From positions 2,542,001 to 2,606,000 of the forward strand of contig NZ_JBBNAC010000001.1 of assembly GCF_037996825.1 (NCBI RefSeq): a stretch of DNA of 64,000 nucleotides, given 5' to 3'. The notes beneath the pieces are model-generated. The model saw nothing but the letters and a program-made list of their open reading frames with translations. It was not told where the DNA came from and made no database searches. The position numbers were made by a program, and so were the translations under genes. Positions 1-64,000 of this stretch are shown here, piece by piece. Position 1 is the first letter of the stretch; each line of letters begins with the position of its first letter. The DNA comes from Bdellovibrio sp. BCCA. GTDB lineage: Bacteria; Bdellovibrionota; Bdellovibrionia; Bdellovibrionales; Bdellovibrionaceae.

Positions 1-1402
1 GAGGCGTGTTTTGTTCTTTCATCAAAATAAATGTATGGTCACTACAATCATTCACTGTGAATTTTGCTAATGCCGCATTTGTTGTTGCAGGAGTATTAAG
101 AGTCACATTCGGCGGAATGATTGTCGTGTCTTTTGTCACTGAATAAAATGCAATTGAGGAAGCATTTCCCGCCGCATCCGTGGAGGAAACAGAAATATTT
201 TTTGCACCATCAACACCCGTCAAAGATAAATTTGCGGCGTAAGTTCCGGTGACAGAACAAGTGGTCGTCGTCGGACTGGGAGTAAAGTCGCCAGAAATAT
301 TGACTGTTAATCCCGCTTCACACGCTCCTGATAAAGTAAAGGCTGATTGAAATTTAGCTCCTGCAAGAGGAGTTGTGATAGTCAAAGCCGGAGCTGTTTT
401 ATCAATCACCACGGCCGAGCTTTCAACCACGGAAGAAGGACCTTGCCAGTTATTCGCTTGGTCTCCACCAATTGTGCAAATGCGATAAACTCCATCTCCA
501 CTAAAGCTTAACGAAATGGGTGTTCCTGCAGGCACAGGCGTTGTAGCCATAATAGCCGCCCACTGACCAGAGCAGTCAGTATCCTTCACAACAATGTATT
601 TGTACTGAGTTCCGCCGTCTGTCGGGGTTCCCACAGTCACCGTGCGAGGGGCATCGTTATTACTCAAAGCACTGCCCAAAGATCCCAAGGTCACAGGAAG
701 AAGAGGTGCCACTGTATCTTTGTTAAACGTTGTACTGACGTTTGTTCCGATATTTCCCGCGAGATCTTTTTGTTGAACTGTGAATGTACGAAGGCCTTCA
801 TCAAGCCCCGCCACAGAGATAGTTCCAGAAAAACTTCCCGCAAGACATGTGAAAGTATTTAATAAAACACCTTCACTTAAAATTTCAACAGGGCCGTCAT
901 CGGTTTCGCAAGCTCCGCCAACGGAAACGGCACCGACAAAATCATTTCCTACTTCCGCAGAAATCGGCGCACCGAAAGAGACAACAGGAGCAACAACGTC
1001 TTTCAAAGCTGCGGATTCACTGCTGGAGCTCACTCCCGCTAAGGAAGTGACCGCAAGAACAATCCGATAATCCGTATCACTCCAATTTTGGGTGTCGACG
1101 TTCAAAGAAAATTTTTTATTTTTGCAAAGCGCTTTAAAATTTCGAGTGTCACTGACGGATAAAGAAGAATTCTGCGGAACAAAAGAGACCTGAATTTCTT
1201 GGTCTTCGTAGTAACACTCCCCTTGAAGTTTCACGGAGCTTAAGTTTGTGCCGGAATTAATAACGAGAGACTCCAAACGATCGCCGTTGGAATCCAAAAG
1301 TACGGGAGGTGTTAAAGCATTAAAATCCGTGAGCTTGGAATTAAGGCTGCAACCTACCCCCAATAGCAGTACCAAATTGAGAAGTACCTGTACGTTCCGC
1401 AT
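1..1402 (-). CDS. Ig-like-repeat surface lipoprotein, 3' end outside the window
   Basis: The reading frame stays open from an ATG at 1402 to the window edge, so about 467 codons of the N-terminal part are visible. The N-terminus is hydrophobic and ends in LLGVGC, a lipobox-like site with an unusual Gly at -3, so the product is probably lipid-anchored. The remainder is Thr/Ser/Gly/Ala-rich and holds repeats of about 100 residues with the phrases KDTVAP, DKTAPALTI and VTKDTT, plus DAAGN/DLAGN, typical of bacterial Ig-like (Big) domains of surface proteins. There is no Shine-Dalgarno site before the ATG, but a TCCGATAA box lies 13 nt upstream. The ligand is unknown. The coding call is strong; the exact domain family is inferred from repeat phrases only. 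Confidence 0.85.
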   Translation of the reverse strand, partial: MRNVQVLLNLVLLLGVGCSLNSKLTDFNALTPPVLLDSNGDRLESLVINSGTNLSSVKLQGECYYEDQEIQVSFVPQNSSLSVSDTRNFKALCKNKKFSLNVDTQNWSDTDYRIVLAVTSLAGVSSSSESAALKDVVAPVVSFGAPISAEVGNDFVGAVSVGGACETDDGPVEILSEGVLLNTFTCLAGSFSGTISVAGLDEGLRTFTVQQKDLAGNIGTNVSTTFNKDTVAPLLPVTLGSLGSALSNNDAPRTVTVGTPTDGGTQYKYIVVKDTDCSGQWAAIMATTPVPAGTPISLSFSGDGVYRICTIGGDQANNWQGPSSVVESSAVVIDKTAPALTITTPLAGAKFQSAFTLSGACEAGLTVNISGDFTPSPTTTTCSVTGTYAANLSLTGVDGAKNISVSSTDAAGNASSIAFYSVTKDTTIIPPNVTLNTPATTNAALAKFTVNDCSDHTFILMKEQNTP

Positions 1403-1408
1403 ACTTTT

Positions 1409-1436
1409 TTATCGGAATAGAACGGGGTTCGCTAAA
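1409..1436 (-). promoter_or_regulatory. sigma-28-like promoter of the Ig-like lipoprotein gene
   Basis: On the minus strand TTTAGCGA is followed after 12 nt by TCCGATAA, close to the FliA consensus (TAAAGTTT, 11 nt, GCCGATAA). The -10 box ends 6 nt before the ATG, so the transcript would start at or next to the start codon. The -10 match is good and the -35 match is partial. Confidence 0.5.
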
Positions 1437-1512
1437 TGGACTTGTACAAAATACGAACGTCTTTAGAAAAATTTAATGTATCACACGTGGAATTTCACGA
1501 ATAAGACGGAAA

Positions 1513-1546
1513 TAAAAAAGGCCCCCTCTCGGGAGCCTTTCTCATT
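1513..1546 (-). terminator. intrinsic terminator after the subtilase gene
   Basis: Read on the minus strand, GGCTCCC and GGGGGCC form a stem with one G-U pair around a GAGA loop, followed by TTTTTTAT. It sits directly after the subtilase stop codon. Confidence 0.75.
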
Positions 1547-1553
1547 TTTCTGC

Positions 1554-3107
1554 TTAGTTAGATTTGCAGAATGGAAGATCTGGTTGGATCTGGCAGATGA
1601 TTTGGCAGATCGCTGGATCACCAAGTGGGCAGTCGCCTGGCTCACCTGGGTTGCCTGGATCTTGTCCTGGAGGTTGACCAGGATTTGGTGGTTGGTTGCC
1701 ACCTGATTTAGCGCCCACATTGATGTTCAATGAAGAAGCTGTTTTTCCGTCAGCATCAGTCACAGTCACAGTTGTTGTACCGTTACCAGCTGCAGTCAAA
1801 GTACCGTTGTTGTCGATAGAAGCAACTGAAGTGTTGCTAGAAGCGAATTTGAACGGAGCTTTACCGTGAAGAACAGAGAAAGCCAAAGTTGAAGATGGTT
1901 GGATTGTTGCTGCAGCAGGAACAAGAACCATTTTCTTAGCGATAACAGCGTCAACAGCTTCGAAAGCGTCAACACGGCAGTTACATGCAGTCTCGATAGA
2001 AACTTTAGCGCCTGTCGTTTGAAGGATCGCACGAACCTGAGCACCAGTCAGTGAAGGATCTTGAGCTTTCATCAAAGCTACAAGGCCTGACACAAGCGGA
2101 GTTGCCATTGAAGTACCAGAAAGATTTCCGTACTTATTGTTTGGCAATGTGCTCATGATGTTTTCACCAGGAGAAGCTACGTGAACTGTTGCAGTTCCGT
2201 AGTTTGACCAAGATGGTTTTGCATCAGAAGGACCCGAAGCCGCAACTGTGATTGAGTTAGGGTATCCGTTGTTAGCTGGATACATTTCAGTTTTATCGTT
2301 GTTTTTACCATCGTTCGCAGCAGCCGCGATGAAGATAACACCTTTATCGTCAGCACGTTTGATCGCCTCAAGAAGAGGAGCCGCTGTAGAGCGAGGAACC
2401 GCTGCACCCCAAGATGCAGAGATGATTTGCGCGCCTTTTTCAACGGCGTAATCAATTGCTTTGATCGCGTTGTTCAAGTCACCAGAACCGTCTTCACCCA
2501 AGAAGCGAAGTGGCATGATAGAAACTTCAGGAGACAAACCTATTGTACCACCGTCAACCAAACCAGTCGCACCTACTGCGCCCGCGCAGTGAGTACCGTG
2601 ACCTGGATTTTGGAATCCTGTTTTATCCATTGGATCGTTGTCGTTTTCTTTGAAGTCATAACCTTGGATCATATTTGGAGCCAAAGATGGGTGTTTGTAG
2701 TCAACACCAGTATCGATAACAGCTACGATAACGTTACGGCTCCCCTTATTGCCGGCACGTTGCCAAGCTTTTTCAGCTTGAACTTTTGCAATCGCCCACT
2801 GTTCTTTCAACGCAGCAGCATCAACTGGCGCAGTGAAAGCTCTGATTTTGAAGTTAGGAACAACGTACTCAACGCCTGGTTGAGAAAGAAGAGACGCCAA
2901 AGCTTGCGCTTCGTGAGACTTCTGGATGTTCACTTTTACAAGGCTAGCGTTTGCGTTGTGATCCATCATTTGGATCGTTGCAACTTTAGACATTGCGACC
3001 GTGTTAAGCATGTTGAGAGCGCTTGTGTTGGAATATTTCACTAGATATTCGCCTGCGAATGCCTGTGAACCGAACAACAATGCACCTAATAATAATGCAC
3101 GTTTCAT
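1554..3107 (-). CDS. secreted subtilisin-like serine protease (S8) with C-terminal Big_2-like domain
   Basis: The 517-residue product starts with a signal peptide (MKRALLLGALLFGSQAFA) and an I9-like propeptide (about 20-95). The S8 catalytic triad is intact: Asp132 in VIDTGVDYKHP, His173 in GHGTHCAG, Ser333 in GTSMATP, with oxyanion Asn265 in AAAANDG. The catalytic domain runs to about 390. It is followed by a bacterial Ig-like Big_2-type domain (about 395-465, TVTDADGKTASS) and a Pro/Gly-rich tail with four cysteines near the C-terminus. The start is supported by AGGGGG a few bases upstream. The protein is expected to be exported and self-processed; substrates cannot be read from sequence. 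Such proteases are common in predatory Bdellovibrio. It stands as its own unit, with a terminator behind it. Confidence 0.95.
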   Translation of the reverse strand: MKRALLLGALLFGSQAFAGEYLVKYSNTSALNMLNTVAMSKVATIQMMDHNANASLVKVNIQKSHEAQALASLLSQPGVEYVVPNFKIRAFTAPVDAAALKEQWAIAKVQAEKAWQRAGNKGSRNVIVAVIDTGVDYKHPSLAPNMIQGYDFKENDNDPMDKTGFQNPGHGTHCAGAVGATGLVDGGTIGLSPEVSIMPLRFLGEDGSGDLNNAIKAIDYAVEKGAQIISASWGAAVPRSTAAPLLEAIKRADDKGVIFIAAAANDGKNNDKTEMYPANNGYPNSITVAASGPSDAKPSWSNYGTATVHVASPGENIMSTLPNNKYGNLSGTSMATPLVSGLVALMKAQDPSLTGAQVRAILQTTGAKVSIETACNCRVDAFEAVDAVIAKKMVLVPAAATIQPSSTLAFSVLHGKAPFKFASSNTSVASIDNNGTLTAAGNGTTTVTVTDADGKTASSLNINVGAKSGGNQPPNPGQPPGQDPGNPGEPGDCPLGDPAICQIICQIQPDLPFCKSN

Positions 3108-3280
3108 ATAATAACCCCCTCCGTGGTGAAAAAATCATATTCAGATTTGAACCACAAAGAATAGGAAAATCTTAAATAAATCTTAAATTTTTTGACACAT
3201 TCCATCGAATATTGAACCCACTTGCGAACTTTTCAAGAATGATGTCCGCTGATTTTCAACATCCAAATGAGGAACATCAT

Positions 3281-4072
3281 ATGAGTCATCTGCACGCGAT
3301 CATCCTGGGAATCATCGAAGGCATCACGGAATTTCTACCGATCTCATCAACAGGTCACATGGTGATTGCCAGCTCGGTGATGGGCATTGAAGAGAGCGCT
3401 TTCACAAAGGCCTTTGAAGTCATCATCCAATTCGGCGCGATCATGTCGGTGCTTGTCCTCTATTGGAGACGCTTTCTTCCCAATTGGAGCTTCTATAAAA
3501 AGCTTTTCGTGGCGTTTCTTCCGACGGCCATCATTGGTTTCATCGTTAAAGATGTCGTCGATCATCTTTTGGGAAGCGTGCAAATCGTCGCATGGGCGTT
3601 AATTTTGGGCGGCGTCATTTTAGTGTGGTCCGACAAAATCTTCGCACATTTGACATCGATGGGTCGCAAGACAAGTGATCTATCTTATATAGATGCCGTG
3701 AAACTGGGACTCTTCCAATCCATCGCGATGATCCCGGGTGTGTCCAGATCTGGAGCGACGATCATGGGTGGATTGACACTTGGCATGAACAAAAAAGAAG
3801 CAGCGGAGTTTTCATTTTTTTTAGCGGTCCCAACAATGGCCGCAGCCACGGGATACAAGTTGTTAAAGATCTACAAGACAATTGAACCCGCACAGATCAG
3901 CACATTGGCGATCGGTTGCTTCGTCGCTTTCATTGTTGCGATGCTTGCGATCAAATTTTTTATCGGTATAGTGACTCGCTACGGATTTAGAGGTTTCGGT
4001 TACTACCGTATCGCCTTAGGGATCGTGATCTTGATCATGATCTACTCCGGCAAAAATCTTCAAATGATGTAA
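3281..4072 (+). CDS. uppP: undecaprenyl-diphosphatase (UppP/BacA family)
   Basis: An integral membrane enzyme that dephosphorylates undecaprenyl pyrophosphate to regenerate the lipid carrier for peptidoglycan and other envelope polymers. Both family signatures are present: EGITEFLPISSTGH near the N-terminus and PGVSRSGATIMGG near the middle. The frame is open from an ATG at 3212, but the ATG at 3281 has GAGGA seven bases upstream and gives 263 residues, the normal family length, so 3281 is preferred. Several hydrophobic helices follow the usual pattern. The gene lies 24 bp ahead of an mscS-type gene on the same strand, possibly forming a membrane-protein operon. Confidence 0.95.
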   Translation: MSHLHAIILGIIEGITEFLPISSTGHMVIASSVMGIEESAFTKAFEVIIQFGAIMSVLVLYWRRFLPNWSFYKKLFVAFLPTAIIGFIVKDVVDHLLGSVQIVAWALILGGVILVWSDKIFAHLTSMGRKTSDLSYIDAVKLGLFQSIAMIPGVSRSGATIMGGLTLGMNKKEAAEFSFFLAVPTMAAATGYKLLKIYKTIEPAQISTLAIGCFVAFIVAMLAIKFFIGIVTRYGFRGFGYYRIALGIVILIMIYSGKNLQMM

Positions 4073-4096
4073 CTTGCAACGATAGAGAAACTATAA

Positions 4097-5245
4097 ATGG
4101 AAAAATATATTTTTGAAGAGTCGTCCTTTTTTTCAGCTGAAATCGCAAATCTTCTGAAAACGACTTATTTTGTGATGCCGAACTGGAAATGGTGTGTGCT
4201 TGCGATCGCTATCACTTTGGGAATCGTTCTTCGCCCGATCATTCAGTTCGTTCTTAAAGAAGTTAAAAAGCACAATCCCTTCACAAAGAAATTCCCGACT
4301 AGTTTCTCTGCGCACTTTTTAAATCTCAAAGTCGAGCGTCCACTTGCTTGGATCCTAGTGATCTTTTTTTGGTTTGCCACGGGTGACGCGATTGGGCTCA
4401 CAGGCAAGTTTGAAATTTACTACAATCATTTCTTGCGCGGACTTTTAGCTCTTTATGCGATCCGTTTGGTTTACTACGCCGTCGACGCTGGCGGAAATGT
4501 TCTTAAAGAGATGGCCGCCAAAACCGAAAGCACTTACGACGATCAGCTTGTGCCTTTTGCAACAAAATCCATGAAGGTGTTGGTTGTTGTTCTGGGTATT
4601 TTGATTGCTTTGCAAAGTTTTGGTCTGAATGTGATGTCGATCCTTGCCGGTCTGGGACTGGGAGGTTTGGCTCTTGCCTTGGCAGCGCAAGATACAGCCG
4701 CGAATCTTTTTGGTTCGATCACGATCTTGTTTGACCATCCTTTTAAAGTGGGCGATTGGGTGAAGATCAAAGATATGGAAGGCACTGTTGAAGACATTGG
4801 CTTTCGTTCAACGCGCATTCGCACATTTTATAATTCCGTGATCACAATTCCCAATGCGATGATGGCGAAAGAAACGATCGACAATATGGGCATCCGTCCT
4901 GCCCGCCGCATTCGTCAGATTTTGGGCCTCACTTATGAAACTCCGCCAGAAAAAATTGAGCAGTTCTGCGAGCAGGTTCGTTACCTTATCACCAAACACC
5001 CTAAAGTAAATCCTGAAACGGTGACGGTTCGCTTTAATAACTACAATGCTTCTTCATTAGATGTGTTGGTGAATTTTCATTTGGAAGTTTTCACCGGAGC
5101 TGAAGAGCTTGAACATCAGCAGGCGATTTTCATAGAGATCCTCAAAATTGCAGCGGGATTAAAAGTCGACTTCGCATATCCAACACAAACGGTTTACTAC
5201 AAAGGTACTGACGAGGTTCCGGCCCTTCCTCTGGGTCAGACCTAA
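4097..5245 (+). CDS. MscS-family mechanosensitive ion channel
   Basis: A 382-residue inner-membrane channel that opens under membrane tension to release osmolytes. The pore-lining TM3 is recognisable as a Gly/Ala-rich stretch LAGLGLGGLALALAAQD, followed by the beta-domain start FDHPFKVGDWVKI and the GTVEDIGFRSTRIRT motif. Four to five hydrophobic segments precede the pore helix, so it is larger than E. coli MscS (286 residues) and resembles the longer YnaI/YbdG group. Start context is weak (GAGAAA). A 7-bp GC hairpin lies just after the stop, ahead of the ClC gene. Confidence 0.92.
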   Translation: MEKYIFEESSFFSAEIANLLKTTYFVMPNWKWCVLAIAITLGIVLRPIIQFVLKEVKKHNPFTKKFPTSFSAHFLNLKVERPLAWILVIFFWFATGDAIGLTGKFEIYYNHFLRGLLALYAIRLVYYAVDAGGNVLKEMAAKTESTYDDQLVPFATKSMKVLVVVLGILIALQSFGLNVMSILAGLGLGGLALALAAQDTAANLFGSITILFDHPFKVGDWVKIKDMEGTVEDIGFRSTRIRTFYNSVITIPNAMMAKETIDNMGIRPARRIRQILGLTYETPPEKIEQFCEQVRYLITKHPKVNPETVTVRFNNYNASSLDVLVNFHLEVFTGAEELEHQQAIFIEILKIAAGLKVDFAYPTQTVYYKGTDEVPALPLGQT

Positions 5246-5259
5246 GGCAGTGCGTCGAT

Positions 5260-5281
5260 GCGGAGGGATATGCGCCTCCGC
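5260..5281. other. GC-rich hairpin between the mscS-type gene and the ClC gene
   Basis: GCGGAGG and CCTCCGC form a perfect 7-bp stem with an 8-nt loop. No T-tract follows, so it is not a standard intrinsic terminator. It covers two possible upstream start codons (5258, 5270) of the ClC gene, which argues for the later start at 5306. Confidence 0.45.
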
Positions 5282-5305
5282 TTCATTGGTGCTACCTTAA
5301 CGCCT

Positions 5306-6649
5306 ATGCAACCAAAAGATATTCTTCACAGTCCGCATCTTAAGGCGGCTCGCCACAAAATTTTTTTCAACCTTCCATTCTGGATTTCTGCTGGAGTCGC
5401 CGCCGCGATTTCTGTTGGCTACAATATTCTTTTTAAATTGTGCGAAGATTGGGCTTTGGCGCATTCAACAGAATCTATTTTATTATTCACGGCACCTTTG
5501 GCGCTTTTAGCGTCTTTTTTAATTGGATATTTCTTTTCTAAAGAGGCGATCGGGAGTGGTATTCCGCAAGTCATTGCCGCAGTCGAACTTTCTAATAACA
5601 ATCATCCCTTTTTGAAAAAACTTTTAAGCATTCCGATGCTGATCACAAAGATTCTTGGATCTTGTGTCTGCGTTCTAGGTGGCGGTGTTTCAGGGCGTGA
5701 AGGTCCGACGCTACAAGTTTCAACCTCTGTATTTTATCAGATCTCGCGTTTCTGGCCGAAGAGCTTTCCAAAGCCTCAGCTGCCCGCCATGATTCTTGCC
5801 GGTGGTGCTGCAGGTCTCGCGTCGGCCTTTAACACTCCCTTAGGCGGAATTGTTTTTGCCATTGAAGAACTTTCGAAAACACATATTAGCGTAGTGCGTA
5901 CGGCTGTTTTTCAAGCGGTCATCATCGCCGGTATTTTGGCGCAGCTGTTTTTGGGAAATTATCTTTACCTTGGAAACACCAGCTTCGGGCAGTTTCCCGC
6001 CTACGTTCTTTATCAAACCGTCGTTATTGCCGCCATCGTTGGCGTGAGCAGCGGCTTGTTTGCTGAAAGTCTTTATCGCATCACAAGATGGAGAGCTTCG
6101 CAGTCATTTTGGATCAAAGTTACAATGACATTGGTGTGCGGAGGTCTTTTAAGTCTGACGATTTATCTTTGCGGTCCTAGCACCGTCGGCGCCGGAAAAT
6201 CCGTGATGATTGAACTTCTTAAAAATCCGCATGATCCCGCAAGTCCGCTTCTGCCGATCTCGCGCATCTTTGGAAACTTCTTTACTTATATCGGTGGTGT
6301 GATCGGCGGTGTCTTTGCTCCGGCCCTGGCAAGTGGTGCGGCAATGGGACAGTACTTCAGTCAATTATTTGGCTTTACGAACGTGAAACTGATGATCATG
6401 GTCGGGATGGTCGCATTTTTGACAGGAATCACTCGCACACCGTTTACTTCGTTTGTTCTAGTTTTAGAGATGAGTGATTCGCACGAGATTATTTTATATC
6501 TGATGCTATCTTCAGTTATTGCCAATGTGGCTGCCAGAGTTCTCGCACCTAAATCTTTTTATGAGCAAGCGGCTCATGATTTGATTAATAAACAATCTGA
6601 AATGCCCGGGATGGTGGAGCATCGTCATGGTACTTCACCAACTCCATAG
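5306..6649 (+). CDS. ClC-family chloride channel or Cl-/H+ antiporter
   Basis: A polytopic membrane protein of about 447 residues. The three anion-selectivity motifs are visible: GSGIPQV, GREGPTLQ (with the gating Glu, equivalent to Glu148 of E. coli ClcA) and GGVFAPALASGAAMG. PLGGIVFAIEELSKT matches the bacterial consensus around helix G. The Glu gate fits a transporter rather than an open channel, but sequence alone does not settle this. The frame is open from 5258; starts at 5258, 5270 and 5306 are all poor in Shine-Dalgarno sequence. No C-terminal CBS domains are present. The last 65 bp overlap the end of the convergent gene on the other strand. Confidence 0.93.
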   Translation: MQPKDILHSPHLKAARHKIFFNLPFWISAGVAAAISVGYNILFKLCEDWALAHSTESILLFTAPLALLASFLIGYFFSKEAIGSGIPQVIAAVELSNNNHPFLKKLLSIPMLITKILGSCVCVLGGGVSGREGPTLQVSTSVFYQISRFWPKSFPKPQLPAMILAGGAAGLASAFNTPLGGIVFAIEELSKTHISVVRTAVFQAVIIAGILAQLFLGNYLYLGNTSFGQFPAYVLYQTVVIAAIVGVSSGLFAESLYRITRWRASQSFWIKVTMTLVCGGLLSLTIYLCGPSTVGAGKSVMIELLKNPHDPASPLLPISRIFGNFFTYIGGVIGGVFAPALASGAAMGQYFSQLFGFTNVKLMIMVGMVAFLTGITRTPFTSFVLVLEMSDSHEIILYLMLSSVIANVAARVLAPKSFYEQAAHDLINKQSEMPGMVEHRHGTSPTP

Positions 6650-7328
6650 GCGGAATCACGATGTTTTCTTTTTCTTTCGTGATTTTCATGACTCCATAGC
6701 GGCCTTCTACTTTAAGGCCGTCAATCGTTGCGAGATAATCAAAAATCGGAAGATGCTTTCCTTCGGCAATTTTAATACTTGTCGCATAGTGAGTGGCAAA
6801 AATATAAAGCTCCCCGTTCACATTCATAAGATCAAAAACTTTCTGAAGCGACGTTGAAAGATCGTGGGTGTAAGAAATCACTCCGAAAACATCCGTTATA
6901 AGATCGGCTTTTTTCCATGTCGACGTGGGCTGTAATTCAAACGCGCCTTCTTTGATCTCAAGCTTTCCATCAAACTTTGGCGGAGAAAACCAGCGGTCTA
7001 ATTTAAAAGCCACTGCTGTCGCATGCGGCGCCATTTGAGGACTTGGCAAAGATTTAATATAAGAAATTTGCGCGTTGGCTTTACCCGCACCGAGGTCCAC
7101 CCAATGCTGCTCTGGTGTGAGCTTCGTTAAACTATCCGTGAAATCTTTGTGAAGCACGTGACGGTATTCAAGAATATCACGGTTCGTAACAAATTTATTT
7201 TTTTGAACCCGATCCGAAACTTCTGTAGGACGAAACAAGAAGAGTGATGAGCATTGCTCCGCTGCCTGAGCAGGAACTTGCGAAAGACTTAAAATCAGAA
7301 TGAATGCAATCAACGAAAACTGTTTCAA
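6585..7328 (-). CDS. exported protein with a methyltransferase-like fold
   Basis: The product has 247 residues and a clear signal peptide (MKQFSLIAFILILSLSQVPAQAA). WVDLGAGKANAQISYI resembles SAM-binding motif I (DxGxGxG), and ITDVFGVISYTHDLS with LMNVNGELYIFATHY resembles the acidic strand and the region following it in class I methyltransferases. An exported SAM-dependent enzyme would be unusual because SAM is cytoplasmic, so it may act after delivery into prey or may have lost activity. The start is TTG with GAGGTC in Shine-Dalgarno position. The gene converges with the ClC gene and shares 65 bp with its coding end. Confidence 0.8.
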   Translation of the reverse strand: MKQFSLIAFILILSLSQVPAQAAEQCSSLFLFRPTEVSDRVQKNKFVTNRDILEYRHVLHKDFTDSLTKLTPEQHWVDLGAGKANAQISYIKSLPSPQMAPHATAVAFKLDRWFSPPKFDGKLEIKEGAFELQPTSTWKKADLITDVFGVISYTHDLSTSLQKVFDLMNVNGELYIFATHYATSIKIAEGKHLPIFDYLATIDGLKVEGRYGVMKITKEKENIVIPPMELVKYHDDAPPSRAFQIVY

Positions 7329-7534
7329 AATGAGACCTCGCTCTTCTTACCTTTTAAAGTGCAAGGATGGGACTCAGCCTTCTCTCACAAAAAGTATCTG
7401 ACAGATCTCTTTCTGCCTAGGTTGACCAAATACGGCAGAAGAAAAAAGGCACCTGGTACCTAAGTTCGGTGCTAACTCACAGATATCACGAGGTCGCTCA
7501 AAGGAGTAAAATTTCATTATGAAAGGGGGTCACC

Positions 7535-7957
7535 ATGGCAACTCAATTGACGCCGGGACAACCCGAAAAAAGAACTCCCGAAACAGGGACAAGAAGTTTT
7601 TCTAAAAAAAGTTTTTCAAAAGCAGATGAGGTTCGAGATTTTCCAAAAGGCAAACTGGAGTTAGTGGAAGTCAATGGAAATACGGTGGGTCTTATCACCT
7701 TACAACCGGGATGGCGCTGGTCTACATCTGTGAAACCCATCGCTAAGACTGAAAGCTGTGAGGTTACGCATTTTCAGTATATGATTTCAGGCACCCTTCA
7801 TGTGAAAATGGATGACGGAACTGAAATGGATTTCAAAGGCGGCGAAGTCGCGTTCACTCCTCCGGGACATGATGCCTGGGTTGTGGGTAATGAACCTGTC
7901 GTGGCCATTGATTTTCAAGGCATGGCTAATTACGCCAAAGCACCGCACGAACACTGA
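7535..7957 (+). CDS. small cupin-domain protein
   Basis: A 140-residue cytoplasmic single-domain cupin. The cupin core is visible as HFQYMISGTLHVKMDDGTEMDFKGG and a second motif, VAFTPPGHDAWVVGNEPVVAIDF. Only part of the usual metal-binding His/Glu set is present (one His in motif 1, one in motif 2), so an enzymatic role is uncertain; a sensor or binding role is possible. GAAAGGGGG precedes the ATG. A strong bidirectional terminator follows immediately. Confidence 0.88.
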   Translation: MATQLTPGQPEKRTPETGTRSFSKKSFSKADEVRDFPKGKLELVEVNGNTVGLITLQPGWRWSTSVKPIAKTESCEVTHFQYMISGTLHVKMDDGTEMDFKGGEVAFTPPGHDAWVVGNEPVVAIDFQGMANYAKAPHEH

Positions 7958-7970
7958 AATGAATTAAAGG

Positions 7971-7999
7971 AAAAAGGCCAAGTTCCCTTGGCCTTTTCT
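7971..7999. terminator. bidirectional intrinsic terminator
   Basis: AAAAGGCCAAG and CTTGGCCTTTT form a perfect 11-bp stem around TTCC, with T-rich sequence on both strands. It separates the convergent cupin and coiled-coil genes. Confidence 0.9.
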
Positions 8000-8003
8000 T
8001 AAA

Positions 8004-9209
8004 TTACTTTGTTTTCTTTTTGGTTTTCGATGGAAGATTGTTTTCGGCTCTGATTTTTGAAGCTTCCAGCTTCATTTTTTCCGCTTCGGCTTCAGCCTTT
8101 CCGGTTTCCATTTTAATTTTCGCTTCTTCCGCTTTATTCTTCGCATTCTCTGCAAGCTGTTCTAATTTTTCTCTTTCCGCTTTGGCTTTTTCGGCCTCGT
8201 CACGCAGACGTTTTAGTTCAGCTTCGGCACGAGTCGCTTCGGCCTCACTTTCTGCGATGGTTTTTTTAGAGCGAGCGATTTCTAAGCTGGCTGTCGCTTG
8301 TTCTTTCTTAAGATTATTACGATTGCCCTCAAGTTCCTGGCGAATTTTAGCTGCGGCTTGTTTCGCTTTTTCTTCCTGAGCTTTGATCTCAGTCACTTTT
8401 TTGCGTTCTACTTCCGCTTGTTGAACCGCTTCTTTCGATGCAGATTGAGCAGACTTTAACTCGCTATCCATTTTTTCGGTCAAAGCTTTCGACTGCTCTT
8501 CTTGCACTTTAAGACGAGCCATCTCGGCCTCAGCTTTGGCTTTGTCCGCTTCGGCTCTAGCGATTTCTTGTTTCGCCTTCGCTTCACGAGCTTTGGCTTC
8601 TGCCACCGCTTTTTGTGTTAGAAGTTTTGCTTTGGAAAGATTTTGTTCTGCCTTCGCTGCTTCCGCTTTTTCGGCTTCTGCTTCTTTTGTTGCCTGCATT
8701 CCAACGTTTGTTGCTTCAGCAGCTTGCTTTTCTTGATCCTTAGCTTGATCACGAAGCTGGGCTGCTTTTTCCTCGGCCTGTTTGCGTTTTGCTAAAGCTT
8801 CATCGCGCACTTGCGTGGCTTTTTGTGTTTTTTCTTGAGCAGCTTTGATGCGAGCTTGGGACGCTTGTTGCTCTTTCTCTGCGGCTTTTTGTTGTCTTTC
8901 ATGATCAGCTGCTTCCGCTTTGAGTTTTGCGGATTCTCTTTCTGATTCGGCTTGTTCTTTTTTAGCGTCGTTTTCTAGGGATCGAGCCTTGTTGATCGCG
9001 GACTGCGCTTCAGCTCTTGCTTTATCGCGACGCTTACGATCTTCTTCCGCACGACGTTTTGCTTCACCGGCTTCCGCCTTTGCGGCTTCGGCGTCTGCCG
9101 TCGCCTCTTCGGCTTCGATTTGCGTATCCGTTTGTGCAAGCACGCGCGCTGGCATTGCTTGAGTCATTAATGCTGCCAATAGAAGAATGCCAAGGGGCTT
9201 TAACTTCAT
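8004..9209 (-). CDS. exported Ala/Lys/Glu-rich coiled-coil protein
   Basis: The 401-residue product has a signal peptide (cleavage near ARVLAQ) followed by about 360 residues of almost uninterrupted Ala/Glu/Lys/Arg heptads (for example AEAEATRAEAELKRLRDEAE), predicting one long periplasmic or surface coiled coil of several tens of nanometres. It has no enzymatic domain and no TolA/TonB C-terminal domain. The C-terminus ends in basic residues (SKTKKKTK). Composition makes homology searches unreliable. AAGGAG lies seven bases upstream of the ATG. A CCGATAA box (9247-9253, minus strand) lies 38 nt upstream and could be a sigma-28 -10 element, but no -35 is visible. Farther upstream is a terminator-like structure facing the gene. 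Confidence 0.85.
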   Translation of the reverse strand: MKLKPLGILLLAALMTQAMPARVLAQTDTQIEAEEATADAEAAKAEAGEAKRRAEEDRKRRDKARAEAQSAINKARSLENDAKKEQAESERESAKLKAEAADHERQQKAAEKEQQASQARIKAAQEKTQKATQVRDEALAKRKQAEEKAAQLRDQAKDQEKQAAEATNVGMQATKEAEAEKAEAAKAEQNLSKAKLLTQKAVAEAKAREAKAKQEIARAEADKAKAEAEMARLKVQEEQSKALTEKMDSELKSAQSASKEAVQQAEVERKKVTEIKAQEEKAKQAAAKIRQELEGNRNNLKKEQATASLEIARSKKTIAESEAEATRAEAELKRLRDEAEKAKAEREKLEQLAENAKNKAEEAKIKMETGKAEAEAEKMKLEASKIRAENNLPSKTKKKTK

Positions 9210-9263
9210 GAGGTTCTCCTTAAGATGTTTATTTTCAGAAATTAGATTATCGGAATTTTTGGC

Positions 9264-9306
9264 AAAAAAAAAGCGACCAGGATTGGGGGGGGAGGGTCCT
9301 GGCCGC
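9264..9306 (-). terminator. intrinsic terminator or attenuator upstream of the coiled-coil gene
   Basis: On the minus strand GCGGCCAGGA and TCCTGGTCGC pair over 10 bp (one G-U), with a C-rich 14-nt loop and then nine T. It lies 5' of the coiled-coil gene, so it either ends a separate minus-strand transcript or attenuates the leader of that gene. Its 5' arm shares four bases with the next upstream hairpin. Confidence 0.75.
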
Positions 9307-9540
9307 CATGGGGGGGTGCTTTCTACTAAAGCAATGGCGGTGCCATGATCACTTCTTCGTCAAAACCGATTAAACTAGCAAAGATCACATCCGCGTTGTC
9401 GATCCCTTAGACGGAATCTGACAATTGTGGGCCTCTTTTCGAGGCATCAGCGTCTAAGAATGGATGGCCGACTGGACCAAATATTTGTTTGCTCATAGAT
9501 CAAAACGAGACACTTGAGGCGTGACCTTATTAAGGTCTCG
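9303..9540 (-). ncRNA. candidate structured RNA or leader in a 445-bp gene-free stretch
   Basis: No coding frame is convincing here. Three strong structures occur. First, CCGCCAT (9303-9309) with ATGGCGG (9334-9340), enclosing TGCTTT/AAAGCA. Second, a bulged hairpin with CTTAGACG/CGTCTAAG (9406-9413, 9451-9458), CTGA/TCAG and GCCTC/GAGGC around TTTTC. Third, GACCTT/AAGGTC (9523-9537), competing with CGAGAC/GTCTCG (9506-9540). The minus strand is favoured because a terminator with a nine-T tract follows on that strand. No Rfam family was recognised. Minus-strand transcription is an inference; the stems themselves exist on either strand. Confidence 0.45.
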
Positions 9541-9621
9541 TTCCTTGGAAATATCCGAAACAGTATTTACCTCAGGAAGGTGGAAATAGGCCTCATTTCA
9601 GATTTGCAATGCTCACAAACC

Positions 9622-9649
9622 TTTAGTGCTCCTATGGAGATCCCGAACT
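9622..9649 (+). promoter_or_regulatory. weak sigma-28-like promoter of fibre gene 1
   Basis: TTTAGTGC, 12 nt, CCCGAACT; the -10 box ends 7 nt before the ATG. The match to GCCGATAA is only partial. It is reported because position and -35 resemble the other fibre and surface-gene promoters here. GGAGA lies 17 nt before the ATG, too far for a normal ribosome site. Confidence 0.3.
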
Positions 9650-9656
9650 ATTAAAC

Positions 9657-12600
9657 ATGGAACGTAAAGGAATCACACTCATTCGGTGTTGCATATTGAT
9701 ACTTTGGACTTTGGGAGTTTCTGGGGCTTGGGCCGCAGGCCCCTCCACCCTGCAATCTCTTACTTATCAAGGTCGTATCCTAAAAGCTGACGGCAGCGCC
9801 CTTGAACACAACAGCGTGAGTTTTCTTTTTGAGATCACAAATCCGACCGGATCTTGCGTGATCTACCGTGAGCAAGTCAATGGCATCAATATGTCTGGTT
9901 CTAACGGCGTCTTTGACGTGCCGATTGGTTCAGGCACAAAACTTTATCCGTCAGATCCTCTTTTTAAACTTTTAGATTCCTTCAGTAACTCCGCTAGTTT
10001 TTTATGCGATGGCGGCGTCACCTACAATCCAACGGTGGATGCCACTCGACTTTTGAAAGTGCAATTTCACGACGGACACGGTTGGAATGAAATCAATCCT
10101 CCCAATGAGATTCGTAACGTGCCTTTTGCGGCGTATTCTCTTTCAGCACAAAAACTGGGAACCAATATCGCTAGCGACTTCGTTTTAAGATCCAGCATTC
10201 CTACTTGTAGCGCAGGCCAAGTTCTTTTTTATAACGGCACAGCTTTAAGCTGCGTCACCGATGCGGGAAGTAGCGGTGTCGTTACTTCGGTTGCAGGCAG
10301 CGGTCCTGTAACAGTGACTGGAACTAGCAGTGTGATTGTGAGCGTGACGACGGGAACAACGGCGGGAACTGTCGCTGCCGGAAATGACTCACGTTTTACA
10401 GATGCGCGTCCTCCGACGGGAAATGCGGGCGGCGACCTCTCTGGAACTTATCCAAATCCGACTTTGGCAAACGGCGTGATCACAACGTCAAAACTTTTTG
10501 CCAATCCTGGAATCAACCGTCTTGTTGCTACAGACGCGACAACGGGTGCAAATCTCACACATTTAGATTGCACGGTGGGAGAGGTTTTAACCTGGAGTGC
10601 CGCAAACGGTTGGCAGTGCACTTCTCAAAACTCTCTTGTCGTTGGAAGTGCTGCGAGTGCGACTGGTTTCACTGGTTCCCTTGCTGGCGACGTGAGTGGC
10701 ACACAAGGTGCGACGTCGGTGAATAAAATCAAAGGTATCTCTGTCGATGTGACAGGTTTAACATCAGGACAGGTTTTAAAATATGATGGAAGTCAGTGGA
10801 GTCCTGCGAGTCTGACAGACGCAAATGCTCTGCCTTTAGCCGGTGGAACCATGAGTGGCGCCATCAACCTTAACAGCAACAATCTTACGAACATCGGTTT
10901 TATGACGATGGTTGCAAATAAATCCCTGCATCTTTCAAACAACGCTTCAGATCCCACAGGATTAACGGGCGCTGACAAAGGGAAGACTTGGTTTAACTCG
11001 ACATCCAATCAAATCAAGTATTGGGATGGAACCGCTGTGCAAACTTTGGGTCTTGCGGGCTCAGGTCTTACTGCTTTAACCGGCGATGTCACCGCGACAG
11101 GCCCAGGGTCTGCCGCTGCGACAATTGCCAATAGCGCTGTCACGACTGCAAAGATTAATAACCTTGCTGTGACGGATGCAAAAATCAATGACGTCGCCGT
11201 TGATAAAATCACGAGTGCTGCGGGAAAATATTTTTCTTACGCTCCGAACAACGTCGCTTGTACCAACGGTCAAGTTTTATCAAAAACAGCCAACGGTTGG
11301 GAATGTGCTTCCGCGACATCTTTAACGAATGCTCTTACGAATGGTCGCATTCACGTCGGTAATGCTTCCAATATCGCAACCGAAGTCGTGATGAGTGGCG
11401 ACGCCACTTTATCAAACGCGGGTGCACTGACATTAGCGAACTCAGGTGTTACGGCAGGAACTTATACCAAAGTAACGGTGGATGCTAAAGGTCGTGTAAC
11501 CACAGGTACAAGTCCAACGACTTTAGCTGGTTATGGAATCACGGATGCTCAACCGTCAGGAAATTACCTTACGGCTTTAACCGGAGACGTCACCGCGACA
11601 GGCCCCGGCTCTGGAGCTGCGACCATTGCCAATAATGCTGTCACGACAGCGAAGATTAATAACCTTGCAGTGACGGATGCAAAAATCAACGATGTCGCTG
11701 TTGATAAAATCACAAGTGCTGCGAGCAAGTATTTCACTTATGCACCGAACAACGTCGCTTGTACGAACGGTCAAGTCTTAATGAAAACCGCCAACGGTTG
11801 GGAGTGCGGAGCCGCGAGTGCTGGTTCTGTAACGAGCATCACGGCAGGAACAGGATTGACCGGTGGGACAATCACTTCTACAGGAACTATTGGCTTAGGA
11901 ACAGAACTTGCCGCTGTGGACGGAATTTCTTCAACAGGTTATGTGCAAAGAACAGGTGCTGGAGCTTATTCGACAACAGCAGGAAGTACGTCAGCTTCCA
12001 ACAACACTCTTGTGCAAAGAGATGGTTCCGGAGTTTCTAACTTTTACGGCGTTGGTGTTACAGGTGCCACAAGCGGGACTGTGACTTTGCGTTCTGTCGC
12101 AACTGTGACGAGCTACTCCCTGACTTTCCCTGGAACACAAGGGGCTGCGGGAACTGTTCTTTCCAACGACGGAGGTGGCGGTCTTTCTTGGGCAAGTATT
12201 TTAAATACCTCTTTGAGCAACGGAAAAATTTATGTCGGCAACGCTTCCAACGTAGCAACAGCTGTGACCATGGCTGGAGATGCCACACTGTCTAATGCCG
12301 GAGCTTTGACACTTGCGAACTCTGGTGTTACTGCGGGTACTTATGCAAAAGTCACCGTGGATGCGAAAGGACGCGTGACTTCGGGAGCGGCGCTGGTGGA
12401 TGCTGATGTGCCATCAACAATTTGGCGCACAGGTGGAAACACTTTGGGAACAGCCGGTTCGATTGGTACAAAAGACAACTTTGCATTAAGCTTCATGACG
12501 AACAACACGACAAAAATGACTTTGGATGCGAATGGAAATCTGGGAATCGGTACGGCCTCGCCAGCCAGTGCTCTTCACGTTGTGGGTGATATTCAGTTCA

Positions 12601-13025
12601 CAGGAACGATCACGGATATTTCCGATAGACGCCTAAAGAAAAACATTCGTCCTTTGACTTCGGGTCTTAATACCGTTCGTAAAATTTCAGTTTATTCTTA
12701 CGTGATGAAAGATGATCCGCACGAAAGAACCGAGTACGGGGTCATGGCTCAGGATATGATGCAAATTCTTCCTCACCTTGTGAAAACCGTGGATACCAAC
12801 GGCAATTACTATGGTGTGAATTATTTGGGTCTTGTGCCTTGGAGTTTAAAGGCGATTCAAGAACTTGATACCAACACACAAACTCTCAGTCGTGAAATCG
12901 CTTCTGTCCGTGACGAGAACAAGGCTTTGAAAGAAGAAATCAACAATCTCAAAGACAGAAACGATCGTCTTGAAAAACAGATGAATGAAGTTCTTTTGTT
13001 ACTTAAAAACAAGGGATCCGAGTAA
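9657..13025 (+). CDS. trimeric fibre/adhesin 1 with C-terminal S74 intramolecular chaperone (MAT-like)
   Basis: A signal peptide (to SGAWA) is followed by the conserved fibre N-domain (LTYQGRILKADG, SVSFLFEITNPTGSC, YREQ, NGVFDVPIGSGT), which is shared with two other genes here. A long Thr/Ser/Gly/Ala-rich shaft follows, like phage tail-fibre shafts (GGDLSGTYPNPT, VTVDAKGRVT). At the C-terminus is a Peptidase_S74 endosialidase-type chaperone: SDRRLKKNI with the predicted self-cleaving Ser989, YGVMAQDM, and a terminal coiled coil (about 1071-1115). In characterised S74 proteins the chaperone directs trimer folding and is then cut off. The family matches the Bdellovibrio mosaic adhesive trimeric proteins, implicated in prey recognition. 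No Shine-Dalgarno site is evident. The propeller gene starts 2 bp after its stop. Confidence 0.92.
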   Translation: MERKGITLIRCCILILWTLGVSGAWAAGPSTLQSLTYQGRILKADGSALEHNSVSFLFEITNPTGSCVIYREQVNGINMSGSNGVFDVPIGSGTKLYPSDPLFKLLDSFSNSASFLCDGGVTYNPTVDATRLLKVQFHDGHGWNEINPPNEIRNVPFAAYSLSAQKLGTNIASDFVLRSSIPTCSAGQVLFYNGTALSCVTDAGSSGVVTSVAGSGPVTVTGTSSVIVSVTTGTTAGTVAAGNDSRFTDARPPTGNAGGDLSGTYPNPTLANGVITTSKLFANPGINRLVATDATTGANLTHLDCTVGEVLTWSAANGWQCTSQNSLVVGSAASATGFTGSLAGDVSGTQGATSVNKIKGISVDVTGLTSGQVLKYDGSQWSPASLTDANALPLAGGTMSGAINLNSNNLTNIGFMTMVANKSLHLSNNASDPTGLTGADKGKTWFNSTSNQIKYWDGTAVQTLGLAGSGLTALTGDVTATGPGSAAATIANSAVTTAKINNLAVTDAKINDVAVDKITSAAGKYFSYAPNNVACTNGQVLSKTANGWECASATSLTNALTNGRIHVGNASNIATEVVMSGDATLSNAGALTLANSGVTAGTYTKVTVDAKGRVTTGTSPTTLAGYGITDAQPSGNYLTALTGDVTATGPGSGAATIANNAVTTAKINNLAVTDAKINDVAVDKITSAASKYFTYAPNNVACTNGQVLMKTANGWECGAASAGSVTSITAGTGLTGGTITSTGTIGLGTELAAVDGISSTGYVQRTGAGAYSTTAGSTSASNNTLVQRDGSGVSNFYGVGVTGATSGTVTLRSVATVTSYSLTFPGTQGAAGTVLSNDGGGGLSWASILNTSLSNGKIYVGNASNVATAVTMAGDATLSNAGALTLANSGVTAGTYAKVTVDAKGRVTSGAALVDADVPSTIWRTGGNTLGTAGSIGTKDNFALSFMTNNTTKMTLDANGNLGIGTASPASALHVVGDIQFTGTITDISDRRLKKNIRPLTSGLNTVRKISVYSYVMKDDPHERTEYGVMAQDMMQILPHLVKTVDTNGNYYGVNYLGLVPWSLKAIQELDTNTQTLSREIASVRDENKALKEEINNLKDRNDRLEKQMNEVLLLLKNKGSE
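11067..11807 (+). repeat. duplicated 240-bp shaft unit within fibre gene 1
   Basis: Bases 11067-11306 and 11568-11807 encode nearly the same 80 residues (LTALTGDVTATGPGS to NGWEC), offset by exactly 501 bp. A second pair, around 11330-11520 and 12210-12400, repeats GNASN-x-AT through VTVDAKGRVT. The copies differ mostly at synonymous or conservative sites, pointing to internal duplication of shaft modules. Confidence 0.85.
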
Positions 13026-13027
13026 TA

Positions 13028-16000
13028 ATGAGACTTCGTAATTTATTTGCCCTTAGCATCTTTGTACTTCTCGGCCTCGTGACCAGTTCTTGGACCTGGG
13101 CGGCTTGCAGTTCTCCAACGGGAGCAGCAGGCACCATGGATTATTTTACCGCAGAAAATGTTTTTAAATATTGCGATGGCACATCGTGGGTGCCGATGAA
13201 ATATGGCGGTATCTCGTTAATCAATAAACTCACGGACCCTTCCCCTTACGCTATCTCTAGCGCTGGAGTCGTCGCCGTGAAAGGCAATTATGCTTACGTG
13301 ATTGATCCAGCCGGCTCTTTGCTGGTTCTCGATATCACCACTTTGAGCAATCCCACTCCTGTGACTAAAGTTTCTGATTCATTTTTCAATTCCACATCGG
13401 CCCTTTTGGTTTCCGGAAGTTATTTAATCGGTGTTAGGAGTGGCACCGTTTATATCGTTGATATCACAACTCCGACGGCTCCCGCGATTTCAGGTTCCGT
13501 CACAAATGCGAATCTGAACAACGCCTCTTCGCTGGCTGTGAGCGGGAATTACGCCTACGCTTACACATCTTTAATCAACCCGGGCCGCCTTGTCGTTATC
13601 GACATCTCAAATAAATCGGCTCCTGTCCAAACGGGCTTTGTCAGTTCACCATCTATCGCCAATGGAGCTGCTGTCGCAGCTTCCGGAGGTTATGCCTATG
13701 TCAGCGTCGGCGCCTCATCAATCACTGCGATTGATGCGACAACACCCTCATCACCTGCGATCGTCGCTAGCATCAGTGATTCACGCATGTCCTCGATTAA
13801 AGCCATGGCTATTTCAGGAAACTATATTTATGTCGTTTCCACTACCGGAGGCACGGGGACTTTCAGCGTTATTGATATCGCAACAAAATCAAATCCTACT
13901 TTGATCTCGGCTGTCACTGGTGCAAACTATGGAGATTTTTACGGCGTCAACAGTTTGTGGGTCAATGGCAACCTTGCGTATGTCGCTTTAAATCCCGGCA
14001 GCAACTCTGGTGGATACGTGCAAACCGTCGATATCAGCAATCCTCTGGCACCAAAAGCGATTTTTTCTTACCGACTCATTGGCGCAGGAACCTACGGTGC
14101 CAAGTACGTGCATGGTGATGGCAACAAATTGTTTGTCGTCGATTCCAACTCAATGCTTTTAACATTTGATCTTTCTTTGAAACCGACACTTTCTAAAACT
14201 GGTGAAAGCTATCTTCGTGACAAGTCCGGCATTAGCTACGGATATATTGCAACCACGGGATCTGCCACTGCCGTCATTGATTTGGATGAAACGATTTACT
14301 GGTTCGATACGAGCACGCCTACAGCTTTAAACTATGTTTCTCAATTCACTCTTCCCGGTAACACCAACCGTTTTGCTACGGGCGTCGCCATGAAAGGAAG
14401 CTATGTATATTCAGGCAACTCTAACACCAGCCGTTTGAGTGTTGTCGACTTTACAGACACATCCAACCCCATTTTGATTTCCGGTATTTCAGATCCAAAC
14501 TACAACGGAATTGGCAGCATGGAAGTTTCCGGAAATTATTTGTATATTTCTCGGACCGGCGGACTACTTGTGATGGATGTTTCTACGCCAGCCAATCCAA
14601 CTTACGTGACTAAAATCACAAATGCTTTTGTGAGTGCGGGATCACGCCTTAAAGTTGTCGGAAGTAAAGTCTATGTGACTTCCAGCGGAGGAGATCTTGC
14701 AATCTTTGATATCACGACCCCGACAGCGCCTAGTTTCTTAGGAAAAGTGACCGACGTCACAAATCTAAATGGAGCCAAAGGACTTGATGTTCAGGGAAAT
14801 TATGCCTACGTCGCTGCGATGAATTGCAAATGTCTGACGGTGGTTGATGTGAGTAACTCGGCAAGTCCCTCCATCGTGAATGCATTCACCAACAACACGT
14901 ATTACGATGTGATTGAAGACGTTATCGTCAACGGAAGTTACCTTTATACTTACTCTTACACAAGAGGACTTGCCACAGTCGATATCTCAACACCGACAAG
15001 CCCCTCTCCAACAGGAGTCATTTCAGGTGGAGGCTATGTCCTAACTCGCAACGGAAACACTCTTTACGCCGGTGGTACGGCATCAGTAAAAGCATTTAAT
15101 ATTACGACAGCGTCCGCTCCATCTACGACATCGGATGTGGATCCCGAAGGTAAGCTTGAGGGAATTGCCGGCATTGCCTCAGTGGGAAATTATGCCTACA
15201 GTGTCGCCGCGACAACAGGAATTTTTACGGTCATGGATGTGACGGATAAAACAAATCCCGTCGTTATAGGGTCTGTCAAAAACACGGCACGCTTTAATGG
15301 CGCGACGAACCTCACCGTTTCCGGCAGCTATGCATATGTAGTTTCACCTTCGAATTTGACCATCGTGGACATTTCTACTCCGAGTGCTCCTTCGGTTGTA
15401 GGCTTTTTAAACGACGCTACAAATCTGCCGACGCCGAAGGATGTTTACGTCTCGGGAAATTATGCTTACGTTGTTGCCACCAACCGTCTGACTGTTGTGA
15501 ACATCACGAATAAAGCTGCACCCACTTATTCGACAAATCTTTCACATGCTTTAATTTCAGACTGTCGTCAGATTGTCGTTTCAGGAAGTTATGCATATCT
15601 GCCTTGTTCAACAAGCACGTCGTTGGTGATAGTTTCATTGGCAACACCAGGGTCGCCTTCTGTAACGGGTACGCTCCAAGACGCAACGAATTTGGTCAGT
15701 GCCCGCACAGTTGTTGTATCTGGGGGTTATGCTCTTGTGGGAGCGTCCAATTCTTACGGTGGAGCCGTCGTTAACGTCAGCACACCTTCCGCTCCTAGTT
15801 TTGTGAAGACCATGCCTCTTTCGAACATCCTTTTTATGGCGCAAAAAAATTCGATGGTCTTTTTTCAAAGCAGTACTTATGGCTTCGGACAGATGTCGAT
15901 CTCTGATCCGGCAAATCCTAAAGTGCTCAGCACAAGTTATCCAAGCTCCGTGAACATCAGCACGCCTTCACAACTCGCTCTCTCTGGAAACTATCTCTAT

Positions 16001-17221
16001 CGGGCAGCACCAACAAGCACGATGGAAATCTGGAGTATTGCCGACTCAAAAGTGGCCCTCTACGAAGAGGCCAGTGCTAACTTCACAAATATTTTTGGAA
16101 CCGGCTACAGAATCAAAGTCGTGGGGACGACCGCCTATGTGACTTCCAAGTTCGGCCAGAGATTTACGGCCGTGGATATTTCAAACATTGATTCCCCGAC
16201 GATTTTAGGAAGCATCGCCGATCCAAAATTTGACTCACCGACAGGAATAGAGATTTCCGGTAACTACGCTTACATCAGTGGCGCAGGCGCTGGTTACGTC
16301 ATGACAGTCGTCGACATCACTGATCCTGCCAACATGAAGGTCTTGGCTTATTATTCAAACTTCACTTATCTCGCCTTAGGTGAAAATCTTATCACTTCAG
16401 GAAATTATATTTTTGCGACATCCCGAATGAATGGACGCGTAACCTCCTTTGATATTTCAAATCCGCTGGCACCGTCTCTCAAAAGCTCGGTCAACGTGAC
16501 TAGCCCCTATGATCTGGTAAAAAATGGCAATTATCTTTATGCCTGCTCTTCTTCCGGAGTCGCTATTATCGATGCTTCAAATCCACTGAGCATGTCCCTT
16601 GTGACGACCTTCATTGATAACGCCGTCACCAGCTGCCGCTCGCTGGCTCTTGACGGGAACTATCTTTATGCTTCCGGAACAACGAATAAAACGTTCGCGG
16701 TGATAGATGTCAGCACGCCCACCTCGCCGGTGCTTTTAGGCAGTATTTCCGATGCAACGAATTTGTTCGTGGTAGAGGATATTAAAATTTCTGGTAACTA
16801 TGCTTATTTCGCGACCGGATCAAACCGCATTGGTATGATCGACATCACAACAAAAACAGCCCCTGTTATGTCGGAAGTTTTAAATAGCTCTTCGGATGTC
16901 GGCAGCGCTTATGAATTATTTGTTTCTGGCAATCGCATTCTTGCCCCTAATTTCTCGGGTTTGGGACTGTCGACTTATAAAGCGGCTGCCTCTGTCAACG
17001 TTGGAAGCTGTACAACCGGAGGAACGATCAATTACGACACGACTCAAAAAGTTTTAAGCTTCTGCAATGGTACAAACTTCAAAGCCATGGGACCTGTCCC
17101 TGGAGCTGGCGGCGCTGGATGTTCTTCACCTGCAGCCACGGCCGGAGCCCTGGAGTACTTTAACGCCACCAATAAGTTTAAATACTGCGACGGAACAAAC
17201 TGGGTGACGGTCGGCAACTAA
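13028..17221 (+). CDS. giant exported LVIVD-repeat (beta-propeller-like) protein with CDG-W end modules
   Basis: The 1397-residue product has a signal peptide (to WTWA). Its body is about 27 copies of a roughly 45-residue repeat ending in phrases such as LVVIDISNKSAP or LTIVDISTPSAP, with GNYAYV earlier in each unit. This is the LVIVD pattern, expected to form one or more beta-propellers. Both ends carry a short cysteine module, CxSPxxxAGxxxYF ending in FKYCDGTxWV, and a third related copy (LSFCNGTNF) lies before the last. The start codon is 2 bp after the fibre 1 stop (TAATAATG), so the two are almost certainly cotranscribed and may form a complex. No catalytic residues are apparent. The function is unknown; ligand binding or fibre capping is inferred from context only. 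Confidence 0.88.
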   Translation: MRLRNLFALSIFVLLGLVTSSWTWAACSSPTGAAGTMDYFTAENVFKYCDGTSWVPMKYGGISLINKLTDPSPYAISSAGVVAVKGNYAYVIDPAGSLLVLDITTLSNPTPVTKVSDSFFNSTSALLVSGSYLIGVRSGTVYIVDITTPTAPAISGSVTNANLNNASSLAVSGNYAYAYTSLINPGRLVVIDISNKSAPVQTGFVSSPSIANGAAVAASGGYAYVSVGASSITAIDATTPSSPAIVASISDSRMSSIKAMAISGNYIYVVSTTGGTGTFSVIDIATKSNPTLISAVTGANYGDFYGVNSLWVNGNLAYVALNPGSNSGGYVQTVDISNPLAPKAIFSYRLIGAGTYGAKYVHGDGNKLFVVDSNSMLLTFDLSLKPTLSKTGESYLRDKSGISYGYIATTGSATAVIDLDETIYWFDTSTPTALNYVSQFTLPGNTNRFATGVAMKGSYVYSGNSNTSRLSVVDFTDTSNPILISGISDPNYNGIGSMEVSGNYLYISRTGGLLVMDVSTPANPTYVTKITNAFVSAGSRLKVVGSKVYVTSSGGDLAIFDITTPTAPSFLGKVTDVTNLNGAKGLDVQGNYAYVAAMNCKCLTVVDVSNSASPSIVNAFTNNTYYDVIEDVIVNGSYLYTYSYTRGLATVDISTPTSPSPTGVISGGGYVLTRNGNTLYAGGTASVKAFNITTASAPSTTSDVDPEGKLEGIAGIASVGNYAYSVAATTGIFTVMDVTDKTNPVVIGSVKNTARFNGATNLTVSGSYAYVVSPSNLTIVDISTPSAPSVVGFLNDATNLPTPKDVYVSGNYAYVVATNRLTVVNITNKAAPTYSTNLSHALISDCRQIVVSGSYAYLPCSTSTSLVIVSLATPGSPSVTGTLQDATNLVSARTVVVSGGYALVGASNSYGGAVVNVSTPSAPSFVKTMPLSNILFMAQKNSMVFFQSSTYGFGQMSISDPANPKVLSTSYPSSVNISTPSQLALSGNYLYRAAPTSTMEIWSIADSKVALYEEASANFTNIFGTGYRIKVVGTTAYVTSKFGQRFTAVDISNIDSPTILGSIADPKFDSPTGIEISGNYAYISGAGAGYVMTVVDITDPANMKVLAYYSNFTYLALGENLITSGNYIFATSRMNGRVTSFDISNPLAPSLKSSVNVTSPYDLVKNGNYLYACSSSGVAIIDASNPLSMSLVTTFIDNAVTSCRSLALDGNYLYASGTTNKTFAVIDVSTPTSPVLLGSISDATNLFVVEDIKISGNYAYFATGSNRIGMIDITTKTAPVMSEVLNSSSDVGSAYELFVSGNRILAPNFSGLGLSTYKAAASVNVGSCTTGGTINYDTTQKVLSFCNGTNFKAMGPVPGAGGAGCSSPAATAGALEYFNATNKFKYCDGTNWVTVGN

Positions 17222-17253
17222 AGATTTATCTCAATTTGAAGCAAAATAAAAAC

Positions 17254-17281
17254 TCATATTTGTTTGCAATTGTGCCGATAA
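17254..17281 (+). promoter_or_regulatory. sigma-28-like promoter of fibre gene 2
   Basis: TCATATTT, 12 nt, GCCGATAA. The -10 box equals the E. coli FliA consensus at all eight positions; the -35 is partial. It ends 1 nt before the first ATG (17283) and 7 nt before the second (17289). A transcript starting at the usual distance would begin at about 17289. Confidence 0.5.
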
Positions 17282-17282
17282 G

Positions 17283-20200
17283 ATGTTCATGGACACACTC
17301 AGGAACGTTTTTGTATTTGTGGTGCCCGTACTTTTTCTTTTCGCCTTCCCGGCCGAATCTTCTCCTTTGAGTCTTAGTTACCAAGGGCGAATACTCAAAT
17401 CCGACGGCACACCACTGCAGTTTAATAATGTCAGCTTTCTTTTTGAAATCACATCTGCTGATGGAAATTGCGTTTTGTATCGCGAGCAAAAAGACGCCGT
17501 AAACATGCAAAATTCAAACGGTGTTTTTGATGTTCCCATTGGTTTAGGAACACGTTTGTTCCCGACGGGTCCGGTGTTTTCACTTTCTGATATCTTCGTC
17601 AATGGTGTGACTCACTCTTGTGCTGGTAGTGGAACTTGGGTCGCTTCTAACTCCGCCGAGCGCCAACTCAAAGTTCAATTTCATGATGGTTCTGGTTGGA
17701 ATGTTATTTCTCCGGCCAATATAATTCGTTCAGTTCCGTTTTCTTACACAGCTTATTCTGCGCAGAAAATTGCTGATAAGTCTTTAAATGATCTTTTATT
17801 AAAAACGTCAGCTCCCATGACAGCTTGTTCGGCGGGACAGGTCATTACTTGGAACGGAACAAGTTTCACATGCGTCACCGATGCTGGCGGCTCTGGAGTG
17901 GTGTCTGATGTTCTAGCGGGAACAGGTGTTGTTGTGAGCGGCACGGCGACAAAAACGGTGGGCTTAGCAAACACCTCTGTCACGGCTGGCAGTTACGGAT
18001 CAGCCACGCAGGTCCCAACATTTTCTGTCGATGCTCAAGGCCGTTTGACATCCGCTTCTTCCGTGACGATTTCAGGAGTCGCTCCGGGAGGAAGTGCCGG
18101 AGGAGATCTTTCCGGCACTTATCCAAATCCCACCGTTAGTAAAATTGCCGGAAAAAATCTTGCGGTCTCTTCGCTGACAGCGGGAAATATTCTTAAATAT
18201 GACGGCACGGATTGGGTGAATGTAATTCCATCTTCTGCAGATTTATCAGACGCTGGTTCTCTTTTAAAATCTTCGCAAATGCCTGCGACCTGTGCTGTAA
18301 ATCAAACTCTCAGCTTTGTTTCACCAACAGGTGCATGGACGTGTTCGACGATTGGATTAAACTGGTCGCAAATCACTAGCGGAAAGCCCACGACTCTTTC
18401 GGGCTATGGCATCACAGATAAACTTGTCAGCAATGCAGGCGCCGGAGCCCCTTCAGATATCGTATCACTACAAGCTGGGGTAAATGCCTCAAAACCTGCC
18501 GCAGGAACTGCAGGACGAATTTATTTTGCAACAGACACAAAAGAAATTTATCGCGATGATGGCGCTTCGTGGATTCGCCTGGCGACAGAATCAGGAACAA
18601 GTACAGCCACAATCAATAATGTTATTGCCGGAACGGGATTAAGTGGCGGAGGATCTTCGGGGGCGGTGACATTGAATCTTGCAAATACAGCTGTCACCGC
18701 CGGCACTTATGGTTCTGCGACACAAGTAGGAACTTTCACTGTGGATGCTCAAGGTCGACTGACAGCGGCTTCCAATGTCACAATCTCTGGCGTTGCACCT
18801 GCAGGTTCTGCTGGTGGTGATCTTAGCGGGACTTATCCAAATCCTGTTGTTCAAAAAATTCAAGGAACTGCGGTGTCGTCATCCTCACCAGGCGGAGTGG
18901 GTCAGGTGCTTCGATATCAAACGGGACAATGGGTTCCTGCATTTTTGGGAATTGCCGACATACGATCTGCGATCACACCTTTTGGTGGCGCTTTTGCCAG
19001 CGCAGCGTGCACCGCTTCGGAATCACTTTATTATCAATCCGCTTCGGATAGTTTTAAATGTCAAAGCATCAACATTGATGCAGCTCAGATTACGAGCGGC
19101 GTGATTGATTCCGCACGCTTGCCTGCAAGTGCAACTTTGTGGCAAGACGACGGCAGTGGAAAAATTTATTACAACACTGGCAATGTCGGCGTTGGAACAA
19201 CCTCCCCGGGATATTTGCTCGATGTAGCCGGAAACGCCAACGCTCAAAAAATCTGTATTGCCGGGGACTGCCGCTCTTCATGGCCCGCAGCTGGAAGTGC
19301 TTCGACGACACCTCTTGCCACCCGTCTTGAAGCCAGTGACATTGCTGCTGGCGGATATGCAGCAGCGACAGATCTAACTCCCGATTTAAATGCGACTACT
19401 CTAAACACCTTGGGAGGAGCCAATCTCGCAGCAAACCGCGTGGATATTCCTTCCGATGGCGTTTATCTTCTGGAAGCTCGTGCGAATTTCTGCCCACAAA
19501 CAACCCACTATTCAGCTATAAAACTCTATCAAAATGGAACTCTTATTCAGTTCGCCGTTTCGCCCACGGCCGCGGGTTGCCAGACTACGACCTCCACAAT
19601 AACCAAAAGCTTAACTGTCGGTGACAAAATCACCATGACACTTTTTGATTCACAAAATGGTCCGACGATGGGCATTCAAAGAATTTCTTTGACCGTTATT
19701 AAATTAAACTCCGCTGGGACAACAATTTTAGGTGATGCTGATGGCAACACAAAAGTGGAAGTTGAACGCTCTGTGAATGATGACACTCTTCGTTTGGTCA
19801 CGGCAGGAACAGACCGCGTGACCGTCACGAGTACCGGCAACGTCGGCATTGGCACAACGACACCAGCTGCGACATTAGATGTTAACGGCGGCGTGAAGTT
19901 AGGAACAACGAGCACGTGTGATGCCTCTGCCGAAGGAACCATGCGCTACAATTCGACGAAAAAAGCGATGGAGTTTTGTAACGGCAGCGAATGGAATTTA
20001 ATAAACCCTCCGCAACCAGTCGTTTTTCATCGCATGATGAATGCAAAATGGATTTGCGATAACGGAACACACTCACTGACACCAAGTTACACCTCGGACC
20101 GTTGTACCTACACTGTTGTCACAGACAACCAGAAATTGCTGACGATTCCCCTTACAACAGCGGGGCAATTGTCGACCACCGGAACCTACCATCTTAAGAT

Positions 20201-20600
20201 TCGCTATCATCAGGCGATGTTGACGAGTGATAATGATATTGGCCTCGGCATATCCGACGGTACCAACGCTATAATTTTCACTCGCAACGACTCCGCCAAC
20301 GCCACTCTTGGAAACTGGGCCGTGGCTCCGGATGCAGCTTCCTATAACTTTACTGGAACTCAATTCACAAACATTCCAGCGACGTCTTCTAACTGGGAAA
20401 ACTTAAACATGCATTTAATAATTAAAAATGGAAGCACCTGGGCCAGTACAAGTGTTGACAGCAACGTTGAACCAGCACGAGGCTTCTCTCCAACGGCACT
20501 TAATCTTAATAACGCTTTAAAGCTTGTCCTCTGGGGTAATAATGCCGCCGAACAATACGGCATCTATTCTATTGAAGTCACGATCACGCGAGATCAGTAA
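17283..20600 (+). CDS. trimeric fibre/adhesin 2 with C1q-like region and a distinct tip domain (MAT-like)
   Basis: Up to 1105 residues. The N-domain matches fibre 1 (LSYQGRILKSDGTPL, VSFLFEITSADGNC, YREQ, NGVFDVPIGLGT), and the shaft again carries GGDLSGTYPNP and FTVDAQGRLTAASNVTISGVAP, each twice. Instead of an S74 chaperone there is a C1q/TNF-like trimer region (about 673-810, DIPSDGVYLLEARANF), a CDG-W-type module (TCDASAEGTMRYN to EFCNGSEWN) and a unique terminal domain of about 190 residues rich in Ser/Thr/Asn (ends YGIYSIEVTITRDQ), probably the recognition tip. The GCCGATAA box suggests translation from the second ATG at 17289 on a leaderless mRNA (1103 residues). No Shine-Dalgarno site is present. 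Confidence 0.9.
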   Translation: MFMDTLRNVFVFVVPVLFLFAFPAESSPLSLSYQGRILKSDGTPLQFNNVSFLFEITSADGNCVLYREQKDAVNMQNSNGVFDVPIGLGTRLFPTGPVFSLSDIFVNGVTHSCAGSGTWVASNSAERQLKVQFHDGSGWNVISPANIIRSVPFSYTAYSAQKIADKSLNDLLLKTSAPMTACSAGQVITWNGTSFTCVTDAGGSGVVSDVLAGTGVVVSGTATKTVGLANTSVTAGSYGSATQVPTFSVDAQGRLTSASSVTISGVAPGGSAGGDLSGTYPNPTVSKIAGKNLAVSSLTAGNILKYDGTDWVNVIPSSADLSDAGSLLKSSQMPATCAVNQTLSFVSPTGAWTCSTIGLNWSQITSGKPTTLSGYGITDKLVSNAGAGAPSDIVSLQAGVNASKPAAGTAGRIYFATDTKEIYRDDGASWIRLATESGTSTATINNVIAGTGLSGGGSSGAVTLNLANTAVTAGTYGSATQVGTFTVDAQGRLTAASNVTISGVAPAGSAGGDLSGTYPNPVVQKIQGTAVSSSSPGGVGQVLRYQTGQWVPAFLGIADIRSAITPFGGAFASAACTASESLYYQSASDSFKCQSINIDAAQITSGVIDSARLPASATLWQDDGSGKIYYNTGNVGVGTTSPGYLLDVAGNANAQKICIAGDCRSSWPAAGSASTTPLATRLEASDIAAGGYAAATDLTPDLNATTLNTLGGANLAANRVDIPSDGVYLLEARANFCPQTTHYSAIKLYQNGTLIQFAVSPTAAGCQTTTSTITKSLTVGDKITMTLFDSQNGPTMGIQRISLTVIKLNSAGTTILGDADGNTKVEVERSVNDDTLRLVTAGTDRVTVTSTGNVGIGTTTPAATLDVNGGVKLGTTSTCDASAEGTMRYNSTKKAMEFCNGSEWNLINPPQPVVFHRMMNAKWICDNGTHSLTPSYTSDRCTYTVVTDNQKLLTIPLTTAGQLSTTGTYHLKIRYHQAMLTSDNDIGLGISDGTNAIIFTRNDSANATLGNWAVAPDAASYNFTGTQFTNIPATSSNWENLNMHLIIKNGSTWASTSVDSNVEPARGFSPTALNLNNALKLVLWGNNAAEQYGIYSIEVTITRDQ

Positions 20601-20602
20601 AA

Positions 20603-20624
20603 GACCGAGACCTTGGTCTCAGAG
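20603..20624. other. palindromic hairpin after fibre gene 2
   Basis: GAGACC-TT-GGTCTC is a perfect inverted repeat just past the stop codon. It is followed by GAGCGCTTTT, only four T, so termination is possible but weak. Confidence 0.4.
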
Positions 20625-20684
20625 CGCTTTTCGCAGGGAGTCTCTAGACTCGACAAGGTTTGCGGGAGTTTCTATCCTAAAAAA

Positions 20685-21470
20685 ATGAATCTTTTCTCTC
20701 TTAAAAAGCTCGTTCTGGCTTCTGCCCTTTTGTGGTCCGCTCCCACGTGGGCTATGCATATTATGTTAGATCCAGGACATGGTGGCGTTGATACAGGCGC
20801 TGTTCATGGCGCTGCGAGGGAAGCTGATTTAGTTTTAAAAGTCGCGCAACGACTGAAAGCTCTTTTAGAAAAAGACGAACAATTCAAAGTGACTTTGACT
20901 CGCGCACAAGATCGCAACATCAGCCTTCCTGCCCGAGTGAAAATGGCGGAAGACGCAAAAGTGGATTTATTTGTAAGTCTTCATGCAAACGCAGCTTCCG
21001 ATCAACGTGCAAAAGGTGTTGAGTTCTTTTTCCAAAATAACTTACCACCGGATGAAGAGAGTTTGTTTCTAGCAAGCCAAGAAAATCAGATGATTCTCAA
21101 TAGCAAAGAGCTTCATGATATTTCTGGCGGAGATGAGCTTTCTAAAAAAGGCGATATCGCCGCCATCATCGAAGACTTGCACCGTCAAAATCGCATGGCG
21201 AGCAGCCTTCGTCTGACGCAGACTTTGACACACGTGTGGAATAACGACGAAAACGCTTCGCAAGCCACCATCAAGCAAGCGCCGTTTTATGTGATTTCAA
21301 AAACAAGTATGCCTTCTGTTTTAATTGAAATTGGTTTCCTCACAAATCCGCGCGAGGCCAAAAAGCTTTTAACGACGGACTATCAAGCGGATCTTGCTCA
21401 AAAAATCTACAGCGCTTTGCTCTCGTACAAAGAAAAGATGGACAATCGCACAGCAAAAACCTTAAATTAG
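20685..21470 (+). CDS. N-acetylmuramoyl-L-alanine amidase (Amidase_3)
   Basis: A 262-residue exported zinc amidase that cleaves the bond between MurNAc and the stem peptide of peptidoglycan. A signal peptide (MNLFSLKKLVLASALLWSAPTWA) leads into the Amidase_3 domain: MLDPGHGGVDTGA (first zinc His), the Glu in READLVLK, LFVSLHANAASD (second His) and VLIEIGFLTNPREA (catalytic Glu). There is no AMIN or SPOR domain. The frame opens at 20613, but that start lies within the palindrome behind fibre 2, and the ATG at 20685 starts exactly at the signal peptide. The distance to rph is 25 bp. Confidence 0.93.
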   Translation: MNLFSLKKLVLASALLWSAPTWAMHIMLDPGHGGVDTGAVHGAAREADLVLKVAQRLKALLEKDEQFKVTLTRAQDRNISLPARVKMAEDAKVDLFVSLHANAASDQRAKGVEFFFQNNLPPDEESLFLASQENQMILNSKELHDISGGDELSKKGDIAAIIEDLHRQNRMASSLRLTQTLTHVWNNDENASQATIKQAPFYVISKTSMPSVLIEIGFLTNPREAKKLLTTDYQADLAQKIYSALLSYKEKMDNRTAKTLN

Positions 21471-21495
21471 CCCTTGTCTTTACAAGGAGCTTTCT

Positions 21496-22227
21496 ATGCG
21501 CGCTGACGGGCGTCTTTTCGATCAATTACGACAAATTAAAATCACTCCCCACGTCTCTGAATACGCCGAAGGTTCTTGCATCGTTGAATTTGGAAAGACA
21601 AAAGTTCTTTGCACAGCGACCTACGAACCCAAGGCTCCGCAATGGCTGGCTGGTACCGGTTCTGGTTGGGTGACGGCTGAATACGGTATGCTTCCTCGCT
21701 CGACACACACGCGTATTAAACGTGAAAAATCAATGACAGGTGGTCGCACTCAGGAAATCTCAAGATTGATTGGCCGTTCTTTGCGTGCGGCGATTGATTT
21801 AAAGCTTTTGGGTGAAAGACAAATCATCGTGGACTGTGACGTTTTGAACGCCGACGGTGGCACTCGCACAGCTTCTGTGACAGGCGGCTTTGTAGCTTTG
21901 GCATTAGCTTGTAAAAAGTTAGCGGACCTGAGCGAAATCAAAAAATTTCCTCTTGTGAATTATGTCTCTGCAATCAGTGTAGGCCTTCACAACGACAACA
22001 TCTTGCTTGATTTAAATTACGATGAAGATTCTGCTATCGGCACTGATATGAACTTTGTCATGACCGACAAAGGACATTTCGTTGAAGTGCAAGGAACTGC
22101 TGAACACGTCCCTTTCACTCGCGATCAACTTTTCAAAATGATGGACGTTGCCGAAAAAGGATGTCGTGAACTTTTCATTCATCAAGCGTCTATCGTGGGC
22201 GAAATTTATAAAATTGCTGGGAAATAA
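21496..22227 (+). CDS. rph: ribonuclease PH
   Basis: A phosphorolytic 3'-5' exoribonuclease that trims tRNA 3' ends. The 243-residue length is standard (E. coli, 238). Recognisable family segments are MRADGR at the start, CIVEFGKTKVLCTA, GWVTAEYGMLPRSTHTR, GGRTQEISRLIGRSLRA and DCDVLNADGGTRTASVTGG, together with the C-terminal VEVQGTAE. AAGGAG lies seven bases upstream. It is followed after 2 bp by rdgB, the common rph-rdgB pair. Confidence 0.97.
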   Translation: MRADGRLFDQLRQIKITPHVSEYAEGSCIVEFGKTKVLCTATYEPKAPQWLAGTGSGWVTAEYGMLPRSTHTRIKREKSMTGGRTQEISRLIGRSLRAAIDLKLLGERQIIVDCDVLNADGGTRTASVTGGFVALALACKKLADLSEIKKFPLVNYVSAISVGLHNDNILLDLNYDEDSAIGTDMNFVMTDKGHFVEVQGTAEHVPFTRDQLFKMMDVAEKGCRELFIHQASIVGEIYKIAGK

Positions 22228-22229
22228 AA

Positions 22230-22823
22230 ATGGAACTTTGGATTGCGACAGGAAACAAAGGAAAACTAGCAGAGTACAAACTTCTTTTGCGTGAGCTTCC
22301 GGATTTGAAGGTGTTCTCTCAAGGAGATATTCCCTCTTTCACTCCCCGCCCTGAGGATGGAAAAACATTTGAAGACAACGCTCGCATCAAAGCCAAAACT
22401 TTGCGTGCGGTGAAAAACAATGTGTGGGTTTTAGGTGAAGACTCAGGGCTTGTTGTTGAAGGTCTCAATGGTCTGCCTGGAGTTCACTCCGCTCGTTATG
22501 CAGGCCCTAAAGCTTCTGACAGTGAAAATGTCGCAAAACTTTTAAAGATGATGGCTTTAAAGCCGATGCCTAATCGCAATGCAAAGTTCGTTTGTTCGAC
22601 AGTGGTCTATACTCCGACCGGCGAAGAATGGGTCTTTACAGGAGAGATGAAAGGCACGATTGCCACAAAACCAGCAGGTCTTCTTGGCTTTGGCTATGAC
22701 CCTGTTTTTATCCCTGAAGGACAAACCCAATCGCTGGCAGAATTGGGCCCTGGCCACAAAAATCTGCACTCACACCGCTCTCAGGCATTGAAAGCGTTCT
22801 TAGAGAAGCTTAATAGCCTCTAA
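22230..22823 (+). CDS. rdgB: XTP/dITP diphosphatase (RdgB/HAM1)
   Basis: A house-cleaning nucleotide pyrophosphatase that removes dITP, XTP and dXTP from the pool. Family motifs are WIATGNKGKLAEY, EDGKTFEDNARIKA, VLGEDSGLVVEGLNGLPGVHSARYAG, GFGYDPVFIPEG and HRSQALKAF near the end. At 197 residues it has normal length. It is translationally close to rph (2-bp gap) and followed by a clear intrinsic terminator. Confidence 0.97.
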   Translation: MELWIATGNKGKLAEYKLLLRELPDLKVFSQGDIPSFTPRPEDGKTFEDNARIKAKTLRAVKNNVWVLGEDSGLVVEGLNGLPGVHSARYAGPKASDSENVAKLLKMMALKPMPNRNAKFVCSTVVYTPTGEEWVFTGEMKGTIATKPAGLLGFGYDPVFIPEGQTQSLAELGPGHKNLHSHRSQALKAFLEKLNSL

Positions 22824-22851
22824 CTAGCCGAAATCCCCCTGAAAAATATGC

Positions 22852-22882
22852 AAAGCCGCAGAGTGGAAAATGCGGCTTTTTT
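22852..22882 (+). terminator. intrinsic terminator of rph-rdgB
   Basis: AAAGCCGCA and TGCGGCTTT pair over 9 bp around a 10-nt loop, followed by TTTTC. Confidence 0.9.
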
Positions 22883-22959
22883 CTTTGAAGAGATAGACAA
22901 AAACAGCATCGATTGCTAGGTTCTTCCAAATGCACTTTTAACTCAGGAGACTACGAGTG

Positions 22960-23904
22960 ATGAAGGGCCTAAAAATCTTTACCGCCAATGCCAATCCGTC
23001 CCTGGCAAAGAAGGTAGCCGAAGCCGCAGGTGTTGAGCTTGGTTACTGTGAAGTAAGCAGTTTTGCCGATGGGGAAATCCAAGTCGAAATTCATGAGAGT
23101 GTTCGTGGACAGCATGTGTTTGTTGTTCAAAGTACGTGTCCTCCCGTGAATCAAAATTACATGGAGCTTTTTGTGATGCTCGATGCTTTAAGAAGAGCAT
23201 CGGCCGCCTCCATCACCGCCGTCATCCCGTATTACGGGTATGCCCGCCAGGACCGCAAAGTCGCTCCTCGCGCGCCGATCTCTGCCAAATTGATGGCGGA
23301 TTTGCTGACGACAGCCGGAGCTACCCGCGTAGTTTCCGTGGACCTGCACGCAGCCCAAATCCAAGGTTTCTTCAACGTTCCGGTGGACCACTTGTTTGCG
23401 ATTCCGACTTTAGCTCGCGCTTGGCGTGAGGCTTATGGTCAGGGCTCCGAATTTGTTGCGGTGAGTCCAGACGCTGGCGGGGTTGAAAGAACCCGTGCCT
23501 TTGCCAAACGTATTGAGTCTTCCATGGCGATCATCGATAAACGCCGTTCTGGCCCTAATGAGGCAAAAGCTTTGCACTTAATTGGGGATGTCACTGGTAA
23601 AACGGCCGTTATTGTCGACGATATGATTGATACGGCGGGAACTCTTACACAAGCAGTTGACAGCCTCTTGAAGAATGGGGCAAAAAGGGTGTTCGCCGTT
23701 GCAACGCACCCTGTTTTTTCAGGGCCTGCGATCAGTCGTCTGAAAGAAAGCCCTATCGAAAAAGTATGGGTTACCGACACGATCCCGCTCAGTGAAGCGG
23801 CGAAAAACTGTGGAAAAATCGAAGTGGTTTCAGTCGCTCCTGTTTTGGCAGAGGCGATTAAACGAATCCACGGAAATGATTCCGTCAGTTCGTTATTTGA
23901 TTAG
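22960..23904 (+). CDS. prs: ribose-phosphate pyrophosphokinase (PRPP synthetase)
   Basis: Makes PRPP from ribose 5-phosphate and ATP, for nucleotide, His and Trp synthesis. All main motifs are present: the flexible-loop region IPYYGYARQDRK, the divalent-cation site SVDLHAAQIQGFF, and the PRPP-binding loop AVIVDDMIDTAGT. About 314 residues, standard length. GTG (22957) and ATG (22960) are adjacent possible starts; AGGAGA lies 6 or 9 nt upstream of them. The ATG is preferred, but the choice has no structural effect. The gene sits between a terminator and rplY. Confidence 0.96.
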   Translation: MKGLKIFTANANPSLAKKVAEAAGVELGYCEVSSFADGEIQVEIHESVRGQHVFVVQSTCPPVNQNYMELFVMLDALRRASAASITAVIPYYGYARQDRKVAPRAPISAKLMADLLTTAGATRVVSVDLHAAQIQGFFNVPVDHLFAIPTLARAWREAYGQGSEFVAVSPDAGGVERTRAFAKRIESSMAIIDKRRSGPNEAKALHLIGDVTGKTAVIVDDMIDTAGTLTQAVDSLLKNGAKRVFAVATHPVFSGPAISRLKESPIEKVWVTDTIPLSEAAKNCGKIEVVSVAPVLAEAIKRIHGNDSVSSLFD

Positions 23905-24015
23905 GCCGGATGGCCACAGTGCCGAAGCGCCGAACGGCGCGTAGGCTGGAGTAGCTTTTAACCCCAGAAATGGGATTTTATTAACAATCCTCTATTGGAC
24001 TAGAAGGAAAAAAAC
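23905..24015 (+). promoter_or_regulatory. structured leader before rplY
   Basis: GGCC-GGAT-GGCC, then GCGCC-GAAC-GGCGC (23927-23940) enclosed by GCC/GGC, and then CCCA-GAAA-TGGG with a GNRA tetraloop. None is followed by a T-run, so they are not a terminator of prs. They could form an autoregulatory leader for bL25, but no known r-protein leader was recognised. Confidence 0.35.
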
Positions 24016-24669
24016 ATGAAAAACAGAATTGAATTAAACGTTGAACCACGCGAAATCGGTAAACACAACAGCCGCGCACTTCGCAACTCTCGCAACGTTC
24101 CTGCAGTTATCTACGGTGCAGTTGAACCTATCAACGTAGCAGTTGGTGAAAAAGAAATCGTTAAGTACAACACTCGCGCTTACGAAAATGCTCTTTTCAC
24201 TTTGAAATCTAACGACAAAAAAGCCAACGGTATCGTTGTTCTTGTTAAGTCCGTAGACGTTCACCCACTTTCTCGCCGTCCTCAACACGTTGACTTCTTC
24301 GCGTTGGATCTTAAGAAAGCTGTTCGCGTTAACGTTGAAGTTCGTCTTGAAGGTAAACCAATCGGTCTTTCTGAAGGCGGTTTGTTGAACGTTGTTCTTC
24401 GTTCTGTTGAGGTTGAAGTATTGCCAACGGATATCCCAGAGTTCTTGACTGCTGATATCTCTAACTTGGGCGTAGGCGATGCTCTTCACGTTTCTGACTT
24501 GAAAGTTTCTGGTTCTGTTAAAGTTATCACTGGTGCAGAACAAACTATCGCGGTTGTTAACGCTCAAGAAGAAGAAGTTGTTGCAACTCCTGCTGCCGCT
24601 GCTCCAGCTGCTGCTGCCACTCCGGCTGCTGCTCCTGCTGCTGCAAAAGCACCTGCTGCGAAAAAGTAA
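24016..24669 (+). CDS. rplY: 50S ribosomal protein bL25, CTC form
   Basis: A 5S-rRNA-binding ribosomal protein. The N-terminal bL25 domain (about 1-95; REIGKHNSRALRNSRNVPAVIYG, DVHPLSRRPQHVDFFAL) is followed by the TL5/CTC beta domain (about 100-185, VRLEGKPIGLSEGGLLNVVLR, VLPTDIPEFLTADIS). The C-terminal 35 residues are a low-complexity Ala/Pro/Lys tail, common in this protein. AAGGAA precedes the ATG. Codons are strongly biased toward the preferred set (Lys AAA, Arg CGC/CGT, Val GTT), as expected for high expression. The rplY-pth order is typical of bacteria. Confidence 0.96.
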   Translation: MKNRIELNVEPREIGKHNSRALRNSRNVPAVIYGAVEPINVAVGEKEIVKYNTRAYENALFTLKSNDKKANGIVVLVKSVDVHPLSRRPQHVDFFALDLKKAVRVNVEVRLEGKPIGLSEGGLLNVVLRSVEVEVLPTDIPEFLTADISNLGVGDALHVSDLKVSGSVKVITGAEQTIAVVNAQEEEVVATPAAAAPAAAATPAAAPAAAKAPAAKK

Positions 24670-24698
24670 TTCGCTCAGCGCTAATAGCAAAACATCTC

Positions 24699-24731
24699 AA
24701 AGGCAGCTCACCCGAGCTGCCTTTGCTTTTT
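24699..24731 (+). terminator. intrinsic terminator after rplY
   Basis: AAAGGCAGCTC and GAGCTGCCTTT form a perfect 11-bp stem with an ACCC loop, followed by GCTTTTTA. Confidence 0.88.
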
Positions 24732-24754
24732 AACCTGATAGAGGTTTTTGAATT

Positions 24755-25318
24755 ATGTGGTTGATCGTAGGATTAGGAAATCCCGGTGGAGAATATAAAC
24801 TCACTCGCCATAACATCGGATTTATGGCTGTCGATTATTTCCTGGAAGGCCTCGGCAATCCTCCTGTGCAAAACAAATTCAAAGCAGAAATCGCGCAAGT
24901 GAAGTGGAAAGACCACCAACTGATTTTCTGTAAACCTCAGACGTATATGAATCTTTCTGGCGAATCGGTGCAGCCTTTGATGGGCTTTTATAAAATTCCG
25001 ATGGATCATCTCATTGTTATGCACGATGAAATTGATCAGCCCTTTGGTCAGATGAAAATCCAAAAAAACCGCGGTCACGGCGGCCACAACGGAATCAAAA
25101 GTATCTCGGGTTTGCTGGGCTCTGCGGACTATATTCGCCTGCGCCTTGGTGTGGGTCGTCCCGTCAATCCGAATATACCAGTTGCTGACCACGTTCTTGG
25201 CAAATTCTCGAAGGAAGAATTCGAGAAAATGCCTGATTTCCTCAACCGCGGCCTTGATGCTGTCGAAAGCATTATCCTTGATGGAATTCAAAAAGCTTCG
25301 ACAAAATTCAATGGGTAA
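24755..25318 (+). CDS. pth: peptidyl-tRNA hydrolase
   Basis: Hydrolyses peptidyl-tRNA released from stalled ribosomes. The 187-residue protein has the bacterial Pth motifs VGLGNPGGEYKLTRHNIGFMAVD (Asn and catalytic His), KPQTYMNLSGESV, IVMHDEIDQPFG (Asp) and GHGGHNGIKSI. It follows the rplY terminator by 24 bp. TAGAGG lies before the ATG. It is 46 bp upstream of ychF, the usual neighbour. Confidence 0.97.
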   Translation: MWLIVGLGNPGGEYKLTRHNIGFMAVDYFLEGLGNPPVQNKFKAEIAQVKWKDHQLIFCKPQTYMNLSGESVQPLMGFYKIPMDHLIVMHDEIDQPFGQMKIQKNRGHGGHNGIKSISGLLGSADYIRLRLGVGRPVNPNIPVADHVLGKFSKEEFEKMPDFLNRGLDAVESIILDGIQKASTKFNG

Positions 25319-25364
25319 GCTACATTCACACAGTTGTTTTTGATCACTTTTCTAAGGGGCTCTC

Positions 25365-26465
25365 ATGGCTTTACAAGTCGGTATCGTAGGTTTACCAAAC
25401 GTAGGTAAAAGTACGCTTTTTAACGCTCTGACATCTGCAAAAGCAGAGGCGGCGAACTATCCTTTCTGTACGATTGATCCTAACGTGGGCGTTGTGACAG
25501 TTCCAGATCCTCGCATGGATAAAATCACGACTTTCATTAAGCCACAAAAAGTGATCCCTACAACGATGGAGTTCGTGGATATCGCAGGTATCGTTAAGGG
25601 AGCTTCTCAAGGTGAAGGTTTGGGGAACCAATTCCTTTCTCATATTCGTCAGACAGATGCGATTGTTCACGTGGTTCGTTGTTTTGACGATCCAAATATC
25701 GTGCACGTTTCTGGTTCTGTAGATCCAATCCGTGACATCGAAGTGATCAACACGGAATTGCTTTTGGCGGATCTTGATTCTGTTGATAAAAAATATGCGC
25801 GCATCGAGAAGATGGCGAAGAACACAACAGACAAAAAATTAAAAATGGAAGCGGAAGTCACTCGCAAAGTGAAAGAGGCTTTGGGTAAAGGTCTGCCTGC
25901 TCGCTCTGTGGCGTTGGATGATCTTGAAATGCCGTTTTTGCGTGAAATGCATTTGTTAACTGCTAAGCCAGTACTGTATGCAATGAACGTGTCTGACACG
26001 GACTTCGCGGCTGGCGGTAACGATTGGACAAAAGCTGTTGAAAAACGCGCGGCTGAAGAAAACAACAATACGATCTTGATCTGTTCTGCGATGGAAGCAG
26101 AGATTTCTCTTCTTCCTCCCGAAGAGCGTAAAGAATTCCTTGAAGCGATGAACGCGGAAGAGCCAGGTTTGAATCGTTTGATCCGTGAAGCTTACAAACT
26201 TTTGGGTCTACAAACTTACTTCACGGCGGGTGAAAAAGAAGTTCGTGCTTGGACAATCCGTGCTGGAACAAAAGCTCCACAGGCTGCGGGTGTGATCCAT
26301 ACGGATTTCGAAAAAGGTTTCATCCGTGCTGAGACTTATCACTGCGAAGATTTGTTTTCTTACAAATCTGAACAGGCTGTGAAAGAAGCTGGTAAATATC
26401 GTCTTGAAGGAAAAGAGTACATCGTTAAAGATGGAGACATCTTGTTCTTTAGATTCAACGTTTAA
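25365..26465 (+). CDS. ychF: redox-responsive ATPase YchF (Obg-family P-loop protein)
   Basis: A ribosome-associated P-loop NTPase that prefers ATP. The 366-residue protein has G1 GLPNVGKST, the switch region [13 protein letters not shown]3 [19 protein letters not shown], and NVSD in place of the NKxD G4 motif, which explains the loss of GTP specificity. A C-terminal TGS domain (about 282-366, [13 protein letters not shown]) ends with the conserved DILFFRFNV. Shine-Dalgarno GGGG is short of ideal. An intrinsic terminator follows. Confidence 0.97.
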
Positions 26466-26479
26466 AACGTTTCAGGAGA

Positions 26480-26505
26480 AAGGGAGCTTCGGGCTCCCTT
26501 TTTTA
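26480..26505 (+). terminator. intrinsic terminator after ychF
   Basis: AAGGGAGC and GCTCCCTT form an 8-bp stem around TTCGG, followed by TTTTATTTTA. The next gene begins within a few bases of the T-tract. Confidence 0.9.
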
Positions 26506-26509
26506 TTTT

Positions 26510-27976
26510 ATGAACGAACTACTTAAGATTTCTGCCACGGATATTGCTGCTCGAATCGCTAAAAAAGAAATTTCTCCTAGTGAAGTTCTTGAAATTCACA
26601 TTGAACGTATTGAACAGGTCAATCCCTCTTTAAATGCCATGGTGGAAGACGATTTTGTTCGTGCTCGAAAACTGGCGCATGAACAAACGGAACTTTTGGC
26701 AAAAGACAATTCTTCTTTGCCTCCCCTCTTTGGAGTTCCCTTTACCGTAAAAGAAATGTTTTCTTATGCCGGCATGAAACGCACCGGTGGCAGCATTCAT
26801 CACAAAAATGATGTGATGGATTGGGATGCGACTGTTGTTTCGCGTATGAAAAAAGCGGGCGCGATTCCGATGGGCACAACGAACGTTCCTGAATTGGGTT
26901 TTTGGTTTGAGTCTTTCAACCCTGTTTATGGTCGCACGAATAATCCCTACAACTTCGGTCGCACGTGCGGCGGAAGCAGTGGTGGCGAAGGCGCCTTGCT
27001 AGGTGCAGGAGCAACACCTCTTGGACTTGGCAGCGACATCGGCGGAAGCATTCGTATGCCTGCGGCTTTTTGTGGTGTGTTTGGGCATAAGCCTTCTCGT
27101 TATTTGTTGCCTTTGACGGGACATTTTCCTTTTTCGCGGGATGATTTTAAAAACATGGTGGGTGGGAAATATCCTTTCACTTCCATGGGACCGATGACTC
27201 GTAAGGCGAGTGATCTTTATACGATGACGAAAATTTTAATGGGCTCTGACGGGATCGATTTAGAGACTGTCAAAAATCCAATTCTGGGAGAGCGCACTCA
27301 CGAATGGGCTGACAGAAAAGTTTTAATCTGCCCTTCTCCAGTTTTTCATCGTGCTCGTTCCACGGATGACGAAATGGCTCAGGTCGTGCGCAATTGCGGG
27401 AAGTTGTTTGAAGAATTGGGTGCGCACGTTGAAGAATTGGATCCGCGCTTTTTTGTGCGCGGAACCGATTTGTGGTTCTCCGCTTTGCAATCCTCAAAGG
27501 GCAAAAAACTGTATCAAACGCTTCGTGGTCCCAATAAAAATCTTTCGATTGGCAAAGAGCTTTTGAAAGTCGCTTTAGGAAGAGGTGACTACACCTTCCC
27601 GAACCTTATTGTCTCTTTGGGTGAGATGTTTGATAAAAGCGAAAAAGACTTCACTGAAGATCTGGCCGCTTTACAAAAAATGAAACACGAGTTGGATGAA
27701 AAACTTGGTGAAGATGGAATTCTTTTGATTCCTCCCCATCCGCGTGTCGCGCCGAAACACCGTGCGCCTTTGTGGTCGCCGTTTGATTTTATTTATGCGG
27801 GATTTTTTACGACGACGGGACATCCGGCAACGGTGGCTCCGATGGGTTTGAATCCCGAAGGATTGCCATTGAGTGTGCAGATCGTTTCTCGGCACATGAA
27901 CGATCATCTGACTTTGTCATGCGCTGAGTTTTTGGAAACCACTTTTGGTGGCTGGCAACCGCCACAGGCTTTTTAA
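26510..27976 (+). CDS. amidase-signature family hydrolase
   Basis: A 488-residue amidase of the FAAH/GatA fold. The Ser-cisSer-Lys triad is complete: Lys81 in PFTVKE, Ser156 in CGGSSGGE and Ser180 in GSDIGGSIR. The spacings of 75 and 24 residues are identical to those of mammalian fatty-acid amide hydrolase. There is no signal peptide. It lacks the neighbours expected for a tRNA amidotransferase subunit (gatB/gatC), so a stand-alone amidase acting on small or lipid amides is more likely. The ATG sits 4-5 nt after the ychF terminator tract, with no ribosome-binding site, so expression may need a transcript starting at the ATG or readthrough. Confidence 0.9.
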   Translation: MNELLKISATDIAARIAKKEISPSEVLEIHIERIEQVNPSLNAMVEDDFVRARKLAHEQTELLAKDNSSLPPLFGVPFTVKEMFSYAGMKRTGGSIHHKNDVMDWDATVVSRMKKAGAIPMGTTNVPELGFWFESFNPVYGRTNNPYNFGRTCGGSSGGEGALLGAGATPLGLGSDIGGSIRMPAAFCGVFGHKPSRYLLPLTGHFPFSRDDFKNMVGGKYPFTSMGPMTRKASDLYTMTKILMGSDGIDLETVKNPILGERTHEWADRKVLICPSPVFHRARSTDDEMAQVVRNCGKLFEELGAHVEELDPRFFVRGTDLWFSALQSSKGKKLYQTLRGPNKNLSIGKELLKVALGRGDYTFPNLIVSLGEMFDKSEKDFTEDLAALQKMKHELDEKLGEDGILLIPPHPRVAPKHRAPLWSPFDFIYAGFFTTTGHPATVAPMGLNPEGLPLSVQIVSRHMNDHLTLSCAEFLETTFGGWQPPQAF

Positions 27977-27999
27977 AACTGATTACAGAGGGTAAAAGC

Positions 28000-28824
28000 T
28001 TAAATTTTGAATTTCGCTTTTATAAAATCCAGAAGGATGTGAAAGCTCCACACTGTTAAGAACAAAACCAACGATGGAAACAAAATCAAATGCGGAAAGC
28101 TTGAAAGTGTTTTCCATCCTTCTCGAACTAAAATTCCCCAACTCGTGTATGGCGGATGAATTCCCAACCCGATAAAGCTCATAAAACTTTCATACAAAAT
28201 ATTTGTAGGGATCTGCATCGCCATCACGATCAATAATGTTCCGAGCATATTTGGCAGGATATGGCGAAGCATAATATGAGTGCTGGTTCCGCCCAGTGCC
28301 AAGGCCGCTTCCACATAGGGCTTTCGCTTGATTTCTAAAACCATGCCTCTGGTAACGCGTGCAAGACTCATCCAGTGTGTCGCTGAAATTCCAAGGCAAA
28401 GACTGAGGAGCGCTTTGTAGTAAAGATCTTCCATCGGAAGCATCAACTGCATGGTTAAACATAAAATGGAAACTAAGATAAAGCTTGGAAGCGCCATGAG
28501 AATGTCGCAAAGACGCATCAACACACGGTCCGTAACACCCTCGAACCAGCCGGCCAAAGCTCCGTAAGTAAAACCGAAAACGAAGGACAATAGAGAACAC
28601 ACCAGTCCTACAAGAAGAGAAATTCTTGCACCTAGAAGAACTCTTGAAAAAACGTCCCGCCCTAAAGAGTCCGTTCCAAACCAATGCTCGCGCCCTGCTC
28701 CTACTAAAATGCTTTCAACGTTTTGTTCTAATCCTGTCGAGAATCCTAAGACAGGGTAAAACAGCGTCATAAAAATCAAGAGAGTAAGAAAGCTGATAGC
28801 AAAAATCACAAATGACTTTTTCAT
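28000..28824 (-). CDS. oligopeptide/dipeptide ABC transporter permease, OppC/DppC type
   Basis: A 274-residue inner-membrane permease with six predicted helices. The N-terminal region holds WFGTDSLGRDVFSRVLLGARISLLVG, the OppC/DppC signature, and the EAA loop is YVEAALALGGTSTHIMLRHILPN. The start overlaps the stop of the OppB-type gene by ATGA, indicating translational coupling. No substrate-binding protein or ATPase is encoded in the window, so the rest of the transporter must be elsewhere. Its coupling to a lytic transglycosylase suggests muropeptide import, by inference. Confidence 0.93.
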   Translation of the reverse strand: MKKSFVIFAISFLTLLIFMTLFYPVLGFSTGLEQNVESILVGAGREHWFGTDSLGRDVFSRVLLGARISLLVGLVCSLLSFVFGFTYGALAGWFEGVTDRVLMRLCDILMALPSFILVSILCLTMQLMLPMEDLYYKALLSLCLGISATHWMSLARVTRGMVLEIKRKPYVEAALALGGTSTHIMLRHILPNMLGTLLIVMAMQIPTNILYESFMSFIGLGIHPPYTSWGILVREGWKTLSSFPHLILFPSLVLFLTVWSFHILLDFIKAKFKI

Positions 28825-29753
28825 GCTTCCTCTCTTAATCTTGGATCTACGAATTTCAAAAGCACATCAATAAGGGAATTCACAATAATTAAAAGAGTTC
28901 CGTAAAACAACGTAAGGCCCATGATTAGAGTATAATCCCGATCATTGAGAGCCGAGATAAACTCCGTTCCCAGTCCCGGCACCGCAAACAGCACTTCCAC
29001 AAGGAAAGAGCCGGAAAGCAAAGAAACAATCAGCGGCCCCACATAGCTAAGAAAAGGAATGAGCGAATTTTTTAGCACGTGGTTGATAAGGATCTGCCAC
29101 GTCCCAACCCCTTTGGCTTTGGCTGTTCGGACGTAATCCTGATGAAAGTTTTCATTTAAAGAGTTCTTTAGTAAACGCACCAAAGACGCCAAAGGGCGCA
29201 AACTCAAAGTTAGAAGCGGTAAAATATAATGCGCGGGACTTGTAAGAAAAGCCACCGGTAAAAGATTCCAATAAAATCCGAAAAGGTAAATCAGCAGCGG
29301 CCCCCAAAAAAGACTGGGTAAAGATAAAAAAGCGATCACGCTTTGGTCGATAGTGCTTTCAATCCAAGAATCACGATAGCGAATGGCCAAAATGGAAACA
29401 AGAATCGATCCTGCTAAGATAAACACTAACGACAATCCGTTCAGCGCCAGCGTATTTGTCAGCCCTTGTCCGATGATCTCAGCTACGGTGCGCTCAGGTC
29501 GCGCCATTGAGACGCCCATGTCCCCTTTGACAAGACCTTGCAAATAGGACCTCGCCTGCAACAGCCACGATTGTTCGACTTGCCAATGTTCATTGAGTTT
29601 TTCTTTTACCAGGGGATTTAAGGCGATATCTTGATCAAAAGGTCCTCCAGGAAGAACCTTCAGTAAAAAAAACGTAAGCGCCGCAAGTATCACCAGCGAC
29701 GCCAACATTTCAAATATTTTTTTTAAGACGAAACCGAAAACGTTCTCTCTCAA
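28821..29753 (-). CDS. oligopeptide/dipeptide ABC transporter permease, OppB/DppB type
   Basis: A 310-residue permease. The N-terminal helix with FFLLKVLPGGPFD is the OppB hallmark, followed by GDMGVSMARPERTVAEII and the EAA loop DYVRTAKAKGVGTWQILINHVLKN, ending with VEVLFAVPGLGTEFISALNDRDYTLIMG. Its ATG overlaps the stop of the upstream transglycosylase gene by 4 nt, and its own stop overlaps the start of the OppC-type gene in the same way, so the three are read as one unit. Confidence 0.94.
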   Translation of the reverse strand: MRENVFGFVLKKIFEMLASLVILAALTFFLLKVLPGGPFDQDIALNPLVKEKLNEHWQVEQSWLLQARSYLQGLVKGDMGVSMARPERTVAEIIGQGLTNTLALNGLSLVFILAGSILVSILAIRYRDSWIESTIDQSVIAFLSLPSLFWGPLLIYLFGFYWNLLPVAFLTSPAHYILPLLTLSLRPLASLVRLLKNSLNENFHQDYVRTAKAKGVGTWQILINHVLKNSLIPFLSYVGPLIVSLLSGSFLVEVLFAVPGLGTEFISALNDRDYTLIMGLTLFYGTLLIIVNSLIDVLLKFVDPRLREEA

Positions 29754-32125
29754 ATGTCATCCCAATTTTCTTTTCCCGCAAGTTCGCTGTTCACTTTCAC
29801 TGGAACCGCGCCCGCCATGTAAGAGAAAAGATCTTTTTTGTTGCCGTACAATTGTGCGTAAATATAAGAATTCGAAACAACGCGTTTTACGTAGTTGCGA
29901 GTTTCCAAAAACGGAATGTGTTCAATGAACTCATCCGTCTCAAGATTTCCGAAACTCACGAGCCAGTTTTTCACACGGTGAGGTCCCGCATTGTAACCGG
30001 CTGCGACAAGTGGAATCGTATTTTCAAAACGATCCATCAAGCGTTTCAAATAACGAGAACCGACTTTCACAGATGTTTCAGGCTGTAAAAGCATGGGTGC
30101 TTTAAATTCTTTATCGCCTAACAAGGTTGCAACTTTGTGACCTGTGAATGGCATCACTTGCATCAAACCCAATGCTCCGACCGGAGAAATGGCGTCACGG
30201 CGATAGTTGGTCTCTGCTCTCATGATACCCCAAACAAGTTCTTCAGGAACTTCGAACTTCTTTGTGTATTTTTCAACAACGTCAGAGTAAGCGCGAGGAT
30301 ACGCGAACTCCCAAAGATAGCGGATACCATCCAAACCGTGAGCGGCACGTTGTCCACCAAAGTTGATTTGTGCAATGTAAGATGAACGGTTGAAGTGACC
30401 TGCCGTATTGTATTCACCCATCAACGTGCGCAGATATTCTCTGTTCGACGTTTTTCTTTCGATATCATACAAATCCCAGCGAGCCCATTCATTTTCACCC
30501 AAGATCATCATATCGCGAGCGCGCTCAAAACGTTTCATCAAAACGGGATTCGAGAAAGTAGTTACTTTTTCTCCACCCGTTTCTGAGTCATCAGAAGCTG
30601 CAACATCAACGGACTTCATATCAGGATTGTCGGCAACACCCGCTTCAGCTTCTTCGTCCTCGCCTTTTTCATCATCTGCAGAGTATTGAGTGAGGATGAG
30701 GTTTTCTTCTGATTCACCTTCATCACCGCGATACTCTTCTTGTGCAGTTGGCATCAAAAATTCGCCTGCAGAGAATCGAGAGATCAAACGTGGCTGCGTT
30801 GGCAAAGAAGACTGCGCCAACTTAGTGGAAGCCTTTGTTTCATCCATTTTCTTAAGACGCGCTTGAGCTGCGATGGAATAGTATCCCATAAGAGGGTCGC
30901 GAGACAGACTTTCCATCATGGATTTTGCTTGATCCATTTTTCCTTGGCGGAAAAGGCTCATCGCCATCCAGTAGCTGAGTCTATCTTGAGGGAAGGATTT
31001 CCAACCGCGTTTGTTGCTGCGCTTTTGCACGTTGAGATTTGAGAAAGCCTTGTAAGCCCCTTGATAATCTCCTTTTAAATATTTAAGCCAAGCAAGATGC
31101 CATTGAGCATCGCGATTCAAACCTGACTTCGGATACACTTTCATAAATTCTTGGAAGCGACGAGCAGCTCCATCGTAATCTTGGAACTGGTAGCTTAAAA
31201 ACGCTGATTGATACAACGCCTGACGACCCGTTTTTGATTTTGGGCTCATCTTATAAGCAGAGTAATAAGAACCTACTGCTAACTGCACTTCCCCTGCTCT
31301 TGCCGCAGAAGATGCAAATAAAACTAAATAATCGAAATTTCTTTTATTGGCTTCATAGTAGGGTTTTAAAATTTCAACGGCTTTGTTCACTTCCCCTTCT
31401 TGGAGATAGAACTGAGCTTGAAGTTTATCGGCAAGATACTTATCTGTCTTAGCCAACTTCTCTTTCATGACGTTGATTTCACCTTGAGCTTTTTGATCAA
31501 GACCTGCCCACAACATATAACGAACACGTGTGCGGAAATCCTCCGGAGTTACTCGGCAGTCAGAAGGTTTACCTTCAAATTCGTTAGCCGCAAGATCGAC
31601 ACTCCAATCTTGGACCTTTGGATACGCCGGATATCTTTCGTAAAGTTTCACAAGCCATTTGCACATCTGTCCGTGACGGTTCATACCTTTTTCGGCCACG
31701 GCCAAATTGTAGATCACATCCGGATAGTCTTCCGTGTTGCGAGTTCTCTTTTCAAGTTTCGCAAAGTGAGCACTGGCTTGTTTGAAATTTTTCTTTTCAA
31801 GTGCGACTTGTCCTAAAAGATTGGAAGCCTCGATCGTCATTTTCACGTTCGGAGACAAATCCAAAATCTTTTTAAGCTCTGTTTCGGCTTGATCTAATTT
31901 ATTTGTTTTCATGAAAGACTGCGCCAAATAAAAACGCGCGTATTCTTCCAGATTCGTTTTATCTTTTAAAACTCCTTCGAATCCAGGAATAGCTTCGTCG
32001 TATTTCGCCGCACGAAATTGCTCGAGAGCCTTTTTAAAAGAATCTAGATCGTTCTTAGGTGTTTGCGCCCCCGCCATGGAGCTAAAAAGTAAAGAAATCA
32101 CGATGCACTTCAGTGCGTTCTTCAT
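29750..32125 (-). CDS. soluble lytic murein transglycosylase with long TPR-like domain (Slt70-like)
   Basis: An exported enzyme of about 791 residues that cleaves MurNAc-GlcNAc bonds to give 1,6-anhydro ends. A signal peptide (to SSMAGA) is followed by about 430 residues of TPR-like helical repeats, an acidic low-complexity linker (about 465-530, rich in Glu/Asp), and a C-terminal SLT domain. The SLT domain carries the catalytic Glu in MRAETNYRRDA, GALGLMQVMP, and AAGYNAGPHRVKNWL. The frame opens at 32149, but the ATG at 32125 has AAGGA eight bases upstream and begins the signal peptide. It is divergent from radA and coupled to two Opp-type permeases. Confidence 0.93.
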   Translation of the reverse strand: MKNALKCIVISLLFSSMAGAQTPKNDLDSFKKALEQFRAAKYDEAIPGFEGVLKDKTNLEEYARFYLAQSFMKTNKLDQAETELKKILDLSPNVKMTIEASNLLGQVALEKKNFKQASAHFAKLEKRTRNTEDYPDVIYNLAVAEKGMNRHGQMCKWLVKLYERYPAYPKVQDWSVDLAANEFEGKPSDCRVTPEDFRTRVRYMLWAGLDQKAQGEINVMKEKLAKTDKYLADKLQAQFYLQEGEVNKAVEILKPYYEANKRNFDYLVLFASSAARAGEVQLAVGSYYSAYKMSPKSKTGRQALYQSAFLSYQFQDYDGAARRFQEFMKVYPKSGLNRDAQWHLAWLKYLKGDYQGAYKAFSNLNVQKRSNKRGWKSFPQDRLSYWMAMSLFRQGKMDQAKSMMESLSRDPLMGYYSIAAQARLKKMDETKASTKLAQSSLPTQPRLISRFSAGEFLMPTAQEEYRGDEGESEENLILTQYSADDEKGEDEEAEAGVADNPDMKSVDVAASDDSETGGEKVTTFSNPVLMKRFERARDMMILGENEWARWDLYDIERKTSNREYLRTLMGEYNTAGHFNRSSYIAQINFGGQRAAHGLDGIRYLWEFAYPRAYSDVVEKYTKKFEVPEELVWGIMRAETNYRRDAISPVGALGLMQVMPFTGHKVATLLGDKEFKAPMLLQPETSVKVGSRYLKRLMDRFENTIPLVAAGYNAGPHRVKNWLVSFGNLETDEFIEHIPFLETRNYVKRVVSNSYIYAQLYGNKKDLFSYMAGAVPVKVNSELAGKENWDDI

Positions 32126-32171
32126 ATGTACAGTCCTTGTATCTCTCATCCAATAATGATACCGAATATCT

Positions 32172-33563
32172 ATGGCAAAATCGAAAACTAAAACGATCTA
32201 TACCTGTCAAAATTGTGGAGCCCAACGACCAAGGTGGGAAGGGAAATGCTCTGACTGCGGCGCGTGGAACTCTTTCGTCGAGGAATTGCAGATGCCCGAG
32301 GTTAAAACTCGAGGATGGTCTACCGGCACACCCGAAAAAGGCGCTGCAGCGTCGAAGCCTGTCTCGCTAGACCAAAGCCTTGAAGAAGTGAAACTCGATC
32401 GTTTTGATACAAGTTTCGAAGAACTCAATCGCGTTTTAGGTGGTGGCTTGGCTCGCGGAAGTTTCGTGTTGCTCGGTGGCTCCCCAGGAATTGGAAAGTC
32501 CACTTTGCTTTTGCAAATGGCCGGCGGCCTTGCGGAAAACAAACACAAAGTTCTGTATATCTCGGGCGAGGAAAGTGTTTCGCAAACTGGATCACGTGCT
32601 CATCGTTTGGGCATTCGCTCCCCGCTGATTGAGATTGGTTGTGAGAGCAATCTTCATAGCATCATGGAGTTGGCTCGTTTTAAAAAGCCAGAGATCTTGG
32701 TTGTCGATTCTATTCAGACGATGTTCTTGCCAGATTTGCAAGCAGCTCCAGGATCTGTTTCTCAAGTTCGTGAGTGCGCAGGTCATTTGATGGGACTTGC
32801 AAAACAAGAAGGCATCACTGTCATTCTGATTGGTCACGTAACAAAAGATGGAAACATCGCAGGTCCGAAAGTTTTGGAACACATGGTGGACTGCGTTCTG
32901 TCTTTCGACGGAGACGCCTCTTACAATTTCCGTTTGCTGCGCGCATTGAAAAACCGTTTCGGTGCCGCACACGAATTGGGAGTTTTCCAAATGAACTCCA
33001 AAGGTCTTGAAGAAGTTTCGAATCCTTCTGAATTGTTCTTAGAAGAGCGCGGAGATCAGTTGATCGGCTCTGCCGTTTTTGCTTCGATGGAAGGAACAAG
33101 ACCGCTTCTGTGTGAAGTGCAAGCATTGACTCTTTCAAGTCCGATGGCGATGCCACGAAGAACAGCGCTAGGCATTGACGTGAACCGTTTGCATTTATTA
33201 ACGGCGGTTTTAGATCGCCACTTAGATGTGCGCCTAGGTGCGAATGATATTTTCATCAACGTTGTTGGTGGATTAAAACTAATCGAACCCGCTGCTGACT
33301 TAGCGGTTGCCGCTGCCATTCTATCGACCCAAAGAAATCATGATCTTGACGCCAAGACATGTTTCTTTGGCGAGATCGGCTTGACTGGCGAAGTGCGCGG
33401 AGTTTCGTTCGTGGAAAATAGAATTCGCGAGGGCGACAAGCTCGGCTTCCAACACTTTGTGATTCCATATTCGAACAAGCGACATCTTGCTGAAATCAAA
33501 CTTTCAAAAGATAAGAAGATTTCGTTCATTAAGAATGTTCAGGATCTGAGTAAGATTATTTAA
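32172..33563 (+). CDS. radA: DNA repair protein RadA
   Basis: A RecA-like branch-migration ATPase of recombinational repair. The 463-residue protein has an N-terminal C4 zinc finger (CQNCGAQRPRWEGKCSDCG), Walker A GGSPGIGKSTLL, the RadA-specific KNRFG motif in LKNRFGAAHELGVF, and a C-terminal Lon-protease-like domain (GEIGLTGEVRGV) without the Lon catalytic Ser-Lys pair evident. No clear Shine-Dalgarno site precedes the ATG. It shares a 46-bp divergent control region with the transglycosylase gene. Confidence 0.97.
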   Translation: MAKSKTKTIYTCQNCGAQRPRWEGKCSDCGAWNSFVEELQMPEVKTRGWSTGTPEKGAAASKPVSLDQSLEEVKLDRFDTSFEELNRVLGGGLARGSFVLLGGSPGIGKSTLLLQMAGGLAENKHKVLYISGEESVSQTGSRAHRLGIRSPLIEIGCESNLHSIMELARFKKPEILVVDSIQTMFLPDLQAAPGSVSQVRECAGHLMGLAKQEGITVILIGHVTKDGNIAGPKVLEHMVDCVLSFDGDASYNFRLLRALKNRFGAAHELGVFQMNSKGLEEVSNPSELFLEERGDQLIGSAVFASMEGTRPLLCEVQALTLSSPMAMPRRTALGIDVNRLHLLTAVLDRHLDVRLGANDIFINVVGGLKLIEPAADLAVAAAILSTQRNHDLDAKTCFFGEIGLTGEVRGVSFVENRIREGDKLGFQHFVIPYSNKRHLAEIKLSKDKKISFIKNVQDLSKII

Positions 33564-33593
33564 ATTATCGAATAATTAGGTCTAAGAAATGCA

Positions 33594-33618
33594 AAAAAAT
33601 ATCAGGATGATATTTTTT
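33594..33618. terminator. AT-rich terminator-like hairpin after radA
   Basis: AAAAAATATCA and TGATATTTTTT pair perfectly over 11 bp around GGA. The T-run is part of the stem, so strength is uncertain. It separates radA from the structured leader downstream. Confidence 0.6.
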
Positions 33619-33622
33619 CGCG

Positions 33623-33731
33623 CAAGCCCCGAAGGGGTTTCCGGCAGGAAGCCGGAAACAAAAGCGAGAATGGTCTTAGCCAGACTCGCTTTTGGTGGAT
33701 CTCCTGTCCGAAAACTTACAGGAGGTGTCCG
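33623..33731 (+). promoter_or_regulatory. structured leader with a ribosome-site-sequestering hairpin
   Basis: In order: CCCC-GAA-GGGG (33627-33637); TTTCCGGC-AGGAA-GCCGGAAA (33638-33658); AAAAGCGAG paired with CTCGCTTTT (33660-33668, 33685-33693); then ATCTCCTGT (33699-33707) paired with ACAGGAGGT (33718-33726). The last stem contains the entire AGGAGG ribosome site of the 36-codon gene that starts at 33732, so translation would be off while it is folded. The third stem ends in four T and could act as an attenuator. No known riboswitch class was recognised. Confidence 0.55.
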
Positions 33732-33842
33732 ATGCGTAAAACAGCGTACTTACGTATTCGACGCGTTTTGAAGATTACTAAAGGTCTGTTGATGATTGTC
33801 TTGTTAATCTTGACGATCGTCGCGAAACTTAAAGCTCTTTAA
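33732..33842 (+). CDS. 36-residue basic single-pass membrane peptide
   Basis: ATG with AGGAGG seven bases upstream starts a 36-codon frame ending in TAA. The product has a basic N-terminus (MRKTAYLRIRRVLKITKG, net charge about +7) followed by a hydrophobic segment (LLMIVLLILTIVA) and a basic end (KLKAL). This fits a small inner-membrane peptide, possibly toxin-like or regulatory. It is preceded by a leader that can hide its ribosome site and followed by further structured sequence. It resembles no family known to me. Coding status rests on the strong ribosome site, composition and context. Confidence 0.6.
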   Translation: MRKTAYLRIRRVLKITKGLLMIVLLILTIVAKLKAL

Positions 33843-33859
33843 CTCGAACCTCCAACAAG

Positions 33860-33945
33860 TAACAAAACAGCCCAAGGACCAGTGACTGGGAAACGGTCTG
33901 TTCGCCCGGCATGAGTGAAACACGGATGAGTCTGGCGAGGGCAAC
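33860..33945 (+). other. candidate structured RNA segment between the 36-codon gene and the cNMP-domain gene
   Basis: AACAG (33866-33870) pairs with CTGTT (33898-33902), with CCAG/CTGG inside. TCGCC (33902-33906) pairs with GGCGA (33934-33938), and GCCC/GGGC is an alternative. The loop between them is purine-rich (GGCATGAGTGAAACACGGAT). No T-tract follows and no reading frame with a ribosome site is visible. It may be a 3' regulatory region or a leader of the cNMP gene. It did not match GEMM, cobalamin, glycine, TPP or SAM consensus elements by eye. Confidence 0.35.
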
Positions 33946-33970
33946 ATGAACTTTTGCAATTGAAATTTAA

Positions 33971-33999
33971 TTGGCTCTCGACATAAATCTACGCATAAT
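33971..33999 (+). promoter_or_regulatory. possible sigma-70-type promoter of the cNMP-domain gene
   Basis: TTGGCT, 17 nt, CATAAT, ending 35 nt before the ATG. Both boxes deviate from consensus at about two positions. Confidence 0.3.
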
Positions 34000-34034
34000 T
34001 AAAAGAACGACTCACATACAAAAAGGATTTTGTT

Positions 34035-34427
34035 ATGTCGGAAGCACTGAGCGCCATTCAAAAAGAAACCTACAAACCAGGAGACTATGTCTTCTTCGAA
34101 GGCGACATCGAAAATCATTTCTACATAGTCGAATCCGGCGTCGTAAATATCTTCACAAAAGACAACATGGGAAAACGAATCCCCATCACCGACATCGTCG
34201 ACGGAGAATCTTTCGGCGAATTCGCCTTGATCTCAAACAGCCCCCGCTCAGCATCAGCACAAGCCGTAACAGACGTCGTCCTTGTCAAAGTATCCGAAGA
34301 CGGTTTCAAACAACTCATGTCAGATCTCCCAACATGGGCCGAATGCATGCTAAAATCTTTCGTAGACCGCTTACAAAACATGACAGAAAAAATCCGCGAA
34401 CTAGAACAAGAAAAAAACCGCGGCTAA
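34035..34427 (+). CDS. stand-alone cyclic-nucleotide-binding domain protein
   Basis: A 130-residue CRP-like sensor domain without a DNA-binding domain. The beta-roll reads YKPGDYVFFEGDIENHFYIVESGVVNIF, and the phosphate-binding cassette is GESFGEFALISNSPRSASAQA, with Glu and Arg in the expected places. A C-terminal helix ends in a short coiled coil. It probably signals by binding a partner, possibly the 95-residue protein whose gene begins 2 bp later. AAGGA lies eight bases upstream. Codon choice here has more C-ending codons than adjacent genes. Confidence 0.92.
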   Translation: MSEALSAIQKETYKPGDYVFFEGDIENHFYIVESGVVNIFTKDNMGKRIPITDIVDGESFGEFALISNSPRSASAQAVTDVVLVKVSEDGFKQLMSDLPTWAECMLKSFVDRLQNMTEKIRELEQEKNRG

Positions 34428-34429
34428 GA

Positions 34430-34717
34430 ATGGAAAAGCCCCAGTTTAAGTTCGACGAAAACTTACGCAGCATTCCCGTAGATCCAGAATATCTTAAATC
34501 CTACGTTAAAAATATGGAGTCCTCTTTAGACTCCATCACCTCTCCTAAAGAATACGTCAGCGTCATCGGTGAAATCGCCGTCTACTTAAGAGTTTTAGGA
34601 GATTTCCAAAAAGCAGAAGAAGCACTCACCATCCGAAAAACAATGAACGCCCCTCAAGATCAAATAGAATCCACTGAGCTAGCAATTCAAAGAACCAAAC
34701 AGCTTTTAAAAACCTGA
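34430..34717 (+). CDS. small TPR-like partner protein
   Basis: The 95-residue product starts at the ATG 2 bp after the cNMP gene stop. The frame is open back to 33971, but that part overlaps the cNMP gene out of frame and is not coding. The sequence has paired helices (YVSVIGEIAVYLRVLGDFQKAEEALTIRKT) like one TPR unit, suggesting protein binding. It is conserved in no family I recognise. Coupling to the cNMP domain suggests it transmits the nucleotide signal. Confidence 0.75.
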   Translation: MEKPQFKFDENLRSIPVDPEYLKSYVKNMESSLDSITSPKEYVSVIGEIAVYLRVLGDFQKAEEALTIRKTMNAPQDQIESTELAIQRTKQLLKT

Positions 34718-34771
34718 TTCATTTCCAAAATTTGATTTTATTTATCTTTGGATCGAAGCAAAGACGTCGTG

Positions 34772-34926
34772 GATTCCGAAGGTGGATTGCCTTGAATATC
34801 TGTCCGAAGAGAGGCCTTTGCCGGCGCCACGATGGCGCGAACTACGGCGAAGCCGTAGCGGCAACTGAGCCCGGACGGCGTGCCGACCGAAGCGACGGAT
34901 ATTCAAGGCAATCCACCTTCGGAATC
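34772..34926. repeat. 155-bp element with 33-bp inverted arms and structured core
   Basis: The arms 34772-34800 and 34898-34926 are perfect 29-bp inverted repeats, starting GATTCCGAAGGTGG. They extend four more pairs inward, including one G-T. The GC-rich core holds GCGCC-ACGAT-GGCGC and CTACGGC-GAA-GCCGTAG hairpins, so the whole can fold as a long stem with branched top. It has no transposase frame and no clear target duplication. It fits a MITE/REP-like element or a cruciform or RNA structure. It fills most of the gap between 34718 and 35021. Confidence 0.85.
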
Positions 34927-34950
34927 GCACCCGATCTCTGCAATAAGACG

Positions 34951-35018
34951 AAAGAAAAAAGGCTCCTTTTTGGGGAAAGAGCCTTAGAGTTCAAAAAAGT
35001 TTGGGGGGCCTTTTTGAA
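34951..35018 (-). terminator. terminator hairpins for the Arg/Asp/Pro-rich exported protein gene
   Basis: AAGGCTC/GAGCCTT (34959-34965, 34979-34985) has a T-rich flank on the minus strand. Before it, in transcript order, lies TTCAAAAA/TTTTTGAA (34990-34997, 35011-35018). Both lie just after the stop codon at 35022. Confidence 0.7.
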
Positions 35019-35021
35019 TTG

Positions 35022-35690
35022 TTAGTAACGAGATGGATAGATGGAAGGAGTTCCATCGTTGGAGATGACACTGATGCTGAGATCAGCATAATCGCCCATG
35101 GATTCTGCGCGAATATCAATAGCCACAATACGCTCACCCGCAGTGATATACTCCGAAGTCAAAGTACGACCGGAATAAATAACACCAGAGTATGACAAAT
35201 TGCTGATCATGATACGACGACCACTTTGTGTGATCGCATATGCTTCATGAATCTGCAAAGCGGCTCTGTAAAGATTCACACGAACATAATCCACATAAGA
35301 AGCGTAGTTGAAACTTACGCGCAACCATTCTCCACCAGATCTTCTTGTGACTCCATAAAACTGAACGCTGGCTTCGCCATAGTTGTCGCGTGGGTATTCC
35401 GGATAATTTGGATAATCAGGATATGGACGCGGAGGATTTGGATCATGGCGTGGTGGGTTGTAAGGAGGATTGTATCTTGGCGGTGGTGTCACAGGGGGAC
35501 GATAACCACCATGGCGACCATCACGTTCATCACGGCAATCATAACGACGATAGTCACACTCATCGCGGCGGTCATCTCTGCGGTCGTCACGACGATCTCC
35601 CGGACGAGGATCAGGGCGAACTTGTGCAAATGCAGGTGCTTGGAAAAGTGTCGCAGCAACTAAAAGGCAAGACAGAATAGGTAGTTTCAT
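35022..35690 (-). CDS. exported protein with Arg/Asp- and Pro/Tyr-rich N-region
   Basis: A 222-residue protein with signal peptide (to APAFA). Residues about 25-105 are low complexity: first DRRDDRRDDRRDE repeats, then PPRYNPPYNPPRHDPNPPRP, expected to be disordered. The C-terminal half (about 106-222) looks folded and beta-rich (ASVQFYGVTRRSGGEWLRVSFNYA, VNLYRAALQIHEAYAI). AAGGAG lies six bases upstream of the ATG. A double hairpin terminator follows. I do not recognise the C-terminal domain, and no function is proposed. Confidence 0.85.
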   Translation of the reverse strand: MKLPILSCLLVAATLFQAPAFAQVRPDPRPGDRRDDRRDDRRDECDYRRYDCRDERDGRHGGYRPPVTPPPRYNPPYNPPRHDPNPPRPYPDYPNYPEYPRDNYGEASVQFYGVTRRSGGEWLRVSFNYASYVDYVRVNLYRAALQIHEAYAITQSGRRIMISNLSYSGVIYSGRTLTSEYITAGERIVAIDIRAESMGDYADLSISVISNDGTPSIYPSRY

Positions 35691-35795
35691 AAAGACTCCT
35701 TGTTAAACAGGCAAAGGTCTTTATCCAAGATTCGTGCCGGACAAAGTGACACCAAAGGGCTGCGTTTTGAAATTAGTTTAAGGTGCTAGAAAACA

Positions 35796-36506
35796 CTATT
35801 TCTTTTGAGGATACTTAAGGAAGAGCTCTCTTTGTAAGTCCATCATCAAACTCAGCAAACGGCTTTCCATAAGATGATCAATTCCGATGAATTGCACACC
35901 CGCAATCTGTTTTGTAACTCCGTTTTCTTCTTTGCTTTGCGCGAAACGAACGTCGACAACAAACTCCATGGGACGTCTTACACCCAAGCGCAGTGTGCCT
36001 TTGACATGATCGCCTATCTTGAGCTCAGGTTGGGCCCCCATAAGTTCCATCTTAAATCCACCCGCACTGACATCTTTCACACGACACTCTAAGAAATAAC
36101 TGCGCCCACCATGAGAACTTAGTATAAAAACGGCGTCATACTTTGCTGGAATATCAATGCGCGCATTGGCTCTGCGTTGAAGCTGAAAAAGATCGGTGTC
36201 GATTTTTAAAACCGCCCACCCCGCTTCAAAATAAAGTTCCGTCTGAATGAAATAGCGTTCCGACTTAAAGGCGAAATTCACGATCACTTTTTGTGCCGTC
36301 GTTATGCCTTTGGAATCCGCCGTATGATGGCAAAGAAGGGCTTCGTCTTTTTCAGTTTGCACAGCAATCAGGTGAAACACGTCCTCTTGCAAAGCTCCTT
36401 TTACGGCGATTTGCATTTTATCGCTGGCGATTTCGCGAAAGAGCATTTTCTTTTCAGAAAGCGCCACCTTTTTAAAAATCAATTGCCCTTGTTCTTGGCC
36501 GTTCAT
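35796..36506 (-). CDS. PilZ-domain protein, putative c-di-GMP receptor
   Basis: A 236-residue cytoplasmic protein. The C-terminal half is a PilZ domain with RRANARI (RxxxR) and DVSAGGFKMEL (D/NxSxGG), the two c-di-GMP-binding motifs; an N-terminal beta domain (about 1-125) resembles YcgR-N/PilZN. c-di-GMP signalling controls motility and predation steps in Bdellovibrio, so a motility or invasion role is plausible but not shown. The ATG follows the glpK stop directly (TAGATG), so translation is coupled to glpK. Confidence 0.9.
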   Translation of the reverse strand: MNGQEQGQLIFKKVALSEKKMLFREIASDKMQIAVKGALQEDVFHLIAVQTEKDEALLCHHTADSKGITTAQKVIVNFAFKSERYFIQTELYFEAGWAVLKIDTDLFQLQRRANARIDIPAKYDAVFILSSHGGRSYFLECRVKDVSAGGFKMELMGAQPELKIGDHVKGTLRLGVRRPMEFVVDVRFAQSKEENGVTKQIAGVQFIGIDHLMESRLLSLMMDLQRELFLKYPQKK

Positions 36507-37991
36507 CTACACTCTCTCCAAAGCCATTTGCCAACGAGCCATTCGCTCTTTGCGATCTTTCACGGACATTTTCACTTTAAATTCTTTATTCACTGTCCAA
36601 ACACGTTTGATCTCCTTGAGGTCCTTCCAAAAACCACAACCAAGCCCCGCCATGAAAGCCGCCCCCAGTGCTGTTGTTTCTAAATTGTTAGGACGAATGA
36701 CATTTACGCCGCAATAGTCAGCTTGCATTTGCATTAATAAGTCATTTGCAGCAGCTCCCCCGTCGACACGAACGCCTTTCAACTTTTTGCCCAAATCTTT
36801 TTGCATGGTCACGAGGATATCAACGTTCTGCAAAGCCATCGCCTCTAAGGTTGCTCTTGCAATATGCGCTTTCGTTGAACCACGTGTAAGGCCACAGATC
36901 AAACCACGCGCGTCGGGTTTCCAATGAGGAGCACCGAGCCCCGTCAGTGCCGGAACAAATTCAACTCCGTCGGTGCTCTCCACCGTTTTTGCAAGAGCTT
37001 CGACTTCCGAAGATTGTTGAATAAGTCCCAAGCCATCGCGCAACCACTGAACAGCGGCTCCACACACAAAGGCCCCGCCTTCAAGAGCGTAAGTGAGTTC
37101 TTCATTTTTTAACTTCCAAGCGATTGTCGTAAGAAGTTTATTTTTAGACTTCACAGCTTTTTTGCCCGTGTTGAGTAAAAGAAAACTTCCAGTTCCAAAA
37201 GTGCATTTTGATTCACCGACATCGTAACACGCCTGACCGAACAATGCCGCCTGCTGATCTCCCACAATACCTGTGATAGGAATTCCATCGGGCATAAAGC
37301 CCAAACCTTGAGTACGACCGAAATCGGCGTTCGATGGACAGATCTCTGGCAAAATTCCTTCTTGCACATTGAAAAGTTTTAAAAGTTCTTCGTCCCACCA
37401 ACCCGTGTGAATATTCATCAGCATGGTGCGTGAAGCATTGCTGACATCCGTTTTATGAGACTGACCGCCAGTTAATTTCCAAAGCAAGAACGTATCTACA
37501 GTTCCGGCGAGAACCTCTTCATTGCGAGCTTTCTGTGCGGCCCCGGGGACATTTTTTAAGATCCATTGAATTTTGGTCGCCGAAAAATACGGGTCCAAAA
37601 CAAGTCCCGTTTTTGCCGTGATCATTTTCTCTTTTTTATTTTTCTTTAATTTCTCGCAGATCTCTTGCGTGCGACGGCATTGCCATACAATCGCGTTGTA
37701 AATCGCTTTACCTGATTTACGGTCCCAAAGCATCACCGTCTCTCGTTGGTTGGTGATTCCAATGGCACGAATTTGGGAGCCTTTTACTCCTGCTTTTTCC
37801 ATCGCCAGGCGCATTGAACGCTGTGTGGAATACCAAATATCTTCAGGATCGTGTTCGACCCACCCCGGCTTAGGAAAAATCTGTTTGAAAGCCTCACGCG
37901 CTTCGGCGACAAGACCTCCGGCTTGATTGATAATGCAAGTCCTAGAGCTGGTTGTACCTTGGTCAATAGCCATGATAAAAGAAGAAGACAT
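36507..37991 (-). CDS. glpK: glycerol kinase
   Basis: Phosphorylates glycerol to glycerol 3-phosphate. About 494 residues, standard FGGY-family length. Motifs are AIDQGTTSSRTCI, GWVEHDPEDIW, ITNQRETVMLWDR, WQCRRT, GIVGDQQAALFGQ and VDGGAAANDLLMQMQAD. The frame opens at a GTG (37997), but the ATG at 37991 has GGAG five bases upstream and is preferred. It is divergent from the acyltransferase gene, so glycerol 3-phosphate supply and phospholipid acylation genes are side by side. No glpF or glpD is nearby. Confidence 0.96.
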   Translation of the reverse strand: MSSSFIMAIDQGTTSSRTCIINQAGGLVAEAREAFKQIFPKPGWVEHDPEDIWYSTQRSMRLAMEKAGVKGSQIRAIGITNQRETVMLWDRKSGKAIYNAIVWQCRRTQEICEKLKKNKKEKMITAKTGLVLDPYFSATKIQWILKNVPGAAQKARNEEVLAGTVDTFLLWKLTGGQSHKTDVSNASRTMLMNIHTGWWDEELLKLFNVQEGILPEICPSNADFGRTQGLGFMPDGIPITGIVGDQQAALFGQACYDVGESKCTFGTGSFLLLNTGKKAVKSKNKLLTTIAWKLKNEELTYALEGGAFVCGAAVQWLRDGLGLIQQSSEVEALAKTVESTDGVEFVPALTGLGAPHWKPDARGLICGLTRGSTKAHIARATLEAMALQNVDILVTMQKDLGKKLKGVRVDGGAAANDLLMQMQADYCGVNVIRPNNLETTALGAAFMAGLGCGFWKDLKEIKRVWTVNKEFKVKMSVKDRKERMARWQMALERV

Positions 37992-38027
37992 AAACACTCC
38001 GCCGTCGATGGATGACTAAGTAACATC

Positions 38028-38798
38028 ATGAAGAATTTCCTGACGAAACCCAACGAAAAAATTTTCGGTCTTCGGAACCTTGACCGAGACACTCTGATTT
38101 TTCGTGTTCTGCCCCGCTTTTTACTTGAAATTCTGCGCAAATATTTCCGCATGGAGATCGAAGGCGTTGAGAACATTCCGCGTCGCGGAGCTGTTATCAT
38201 TGCTCCGAACCATTCTGGGTATTCGGGCTTTGACGCTTTTTTGTTGGGACATATTGTTCAACAAGAAGCCAAACGCGTCCCCCGAGTTTTGACTCACCAC
38301 TTTTGGTTTTTGACGGAAACCACGGCGATCCCCGCGCAAAAAATGGGATTCACCGAGGCGACTTATGAAAACGGTCTGAACGCTCTTAAAAAAGGAAATG
38401 CGATTGTGCTTTTCCCTGAAGGCGAGCAAGGAAATTTCAAACCGACGTCGGAACGTTATCAATTGCAGGAGTTTAAACGCGGCTTTGTGCGCATGGCTCT
38501 CGAAACGCAATCACCGATTGTCCCTGTTGTGATCCTGGGTGCGGAAGAAACTCATATCAACTTAAAGAAACTGAAGTTCACAAAGTTTTTAAAAGGCTCG
38601 GTGATCCCGCTTCCTTTGAATGTTATTCCTTTGCCCGCGAAATGGCGCATTCGTTTTTTGGAACCCATCCATCTTCCCTACAAAGCCTCTGCGATTGATG
38701 ATGCCGAATTGGTTCATGAAATCGCGCAAGACATTCAAGAAAGAATGCAGGCCGCAGTCAAAGAAGAGCTGCACAAACGCGGAAATCCTTTTTTATAA
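38028..38798 (+). CDS. PlsC-like lysophospholipid acyltransferase
   Basis: A 256-residue membrane-associated acyltransferase of the glycerolipid type. The catalytic block reads APNHSGYSGFDAF, with six residues between His and Asp rather than the canonical four; this spacing occurs in the LPLAT/MGAT-like branch. FPEGEQGNFKP is the phosphate-binding FPEGxR-type motif, with Gln in place of Arg. A further conserved block is PIVPVVILGAEE. There is no clear Shine-Dalgarno site. It ends 2 bp before the convergent small pilin gene. Confidence 0.86.
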   Translation: MKNFLTKPNEKIFGLRNLDRDTLIFRVLPRFLLEILRKYFRMEIEGVENIPRRGAVIIAPNHSGYSGFDAFLLGHIVQQEAKRVPRVLTHHFWFLTETTAIPAQKMGFTEATYENGLNALKKGNAIVLFPEGEQGNFKPTSERYQLQEFKRGFVRMALETQSPIVPVVILGAEETHINLKKLKFTKFLKGSVIPLPLNVIPLPAKWRIRFLEPIHLPYKASAIDDAELVHEIAQDIQERMQAAVKEELHKRGNPFL

Positions 38799-38800
38799 AA

Positions 38801-38986
38801 TTATTTATGCCTGTCGGGAACGTCGTCGCCGATGGTCTTTAAGATCGAGTGCCACTTAGACACAAGGATGCCAGGGTTGTCAGCATTACGACTGACTAGG
38901 CGGCTTGTTAAAAGCGCCGCGATCCCCACTGCGATAACGAGGAGGAGTACGTACTCCACCACGATTTGACCTCGGTTGTTCTTCAT
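38801..38986 (-). CDS. Flp/TadE-type small pilin
   Basis: The 61-residue product starts MKNNRGQIVVEYVLLLVIAVG. Gly followed by four residues, Glu and Tyr (G|QIVVEY) is the class III prepilin cleavage pattern of Flp and TadE proteins, leaving a mature chain of about 55 residues, one hydrophobic helix and a short polar tail. It probably needs a TadV-like peptidase and a tad secretion system, not encoded here. It lies 12 bp downstream of a 143-residue protein gene on the same strand. Confidence 0.8.
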   Translation of the reverse strand: MKNNRGQIVVEYVLLLVIAVGIAALLTSRLVSRNADNPGILVSKWHSILKTIGDDVPDRHK

Positions 38987-38998
38987 GAAATCAGTATA

Positions 38999-39430
38999 TC
39001 ACAGTTCCGCAAGAGCGGAAGTCGCCTCAAGGGAGGCTGGACGCCAGTTTTCCATTGTGAGACGAAGAGTTTCTATCAAAAGATCCAGGTTTTCATCTTC
39101 AATAGGACCACGAAGGCCGATAACCACGTCCTCATGCCACTTTTCTACCTCAAGGGCACTTGGAGTCTTTTCAGCTCCTTCAAAAGAAAGAAGGAAGCTA
39201 TCCGCTGTTGGATAAATCATCACAAGGATATTCGCGCCTGAAGCTTTTGAGACTTCCTTAGCTTTGACCATCTCTGCACTCAACTTTTGTTGAATCAGAA
39301 AATAGATCTTTAAAGCCAGCGCCTCATGAAACTGGGCAAAGTAAATGCGCACGGGACCATCAAAGATGGCACTGTTAAACGCAGGATTAAAATACTTCGA
39401 CTGCATTAAAGTGGTATATGACGATCTCAT
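38999..39430 (-). CDS. hypothetical protein upstream of the Flp-type pilin
   Basis: A 143-residue soluble, mildly acidic protein with no signal peptide. GAGGGG lies before the ATG. The gene ends 12 bp before the Flp-type pilin gene and is probably cotranscribed with it. Secondary structure looks mixed alpha/beta (ANILVMIYPTADSFLLSF; NLDLLIETLRLTMENW). I do not recognise the family, and a role with the pilin is suggested by position only. Confidence 0.75.
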   Translation of the reverse strand: MRSSYTTLMQSKYFNPAFNSAIFDGPVRIYFAQFHEALALKIYFLIQQKLSAEMVKAKEVSKASGANILVMIYPTADSFLLSFEGAEKTPSALEVEKWHEDVVIGLRGPIEDENLDLLIETLRLTMENWRPASLEATSALAEL

Positions 39431-39530
39431 GTTGTTATTTCCCCTCCACTAGCACAGCTCAAGACTAGGAAGAAAGTAGGTGCTTTTTCAAAGGAAATTT
39501 TAAGATTCTTAAATTTTCTGACGCAGCAAA

Positions 39531-40772
39531 TTATTTTAAGCTGCCGAAAATCTTCTTTCCTCTCGAAAAAACAACCTTATCTACGCTCTCCCCAACACTG
39601 TAGAACAAGGTCTGCCAGTCTTTCTCCATGCATAAAATATCAGCAGACTTTCCGACCTCCAAAGATCCTACTTCTTGCTGCAAATTCAATGCGTGCGCGG
39701 CTCCCACCGTGTATGCACCAATCACTTCAGGCAAACTCATTTTCATTTCTAAACGTGCGAGCAAGCCCACCAAGTTCAGATCTTGTGTTGGAGAACTGCC
39801 CGGATTGAAGTCAGTTGCGAGAGCTACCCGAGCTCCGGCATCAATCATCTCTCTCGCCGGTGGATATTTTGTTTTCATGTAAAGATCGGCAGCCGGTAAA
39901 AGTACGCAGGTGGTTTCCGATTTTGCGAGATTCTGAATTTCTTTATCTGTCACTTGCAACAAGTGATCACCTGACAAAGCCCCAATTCTGACAGCCACAT
40001 CACTGCCACCACTGAGTGACAATTGATCGGCATGAACTAAAACTTCAAATCCAAGTTCTTGAGCCCGACGTAAATATTTTTCGGAAGCTTCCGGAGGGAA
40101 AAATCCTTTTTCAATAAAAACATCCACACGACGCGCGAGTTTTTTCTTTTTCACAACCGGAAGAATTTCTTGTCCTAAAAATACCAAGTAGTCTTCGTAG
40201 GATTTAAACTCGGGAGGTAAGGCATGCGCTCCCAAAAAGGTGCTCACGGTTCTGAGGCCCTGCACTTTCTGCGCGGCCTGCAACATCTTAAGTTCATCTT
40301 TAAGGTTCAGGGCATAACCCGATTTTATTTCTAAAGTCGTCACACCTTGAGAAATAAAATGATCGGCGCGCTTCTGCCCGCCCTTTGCAAGTTCCGCCAA
40401 AGAAGCTCCGCGAGTTTTTTTCATTGTCGAAAGAATACCACCGCCGCGAGCTGCGATTTCCTGGTAACTGACACCTTGATTGCGCATTTCAAATTCTGCC
40501 GCTCTGTCGCCTGCAAAAATCAAATGCGTGTGACATTCAACAAAACCAGGAAGAATCGTCTTCCCTTTCATGTTGAACTCTTGATGTTTCTTTTTAGCAA
40601 ATTCTTTAGGAAGTTTTTTATCGGTTCCCACCCAAACAATACGATCTTTTTCAAAGAGAATCGAAGCTTGCTTTAAGATACCGAGATCTTCTTCACGAAC
40701 GCGACGGCCTTGTTTTTGTGCCGCACCTTGAAGAGTCAAAAGAGTCGAAATATTTTTTAAGAGAATACCCAT
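39531..40772 (-). CDS. hutI: imidazolonepropionase
   Basis: A metal-dependent amidohydrolase that converts imidazolone propionate to N-formimino-glutamate in histidine degradation. About 413 residues. Metal and substrate residues are in GFVECHTHLIFAGDRAAEFEMR, GVTTLEIKSGYAL, LVHADQLSLSGGS and ALATDFNPGSSP. The frame opens at an ATG at 40799, but the ATG at 40772 (MGILLKNISTL) matches the family start better; neither has a ribosome site. Other hut genes are absent from the window, so the pathway is split or this is a lone copy. Confidence 0.93.
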   Translation of the reverse strand: MGILLKNISTLLTLQGAAQKQGRRVREEDLGILKQASILFEKDRIVWVGTDKKLPKEFAKKKHQEFNMKGKTILPGFVECHTHLIFAGDRAAEFEMRNQGVSYQEIAARGGGILSTMKKTRGASLAELAKGGQKRADHFISQGVTTLEIKSGYALNLKDELKMLQAAQKVQGLRTVSTFLGAHALPPEFKSYEDYLVFLGQEILPVVKKKKLARRVDVFIEKGFFPPEASEKYLRRAQELGFEVLVHADQLSLSGGSDVAVRIGALSGDHLLQVTDKEIQNLAKSETTCVLLPAADLYMKTKYPPAREMIDAGARVALATDFNPGSSPTQDLNLVGLLARLEMKMSLPEVIGAYTVGAAHALNLQQEVGSLEVGKSADILCMEKDWQTLFYSVGESVDKVVFSRGKKIFGSLK

Positions 40773-40821
40773 GGCTTTATTCAAACATATACGTTCCATG
40801 GATCAAGTAAAAACAAAGTTC

Positions 40822-41268
40822 CTACGAAATCTTGATACTATGACTGGCTGTTTCTTCGGCTTTGGGAATCGTGATTTGCAAGACGCCATCCTCAAAATGA
40901 GCGTGAATCTTATCTGCAACCACTTGCGAAGGCAGGGCAAAACTTCTTGAGAATTTTCCATAATATCTTTCGCTGTATTTGCTTTCACCTTTGGCTTCGC
41001 GAAGACGCTCCCCAGAGATCGTCACCATATCGCCATGAAGCTCTACATTGATGTCTTGTTTTTTCATACCAGGAAGATCCACCGTTACTAAAAAGGACTT
41101 TTCCAATTCTTCGAAATCAATGGATGGTGTAAAGTCTGTTTCAGATTCCGTCAAAGCTCCCGGTGAAAGCTGCCGATCAAACTCGTTGATAAACTCTTCG
41201 AATTGAGTGGCAAAATTTCTGCTGAAGAAACGCTCGCCACTCCACGGCGCAAGAAAACGCATCGGCAT
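40822..41268 (-). CDS. small heat-shock protein (Hsp20/alpha-crystallin)
   Basis: A 148-residue ATP-independent holdase. The alpha-crystallin domain spans about 45-140, with SFLVTVDLPGMKKQDINVEL, the GERL-type segment ISGERLREAKGESKYSERYYGKF, and AHFEDGVLQITIPKAE near the end. The N-terminal arm is amphipathic (FFSRNFATQFEEFINEF). AGAGG lies before the ATG. No CIRCE or sigma-32 promoter was recognised in the 121-bp divergent region shared with the alcohol dehydrogenase gene. Confidence 0.94.
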   Translation of the reverse strand: MPMRFLAPWSGERFFSRNFATQFEEFINEFDRQLSPGALTESETDFTPSIDFEELEKSFLVTVDLPGMKKQDINVELHGDMVTISGERLREAKGESKYSERYYGKFSRSFALPSQVVADKIHAHFEDGVLQITIPKAEETASHSIKIS

Positions 41269-41389
41269 GCAAGACCTCTTTTGTATATAGCGCCATTATT
41301 TCCCTCTGAAAAAGTCGGTCAATATGTATCACAACACTTGATCTTGCAGAGGTCGCTGCTCAGCTTAAAATCTTCATATAGGAGGTTCT

Positions 41390-42418
41390 ATGAAAGCCGT
41401 CCGCTTTGTCGGCGTGGGGAAACCCGCCGAAGTCGTCGATATTCCAAAACCAGAACCAAAAGCCGGAGAAGTTCTTGTCAAAATCGGAGGCGCTGGAGTT
41501 TGCCACTCTGATCTTCATGTTCTTCAGCGCGGTATCGGCATTGATCGACCGTTCACATTAGGTCATGAAAATGCAGGATGGGTTGCGGCTCTTGGAAGTG
41601 GCGTTAAAAACTGGAAGGAGGGAGACGCCGTCGCTGTGTATGGCCCTTGGGGTTGCGGATACTGTCACGCCTGCACACAGTCTTTTGAAAATTACTGTGA
41701 AAACTGGAAACCGGGAAAAGCTTACGGTGGCGGCCTTGGAACTGACGGAGGAATGGCGGAGTACATGATTGTTCCCTCCGAAAGACTTTTGGTTTCTCTT
41801 GGGAAATTAAATCCAAAAGATGCGGCTCCTTTGAGCGATGCGGCTTTAACTCCTTATCATGCCATTAAAAGAGCGTTGCCTCTTTTAACTCCGGAAACAA
41901 CCGTTGTTGTTTTGGGGGTTGGAGGCTTGGGTCATATGGCTGTGCAACTTTTAAAATGTCTTTCGAGTGCCCGTCTTGTTGCCGGTGATGTCGACGAAGC
42001 CAAATTAGCAATGGCTAAAAAATTAGGTGCGGATCTTACGGTGAATACAAAAAATCCCGACGCTGCAGAAAAGATCAATCAATTCACCGGTCCCCGCAAA
42101 GCCACTTTCGTCCTTGATTGTGTCGGCGTTCAGCCTACAGTGACCTTAGCCACACAAATTGTGGGTATGAACAGTCAACTTACTGTCGCAGGTCTTGGCG
42201 GCGGTAAGATCATCATGGATGGCAGCGAAGTGCCGTTTGGCTGCATGGTGAGCACGCCTTATTGGGGCTCGCGCGCAGAACTGATTGAAGTTTTGGCGTT
42301 AGCGGAGTCTGGAAAAATTCATGCAGAGGTGACTCATTACAAACTTGAAGATACACCTTCTGTTTATCACAAACTTGATGAAGGTATGATTCGCGGACGT
42401 GCGGTGATTGTGCCGTAA
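41390..42418 (+). CDS. zinc-dependent alcohol dehydrogenase (AdhP-like)
   Basis: A 342-residue NAD-dependent medium-chain dehydrogenase. The catalytic zinc ligands are Cys in GVCHSDLHV and His in LGHENAGWV. The structural zinc site is Cys-x2-Cys-x2-Cys-x7-Cys in GCGYCHACTQSFENYC. The Rossmann motif VVLGVGGLGHMAVQLL is followed by an acidic DVDEAKL that favours NAD over NADP. AGGAGG lies before the ATG. A strong bidirectional terminator separates it from the convergent operon. Confidence 0.94.
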   Translation: MKAVRFVGVGKPAEVVDIPKPEPKAGEVLVKIGGAGVCHSDLHVLQRGIGIDRPFTLGHENAGWVAALGSGVKNWKEGDAVAVYGPWGCGYCHACTQSFENYCENWKPGKAYGGGLGTDGGMAEYMIVPSERLLVSLGKLNPKDAAPLSDAALTPYHAIKRALPLLTPETTVVVLGVGGLGHMAVQLLKCLSSARLVAGDVDEAKLAMAKKLGADLTVNTKNPDAAEKINQFTGPRKATFVLDCVGVQPTVTLATQIVGMNSQLTVAGLGGGKIIMDGSEVPFGCMVSTPYWGSRAELIEVLALAESGKIHAEVTHYKLEDTPSVYHKLDEGMIRGRAVIVP

Positions 42419-42424
42419 AAATAA

Positions 42425-42460
42425 AAACGGCGTTTGAGTTACCAAACGCCGTTTGCTTTT
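42425..42460. terminator. bidirectional intrinsic terminator
   Basis: AAACGGCGTTTG and CAAACGCCGTTT form a perfect 12-bp stem with a 6-nt loop, A-rich on the left and GCTTTT on the right, between convergent genes. Confidence 0.9.
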
Positions 42461-42475
42461 GATTCAGATTATTTT

Positions 42476-43633
42476 TTATTTCACTCGTGGCGCAAACCAC
42501 ATGTCGATCACAGAACCTTTTTTCTCTTTGCCTTTTTGCACAAAGGTAAATGTGCTGCGCTCACGAACTTCAGCTCTGTCGCCGATCGGTGTCGTTGAAG
42601 AAGCATCATATTTCAAAGAAACCGATTTAATTTTCGATTTCAATGGAACCAACTCACCGTCTTGCACAATACCATCGCCGTTTTTATCATACCAAAGCAG
42701 AAGTTTTGCAAAGTCTTTGTCTTTCGAATCGATCACGTCGTCTTTGTTTGAATCAAACTCGCGTAAAGCTTCAAATCCGTTTTTGAATTTATCGCCTTGA
42801 TTTCCGAACAACTCGTCGGCTGTCGTGATTTTTTTATCGCCATTACGATCAACCGCGATGAAAGCTCCTGGCGCCCCTTTTTCCGGCCACATTGTTTTTC
42901 CGGAAGGATTCAACGGGAAATCGACTTCAGAAGTGAACTGTGGACGTTTGTCGTCGAAGAACACCATCAGTGGCGAGAAGTAACCGCCGCAGAAACCATT
43001 TTCACCAGGGAAGAATGCGGAAATGCTATATTGTTTTCCGTCACTCGAATTGCTTGTGTAAACGTTGCTTGAAAGGTCCCCTGTGTAACCCATAAATTGC
43101 TGGCCACTCTCGGTGCCCGGCGCAAAATATTGTTTGAAGCGAACGTCATGAAGTTTTACGTCAAAATCACTGCTGATATTTCCTTCCTCATCTACTTTTG
43201 TAGTGAAGTTGATGGGAATCGTGATTCGCACGCTGTTTCCGGCATAGGACGCAATCGCTCCACCAGTCACGTCAGGTCCAGAAATTTGTACAACCTGATC
43301 ACTTCCGGCCATTGAAACCACTTTAGCAGGATAGTTGATCTGATACTGCTTTAAGGCTCCCTTGTCGTTGATGGTCAGAAAAAGTTGAACCGTCGACTTC
43401 GGAGAAATTGGATTTGATACGCTTCTTAAGTTCGTACCAAAGCACGTATTTGAAACATTGATGGTGATTCCCTCTTGGGATGCGCGCGAGGCCTGTCCAG
43501 ATAGAACAACCCCTTGAAATCCTGCAGTACCCCCTGCCCCTGAGTTCACTGCTGCGGGTTGTTGGTCCGCTGCAAAAGCGTGAAGAGCCACGCCACACAA
43601 AAGTGGAGCGCTCAGCCATTTCATAGAAAACAT
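42476..43633 (-). CDS. exported EF-hand calcium-binding protein of the pseudopilin operon
   Basis: A 385-residue protein with a signal peptide (to LHAFAAD). Residues about 40-245 are Ser/Gly/Asn-rich and beta-like. The C-terminal third carries three EF-hand or dockerin-type loops: DRNGDKKITTADE, DSNKDDVIDSKDKD and DKNGDGIVQDGE, each with Asp/Asn at positions 1, 3 and 5. Calcium binding is therefore likely. GGGGG lies 6-7 nt before the ATG. It is the last gene of an operon with three pseudopilin-like proteins and may be their cargo or tip component, which is an inference. Confidence 0.85.
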   Translation of the reverse strand: MFSMKWLSAPLLCGVALHAFAADQQPAAVNSGAGGTAGFQGVVLSGQASRASQEGITINVSNTCFGTNLRSVSNPISPKSTVQLFLTINDKGALKQYQINYPAKVVSMAGSDQVVQISGPDVTGGAIASYAGNSVRITIPINFTTKVDEEGNISSDFDVKLHDVRFKQYFAPGTESGQQFMGYTGDLSSNVYTSNSSDGKQYSISAFFPGENGFCGGYFSPLMVFFDDKRPQFTSEVDFPLNPSGKTMWPEKGAPGAFIAVDRNGDKKITTADELFGNQGDKFKNGFEALREFDSNKDDVIDSKDKDFAKLLLWYDKNGDGIVQDGELVPLKSKIKSVSLKYDASSTTPIGDRAEVRERSTFTFVQKGKEKKGSVIDMWFAPRVK

Positions 43634-43645
43634 ACAAGCCCCCTT

Positions 43646-44614
43646 TTAGTTCCCCTTTTTATCCGGTCTCTCGATCATGTAGTAAATCAAAGCGGCATGT
43701 GCATCATTCCGCTTAAACTGCACTCTCGAAATATCGGCTGCGAACAATTGTCCTTTCGGAAACGTGGCTCCCGAGTACACTGATCGCAAAAGGTTTACTT
43801 TCCCCTCTTTATCCTTCTCTAAATAATACTTTACGACAGAAACTGATTTCAAGCGAACAAGTGGGGCTGCTCCCCCCATTGGCGGTATATCCCTAAAGAA
43901 AGCATCTTCACTGTTTACTGTCTCACTTGGATACATCGGATGAGTCGTGTCTAAAAAGTTGGGAATACTAAATGCCAACGGTGTCAGTCGCGACTCCCCT
44001 AGAGTTGTCACGACTCCTAGAAAGATTGGCGATCGTGCCGGTCTAGAGTAATCAGGTCCCGTGGCCGTCATAGCTCGCACCGCTGCCGGAGAATCCAACA
44101 TCAAGATAGATCCGATCTGCCAGAATGCCGCCTTAGAAAGCTCAACTGCTTTGTTTTTGTTCAGAGAACGGAAACTGATATCTGATGCCACATTTGGATT
44201 TCCTGACGGGGCTCCAATATCGTAAGCGGCAGCCGGAGCATACATCATACTTTCAGAAACACGCTCTCGCGTGATAAGAAAAGTAAATTCGTTGCGACGA
44301 CCATACTCCAGCGTAAGAATACGCTCACCTGTATCAAGGCCTGATTCCGTCATATCAGTAATGAAATCAAAGAAACGATGACCACGATCATCTACGACCA
44401 CGAGATTGTTAAACGAAGGCTCTGACAGCTTAAGGTCCTTAAGAAGCATACGCTCAGCAATAATATTATCGACCTTTTCTTCGATCTCGTTGGTAATTTC
44501 ATTTTTCGTTTTTGCCGTGAAAACGAAAAAGGACGCCGCGACCATGCCTAAGATTCCCATCAAGGCGATACCGACGACCATTTCTGCTAAAGTAAAACCT
44601 TTTTGATTCCTCAT
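43646..44614 (-). CDS. type IV pilin-like/pseudopilin protein (322 aa)
   Basis: The N-terminus NQKGFTLAEMVVGIALMGILG is a textbook prepilin site: cleavage after Gly, Phe at +1, Glu at +5, then a hydrophobic helix. The remaining 290 residues are a large globular domain, of GspJ/PilW-like size. Its ATG overlaps the stop of the preceding pseudopilin gene (ATGA). It probably assembles with the next two proteins into a pseudopilus tip. No secretion ATPase or secretin is encoded within the window. Confidence 0.9.
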   Translation of the reverse strand: MRNQKGFTLAEMVVGIALMGILGMVAASFFVFTAKTKNEITNEIEEKVDNIIAERMLLKDLKLSEPSFNNLVVVDDRGHRFFDFITDMTESGLDTGERILTLEYGRRNEFTFLITRERVSESMMYAPAAAYDIGAPSGNPNVASDISFRSLNKNKAVELSKAAFWQIGSILMLDSPAAVRAMTATGPDYSRPARSPIFLGVVTTLGESRLTPLAFSIPNFLDTTHPMYPSETVNSEDAFFRDIPPMGGAAPLVRLKSVSVVKYYLEKDKEGKVNLLRSVYSGATFPKGQLFAADISRVQFKRNDAHAALIYYMIERPDKKGN

Positions 44615-45105
44615 TGCGAATTCACCACAAATTGATAGTCCACGAAACCAAATGAGCTTTCACCTTTTCCACCTTTGGAATCAGATGAGCCTTCCCAATC
44701 TTTGTGACTTAAACGAACTGTCACTAAATAAAGACCTTTAATTCCCGGATAAGCCTGGATCACGAAACCATATCTTCCAGGACAACCAGGACAAGTTTCT
44801 TTAGGTTCAAGTTTTCCATTTCCCCAGGCCATGGGAAGTTTATCCAAAGCCAGAGCATTGTTTCTTTCTTCGTCCGTTTGCACATAGTTGATCTGATACA
44901 TTCGCACGTTAGGACGAATATTCTCGATCACATCATTGATCTGTTTGTAAACGGAGTTTTTAGTTCCGCTGTCTTTCGCGATCTTTTTCATTCCCAAGAC
45001 CCCGGAAATAAAAAAGGATCCAACCAAAGTGATCATCGCAAGTCCCAACAGACTTTCTATGATCGAAATACCTTTATTGTTCTTAAGCAAAGAAGTCTTC
45101 TTCAT
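44611..45105 (-). CDS. type IV pilin-like/pseudopilin protein (164 aa)
   Basis: A prepilin with a short leader, KNNKGISIIESLLGLAMITLVG, with Gly before the cleavage site and Glu at +5. The size suits a GspI/PilV-like minor pseudopilin. A CPGCPG pair of cysteines occurs in the globular part. Both ends overlap neighbouring genes by 4 nt (ATGA), so the three pseudopilin genes are tightly coupled. Confidence 0.9.
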   Translation of the reverse strand: MKKTSLLKNNKGISIIESLLGLAMITLVGSFFISGVLGMKKIAKDSGTKNSVYKQINDVIENIRPNVRMYQINYVQTDEERNNALALDKLPMAWGNGKLEPKETCPGCPGRYGFVIQAYPGIKGLYLVTVRLSHKDWEGSSDSKGGKGESSFGFVDYQFVVNSQ

Positions 45106-47897
45106 ATGCCGGACTCCCTTGAAACTTCAAGAACATAGAATTTGACTAAACGGTTCTTACACATCGTCGATTTACTTTGTCCCACCAATCCGCAGTCTGG
45201 ATCCACCGATGTCCAGCGGAATGGATCGGCTTTAGAGCGAAGAGAAATCGCATTGCAACGATATAAATTCGCCACGTCTTTCATTGATGGATACGGATGC
45301 CAAACAGGGAACCTGTTGATCGTTGTGCAGCTCTTATTTTCAAGAGCCTTCAGCACTCCCGCCTGACGCAATTCAAAAGTCGCCATCGGATGATAAATAG
45401 TGCTCCAGCGGATACCTTTATCATAGGCATCTTTGGCTATTTCAATTCCATTCGCAACGATGAATGAGCCGATAATTCTTAACTCCGTTGAGCGAGATTC
45501 AATAATCAAACGTTCACAGGTAAAGAATCCTGTCACAAAATTGGCAGTGCTCTTAATAATACAGTCCTTGGCCATTGATTTCACAAGGAAGGTTGCCGTT
45601 CCACCGCCATTTGGATACCTAAAGGCATTGCTACCATCTAAAATCAAATTCGTACGGTCTTCATACTTATTCGTGAAAGACCACGAGAACCTTGAACTCG
45701 GAGCAAATGATTGCGACCAATCAGTTCCGGCAAAAGCCGTGCTTTGCTGATTCGCGCAGGCTGTGTCGTAGTTGATAAATGGATCGTCATCTGGCAATTC
45801 CCCTTTGGAGAATCCCATGGCATTAGTCAGAGTTTGAGAGACCCGGAATCCTCCGCCTCCCGTACGTTGGAAGTTCAACCAACCTTTATTTCCGTTCGAC
45901 CAACCACGTAGCGAAGTTCCCTGGAAGTAAGAGACGTCGTAGGCTTCCAACTGGAATGAGATGTCCATCGGTTCACCTTTAGAGTTCACCAAAAGCTCAC
46001 CGTTTTCAAACTCGATTTTCACATCACGGAACGTCGGATTTGTATCTTTATTGCCGGCGTCTTTGGGGTCCACGATTTGTGAAATTGTGATATGAATTTT
46101 CGGCTGAATTCCTTGTTGTGAATTCACCGCCGCGAGCTGTCTCTGAAGTTTATCAACTCTGTCTTGAGCATCGACGATAGCTTGCTTTTGCTTTAAACGT
46201 TGTCTTTCAGCTGAACGCAAACGGTCTTGCATATTGTCGATTTGTCTCTCTAAAGATGCAATTCTGGCTTTGTCTTTCTTTTCTTCTGCTTTTTTTAAAT
46301 CTTCTTTAAGCTCATCAATATCTTGATTGGCTCTTTCAATTTCTTTTTCAATGTTTTCAAGCTGTCTTTGTTCAAAAAGAAGTTGCGATTCTGCATCCTT
46401 CAACTGACCGTTGATGCGTTCCTTTAATTCTTTTAAATTGATTTCAGGTTCCAGAGTGACTGTTCCATTATCGGGAATTTCACCTTCCACCTTCATACGC
46501 CCAAAGTTCATTGTGTACTTTGCAACGGCACCGCTGTTTTGACTGAGGTTCCAACCTTTAAGAATCTCGCCAAACCATCCCGTCTGAACTAGTGACGGTG
46601 ATTTCACTTGACCTGTTTGCGGATTGAAACGGTTCTTGTCCGTGAGACCCAAACGGTACTCATACTTATTGTCGTTTTTGTTTTCTTTGAGAAGCTGACC
46701 GCGCAAGTCTGAATTCACTGTGCGATTAAGATCGTACTTCGCAAGATTGTACGCGATACATCTTTCCATGAATTTCGGATCACTTGTCGTCGAACCGTTT
46801 TCTAGACCGGAAAGAAAGTCCAATCCCAAGTCACGTCTTGCATCAATCTCCACACCTTTTTGGAAGCCGCCAAACTGTCTGATATCATCCCAAAGTTGAT
46901 CGAGATCCATTCCTGACGAACGCGGTGTAAACTCCGCCAACTTGCCGTCAGCACGCTTACGCATGATCGGACCTTCACCCATGATCAATTTTTCTTTGAA
47001 AGTCACTGGCGTATAAACGGTGTCACCCTTGTTTTTATCAACATTCAATGATGGAGCAGACGGAAGTGTCACACTTCCGTTCACAAAAACGGGACTCTCA
47101 AAAATAAGCCCACTATGGTGAGATCTTTCAACTAACGAATCAAATTGACGGAAATAGGCATCACCTTTGCCAAGACCTGAGCCCGTCTTCTTATCCAAAT
47201 AGAGATCTCCGGCAACAAGTAAAGCAAAGCTTCCCACTTCGCGCGGATAGACACCGACATAAGACACTGTCGTCAATACACTTGATCCCACTTGTATCGG
47301 TTGTAAACTTGAATCCAAAAGACTGACGGTGACTTTAAGATAAACTTCGCGACCATATTCAGGAATCAAAGAGTTTTGATTTCGCTCAATACGCACGTAA
47401 ATATTTTCGACCTTATAGCCCTTTAATCCCGAAATAATTTTATAAATCGGATGCATGGCACTGAAAGACTTAATTGAGATCATTTGATCGAATTTGTTTA
47501 GTGGAATATTTCCGGCGTTACTAACGCCCATGGCTCTTAAGAAATCCACGGTTTCTTTTTTCATCAACACACGTTCAACGGAACGCGGATGACTCAAAAC
47601 CGCAGCCATAGAAGCCGACGCCGTATCGCCTCCACAAGACTCCTGCATCCAATCTTTTGAAAAACACCAACGCTGCTTAATTCCAAGAAGTGTAAAGTCC
47701 ACCATTGAATGTAAGGCCAAGCGAGCCGTGATAATCGCAGATGTCTTCTCAACCTGCTGACGGTGCTTCAGAACTTCGGGAGACATGTAATACAGCATCG
47801 TGCCGACAACGCCGACGGCAACGAGGGCCTGAACAAAGGCACTTCCTCTATTATTTTGTTTTGGGAGAAAACGTTCAAGCCAGAAGGATGGTTTCAT
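45102..47897 (-). CDS. giant pseudopilin-like protein with internal coiled coil (931 aa)
   Basis: The N-terminus NNRGSAFVQALVAVGVVGTML resembles a prepilin but has Gln rather than Glu at +5, as is usual for the large tip pseudopilin GspK. About 190 residues near the middle carry a heptad-rich coiled coil (KELKERINGQLKDAESQL to DRVDKLQRQL, about 470-580), unusual for a pilin. The rest is Ser/Asn-rich and beta-like, and the C-terminal part is cysteine-containing. GGAGAG precedes the ATG. First gene of the operon. A GspK/PilX-like tip role is inferred from order and N-terminus; overall similarity to a named family is not visible. Confidence 0.85.
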   Translation of the reverse strand: MKPSFWLERFLPKQNNRGSAFVQALVAVGVVGTMLYYMSPEVLKHRQQVEKTSAIITARLALHSMVDFTLLGIKQRWCFSKDWMQESCGGDTASASMAAVLSHPRSVERVLMKKETVDFLRAMGVSNAGNIPLNKFDQMISIKSFSAMHPIYKIISGLKGYKVENIYVRIERNQNSLIPEYGREVYLKVTVSLLDSSLQPIQVGSSVLTTVSYVGVYPREVGSFALLVAGDLYLDKKTGSGLGKGDAYFRQFDSLVERSHHSGLIFESPVFVNGSVTLPSAPSLNVDKNKGDTVYTPVTFKEKLIMGEGPIMRKRADGKLAEFTPRSSGMDLDQLWDDIRQFGGFQKGVEIDARRDLGLDFLSGLENGSTTSDPKFMERCIAYNLAKYDLNRTVNSDLRGQLLKENKNDNKYEYRLGLTDKNRFNPQTGQVKSPSLVQTGWFGEILKGWNLSQNSGAVAKYTMNFGRMKVEGEIPDNGTVTLEPEINLKELKERINGQLKDAESQLLFEQRQLENIEKEIERANQDIDELKEDLKKAEEKKDKARIASLERQIDNMQDRLRSAERQRLKQKQAIVDAQDRVDKLQRQLAAVNSQQGIQPKIHITISQIVDPKDAGNKDTNPTFRDVKIEFENGELLVNSKGEPMDISFQLEAYDVSYFQGTSLRGWSNGNKGWLNFQRTGGGGFRVSQTLTNAMGFSKGELPDDDPFINYDTACANQQSTAFAGTDWSQSFAPSSRFSWSFTNKYEDRTNLILDGSNAFRYPNGGGTATFLVKSMAKDCIIKSTANFVTGFFTCERLIIESRSTELRIIGSFIVANGIEIAKDAYDKGIRWSTIYHPMATFELRQAGVLKALENKSCTTINRFPVWHPYPSMKDVANLYRCNAISLRSKADPFRWTSVDPDCGLVGQSKSTMCKNRLVKFYVLEVSRESGI

Positions 47898-48025
47898 GGG
47901 TAGCTCTCCTATCTGTCCGTATCGACAAATAGGATAGCAAACTTAATACAGTGGACGTCCGGATGTCTTAAAAATCACCGCAGAGTGCCTCACTCTAAGA
48001 CACTCTTTGCTTCAAAGAGAGATGG

Positions 48026-48772
48026 CTATTTGGCCTTTCCTTGGTTCGCAACAGCGTCGATTGCCGCCTTCACTTCCTCAGGATCACCAATAAATTCCTT
48101 CTTGATGACTTTGAAATTCGCGTCCAATTCATACATGAGCGGAATTCCCGTTGGCATATTCACAGCCATGATCTCATCAGGAGTCATGTCTTCAAGATGC
48201 TGAATCAACGCACGCAAACTGTTCCCGTGCGCTACGATTAACACTTTTTTTCCAGATTTGATCGTCGGAGCAATCGTGCCGTTCCACAATGGAAGGAAGC
48301 GCGCGACGGTGTCTTTCAATGACTCTTGGCTAGGCAAAAGTTTGGGGTCAACACCCGCATAGCGCGGATCGTGCGTGGGATGGCGAGGATCGTTCACATC
48401 CATTGGCGGTGGCGGAACATCATAACTGCGACGCCAGATTTTCACTTGGTCTTCGCCATGACGAGCCGCAGTCTCAGCCTTGTTGAGGCCTTGCAGCGAA
48501 CCGTAGTGGCGCTCATTCAGGCGCCACTCTTTGTGGACAGGAAGCCACACTTGATCCAATTCATCCAAAACGAAGTTCAGAGTTTTAATCGCTCTTTTGA
48601 GGACGCTTGTATAAGCGACGTCAAAGCTAAAGCCCTTATCTTTGAGGGCTTTCCCCCCTTTTAGAGCTTCCGCTCGACCTTTTTCAGAAAGATCTACGTC
48701 CTGCCAACCTGTAAAACGATTTTCCTGATTCCAAACACTCTCACCGTGTCTTACGAGCACCAACTTATACAC
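48026..48772 (-). CDS. gpmA: 2,3-bisphosphoglycerate-dependent phosphoglycerate mutase
   Basis: Interconverts 3- and 2-phosphoglycerate. The 248-residue protein has the phosphohistidine motif [34 protein letters not shown] with the catalytic Glu, and AHGNSLRAL with the second His. The start is GTG with AAGGAG upstream. The 128-bp gap to the pseudopilin operon lies upstream of that operon and downstream of this gene. Confidence 0.97.
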
Positions 48773-48936
48773 AGCTTAAACTCCTTCAGTTTACATAAAA
48801 AAAGAGCTATCATGACCAGGCTTTCTTTAATATCAAAAGCTTGCGTTTTTGCCGTGCATTAAAGCGTGTCAAACTCCCAAGATTTTGAAAAATTAGCGCT
48901 CGTAACTACTGTGCTATAAACGTGAGGATCATCGTT

Positions 48937-51642
48937 GTGAATAACACTGGCATCAATCGTGCGAACCTAGAGTACATCGAACAGCTCTATGCAGATTTCA
49001 AAACCAATCCGGAATCTTTGGCTCCTGAATGGAAAAGTTTTTTTGAGGGCGTTGAATTTGCCCAAGACGGTAAGTTCGGAATGTCCGACAAAGAGCTTTC
49101 TGTTTTCCAATTGATTCAAGCTTACAGAGCTGATGGTCACACGGAAGCAAATCTCAATCCTCTTTATGCTCCTCAAACCAGTGAATTGCTTGCTTTGAAA
49201 CGTTTTGGTTTGAGTGAAAAAGATTTGAGCGCGAAATTCCAAGTGGGATCTTTGATCGGCAAACAAGGTGCAACACTTTCTGATATCATCGCGCACCTTA
49301 AGAAAACTTATTGCGGAACAATTTCCTTGCAAGCTTCTGATGCAACTCCAAAAGAGTATCAATGGTTGCAACAAGAATTTGAAGGCAATGGTTTCAAACT
49401 TTCTTTGGACGACAAGAAAAATGCTCTGCAATCTTTGACGAAGGCAGAGTCTTTAGAAAAATTCATCCACACTCGTTACGTAGGAACAAAGCGTTTCTCT
49501 GTCGAGGGTGCGGATTCTTTCTTGCCAATGATGGAAGCTCTTGTGAACAAGGGCACAAGCATGAACGTGAAAGAAGTGTTCGTTGGCATGGCCCACCGTG
49601 GTCGCGTGAACCTTCTAGTGAATTTCTTTGGTAAAGGTGAAGAGTACGTTTTTGGTGACTTCAACGGTCCTTTGCAATTGGAATCTCCTGTTGAAGATTT
49701 CGATAACGACGTGAAATATCACTTAGGCTATGTCACTGAAAAGAAGACAGCGGCAGGTTCTTGCAAAGTGACGATGGCGTACAACCCTTCTCACCTTGAA
49801 ACTGTGAATGCGGTGGCTGTCGGTATGGCTCGCGCGGCTCAAGACAAAATGGGCGATGAAAATCGCAAGCAAGTTATTCCTATTTTGGTTCACGGAGATG
49901 CGGCGTTTGCGGGCCAAGGCATCGTGCAAGAAGTTTTGCAAATGGCGGGAGTAAAACCTCACACTGTCGGCGGAACGATTCATCTTATCTTGGACAACCA
50001 AGTTGGTTTCACGACAAACGGTTTTGACACTCGCTCAACTCGTTACGCTTCTGATACAGCGAAAATGACTTTCACACCGGTTCTTCACGTGAACGGTGAT
50101 GATGTTGAAAGCTGCGTGCGTGCGATGGACATCGCTCTTCGTTACCGTCAAGAGTTTGGCAAAGATGTTGTGATCAACATGATCTGCTATCGTAAATACG
50201 GTCACAACGAAGGTGACGAACCTGCCTTCACTCAACCGCAAATGTATGAGCTTATCAAAGCTCACGCGACAGTTCGCGAACTTTACGCGAAGAAATTGGT
50301 TGCTGAAGGCAGCTTGGATCAAAAATTTATCGACGACCTTTACGCAAAAGCGATGGATCGTCTTCAGTCTATTTACGAAGAAACGAAAAAGAATCCTCCT
50401 AAGCTTAAAAACTTCAAGTTTGAAGGAAGCTGGAAGGGTCTTCGTAAAGCAACAGATGCTGACTTTGAAAAAACAGCCGACACAACATTCGACTTAGCGA
50501 CTTTGAAAAAGATCGGCGAGAAAATCGGTTCTTTCCCTGAGGGCTTCACTCCTCATCCAAAATTGATCAAACTTCTTGAGACACGCAAAGCGATGGGTGC
50601 CGGAAAAGAAATGATTGATTGGGGCATGGGTGAACTTCTTGCTTACGGTTCTTTGCTTTCTGAAGGCACGAGCGTTCGTTTGACGGGTGAAGACTGCGTT
50701 CGCGGTACATTCACTCACCGTCATGCGGGTATGTATGATTTCAAAACGAACAAAGCTTACTTCCCTCTTGCGGATCTAAATCCAAAAGCAAAATTGCTTG
50801 TGGCAGAAAGTATTCTTTCAGAGTACGGCGTCGTCGGCTACGAATACGGTTACTCTGTTCAAGATCCTCGCAGTCTTGTGATGTGGGAAGCGCAATTCGG
50901 TGACTTCGTGAATGGCGCGCAGATCGTGATTGATCAGTACATCGCTGCTGGCGAAACAAAATGGCAACAAATGAGCGGTCTTGTGATGCTTCTGCCTCAC
51001 GGTTATGAAGGTCAAGGACCAGAGCACTCTTCTGCACGTCTTGAAAGATTCTTGCAGTCTGGTGCGCAAAACAATATGCAAGTGTGCAACTTGACGACTC
51101 CGGCGCAAATCTATCACGCCCTTCGCCGTCAAATGCACAGAGACTTCCGTAAACCGTTGATCGTGATGTCACCAAAATCTTTGTTGCGTCACCCTCGCGC
51201 GGTTTCTTCGATTGAAGATCTTGCAAAAGGTCACTTCCAAGAAGTGATCGCTGACACTGTTGATAAATCCAAAGTGGACACGGTTGTGTTCGTTTCTGGT
51301 AAACTTTATTACGAGCTTCTTGAGGAAAGAGAAAAAACGAAGAAGGACGGTATCGCCCTTGTTCGCCTTGAGCAGCTTTATCCGTTCCCTGCAAAACAAG
51401 TGACTGAAGTTTTGAAGTCTTACCCTAAGGCGAAAACTTTAATCTGGGCACAGGAAGAACCTAAGAACATGGGTGCTTTCCAAAGCGTTTACTTTAAGTT
51501 TGTCGACGTGGTGTCTAAAGCAGGTTTGAAACTTGGTTTTGAGTATGTGGGCCGTCCTGAGAGATCTTCTCCTGCGACAGGATCTATCCACAGACACAAA
51601 ATCGAACAAGCGGAAATTGTTAAATCTATTTTTGGCGCTTAG
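48937..51642 (+). CDS. sucA: 2-oxoglutarate dehydrogenase E1 component
   Basis: The thiamine-diphosphate subunit that decarboxylates 2-oxoglutarate in the TCA cycle. About 901 residues. Motifs are the N-terminal YIEQLYADFKTNPESLAPEW segment that binds E2, MAHRGRVNLL, the ThDP motif beginning HGDAAFAGQG and ending LDNQVGFTT, YGHNEGDEPAFTQP, and MLLPHGYEGQGPEHSSARLERFLQ. The frame opens at GTG 48922, but GAGGA eight bases before the GTG at 48937 supports that later start. sucB follows after 21 bp. Confidence 0.96.
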   Translation: MNNTGINRANLEYIEQLYADFKTNPESLAPEWKSFFEGVEFAQDGKFGMSDKELSVFQLIQAYRADGHTEANLNPLYAPQTSELLALKRFGLSEKDLSAKFQVGSLIGKQGATLSDIIAHLKKTYCGTISLQASDATPKEYQWLQQEFEGNGFKLSLDDKKNALQSLTKAESLEKFIHTRYVGTKRFSVEGADSFLPMMEALVNKGTSMNVKEVFVGMAHRGRVNLLVNFFGKGEEYVFGDFNGPLQLESPVEDFDNDVKYHLGYVTEKKTAAGSCKVTMAYNPSHLETVNAVAVGMARAAQDKMGDENRKQVIPILVHGDAAFAGQGIVQEVLQMAGVKPHTVGGTIHLILDNQVGFTTNGFDTRSTRYASDTAKMTFTPVLHVNGDDVESCVRAMDIALRYRQEFGKDVVINMICYRKYGHNEGDEPAFTQPQMYELIKAHATVRELYAKKLVAEGSLDQKFIDDLYAKAMDRLQSIYEETKKNPPKLKNFKFEGSWKGLRKATDADFEKTADTTFDLATLKKIGEKIGSFPEGFTPHPKLIKLLETRKAMGAGKEMIDWGMGELLAYGSLLSEGTSVRLTGEDCVRGTFTHRHAGMYDFKTNKAYFPLADLNPKAKLLVAESILSEYGVVGYEYGYSVQDPRSLVMWEAQFGDFVNGAQIVIDQYIAAGETKWQQMSGLVMLLPHGYEGQGPEHSSARLERFLQSGAQNNMQVCNLTTPAQIYHALRRQMHRDFRKPLIVMSPKSLLRHPRAVSSIEDLAKGHFQEVIADTVDKSKVDTVVFVSGKLYYELLEEREKTKKDGIALVRLEQLYPFPAKQVTEVLKSYPKAKTLIWAQEEPKNMGAFQSVYFKFVDVVSKAGLKLGFEYVGRPERSSPATGSIHRHKIEQAEIVKSIFGA

Positions 51643-51663
51643 GTGCTAGATTAAGGACGTTGC

Positions 51664-52929
51664 ATGAAACAAGAGATTAAAGTTCCCGCGGTTGGGGAAT
51701 CCATCACAGAAGCAACCATCGGCAGCTGGACAAAAAAATCCGGCGAGTTCGTAAAACGCAATGAAGTTTTAATGCTTCTTGAAACTGACAAAGCCAGCGT
51801 TGAAGTCGTGGCTGAAAACGACGGTGTCTTGACTATTCTTCCAGGTAACGAAGCGGGCGCGGTTGTTAAGATCGGTGCTACTGTTGCCACTTTGGATACA
51901 GACGCAAAACCCGCGGACGCGGGCAGTGCCGCAGCACCGGCCGGTGCGAAGGCTGAAGCAGCGCCAGCTCCTTCACAACCTGCTCCCCAAGCTGCAGCAA
52001 AAACCGATGCTTCTCAACATCTATCCCCTGCAGTGCAAAGAATTGTGACTGAAAAGGGTTTGGATACTTCAAGCATCCAGGGCACTGGTAAAGACGGTCG
52101 CTTGACTAAAGGTGATGTGCTTGAAGCTCAACCTTCTGCGAAAGCTCCGGCAGCAGCTCCTGCTAAAGCAGCACCAGCTCCACAAGTTTCTGCAGCAGAA
52201 GTGATGGCCGCTCGCGGTCCTTCAAAACAAGGCGATAAAAAAGTTGTTCCAATGACAACGATCCGCAAACGTATTGCGGAAAAATTAAAAGAAGCGCAAA
52301 ACACAGCGGCTCTTTTGACGACTTTCAATGAAATCGACATGAGCAAAGTGATGGAGCTTCGTGCGAAGTACAAAGACAAGTTCAAAGAGAAATATGGTTT
52401 GAACTTGGGCTTTAATGGTTTCTTTGTGAAAGCTTCTGTGGAGGCTTTAAAAGCGTTCCCTGCCGTGAATGCATTGATCACAGGAACTGACATTGAGTAT
52501 CACAACTACTACAACATCGGTATCGCGGTATCGACGGAAAAAGGCTTGATGGTTCCAGTCGTAAAAGATGCAGACATGCTTTCTTTGGCAGGAATTGAAA
52601 TGGCTGTTCGTGACTTGGCTTTGAAAGGCCGTGACGGAAAAATCACTCCGAATGATTTGAGTGGCGGAACATTCTCTATCACAAACGGTGGTGTGTTCGG
52701 TTCACTTCTTTCAACTCCGATCTTGAACTATCCGCAGTCTGCTATCTTGGGTCTTCATAAAATCCAAGATCGTCCGGTCGCGATTGACGGCAAAGTTGAG
52801 ATTCGCCCCATGATGTACGTTGCCTTGACGTATGATCACAGAATTATCGACGGCAAAGAAGCCGTAAGTTTCTTAGTAAAAATTAAGGAACTTGTTGAAG
52901 ATCCTGAGAGATTATTACTTGAGGTTTAA
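51664..52929 (+). CDS. sucB: dihydrolipoyllysine succinyltransferase, E2 of 2-oxoglutarate dehydrogenase
   Basis: The core acyltransferase of the complex. The 421-residue protein has one lipoyl domain (lipoylated Lys in [12 protein letters not shown]), an Ala/Pro linker, a peripheral subunit-binding domain ([20 protein letters not shown]), a second linker, and a catalytic domain ending in [14 protein letters not shown] with the active-site His and Asp. [12 protein letters not shown] at the N-terminus is typical of the OGDH-type E2. It is in operon with sucA; lpdA (E3) is encoded 1.7 kb away behind two other genes. Confidence 0.96.
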
Positions 52930-52937
52930 TTCCCGAA

Positions 52938-52967
52938 AAGGCCCGTTTTGAGACGGGCCTTTTTTTA
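52938..52967 (+). terminator. intrinsic terminator of sucA-sucB
   Basis: AAGGCCCGT and ACGGGCCTT form a 9-bp stem around TTTGAG, followed by seven T. Confidence 0.92.
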
Positions 52968-53164
52968 TAATTACGACAACTCCGACTTGCCTAATACTCC
53001 CCCACACTTAAAGTCATTCAATGGATCCCACACTCCCAAAATTCTGAATGACTACTCTAGTGTTCGATCTGCGATCGGAAACTTTATTTCTGTCCACGCG
53101 TTAACTCGTTCCCAAAAAATCCGATGAAGTCTTTACTACGTTCATAACCAATAGGGGGACTTTA

Positions 53165-53557
53165 ATGAACAAAACTAAGAACTGGGAATACTATGGCTAT
53201 CATTTCAAATCTTATTTCAAACCTGTAGGCCATGGTTACGAAGTGGGTTTTACTTTTGAGGGTAAGCCGCTTTTTGTAGGTAACTTCGTTCATAAAAAAG
53301 AAGCGACAGAGTGGTGGCGTTCTTTCAATCAAGAAATTCCTTATTTCTTCAACAAGTATGACTTCCCGGTGAATGGTCCTCACCAATGGATGACAAAGTT
53401 CTTCACAAACTACATGTACACTTGCTACTACGCGTGGCTTGATAAGAAATTCAACAAGTACACGAAAGAGTACACAAAGGCCTGCAAGACCGATGTGAAA
53501 TTCTACAAAAAGATGCAGCCTGTTTGGAAAAAACGCGCTGAAAAAAGAGCGGCTTAA
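53165..53557 (+). CDS. hypothetical basic, aromatic-rich protein
   Basis: A 130-residue protein with no signal peptide, rich in Lys, Tyr, Phe and Trp (EATEWWRSFNQEIPYFF; YMYTCYYAWLDKKFNKY). AGGGGG precedes the ATG, and codon choice is that of a well-expressed gene. About 195 bp separate it from the sucB terminator and should carry its promoter. A palindromic terminator follows. I do not recognise the family. The composition would fit a small nucleic-acid- or membrane-binding protein, but nothing more can be said. Confidence 0.8.
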   Translation: MNKTKNWEYYGYHFKSYFKPVGHGYEVGFTFEGKPLFVGNFVHKKEATEWWRSFNQEIPYFFNKYDFPVNGPHQWMTKFFTNYMYTCYYAWLDKKFNKYTKEYTKACKTDVKFYKKMQPVWKKRAEKRAA

Positions 53558-53579
53558 CTTAGTCGTTTTTTAGAGATGA

Positions 53580-53611
53580 AAAAATCCCTCGAAGATCTTC
53601 GGGGGATTTTT
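53580..53611. terminator. bidirectional intrinsic terminator
   Basis: AAAAATCCC and GGGATTTTT flank a CGAAGATCTTCG palindrome, giving a long stem with T-tracts on both strands, between convergent genes. Confidence 0.9.
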
Positions 53612-53615
53612 CGTT

Positions 53616-54455
53616 TTAACGGGCTCCCTCAGATAGTGACGCACTTGAAGAACCCGAGCCTGGTTGAACGGTTTTCAAACCCTTGCGGAAATATTCACCA
53701 GGAATTTTGCAATGAGGCGTTTTTGATTTTTCAATTTCGACTTCGCTTTGAGGCATGCTGGATTTAAGCATCTTGCTACCAACCTCTGTGCCGCCTCCAG
53801 TATTAATCACGCTATAAACTTTTAAATTCTTGTTTCCTTTAGCTGCCAGACTCCACTGTTCTAAATAAGCAGGACGAGTTGAATAAGTGGCGTCTAGCAA
53901 AACGACTCCGTCTATTTTCTTTAACAGAGTGGGATCTTTCTTTGCCGCATCTCCAACAATGGTTCCAAGTGCTCGCCCCGCTCCACTGTGGCCTGAAAGA
54001 AACAAACGATCTTGAGTGGGATCGACGGAAGAGTTCACCCATTTCATGAACTGATCAAACTGCGGAGCGAGTTCTTTTTCAAAGTTCACACAATGGCCTA
54101 TACTCACAGGTGCAATCAGAACGGAATTTGCTAGGCCCGCCTCTTTCATCTGTTTTGAAAATTCAAACTGCGAAACCATTTTTTCGGGAGACAAATCACA
54201 AGGCTCACAAACACAGCGATGACCATGCAGATGCACAACAGTGCTTGTAGGTCTGCGCACATTCTTAGGAACAAAGATCGCAATGGGTTGAGAATATTTA
54301 AACTCAGGCGTACTTACCGAAGATACCTTGCAGATATCCCCGCCCTCCGCCGGAGAGCACCCAAAACCCTTAGCTTTAAGTCGATCTACAAGAAAGTCCG
54401 ACGCCGCATAACTTGAGGACATAAATAGGAAGATAGATAGAATAAAAACGTTCAT
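53616..54455 (-). CDS. exported alpha/beta-hydrolase-like esterase
   Basis: A 279-residue protein with signal peptide (to SSSYAA). LFLSGHSGAGRALG contains the GxSxG nucleophile elbow (Ser in GHSGAG), and VVHLHGHRCVCEPCD resembles the oxyanion HG region of esterases and lipases. DGVVLLDATYSTR could supply the acid, and KTPHCKIPGEY near the end the His. AGGGGA precedes the ATG and a FliA-type promoter lies upstream. Enzyme class beyond serine hydrolase cannot be assigned. Confidence 0.85.
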   Translation of the reverse strand: MNVFILSIFLFMSSSYAASDFLVDRLKAKGFGCSPAEGGDICKVSSVSTPEFKYSQPIAIFVPKNVRRPTSTVVHLHGHRCVCEPCDLSPEKMVSQFEFSKQMKEAGLANSVLIAPVSIGHCVNFEKELAPQFDQFMKWVNSSVDPTQDRLFLSGHSGAGRALGTIVGDAAKKDPTLLKKIDGVVLLDATYSTRPAYLEQWSLAAKGNKNLKVYSVINTGGGTEVGSKMLKSSMPQSEVEIEKSKTPHCKIPGEYFRKGLKTVQPGSGSSSASLSEGAR

Positions 54456-54471
54456 ATTTCCCCTGCTCTAT

Positions 54472-54498
54472 TTATCGGCATAAAACACTATGACTAAA
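54472..54498 (-). promoter_or_regulatory. sigma-28-like promoter of the esterase gene
   Basis: On the minus strand TTTAGTCA, 11 nt, GCCGATAA: a perfect FliA -10 box with consensus spacing. Predicted transcription starts about 10 nt before the ATG, leaving room for the AGGGGA ribosome site. Confidence 0.6.
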
Positions 54499-54599
54499 GG
54501 CTATCCAAACGGCCGTTAATGCGAAGCTTCCTAGGTGACCAATGGTGCTAAAATAGCGTATAAATTCGGATGTATCCATTCTCTACAAAGGACGCTTCT

Positions 54600-56009
54600 A
54601 TGGCTGATACTCAATTTGATGTGATTGTAATTGGTTCTGGTCCCGGCGGTTATGTTGGGGCAATTCGTGCGGCTCAACTTGGACTTAAAACAGCAGTGAT
54701 CGAAAAAGACAAAACTTTCGGCGGCACATGCTTGAATGTCGGCTGTATTCCTTCAAAAGCGCTTTTGGAAAGTTCTGAGCACTTTGTCGCCGCTCAACAT
54801 GACTTTGCAGCTCACGGTGTGAAAGTGGCGAAGGTCGAATTGGATCTTCCAACAATGATGTCTCGCAAAGACAAGGTTGTGAAACAAAACACCGAAGGTA
54901 TTGCGTTCCTTTTCAAGAAAAACAAGATCACGCCATTCACAGGAATGGGAAAAATCGTTGGAGCTGGTAAAGTTGAAGTGAAAGCCGAAGACGGCACAAC
55001 TCAAGTTCTGACAACAAAGAACATCGTGATCGCGACAGGTTCTGCTCCTGTGGAACTTCCTTTCTTGAAGTTCGATGAAAAGCGCATTGTTTCTAACACA
55101 GGCGCCTTGGCTCTTTCACAGCTTCCGAAATCCATGATTGTTGTTGGTGGTGGCGTTATCGGTCTTGAGTTGGGCTCTGTATGGCAACGTCTTGGAACGA
55201 AAGTGACCGTGATCGAGTACACAAATCGCCTTGGCGGTCCTATGGATCAAGACTGCATGAACGTGCTTAAGAAGAATCTTGAAAAAGAAGGCATGACGAT
55301 CCTCACTTCTACAAAAGTGACAGGCTCTAAAACTTTGAATGACGGTGTTGAAGTTACTTACGAATCTTTGACGGATGGAAAAGCGACTTCTTTGAAAACC
55401 GATGTTGTTCTTGTAGCGACAGGTCGTAAGCCATTCACAAATGGCGTGGGCTGCGAAGAGATGGGCATTCAAAAAGACCCTCAAGGTCGCATTCTCGTCG
55501 ATACTCACTATCAAACAAATGTTCCTGGTATCTTTGCGATTGGTGACGTTATCACAGGCCCAATGCTTGCGCATAAAGCGGAAGAAGAAGGTGTGGCTGT
55601 TGCAGAAATGATCGCAGGTAAAGCAGGACATGTGAACTATGAAACAGTTCCGGGCGTGATCTACACTCATCCTGAAATTGCTTCTGTGGGTATCACGGAA
55701 GAACAAGCGAAAGAAAAAGGTCTTGAGATCAACGTCGGTAAATTCCCATTCTTGGCAAATGGTCGCGCCAGAGCGAAAGGTTTCACAGAAGGTTTTGTGA
55801 AAATCATCGCGGATAAAAAAACGGACCGCATCTTGGGCGCTCACATGGTGGGACCTGGTGTTTCTGAATTGATCCACGAAGTGATCGTGTGCATGGAATT
55901 CGGCGGTAGCAGTGAAGATCTTGCAAGATCTTTCCACGCGCATCCGACTCTCAGTGAAGTTGTTCGCGAAGCGGCTTTGGCCGTTGAAAAACGTCAAAGA
56001 CAAATGTAA
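54600..56009 (+). CDS. lpdA: dihydrolipoyl dehydrogenase (E3)
   Basis: The FAD flavoprotein that reoxidises lipoyl groups of 2-oxo acid dehydrogenase complexes. About 469 residues. Motifs are the FAD site VIVIGSGPGGYVGAIRAAQLG, the redox disulfide GGTCLNVGCIPSK, the NAD site IVVGGGVIGLELGSVW, the second FAD motif GIFAIGDVITGPMLAHKA, and the His-Glu pair in FHAHPTLSEVV. The frame opens at 54570, but AAAGGA eight bases before the ATG at 54600 (MADTQFDVIVIG) fixes the start. It probably serves the sucAB complex. Confidence 0.97.
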   Translation: MADTQFDVIVIGSGPGGYVGAIRAAQLGLKTAVIEKDKTFGGTCLNVGCIPSKALLESSEHFVAAQHDFAAHGVKVAKVELDLPTMMSRKDKVVKQNTEGIAFLFKKNKITPFTGMGKIVGAGKVEVKAEDGTTQVLTTKNIVIATGSAPVELPFLKFDEKRIVSNTGALALSQLPKSMIVVGGGVIGLELGSVWQRLGTKVTVIEYTNRLGGPMDQDCMNVLKKNLEKEGMTILTSTKVTGSKTLNDGVEVTYESLTDGKATSLKTDVVLVATGRKPFTNGVGCEEMGIQKDPQGRILVDTHYQTNVPGIFAIGDVITGPMLAHKAEEEGVAVAEMIAGKAGHVNYETVPGVIYTHPEIASVGITEEQAKEKGLEINVGKFPFLANGRARAKGFTEGFVKIIADKKTDRILGAHMVGPGVSELIHEVIVCMEFGGSSEDLARSFHAHPTLSEVVREAALAVEKRQRQM

Positions 56010-56032
56010 TTCGAAAAGACATTTTAAAACAG

Positions 56033-56062
56033 AAAAGGCAGAGTGTTATCTCTGCCTTTTTT
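56033..56062. terminator. intrinsic terminator after lpdA
   Basis: AAAAGGCAGAG and CTCTGCCTTTT pair over 11 bp around TGTTAT, followed by TTATTT. It also lies between lpdA and the convergent cupin pseudogene. Confidence 0.88.
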
Positions 56063-56067
56063 ATTTC

Positions 56068-56426
56068 CTATGGACGTCGGATCAGATTGTATTTGTCTTG
56101 AACTCTCTCAATATCTTTTAAAGTCTGCTCGTAATTTCCCACTTTGTCAGACTTACTTGCAATAAGTGGGATCATTTCTCTAAAAAATCCTTCGAAACCA
56201 CCCGGAGTGTAAATAATTAAGCATCTTGCCGTCTCAGGGCTGGGATTGGCCCAGCGAAAGAAGGTTCTGCGCGGAATAAAGACCGCGTCTCCACGTCTCT
56301 TTCAACAAGGGAAAACTGCCCGCCCGTGGCCTCTTTATCTATTTTGATTGTAATGCGATCAGATCCTACCTGAAGAGTCTCCCCTTGATCGGCTGAGACT
56401 GTGAACGCTTTCGGTCCAGACGCCAT
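56068..56426 (-). pseudogene. cupin gene with internal deletion and frameshift
   Basis: GGAGG and ATG open a frame reading MASGPKAFTVSADQGETLQ to FSLVERDV, like the first strands of a cupin of the quercetin-dioxygenase-like group. The frame then runs into unrelated residues and stops at 56217. A different frame starting near 56296 continues with GDAVFIPRRTFFRW, then CLIIYTPGGFEGFFREM and stops at 56068, which is the normal C-terminal half. About 40 residues that would hold the metal-binding HxH and Glu motif are missing at the joint. The gene is divergent from a marR-type gene that probably once controlled it. Confidence 0.8.
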
Positions 56427-56436
56427 AAAACCTCCG

Positions 56437-56481
56437 ATATCTTGACATCAAGATATTTTGTATTTATCTTGATTTCAAGAT
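56437..56481. promoter_or_regulatory. two palindromic MarR-type operators
   Basis: ATATCTTGACATCAAGATAT (56437-56456) and ATCTTGATTTCAAGAT (56466-56481) share perfect ATCTTGA/TCAAGAT arms with a 2-bp centre, 27 bp apart centre to centre. The first lies just before the cupin ribosome site and the second overlaps the MarR start codon, so the regulator would repress both directions. Confidence 0.8.
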
Positions 56482-56992
56482 GAAAGATCAAAAAGACTCA
56501 AACCGAGATTACGTCGACGTTTTTTTACAAGAATGGGAAAACCAAAGCGGACAGGTTCGTTATTCTGACCCTTCCACGGCCTTTTTATTTCGCACCTTGC
56601 GGCTATCAGCCCTTTTAGAAGAGCGGCTTGCGATTCTTTGTAACAAGCACGGCATCACAGCCTCACAATTTCAAACTCTCGCAGCTTTACGCCGTCTTTC
56701 GCCACAACCCCTGACAGCCGCCCAAGTGATGAAATACAGTGTTCTCACCTCTGGTTCCGTGACAAGCATGATCGACCAATTACAAAAAAAGGGATTGGTT
56801 AAAAAAATCCAAGACGAATCTGATAAACGAGCCGTGCGCATCACACTCACCGCGCGCGGGAAAGACTTAATAGAACCGATTTTAAAAGAAAGACTTAAAG
56901 AGCTTCAAAGCTTCGCAAAAAAGATTTCTAAAAAAGAACAAGATGCCGTGTCAGAAGCCTTAAAGAAAATCTTGCTCTTCGAAGAACATTAA
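56480..56992 (+). CDS. MarR-family transcriptional regulator
   Basis: A 170-residue dimeric winged-helix repressor. The DNA-binding region reads GITASQFQTLAALRRLSPQPLTAAQVMKYSVLTSGSVTSMIDQLQKKGLVKK, followed by the wing DESDKRAVRITLTARGKDLI, the MarR hallmark. There is no ribosome site, and the start codon is part of an operator palindrome, pointing to autorepression. The divergent target is now a pseudogene, so other targets or a degenerate role are possible. Confidence 0.94.
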   Translation: MKDQKDSNRDYVDVFLQEWENQSGQVRYSDPSTAFLFRTLRLSALLEERLAILCNKHGITASQFQTLAALRRLSPQPLTAAQVMKYSVLTSGSVTSMIDQLQKKGLVKKIQDESDKRAVRITLTARGKDLIEPILKERLKELQSFAKKISKKEQDAVSEALKKILLFEEH

Positions 56993-57062
56993 CGCCACAG
57001 GGACTGCAAAGCCATTGTTCCAAAGCGAAACACGATCTGTGTCTCATGAGACATCCGTACGC

Positions 57063-57090
57063 TATAGTTTCTCGTATAAACAACCGATAC
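57063..57090 (+). promoter_or_regulatory. sigma-28-like promoter of the Asp-box lipoprotein gene
   Basis: TATAGTTT, 12 nt, ACCGATAC. Seven of eight -35 positions match TAAAGTTT. The -10 ends 7 nt before the GTG start, so the mRNA would be leaderless. Confidence 0.55.
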
Positions 57091-57097
57091 TATAACT

Positions 57098-59626
57098 GTG
57101 AAAACTTTTTTGGAACGTCTTCTCTTCACATTGCTCGTACCGTTTTTGGTGAATTGCCAACTCGACGCCCATTTGCAAAGTTCTCTTTCAATTCCTTCAT
57201 TGGCAACGCCGCCTCTTCCCTTAGCAAAGTCTTCCGTGTATTCAGGAGAGTCCATTTCATTGCAGACTCTTTTTGCAACCGACGAATATACCAATTACGT
57301 CATCTCAAGTCCTGATGGATACTATGATTCGGCCAGCGACTCTTTAGTCATTCCCAAAAATCTAAGTAGCAAAACCACCGAACTTATTTTGACCTCTGCC
57401 GATGGAGAAACAAAGAAAGTCACGGTAAACATATTAGGCCTTGATGAATCTTTTGTGATGGAAACTCCGCAAACTTATGGAGATCAAAATTATCCAACTT
57501 CAGGCACAAAACTTTCAGATGGAACTTTATTGATTGGAACCATCATTGTCGATTCCGCAGGAGGTTGGGAGTGGACCGTCGTTCAACGCAGCTCTGATAA
57601 CGGAATTACTTGGAATGTGGCCGATCACTATCGGCCCTACAACGAGGGCGAGGCCCACATCTTGGCTATGTCCAGTCATTTAAACTCCGCTTATTCATGC
57701 GGATACCAATGGGATTCTGATAATTACGATGCTATTCATTGGTATGTCAGGCGATCAACCGACAGTGGGCTCACATGGACGTCAGCCGATGTAGATACAG
57801 AGTTAGATATCGAAAGTTTATGCCAATCCACTGCGACGTCACCTTCTACGGGATATGTTTACGCCGCTGGGTACGATTCCCGAGGCCCCGGCAACACCAA
57901 TCGTTGGGTTCTCAAAGAAAGTAAGGATCAGGGGCAAACTTGGTCCATCATCTACACTCAAGATGTAAACACCTATAATGCCCAAATCCTGCATGTGCGA
58001 GTGGCTCCTGATAACACTATTTGGTTCATTGCTCAAAACGCTTCTGGTAAAGCCGTTTTATATAAAGGGACTTTTGCAACATCATGGTCATTTGCAGACA
58101 TGAACGTGGATTTAGGCAACGTGGCGACTTCTAATTATCAAGGTTACGGCGAGCTGCAAATCATCAACAATACAACGGCCTATCTTTCTTCAAATTTTGG
58201 AAGCTACAGTTGGAACATCAAACGGACTACCGATGGTGGCGTGACCTGGGCAGAAATCTACAACTACGGTTCCATGTCAACTAAGGTCGGCGAAGTTGAA
58301 GTTTTAGGCGACGGCACAATAGTTTCCATAGGCACCTACTATCCTCCCGGTTGGCCTGCTCCTAATCCAGAAATAAAAATAGTCCGCAGCACAGATGGCG
58401 GGAATACATGGTCCACGTCAACACTGAAGTCAGGAAGCTACGTTAACGGCTGCCTCCTATTTCCAGGAACAGGCAATGGCGTTCATGCAATAGCCAGCTT
58501 CTATTACTATGCTCTCAACTTTTATTCGACTGACAGTGGTGCCACGTGGTCAGAAAGAGACTTCATTGCTTATACCGAAAAATTTTATAATGAAATCACT
58601 AAGCTCCTTGTCCTCCCGTCGGGTGGCTACCTCAGCGTTGGCTGGCTGAGTTCTTTATCAAAATCCAACGACAATAATCCTTGGTTCACGGGAATCAGCT
58701 CCGACAAAGGAAAAACATGGAGTACCGCGGATCTGTTCGTAGACCCTACCCGCACATTCTCAACGGTCGATGCCGCTTACGACAACCTTGGAAACATCTA
58801 TGTCCTGGGTAAGTCAGAATCCTCGGCACTTGTTCGCAAAAGTTCAGACGGCGGGCAAACTTGGACCTACGTTGAACAATACACTCATCCAACCTATCCA
58901 TCGCAGCCTTTCCAATGGTCTACAAATGGACGTCTCGTCGCGGATCAGAATAATAATTTATATTATGGTGCATTTTATGGATATTCTTCCAACGGCTTTG
59001 TCGAAATACGAAAAGGCTCATCCGGAGGAACAACGTGGAATACTGTAAGCACATTTCCCCAGAATACCAGCAATACAATTTTTGGTATGGATGATTTTAA
59101 AGTCGATAAGAACAATGTCTTATGGCTCTCGGGACGGGAGTCCAATCCGGCCTCGGAAAGAATTCTCTACAAATCCGTCGATGGCGGAGTTACTTGGAAT
59201 GAGGTCCGTCGAGAGTCCAATACCACCTCGAATCCTTATGAGGAAATCGCTTTTGACTCAAATGGAAATATCTATTTAAGGCAACAAACACGGATTCAAA
59301 AAAGTGTGGATGGAGGTTCAACTTGGACGACCATCATGGATTCTACCTACGCGCCGAAAAGTCTTTTGATTACGACAAATAATAAAATTTTTGTTTTAAC
59401 TTCCGACGATAAGATACTGAAGCTAGGCAATGACGGAAGTTGGTTACTGATTAACGATCAGGTGCCTTTAATAACCGCTCAAGGGCATAATTACATATAT
59501 TCCTATGAATACAGTTCAGTCGCCTTATATCAACTTGATTCGGATACTATCGGCGTCCAAACCCATTACGCTGAGGCGAAAGTTGGTTATGTCGACTTTA
59601 TCAAGACCATCAAGATATCCGACTAA
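57098..59626 (+). CDS. Asp-box (BNR) repeat surface lipoprotein
   Basis: An 842-residue protein starting at GTG. The N-terminus ends in PFLVNC, a lipobox-like site with Cys20, so lipid anchoring is likely. The body contains ten Asp-boxes of the form SxDxGxTW (for example RSTDSGLTW, TTDGGVTW, KSVDGGSTW) and one degenerate copy, spread over a region from about 160 to 770, as in sialidase-type or sortilin-type propellers. Catalytic sialidase residues (RIP, Arg triad) are not apparent, so a binding propeller is more likely than an enzyme. It has no Shine-Dalgarno site and is preceded by a FliA-type promoter. Confidence 0.9.
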   Translation: MKTFLERLLFTLLVPFLVNCQLDAHLQSSLSIPSLATPPLPLAKSSVYSGESISLQTLFATDEYTNYVISSPDGYYDSASDSLVIPKNLSSKTTELILTSADGETKKVTVNILGLDESFVMETPQTYGDQNYPTSGTKLSDGTLLIGTIIVDSAGGWEWTVVQRSSDNGITWNVADHYRPYNEGEAHILAMSSHLNSAYSCGYQWDSDNYDAIHWYVRRSTDSGLTWTSADVDTELDIESLCQSTATSPSTGYVYAAGYDSRGPGNTNRWVLKESKDQGQTWSIIYTQDVNTYNAQILHVRVAPDNTIWFIAQNASGKAVLYKGTFATSWSFADMNVDLGNVATSNYQGYGELQIINNTTAYLSSNFGSYSWNIKRTTDGGVTWAEIYNYGSMSTKVGEVEVLGDGTIVSIGTYYPPGWPAPNPEIKIVRSTDGGNTWSTSTLKSGSYVNGCLLFPGTGNGVHAIASFYYYALNFYSTDSGATWSERDFIAYTEKFYNEITKLLVLPSGGYLSVGWLSSLSKSNDNNPWFTGISSDKGKTWSTADLFVDPTRTFSTVDAAYDNLGNIYVLGKSESSALVRKSSDGGQTWTYVEQYTHPTYPSQPFQWSTNGRLVADQNNNLYYGAFYGYSSNGFVEIRKGSSGGTTWNTVSTFPQNTSNTIFGMDDFKVDKNNVLWLSGRESNPASERILYKSVDGGVTWNEVRRESNTTSNPYEEIAFDSNGNIYLRQQTRIQKSVDGGSTWTTIMDSTYAPKSLLITTNNKIFVLTSDDKILKLGNDGSWLLINDQVPLITAQGHNYIYSYEYSSVALYQLDSDTIGVQTHYAEAKVGYVDFIKTIKISD

Positions 59627-59653
59627 TCCTTGGCCTTTGTTTTCAGAAAAAAT

Positions 59654-60079
59654 CTAACGACACAACGACTGCAAGACAGTCCAAGCCGGTTTTACCGCAG
59701 GTTCTTGCGGAGCTTCTTCGGCTGTGGGTTCATATTGGCTTAGAAGGTCATTTTCGTATTTTAGACATTCCTTCTTTTTGAATTTTCCCTGCGCTGGCAA
59801 GGACTCTAAAACAGAAACTACAAAATCCATATGCGATTCATCTAAAGCGCCCTGAGGTGCACTGTTTTCGCGAAGAGATTTAATCTGTCCCAAAACACGA
59901 TTCATAGCGCTGTATTTTTCTTTGGTGTTCTTTGCCTTGACCACTTCTTTTTCTAAAAGCTCTGCATAACTATCCACTTGTTGACGCAAGCTGCGTGAAC
60001 TGCGAACAGGGACTTCGATAGCCGCGTGAGCATCCAAGACTAAGAACCATGTCGAAAACAACAAAATAACGGATTTCAT
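59654..60079 (-). CDS. small exported protein, paralogue A of a local pair
   Basis: 141 residues with signal peptide (MKSVILLFSTWFLVLDAHAA). The longer open frame to 60370 overlaps the divergent gene and has no ribosome site; GGGAGG before the ATG at 60079 fixes the start. The C-terminal half (KKKECLKYENDLLSQYEPTAEE, PAVKPAWTVLQSLC) aligns with the product of 60799-61269 (EKCPEYKARVMNDFEPYAEK, PALKRSYQIIEGIC): the same Cys positions, FEP/YEP, and C-terminal Cys. Predicted mostly helical with two conserved Cys. Unknown family. Confidence 0.82.
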   Translation of the reverse strand: MKSVILLFSTWFLVLDAHAAIEVPVRSSRSLRQQVDSYAELLEKEVVKAKNTKEKYSAMNRVLGQIKSLRENSAPQGALDESHMDFVVSVLESLPAQGKFKKKECLKYENDLLSQYEPTAEEAPQEPAVKPAWTVLQSLCR

Positions 60080-60188
60080 GCTCACCTCCCGTCCTTTTAT
60101 CTTATGTTCTGACGATTTTTTCAATCTCGACTGTGTCCTTAAGCCAAATACTGATACTTTTTTAATCAAGTACGTTTGAGGAACCACA

Positions 60189-60794
60189 ATGAAAAGCTTA
60201 ATTCTTGCCTTTATTTCGTTTTTTTCACTTGTATTAACAGCGACAAGCGCTGCTTCAGCTTTCGCGTCTTCCGACGCTACAGCACTGCCGACTGCTGCCG
60301 GAAAAATGGACATGACGTGTATTACAGAATTCCCGACAACCAGCTTTGCCATTCGTGAAGTGGGTGACATTGTGATTGTCGAGGTCTTTCATCACAATGG
60401 TCCTCGCTATATGCCAGTTTTTGATGGTCTTGCGACTCCCAGTGATATCGCAAAGATCAATGCCAAAGCTCAAACTTTGACAGCACTTCCGACAATTCAA
60501 CGCTTTGAGTGGCCCCGTTCTAAATGTCAAATTCAAGGAACTATGATCGAATCCTGCTTCGGCACAACGGATGAGCAAGATCAAAACGGTTTCAAAGTAA
60601 AAGGTTGGTCTTTCTATTCGTCGTTAGTGACGGAGAAAAGCTTCGCGGGCACTTACAACTCTTACAGGCTTGCTTTAGATTTAACAATCGACGGACAGAG
60701 CTATTCGATGCCAATGAAATACGCAGAGAATGAATGCAGTCCGGAGTCTTTGATGGCAAGAGAGTTGAGAACCAAATCCCAACTCTCCAAATAA
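60189..60794 (+). CDS. hypothetical exported protein
   Basis: A 201-residue protein with signal peptide (to SAASAFA). The mature part is beta-rich (DIVIVEVFHHNGPRYMPVFDG; SYRLALDLTIDGQSYSMPMKY) with four cysteines (CITEF, KCQIQ, SCFG, NECSP) that could form two disulfides. GAGGAA precedes the ATG. It lies between the two paralogues of the neighbouring family but is on the opposite strand. The family was not recognised. Confidence 0.82.
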   Translation: MKSLILAFISFFSLVLTATSAASAFASSDATALPTAAGKMDMTCITEFPTTSFAIREVGDIVIVEVFHHNGPRYMPVFDGLATPSDIAKINAKAQTLTALPTIQRFEWPRSKCQIQGTMIESCFGTTDEQDQNGFKVKGWSFYSSLVTEKSFAGTYNSYRLALDLTIDGQSYSMPMKYAENECSPESLMARELRTKSQLSK

Positions 60795-60798
60795 AAAA

Positions 60799-61269
60799 TT
60801 AAGAACAAATACCTTCAATGATTTGATAAGAACGTTTCAGAGCCGGATGCGATGGCATTTTTTCCGCATAAGGCTCAAAGTCATTCATGACACGCGCTTT
60901 GTATTCAGGACACTTCTCCACCGAGAAATGAGGATCTTGCGCCACGTGCTCCAAAGATTCTGTCGCATAATCCAAATAAACTTCTTTATCCACTGTTTGC
61001 AACGCACTTTGTTTGCGCACTTCTGCAATCGTTGAAAGAGTTTCTTTTAATATCTCGACTTTTTCACTCGCTGGCATACGCGAATGAACTTTTCTGTTAA
61101 GACCGTTGAGGTTCATATCCACCGTCTGCACGACATTGGCAACAGCCATCATTTGCGCTGCAGAATCACCACCTGGTGAAAAAGGCGCTCTCACATGAAA
61201 AGAGAAAGCGGATGTCACTAGAACTGCGGAAACCGCTCCTAGAACTGTAAGTATTGATCTGCTGTACAT
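60799..61269 (-). CDS. small exported protein, paralogue B of a local pair
   Basis: 156 residues with an N-terminal hydrophobic signal (SILTVLGAVSAVLVTSAFSF). The C-terminal 80 residues match paralogue A, including the two conserved Cys and the FEPYAE segment. GGGAG precedes the ATG. The first 31 nt lie inside the end of the SLT-like gene, so translation is coupled to it, and a shared function with that peptidoglycan-type enzyme is a reasonable inference. Confidence 0.85.
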   Translation of the reverse strand: MYSRSILTVLGAVSAVLVTSAFSFHVRAPFSPGGDSAAQMMAVANVVQTVDMNLNGLNRKVHSRMPASEKVEILKETLSTIAEVRKQSALQTVDKEVYLDYATESLEHVAQDPHFSVEKCPEYKARVMNDFEPYAEKMPSHPALKRSYQIIEGICS

Positions 61270-62864
61270 ACTCTTGCTCCCATTTCTTTTTCCAATTGTT
61301 TATGCTTAGCTGCCACGAAACTCAGGTACCCTGGCGCACCACCGGCACTCGTGTCCGTGATGATGGAGTACGCGTGGGCAATTCTCATATACTCCGGTAA
61401 AGTCAACTCGTCAGACTTTGCAAACACCGCCTGCAAAAGAGGATGACGATACTTATCGTATTTCACTTTAAGCTCGTTGATTTTCTTCTGCTTGTCTTCG
61501 GCAGAAAGTTTTTGATTGTCGTTAATCGCCTTTACTTCTTTTTGCACGTAAGGACGAAGTTCTTTGTATGTTTTTTGTGCTTTGTTCGCATCAAGTCCTA
61601 GTTCGCGAAGAACTTCAAGCGACGTCATCGCTTTATCAAACTCTGCTGCGTCGTCGGAACCCAAACCACGCCAGTATGTTGGAAGATTTGTGACAATCGC
61701 CCATTTACCTGTGCTGACATTTTGGAAGTCGACGTCTTCATCTTTAAGGTACTTCTGCTTTGCTTCTCTTTGTTTGATGAAGTTTTCTAAATAAATTTTG
61801 CCACTGCGAATACCCGCATTAAATCCCAAAGAAACGATCATCTGCTTAATCACGGCACTCGATGCATGAGTGGCACCAAGCTTACGAAGACGCTCGACGA
61901 AGTTTCCTGCGCCGATATAACCGTTGTAGTCTTCACCTTCTCTAAAGGCTCTGCCATTAATAGTGTCATTACCCGCAGAGAAACTAATGCCCGTCGCATT
62001 TTTAAGCATGCTGCGATAGAAAATACCTGTGAATAAAACGTTCTTTAATGGATTTGCTGGCATTGTCATCACGATACAGCGATTGCTGGAAGACCACGGA
62101 GTATAACAATCCGCATCTGAAGCTTCACCCGAGAAACAAAGTTTTTGTCCTTTCGGAACATCAATTTGATAAGCACTTTTTTCGGCGATGATTCTTTTGC
62201 AAGATTCTTTGTTGGATTTTGCGATTTCTTTTACATACCAATCAAGAGCCGACGGGTTTGTTGGAATTCCATCGTAGCGCATGAACACTTCACGAAGAGC
62301 ACTGACTGTTAGCTGTCCTACACCAGCGTCAAAACCGCCGCCCAATGTGTTTACGTGCAAGCCACTTTCGTTATAGAGTTTTGGCAAAAGTTCTTTCACT
62401 GGAATGTTTAAGCAATCACCTACGTCGACTAATGAATTGTAAACGCTGTTCACGTAAGATTCAGTCGCGCACGGAGGTTGGAAGCCCGCTGCATCTGCCC
62501 CTTTGGTTGGCGACAATAAAGCCTGTCCCCTTTCATCACGACATTGCGACATCGCCGTGGATTTTGAATTCAAAGGAATAAAGTTTTGCATAATAAAGGA
62601 GACGCATTCCTTCGGAGGATTGCCGCGTCCCAATTGTGCTTGCGAACGGTTTCCCGCATAGACAGGCGACATCTTTTTTAGATCTTTTAAAAAGTAATTG
62701 CGTTGAGGTCCGCATTGTTCCGCTGTTTCAAAGGCACCTTTAGATGCAAGCTCCGCAGTTCCGACAACTTCTTTTGAGTCTACGGAAAATCCGTACCACC
62801 CGAATGCTGCAAAAGTAAAAAAGCAAAATGCGTAAACCCAGAAGGATGCCTTAGACTGCTTCAC
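61239..62864 (-). CDS. exported protein with SLT/lysozyme-like motif
   Basis: A 541-residue protein with an N-terminal hydrophobic helix (WVYAFCFFTFAAFGWYGF), probably an anchor. LPKLYNESGLHVNTLGGGFDAGVGQLTVSALREVF resembles the lytic transglycosylase core, with Glu166 in the ESG position and GVGQLT (181-186) in place of GLMQ. A second segment (SLGFNAGIRSGKIYLENFI) may correspond to the YNAG-like region. Eight or more Cys suggest a periplasmic, disulfide-stabilised protein. Activity is uncertain. It overlaps paralogue B by 31 nt. Confidence 0.8.
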   Translation of the reverse strand: MKQSKASFWVYAFCFFTFAAFGWYGFSVDSKEVVGTAELASKGAFETAEQCGPQRNYFLKDLKKMSPVYAGNRSQAQLGRGNPPKECVSFIMQNFIPLNSKSTAMSQCRDERGQALLSPTKGADAAGFQPPCATESYVNSVYNSLVDVGDCLNIPVKELLPKLYNESGLHVNTLGGGFDAGVGQLTVSALREVFMRYDGIPTNPSALDWYVKEIAKSNKESCKRIIAEKSAYQIDVPKGQKLCFSGEASDADCYTPWSSSNRCIVMTMPANPLKNVLFTGIFYRSMLKNATGISFSAGNDTINGRAFREGEDYNGYIGAGNFVERLRKLGATHASSAVIKQMIVSLGFNAGIRSGKIYLENFIKQREAKQKYLKDEDVDFQNVSTGKWAIVTNLPTYWRGLGSDDAAEFDKAMTSLEVLRELGLDANKAQKTYKELRPYVQKEVKAINDNQKLSAEDKQKKINELKVKYDKYRHPLLQAVFAKSDELTLPEYMRIAHAYSIITDTSAGGAPGYLSFVAAKHKQLEKEMGARVCTADQYLQF

Positions 62865-62927
62865 GTCTTCTCCTTTATAAAAAATATCAACTTCTTATCT
62901 GTTTATTTCCGCAAAAACTGAACGTCC

Positions 62928-62954
62928 TAAAGTCCAGTTCCAAGATACCGATAA
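62928..62954 (+). promoter_or_regulatory. sigma-28 (FliA-type) promoter
   Basis: TAAAGTCC, 11 nt, ACCGATAA: the best FliA match in the window, with consensus spacing and seven of eight -10 positions. It ends 8 nt before the ATG of the small lipoprotein gene. Confidence 0.7.
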
Positions 62955-62962
62955 GTTGATTA

Positions 62963-63235
62963 ATGAGATCTCACGTTTTTAAAGCTGCTTTTTTATCGCT
63001 TCTTTTGGCCGGGTGTTCGGACGTCACACCGCAAGTCAGCCTTTTGCGAAAAATTCCGGGTCCCGCACAAAACACGGTTCAAAGTCCACCTGTGGAAACT
63101 GAACTCGCCAGTGTCGGTGTCTCAACTTCGACCGACGGCTATCACTTGAAGGCCGTTGTTTCAAAAGAGAACAAAGCTGTCCCCTCTATTTCAGCGAACG
63201 GTTATAAGCTCGTTCTGGACACCCAGGCCGAGTAA
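62963..63235 (+). CDS. small lipoprotein upstream of fibre gene 3
   Basis: 90 residues. MRSHVFKAAFLSLLLAGCSDV is a canonical lipoprotein signal (LLAGC). The mature chain is about 73 residues, Val/Ser/Thr-rich, with a likely beta C-terminal region (VSTSTDGYHLKAVVSKENKAV; SANGYKLVLD). No Shine-Dalgarno site is present and the mRNA is predicted leaderless. Function unknown; its place before fibre 3 and similar promoter type suggest joint expression. Confidence 0.85.
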   Translation: MRSHVFKAAFLSLLLAGCSDVTPQVSLLRKIPGPAQNTVQSPPVETELASVGVSTSTDGYHLKAVVSKENKAVPSISANGYKLVLDTQAE

Positions 63236-63251
63236 AATTCAGTTAAATAAC

Positions 63252-63279
63252 TAATGATTTATCCACGTAATTCCGAATA
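63252..63279 (+). promoter_or_regulatory. weak sigma-28-like promoter of fibre gene 3
   Basis: TAATGATT, 12 nt, TCCGAATA. Six of eight -35 positions match; the -10 is degenerate after CCGA. It ends 10 nt before the ATG. Confidence 0.35.
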
Positions 63280-63289
63280 GTTATTTGGA

Positions 63290-64000
63290 ATGAAATCTCT
63301 TGGTGGGGCTTTTTTATTAGTTGTCGTTCATCTTATGTTCGCGCTCACTGCGCGAGCTGATGGCTATAATATTTCCGGAAAAATTTTAAAACCTGACGGC
63401 ACTCCTTACTCCGGCAGCGCCGTAAGCTTTCTTCTTGAGGTCACAAATCCTGCAGGGACTTGTGCTCTTTATCGAGAACAAATTGTTGGTGTGGATATGT
63501 CCAATACCAAGGGCGCCTTTCACGTCATCTTAGGAAGTGGTTCACGTATATTCCCAACTACTGGAGCATTAGAGAGTCTTTTTAGTAATGACTCTGTTCT
63601 TAATTGTTCTGATGGCTCCACGTACACGCCTCTTACTAACGATGAACGCAGTATTAAAATTTCTTTTTACGACGGATCCGCTTGGCAAGCGTTTGCTCAG
63701 CAGCCATTGAAATCCGTTCCTCTTTCAACTATTGCGCGCGTTTCAGGAAGTACAAAAACAATCGACACTTATTCTGCAGCCAACTTACTGCGCTCAAAAA
63801 CAACCGTTCCTGAGCTGACCGCTGCTGATGTCACAAATCTTCAGGCGTTGCTTGGAGGCACATCGACGACTTATTTAAAAACTGAAACTGATCCGACCGT
63901 GAAGGCTTTTGCAAAAACAAATCTGCCCACCTGTGCCGTCGGAACTGTTTTAAAATCCGACGGAACAAATTTCTCTTGTGTGACTGACAATGCGGGTATG
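63290..64000 (+). CDS. trimeric fibre/adhesin 3, N-terminal part (MAT-like), truncated by window end
   Basis: 237 codons are visible and the frame stays open to the window edge. A signal peptide (to ALTARA) is followed by the same N-domain as fibres 1 and 2: ISGKILKPDGTPY, AVSFLLEVTNPAGTC, LYREQIVGVDMSN, GAFHVILGSGSRIFP, SIKISFYDGSAWQ. After about residue 155 begins a shaft with CAVGTVLKSDGTNFSCVTDN, matching the CSAGQV-type segments of the others. Its C-terminal tip lies outside the window. No ribosome site is present. Confidence 0.9.
   Translation, partial: MKSLGGAFLLVVVHLMFALTARADGYNISGKILKPDGTPYSGSAVSFLLEVTNPAGTCALYREQIVGVDMSNTKGAFHVILGSGSRIFPTTGALESLFSNDSVLNCSDGSTYTPLTNDERSIKISFYDGSAWQAFAQQPLKSVPLSTIARVSGSTKTIDTYSAANLLRSKTTVPELTAADVTNLQALLGGTSTTYLKTETDPTVKAFAKTNLPTCAVGTVLKSDGTNFSCVTDNAGM

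What the first reader, a model, noticed from the sequence alone, without database searches (positions are those of the whole stretch)
9657..20600. Fibre 1, LVIVD propeller and fibre 2 form a compact locus joined by shared CDG-W modules
Fibre 1 and the propeller gene are 2 bp apart, and fibre 2 follows 61 bp later. The propeller protein begins and ends with a cysteine module (AGxxxYF to FKYCDGTxW), and fibre 2 carries a related module (EGTMRYN to EFCNGSEW) just before its tip domain. Fibre families of this type are known in Bdellovibrio; a very large propeller made from the same transcript as a fibre, and using a module also found at a fibre tip, is to my knowledge not described. It could be a detachable tip, a fibre-capping partner or a second prey-binding arm.
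Basis: partly seen in the sequence, partly recalled or inferred. Interest (0 to 1): 0.8.

Follow-up and report, generated by a model that had tools for sequence, protein, structure and literature searches.

The report
Predator fibre with separately encoded tip
In this Bdellovibrio-type predatory bacterium, a self-cleaving, phage-like surface fibre is encoded directly in front of a huge four-propeller protein that most likely plugs onto the fibre's exposed end to grip prey, a two-part layout known from phage tail fibres and repeated here with other tip proteins across the predators' phylum.

Summary
The three-gene reading does not hold. Full-length module-bearing propellers occur in 5 of 369 genomes of the phylum. 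In all five the gene directly upstream is an S74 fibre (gap about -14 to +11 bp), and those five fibre tips form one clade (100/100). The last 18 residues before the cleavage serine are 78% identical among them and 14% to other S74 fibres. Fibre 2 is not part of the unit: its tip recurs once, without a propeller, at the same chromosomal site. The modules are common in the phylum (35 of 60 relatives). Other S74 fibres have different secreted proteins coupled just behind them (fibrinogen-like, glycine-rich), matched to other fibre-tip clades. S16 gp37, the phage fibre capped by separately encoded gp38, has the same S74 chaperone. Best reading: S74 self-cleavage exposes the trimeric fibre end, and the propeller docks there, perhaps through its three modules, as a tip adhesin. 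Linkage is shown; docking is inferred.

The parts
9657..13025 (+). Fibre 1: S74-type mosaic adhesive trimer (MAT) fibre, 1122 aa
9744..10193 (+). Conserved MAT N-terminal domain of fibre 1 (residues 30-179)
   Evidence: NCBIfam NF053851, 224 bits
12567..12620 (+). Last 18 residues of mature fibre 1 before the predicted cleavage serine (SALHVVGDIQFTGTITDI); putative docking end, conserved only among propeller-partnered fibres
12621..13022 (+). S74 self-cleaving chaperone and coiled coil of fibre 1 (from Ser989 of SDRRLKK), homologous to that of phage S16 gp37 (6f45_A)
13028..17221 (+). Propeller protein, 1397 aa, 28 predicted blades in four 7-bladed propellers, choice-of-anchor B / LVIVD family
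13100..13201 (+). N-terminal CDG-W module (two Cys, closing Trp54)
13211..14170 (+). Predicted propeller 1 (28 strands = 7 blades)
14237..15100 (+). Predicted propeller 2 (27 strands, about 7 blades)
15164..16075 (+). Predicted propeller 3 (28 strands = 7 blades)
16103..16981 (+). Predicted propeller 4 (27 strands, about 7 blades)
17003..17092 (+). C-terminal module 1 (closing Phe1351)
17114..17215 (+). C-terminal module 2 (closing Trp1392)
17275..17282 (+). CCGATAAG: FliA-type attack-phase -10 box just before fibre 2 (not part of the fibre 1-propeller unit)
17283..20600 (+). Fibre 2: non-S74 MAT fibre, neighbour judged not part of the unit
19911..20006 (+). CDG-W module of fibre 2, just before its tip domain

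Best explanation
Fibre 1 and the propeller form a two-component prey-binding fibre that works like phage gp37-gp38. Fibre 1 trimerises with help from its C-terminal S74 chaperone, which then cuts itself off at Ser989 and leaves a blunt trimeric end with no receptor domain of its own. The separately secreted propeller, made from the same message, caps that end. Its three CDG-W modules (one N-terminal, two C-terminal, each ending in an aromatic residue) are the likely plug, one for each of the three fibre chains, and the 28-blade body presents the variable prey-contacting surface. Shown: co-linkage, matched lineages, partner-specific mature fibre end, S74 homology, three modules more conserved than the body. 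Inferred: cleavage here, docking, 1:3 stoichiometry, prey binding.
For: 5 of 5 full-length module-bearing propeller loci in 369 genomes lie directly behind an S74 fibre, at differing chromosomal sites. Fibre 1's tip finds the propeller-partnered fibre as best hit in each of the four other genomes (46-68% identity; next best 41% or less over comparable lengths). One clade 100/100 among 74 S74 tips; fibrinogen-partnered and glycine-rich-partnered fibres form their own clades. The last 18 residues before the cleavage serine are 78% identical within the group, 14% outside; none of 20,000 random one-per-genome sets reached this. Modules 42-55% and their linker 71% identical against 31-32% for the propellers. 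The gp38-capped fibre S16 gp37 has the same S74 chaperone, and gp38 docks as a monomer through three tryptophans in three gp37 pockets (PMC6851490). Fibrinogen-type partners with a different N-terminal domain sit directly behind S74 fibres in 19 of 29 loci.
Against: No complex was predicted or measured. The modules have low model confidence (mostly pLDDT 42-60) and the N- and C-terminal modules could not be modelled together (1200 aa limit). CDG-W modules also occur in proteins with no S74 fibre next door, so docking on fibres is not their only use. The fibrinogen and glycine-rich partners use another N-terminal domain, so the docking mode is not uniform. The closing aromatic of the second module is not kept in G145. 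Sequence shows no homology to gp38. B. qaytius has three propellers behind one fibre, which a one-cap model must explain (alternative caps, or several per fibre).
Confidence: 0.6

Rival explanations
1. The propeller is an independent secreted or surface adhesin that is co-expressed with fibre 1 but never touches it; the linkage reflects shared timing (attack phase) only.
For: LVIVD / choice-of-anchor B proteins are usually stand-alone surface proteins; module-free LVIVD proteins of the phylum are lipoproteins or long proteins with no S74 fibre directly upstream. The modules could bind another surface component.
Against: Co-expression alone does not explain why the partnered fibre tips are one lineage with a shared mature end, nor why neighbouring MAT fibre genes, which share the timing, keep 49-150 bp gaps while partners sit at -17 to +13 bp.
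Confidence: 0.2
2. The propeller is an assembly factor for fibre 1 (like T4 gp38), needed for folding or export and then released.
For: Position directly behind a fibre gene; T4 gp38 has this role (PMC6851490; PMC12892980).
Against: Fibre 1 brings its own S74 chaperone. A 1400-aa secreted protein with a fast-diverging body and conserved end modules looks like a recognition protein. Most S74 fibres of the same genomes have no such neighbour.
Confidence: 0.08
3. All three genes make one complex, with the CDG-W module of fibre 2 pairing with those of the propeller.
For: Adjacency and a related module in fibre 2.
Against: Fibre 2's tip occurs without a propeller in G009 at the same site; the other four propeller loci have no fibre 2; the module sits at the same pre-tip position in many non-S74 fibres in genomes without a propeller.
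Confidence: 0.05
4. The propeller is an enzyme (lactonase-like or PQQ-like propeller) acting on prey surfaces, with the fibre only as carrier.
For: Weak Pfam hits to PQQ_2 and SBP56, below the cut-offs; one orthologue has a weak Lactonase hit.
Against: No enzymatic family passes its cut-off for the window protein. No active site was examined.
Confidence: 0.05

Closest known systems
T2/S16-type phage long tail fibre gp37 with adhesin gp38
   Same: S74-chaperone fibre (S16 gp37 chain 6f45_A aligns to the fibre 1 S74 region); adhesin is a separate protein capping the fibre; gp38 uses three aromatic contacts for three pockets, the propeller has three modules each closing in an aromatic residue; variable distal part.
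   Different: Propeller is not homologous to gp38: no glycine-rich sandwich, no helical attachment domain, about 1400 aa, secreted by a cell. No phage homologue found by tblastn in 50,697 records.
Mosaic adhesive trimer (MAT) fibres of Bdellovibrio bacteriovorus (PMC10769870)
   Same: Fibre 1 and fibre 2 have the MAT N-terminal domain; fibre 1 is of the S74 subgroup, fibre 2 of the non-S74 subgroup.
   Different: Known MATs carry their tip within the same chain. A separately encoded tip partner is not mentioned in the main text (no 'gp38', 'propeller', 'fibrinogen' or 'operon'); supplements were not readable.
Choice-of-anchor B / LVIVD surface proteins (TIGR04312, PF08309)
   Same: Propeller scores 143 bits against the cut-off of 100 and has 17 LVIVD stretches.
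   Different: Here the ends carry three CDG-W modules in place of a known anchor, and the gene is tied to an S74 fibre.
S74 fibre + fibrinogen-C adhesin pairs in Bdellovibrionota (found here)
   Same: Adhesin gene directly behind an S74 fibre (19 of 29 loci, gaps -38 to +13 bp).
   Different: Different recognition domain and different N-terminal domain (F-PT-S-EW motif) in place of the three CDG-W modules.

Membership tests
MAT fibre family (fibre 1, fibre 2) | Conserved beta-rich N-terminal domain after the signal peptide | tested here: met
   NF053851 224 and 208 bits, cut-off 60
MAT fibre family (fibre 1, fibre 2) | Trimeric fibre with adhesive C-terminal tip | not testable with these tools
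   Only single chains can be predicted
S74 subgroup (fibre 1) | C-terminal S74 domain with SDxxxK motif | tested here: met
   PF13884 60.2 bits, cut-off 22; SDRRLKK at residue 989
S74 subgroup (fibre 1) | Autocleavage before the serine | not testable with these tools
   Shown for Bd3182 in PMC10769870, not for fibre 1
T2/S16 gp37-gp38 type tip | S74-bearing fibre with a separate adhesin gene directly downstream | tested here: met
T2/S16 gp37-gp38 type tip | Adhesin homologous to gp38 (helical attachment domain with three Trp, polyglycine sandwich) | tested here: not met
   No gp38-like family among Pfam or PHROGs hits of the propeller
T2/S16 gp37-gp38 type tip | One adhesin monomer docks on the fibre trimer | not testable with these tools
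   No complex prediction available
Choice-of-anchor B / LVIVD (propeller) | Profile score above the curated cut-off | tested here: met
   TIGR04312 143 bits, cut-off 100; PF08309 343 bits, cut-off 20

The most novel reading that the evidence does not exclude
Bdellovibrionota have a general two-component prey-recognition system: an S74 self-cleaving fibre whose exposed trimeric end takes a separately encoded, exchangeable tip adhesin (28-blade propeller, fibrinogen/LamG-like, or glycine-rich), each adhesin class matched to its own fibre-end sequence. The propeller class docks through three CDG-W modules in one chain that mimic the one-module-per-chain trimer of ordinary fibres.
Probability: 0.45. 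Interest if true: 0.82.

Novelty: new variant of a known kind. Interest (0 to 1): 0.7.

Why it matters
How bacterial predators recognise many kinds of prey is open. If S74 fibres are bare sockets for separately encoded adhesins, the repertoire is combinatorial and a whole class of candidate receptor-binding proteins (propeller, fibrinogen-like, glycine-rich) becomes directly testable by single-gene removal and pull-down. It would also extend the gp37-gp38 solution from phages to cells and give a clear docking-code prediction: the last 18 residues of the mature fibre against the adhesin's end modules.

Tried and rejected
Three-gene complex: rejected on synteny and on the distribution of fibre 2's tip. 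CDG-W as a marker of fibre partnership: rejected, widespread. Phage origin of the propeller: no tblastn match in 50,697 phage records. Solved-structure relatives of the propeller by sequence: none. Foldseek on the second half returned only generic tandem propellers at low TM-scores, about 0.2-0.35, so it says nothing on ligand. A strict FliA promoter pattern gave no match in the window; the looser -10 box did. One search failed on a frame error of mine.

Full report
Observation. The three genes and both gaps are as stated. Both fibres are MAT family by NCBIfam (224 and 208 bits against a cut-off of 60), the propeller is choice-of-anchor B with 17 LVIVD stretches, and fibre 1 ends in an S74 domain. 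The propeller carries three CDG-W modules, not two: residues 25-58, 1326-1355 and 1363-1396, scoring 65, 37 and 63 bits, with no score above 7.8 in 1000 shuffles. AlphaFold2 models of the two halves (4-sequence alignments, mean pLDDT 75-76) show 28+27 and 28+27 strands, which fits four 7-bladed propellers, with low-confidence linkers at about 384-403 and 1005-1026; the modules themselves are poorly modelled.

How common is the module. In this genome it occurs 12 times (E up to 0.01), mainly just before the tip of non-S74 fibres. It occurs in 35 of 60 relatives, also in pilin-like proteins and in small secreted proteins that often carry three in a row; one of these joins three modules to a glycine-rich domain (L038).

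Fibre 1 and propeller are a unit. Full-length propellers with one N-terminal and two C-terminal modules occur in 5 of 369 genomes searched across the phylum: the window, G005, G020, G069 (= Bdellovibrio sp. qaytius, three tandem copies, L116) and G145 of another family. In every case the gene directly upstream on the same strand is an S74 fibre, with gaps of about -14 to +11 bp, and the further neighbours differ. The G145 fibre does not match the simple MAT N-terminal motif used here, so the link appears to be with the S74 tip rather than with the MAT N-terminus. Module-free LVIVD proteins elsewhere in the phylum have no S74 fibre directly upstream. Two genus members have shorter, module-free LVIVD lipoproteins near an S74 fibre but not co-directional with it.

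The fibre tip is matched to the partner. With fibre 1's last 192 residues as query, the best hit in each of the four other genomes is the propeller-partnered fibre, at 68, 61, 54 and 46% identity; all other S74 fibres are at 41% or less over comparable lengths (short repeat matches aside). Among 74 S74 tips from five genomes the five form one clade with 100/100 support. The final 18 residues before the cleavage serine are 78% identical within this group and 14% to others; none of 20,000 random one-per-genome sets reaches this. Shared descent alone would give some of this, but fibre length varies from 1122 to 3326 aa while the end is kept. In the propeller, modules are 42-55% and their linker 71% identical, against 31-32% for the four propellers. 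The parts expected to meet are the conserved ones.

A wider pattern. Of the other S74 fibres checked in five genomes, most have a distant or oppositely oriented next gene; MAT genes behind them keep 49 bp or more. A few have a secreted protein at -17 to +13 bp: fibrinogen-C types (L258 with LamG, L260, L309, L328), a glycine-rich type (L254) and a small cysteine-rich one (L319); two further close neighbours (L326, L256) look cytoplasmic. Fibrinogen-partnered fibres form one clade that includes one partnerless member; glycine-rich-partnered fibres form another, one of its two partners lying up to 96 bp away. A profile of the N-terminal domain shared by these partners hits 47 of 369 genomes; of 29 loci examined, 19 lie directly behind an S74 fibre at -38 to +13 bp, four of them members that seeded the profile. 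So S74 fibre plus separately encoded secreted partner is a recurrent arrangement.

Mechanism. Phage S16 gp37, whose tip is the separate adhesin gp38, carries an S74 chaperone that aligns with fibre 1's (6f45_A, E 2.5e-4). gp38 caps the gp37 trimer as a monomer through three tryptophans in three equivalent pockets (PMC6851490). By analogy the propeller, with three modules each closing in an aromatic residue (W, F, W in the window; position 2 is not aromatic in G145), would cap the end exposed by S74 cleavage. The analogy is functional: the propeller has no gp38 homology.

Fibre 2. Its tip is found in one other genus member, G009 (68%), which lacks a propeller and has it at the same site between a coiled-coil gene and the amidase-rph genes. 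That site is empty or holds one or two MAT genes in other members; fibre 1 plus propeller take the place of a 1018-aa MAT gene. Fibre 2 also has a FliA-type -10 box (CCGATAAG, 17275-17282); the attack-phase consensus is TTAAG-N16-CCGATA (PMC3627812). One such octamer in 64 kb is expected by chance, so the box alone is weak; its place just before the start codon, as in other MAT genes, is what makes it credible.

Limits. No complex prediction, no expression data and no supplements of the MAT paper were available. Literature novelty rests on an open-access library: the MAT main text has no mention of gp38, propeller, fibrinogen or operon, and three papers in all use the MAT name.

Noticed in passing
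window 17275-17289; L246, L248, L249, L257, L268, L290, L292, L293, L029; L116 near 7801 and 12047: A FliA-type -10 box CCGATAA(G) sits about 7 nt before the start codon of many MAT genes and of two B. qaytius propellers (9 of 26 MAT genes against 21 of 472 others have CCGATA near the start). The spacing suggests leaderless attack-phase messages.
   Followed up: partly
L116 3588-16210 (Bdellovibrio sp. qaytius): Three tandem propellers, each with three modules, behind one S74 fibre: possibly alternative tips for one fibre.
   Followed up: no
window 9210-20612: The site between the coiled-coil gene and the amidase-rph genes is a hot spot for fibre genes: empty in many genus members, one or two MAT genes in others.
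   Followed up: partly
L033-L039: Small secreted proteins in two same-family genomes carry three CDG-W modules right after the signal peptide, one followed by a glycine-rich domain; no S74 fibre beside those inspected.
   Followed up: partly
L103 2828-8602: Four successive pilin-like genes with N-methylation-type starts each carry a CDG-W module in their C-terminal half.
   Followed up: no
L339, L340, L345: Some S74 fibres appear to be followed by two tandem fibrinogen-type partners.
   Followed up: no
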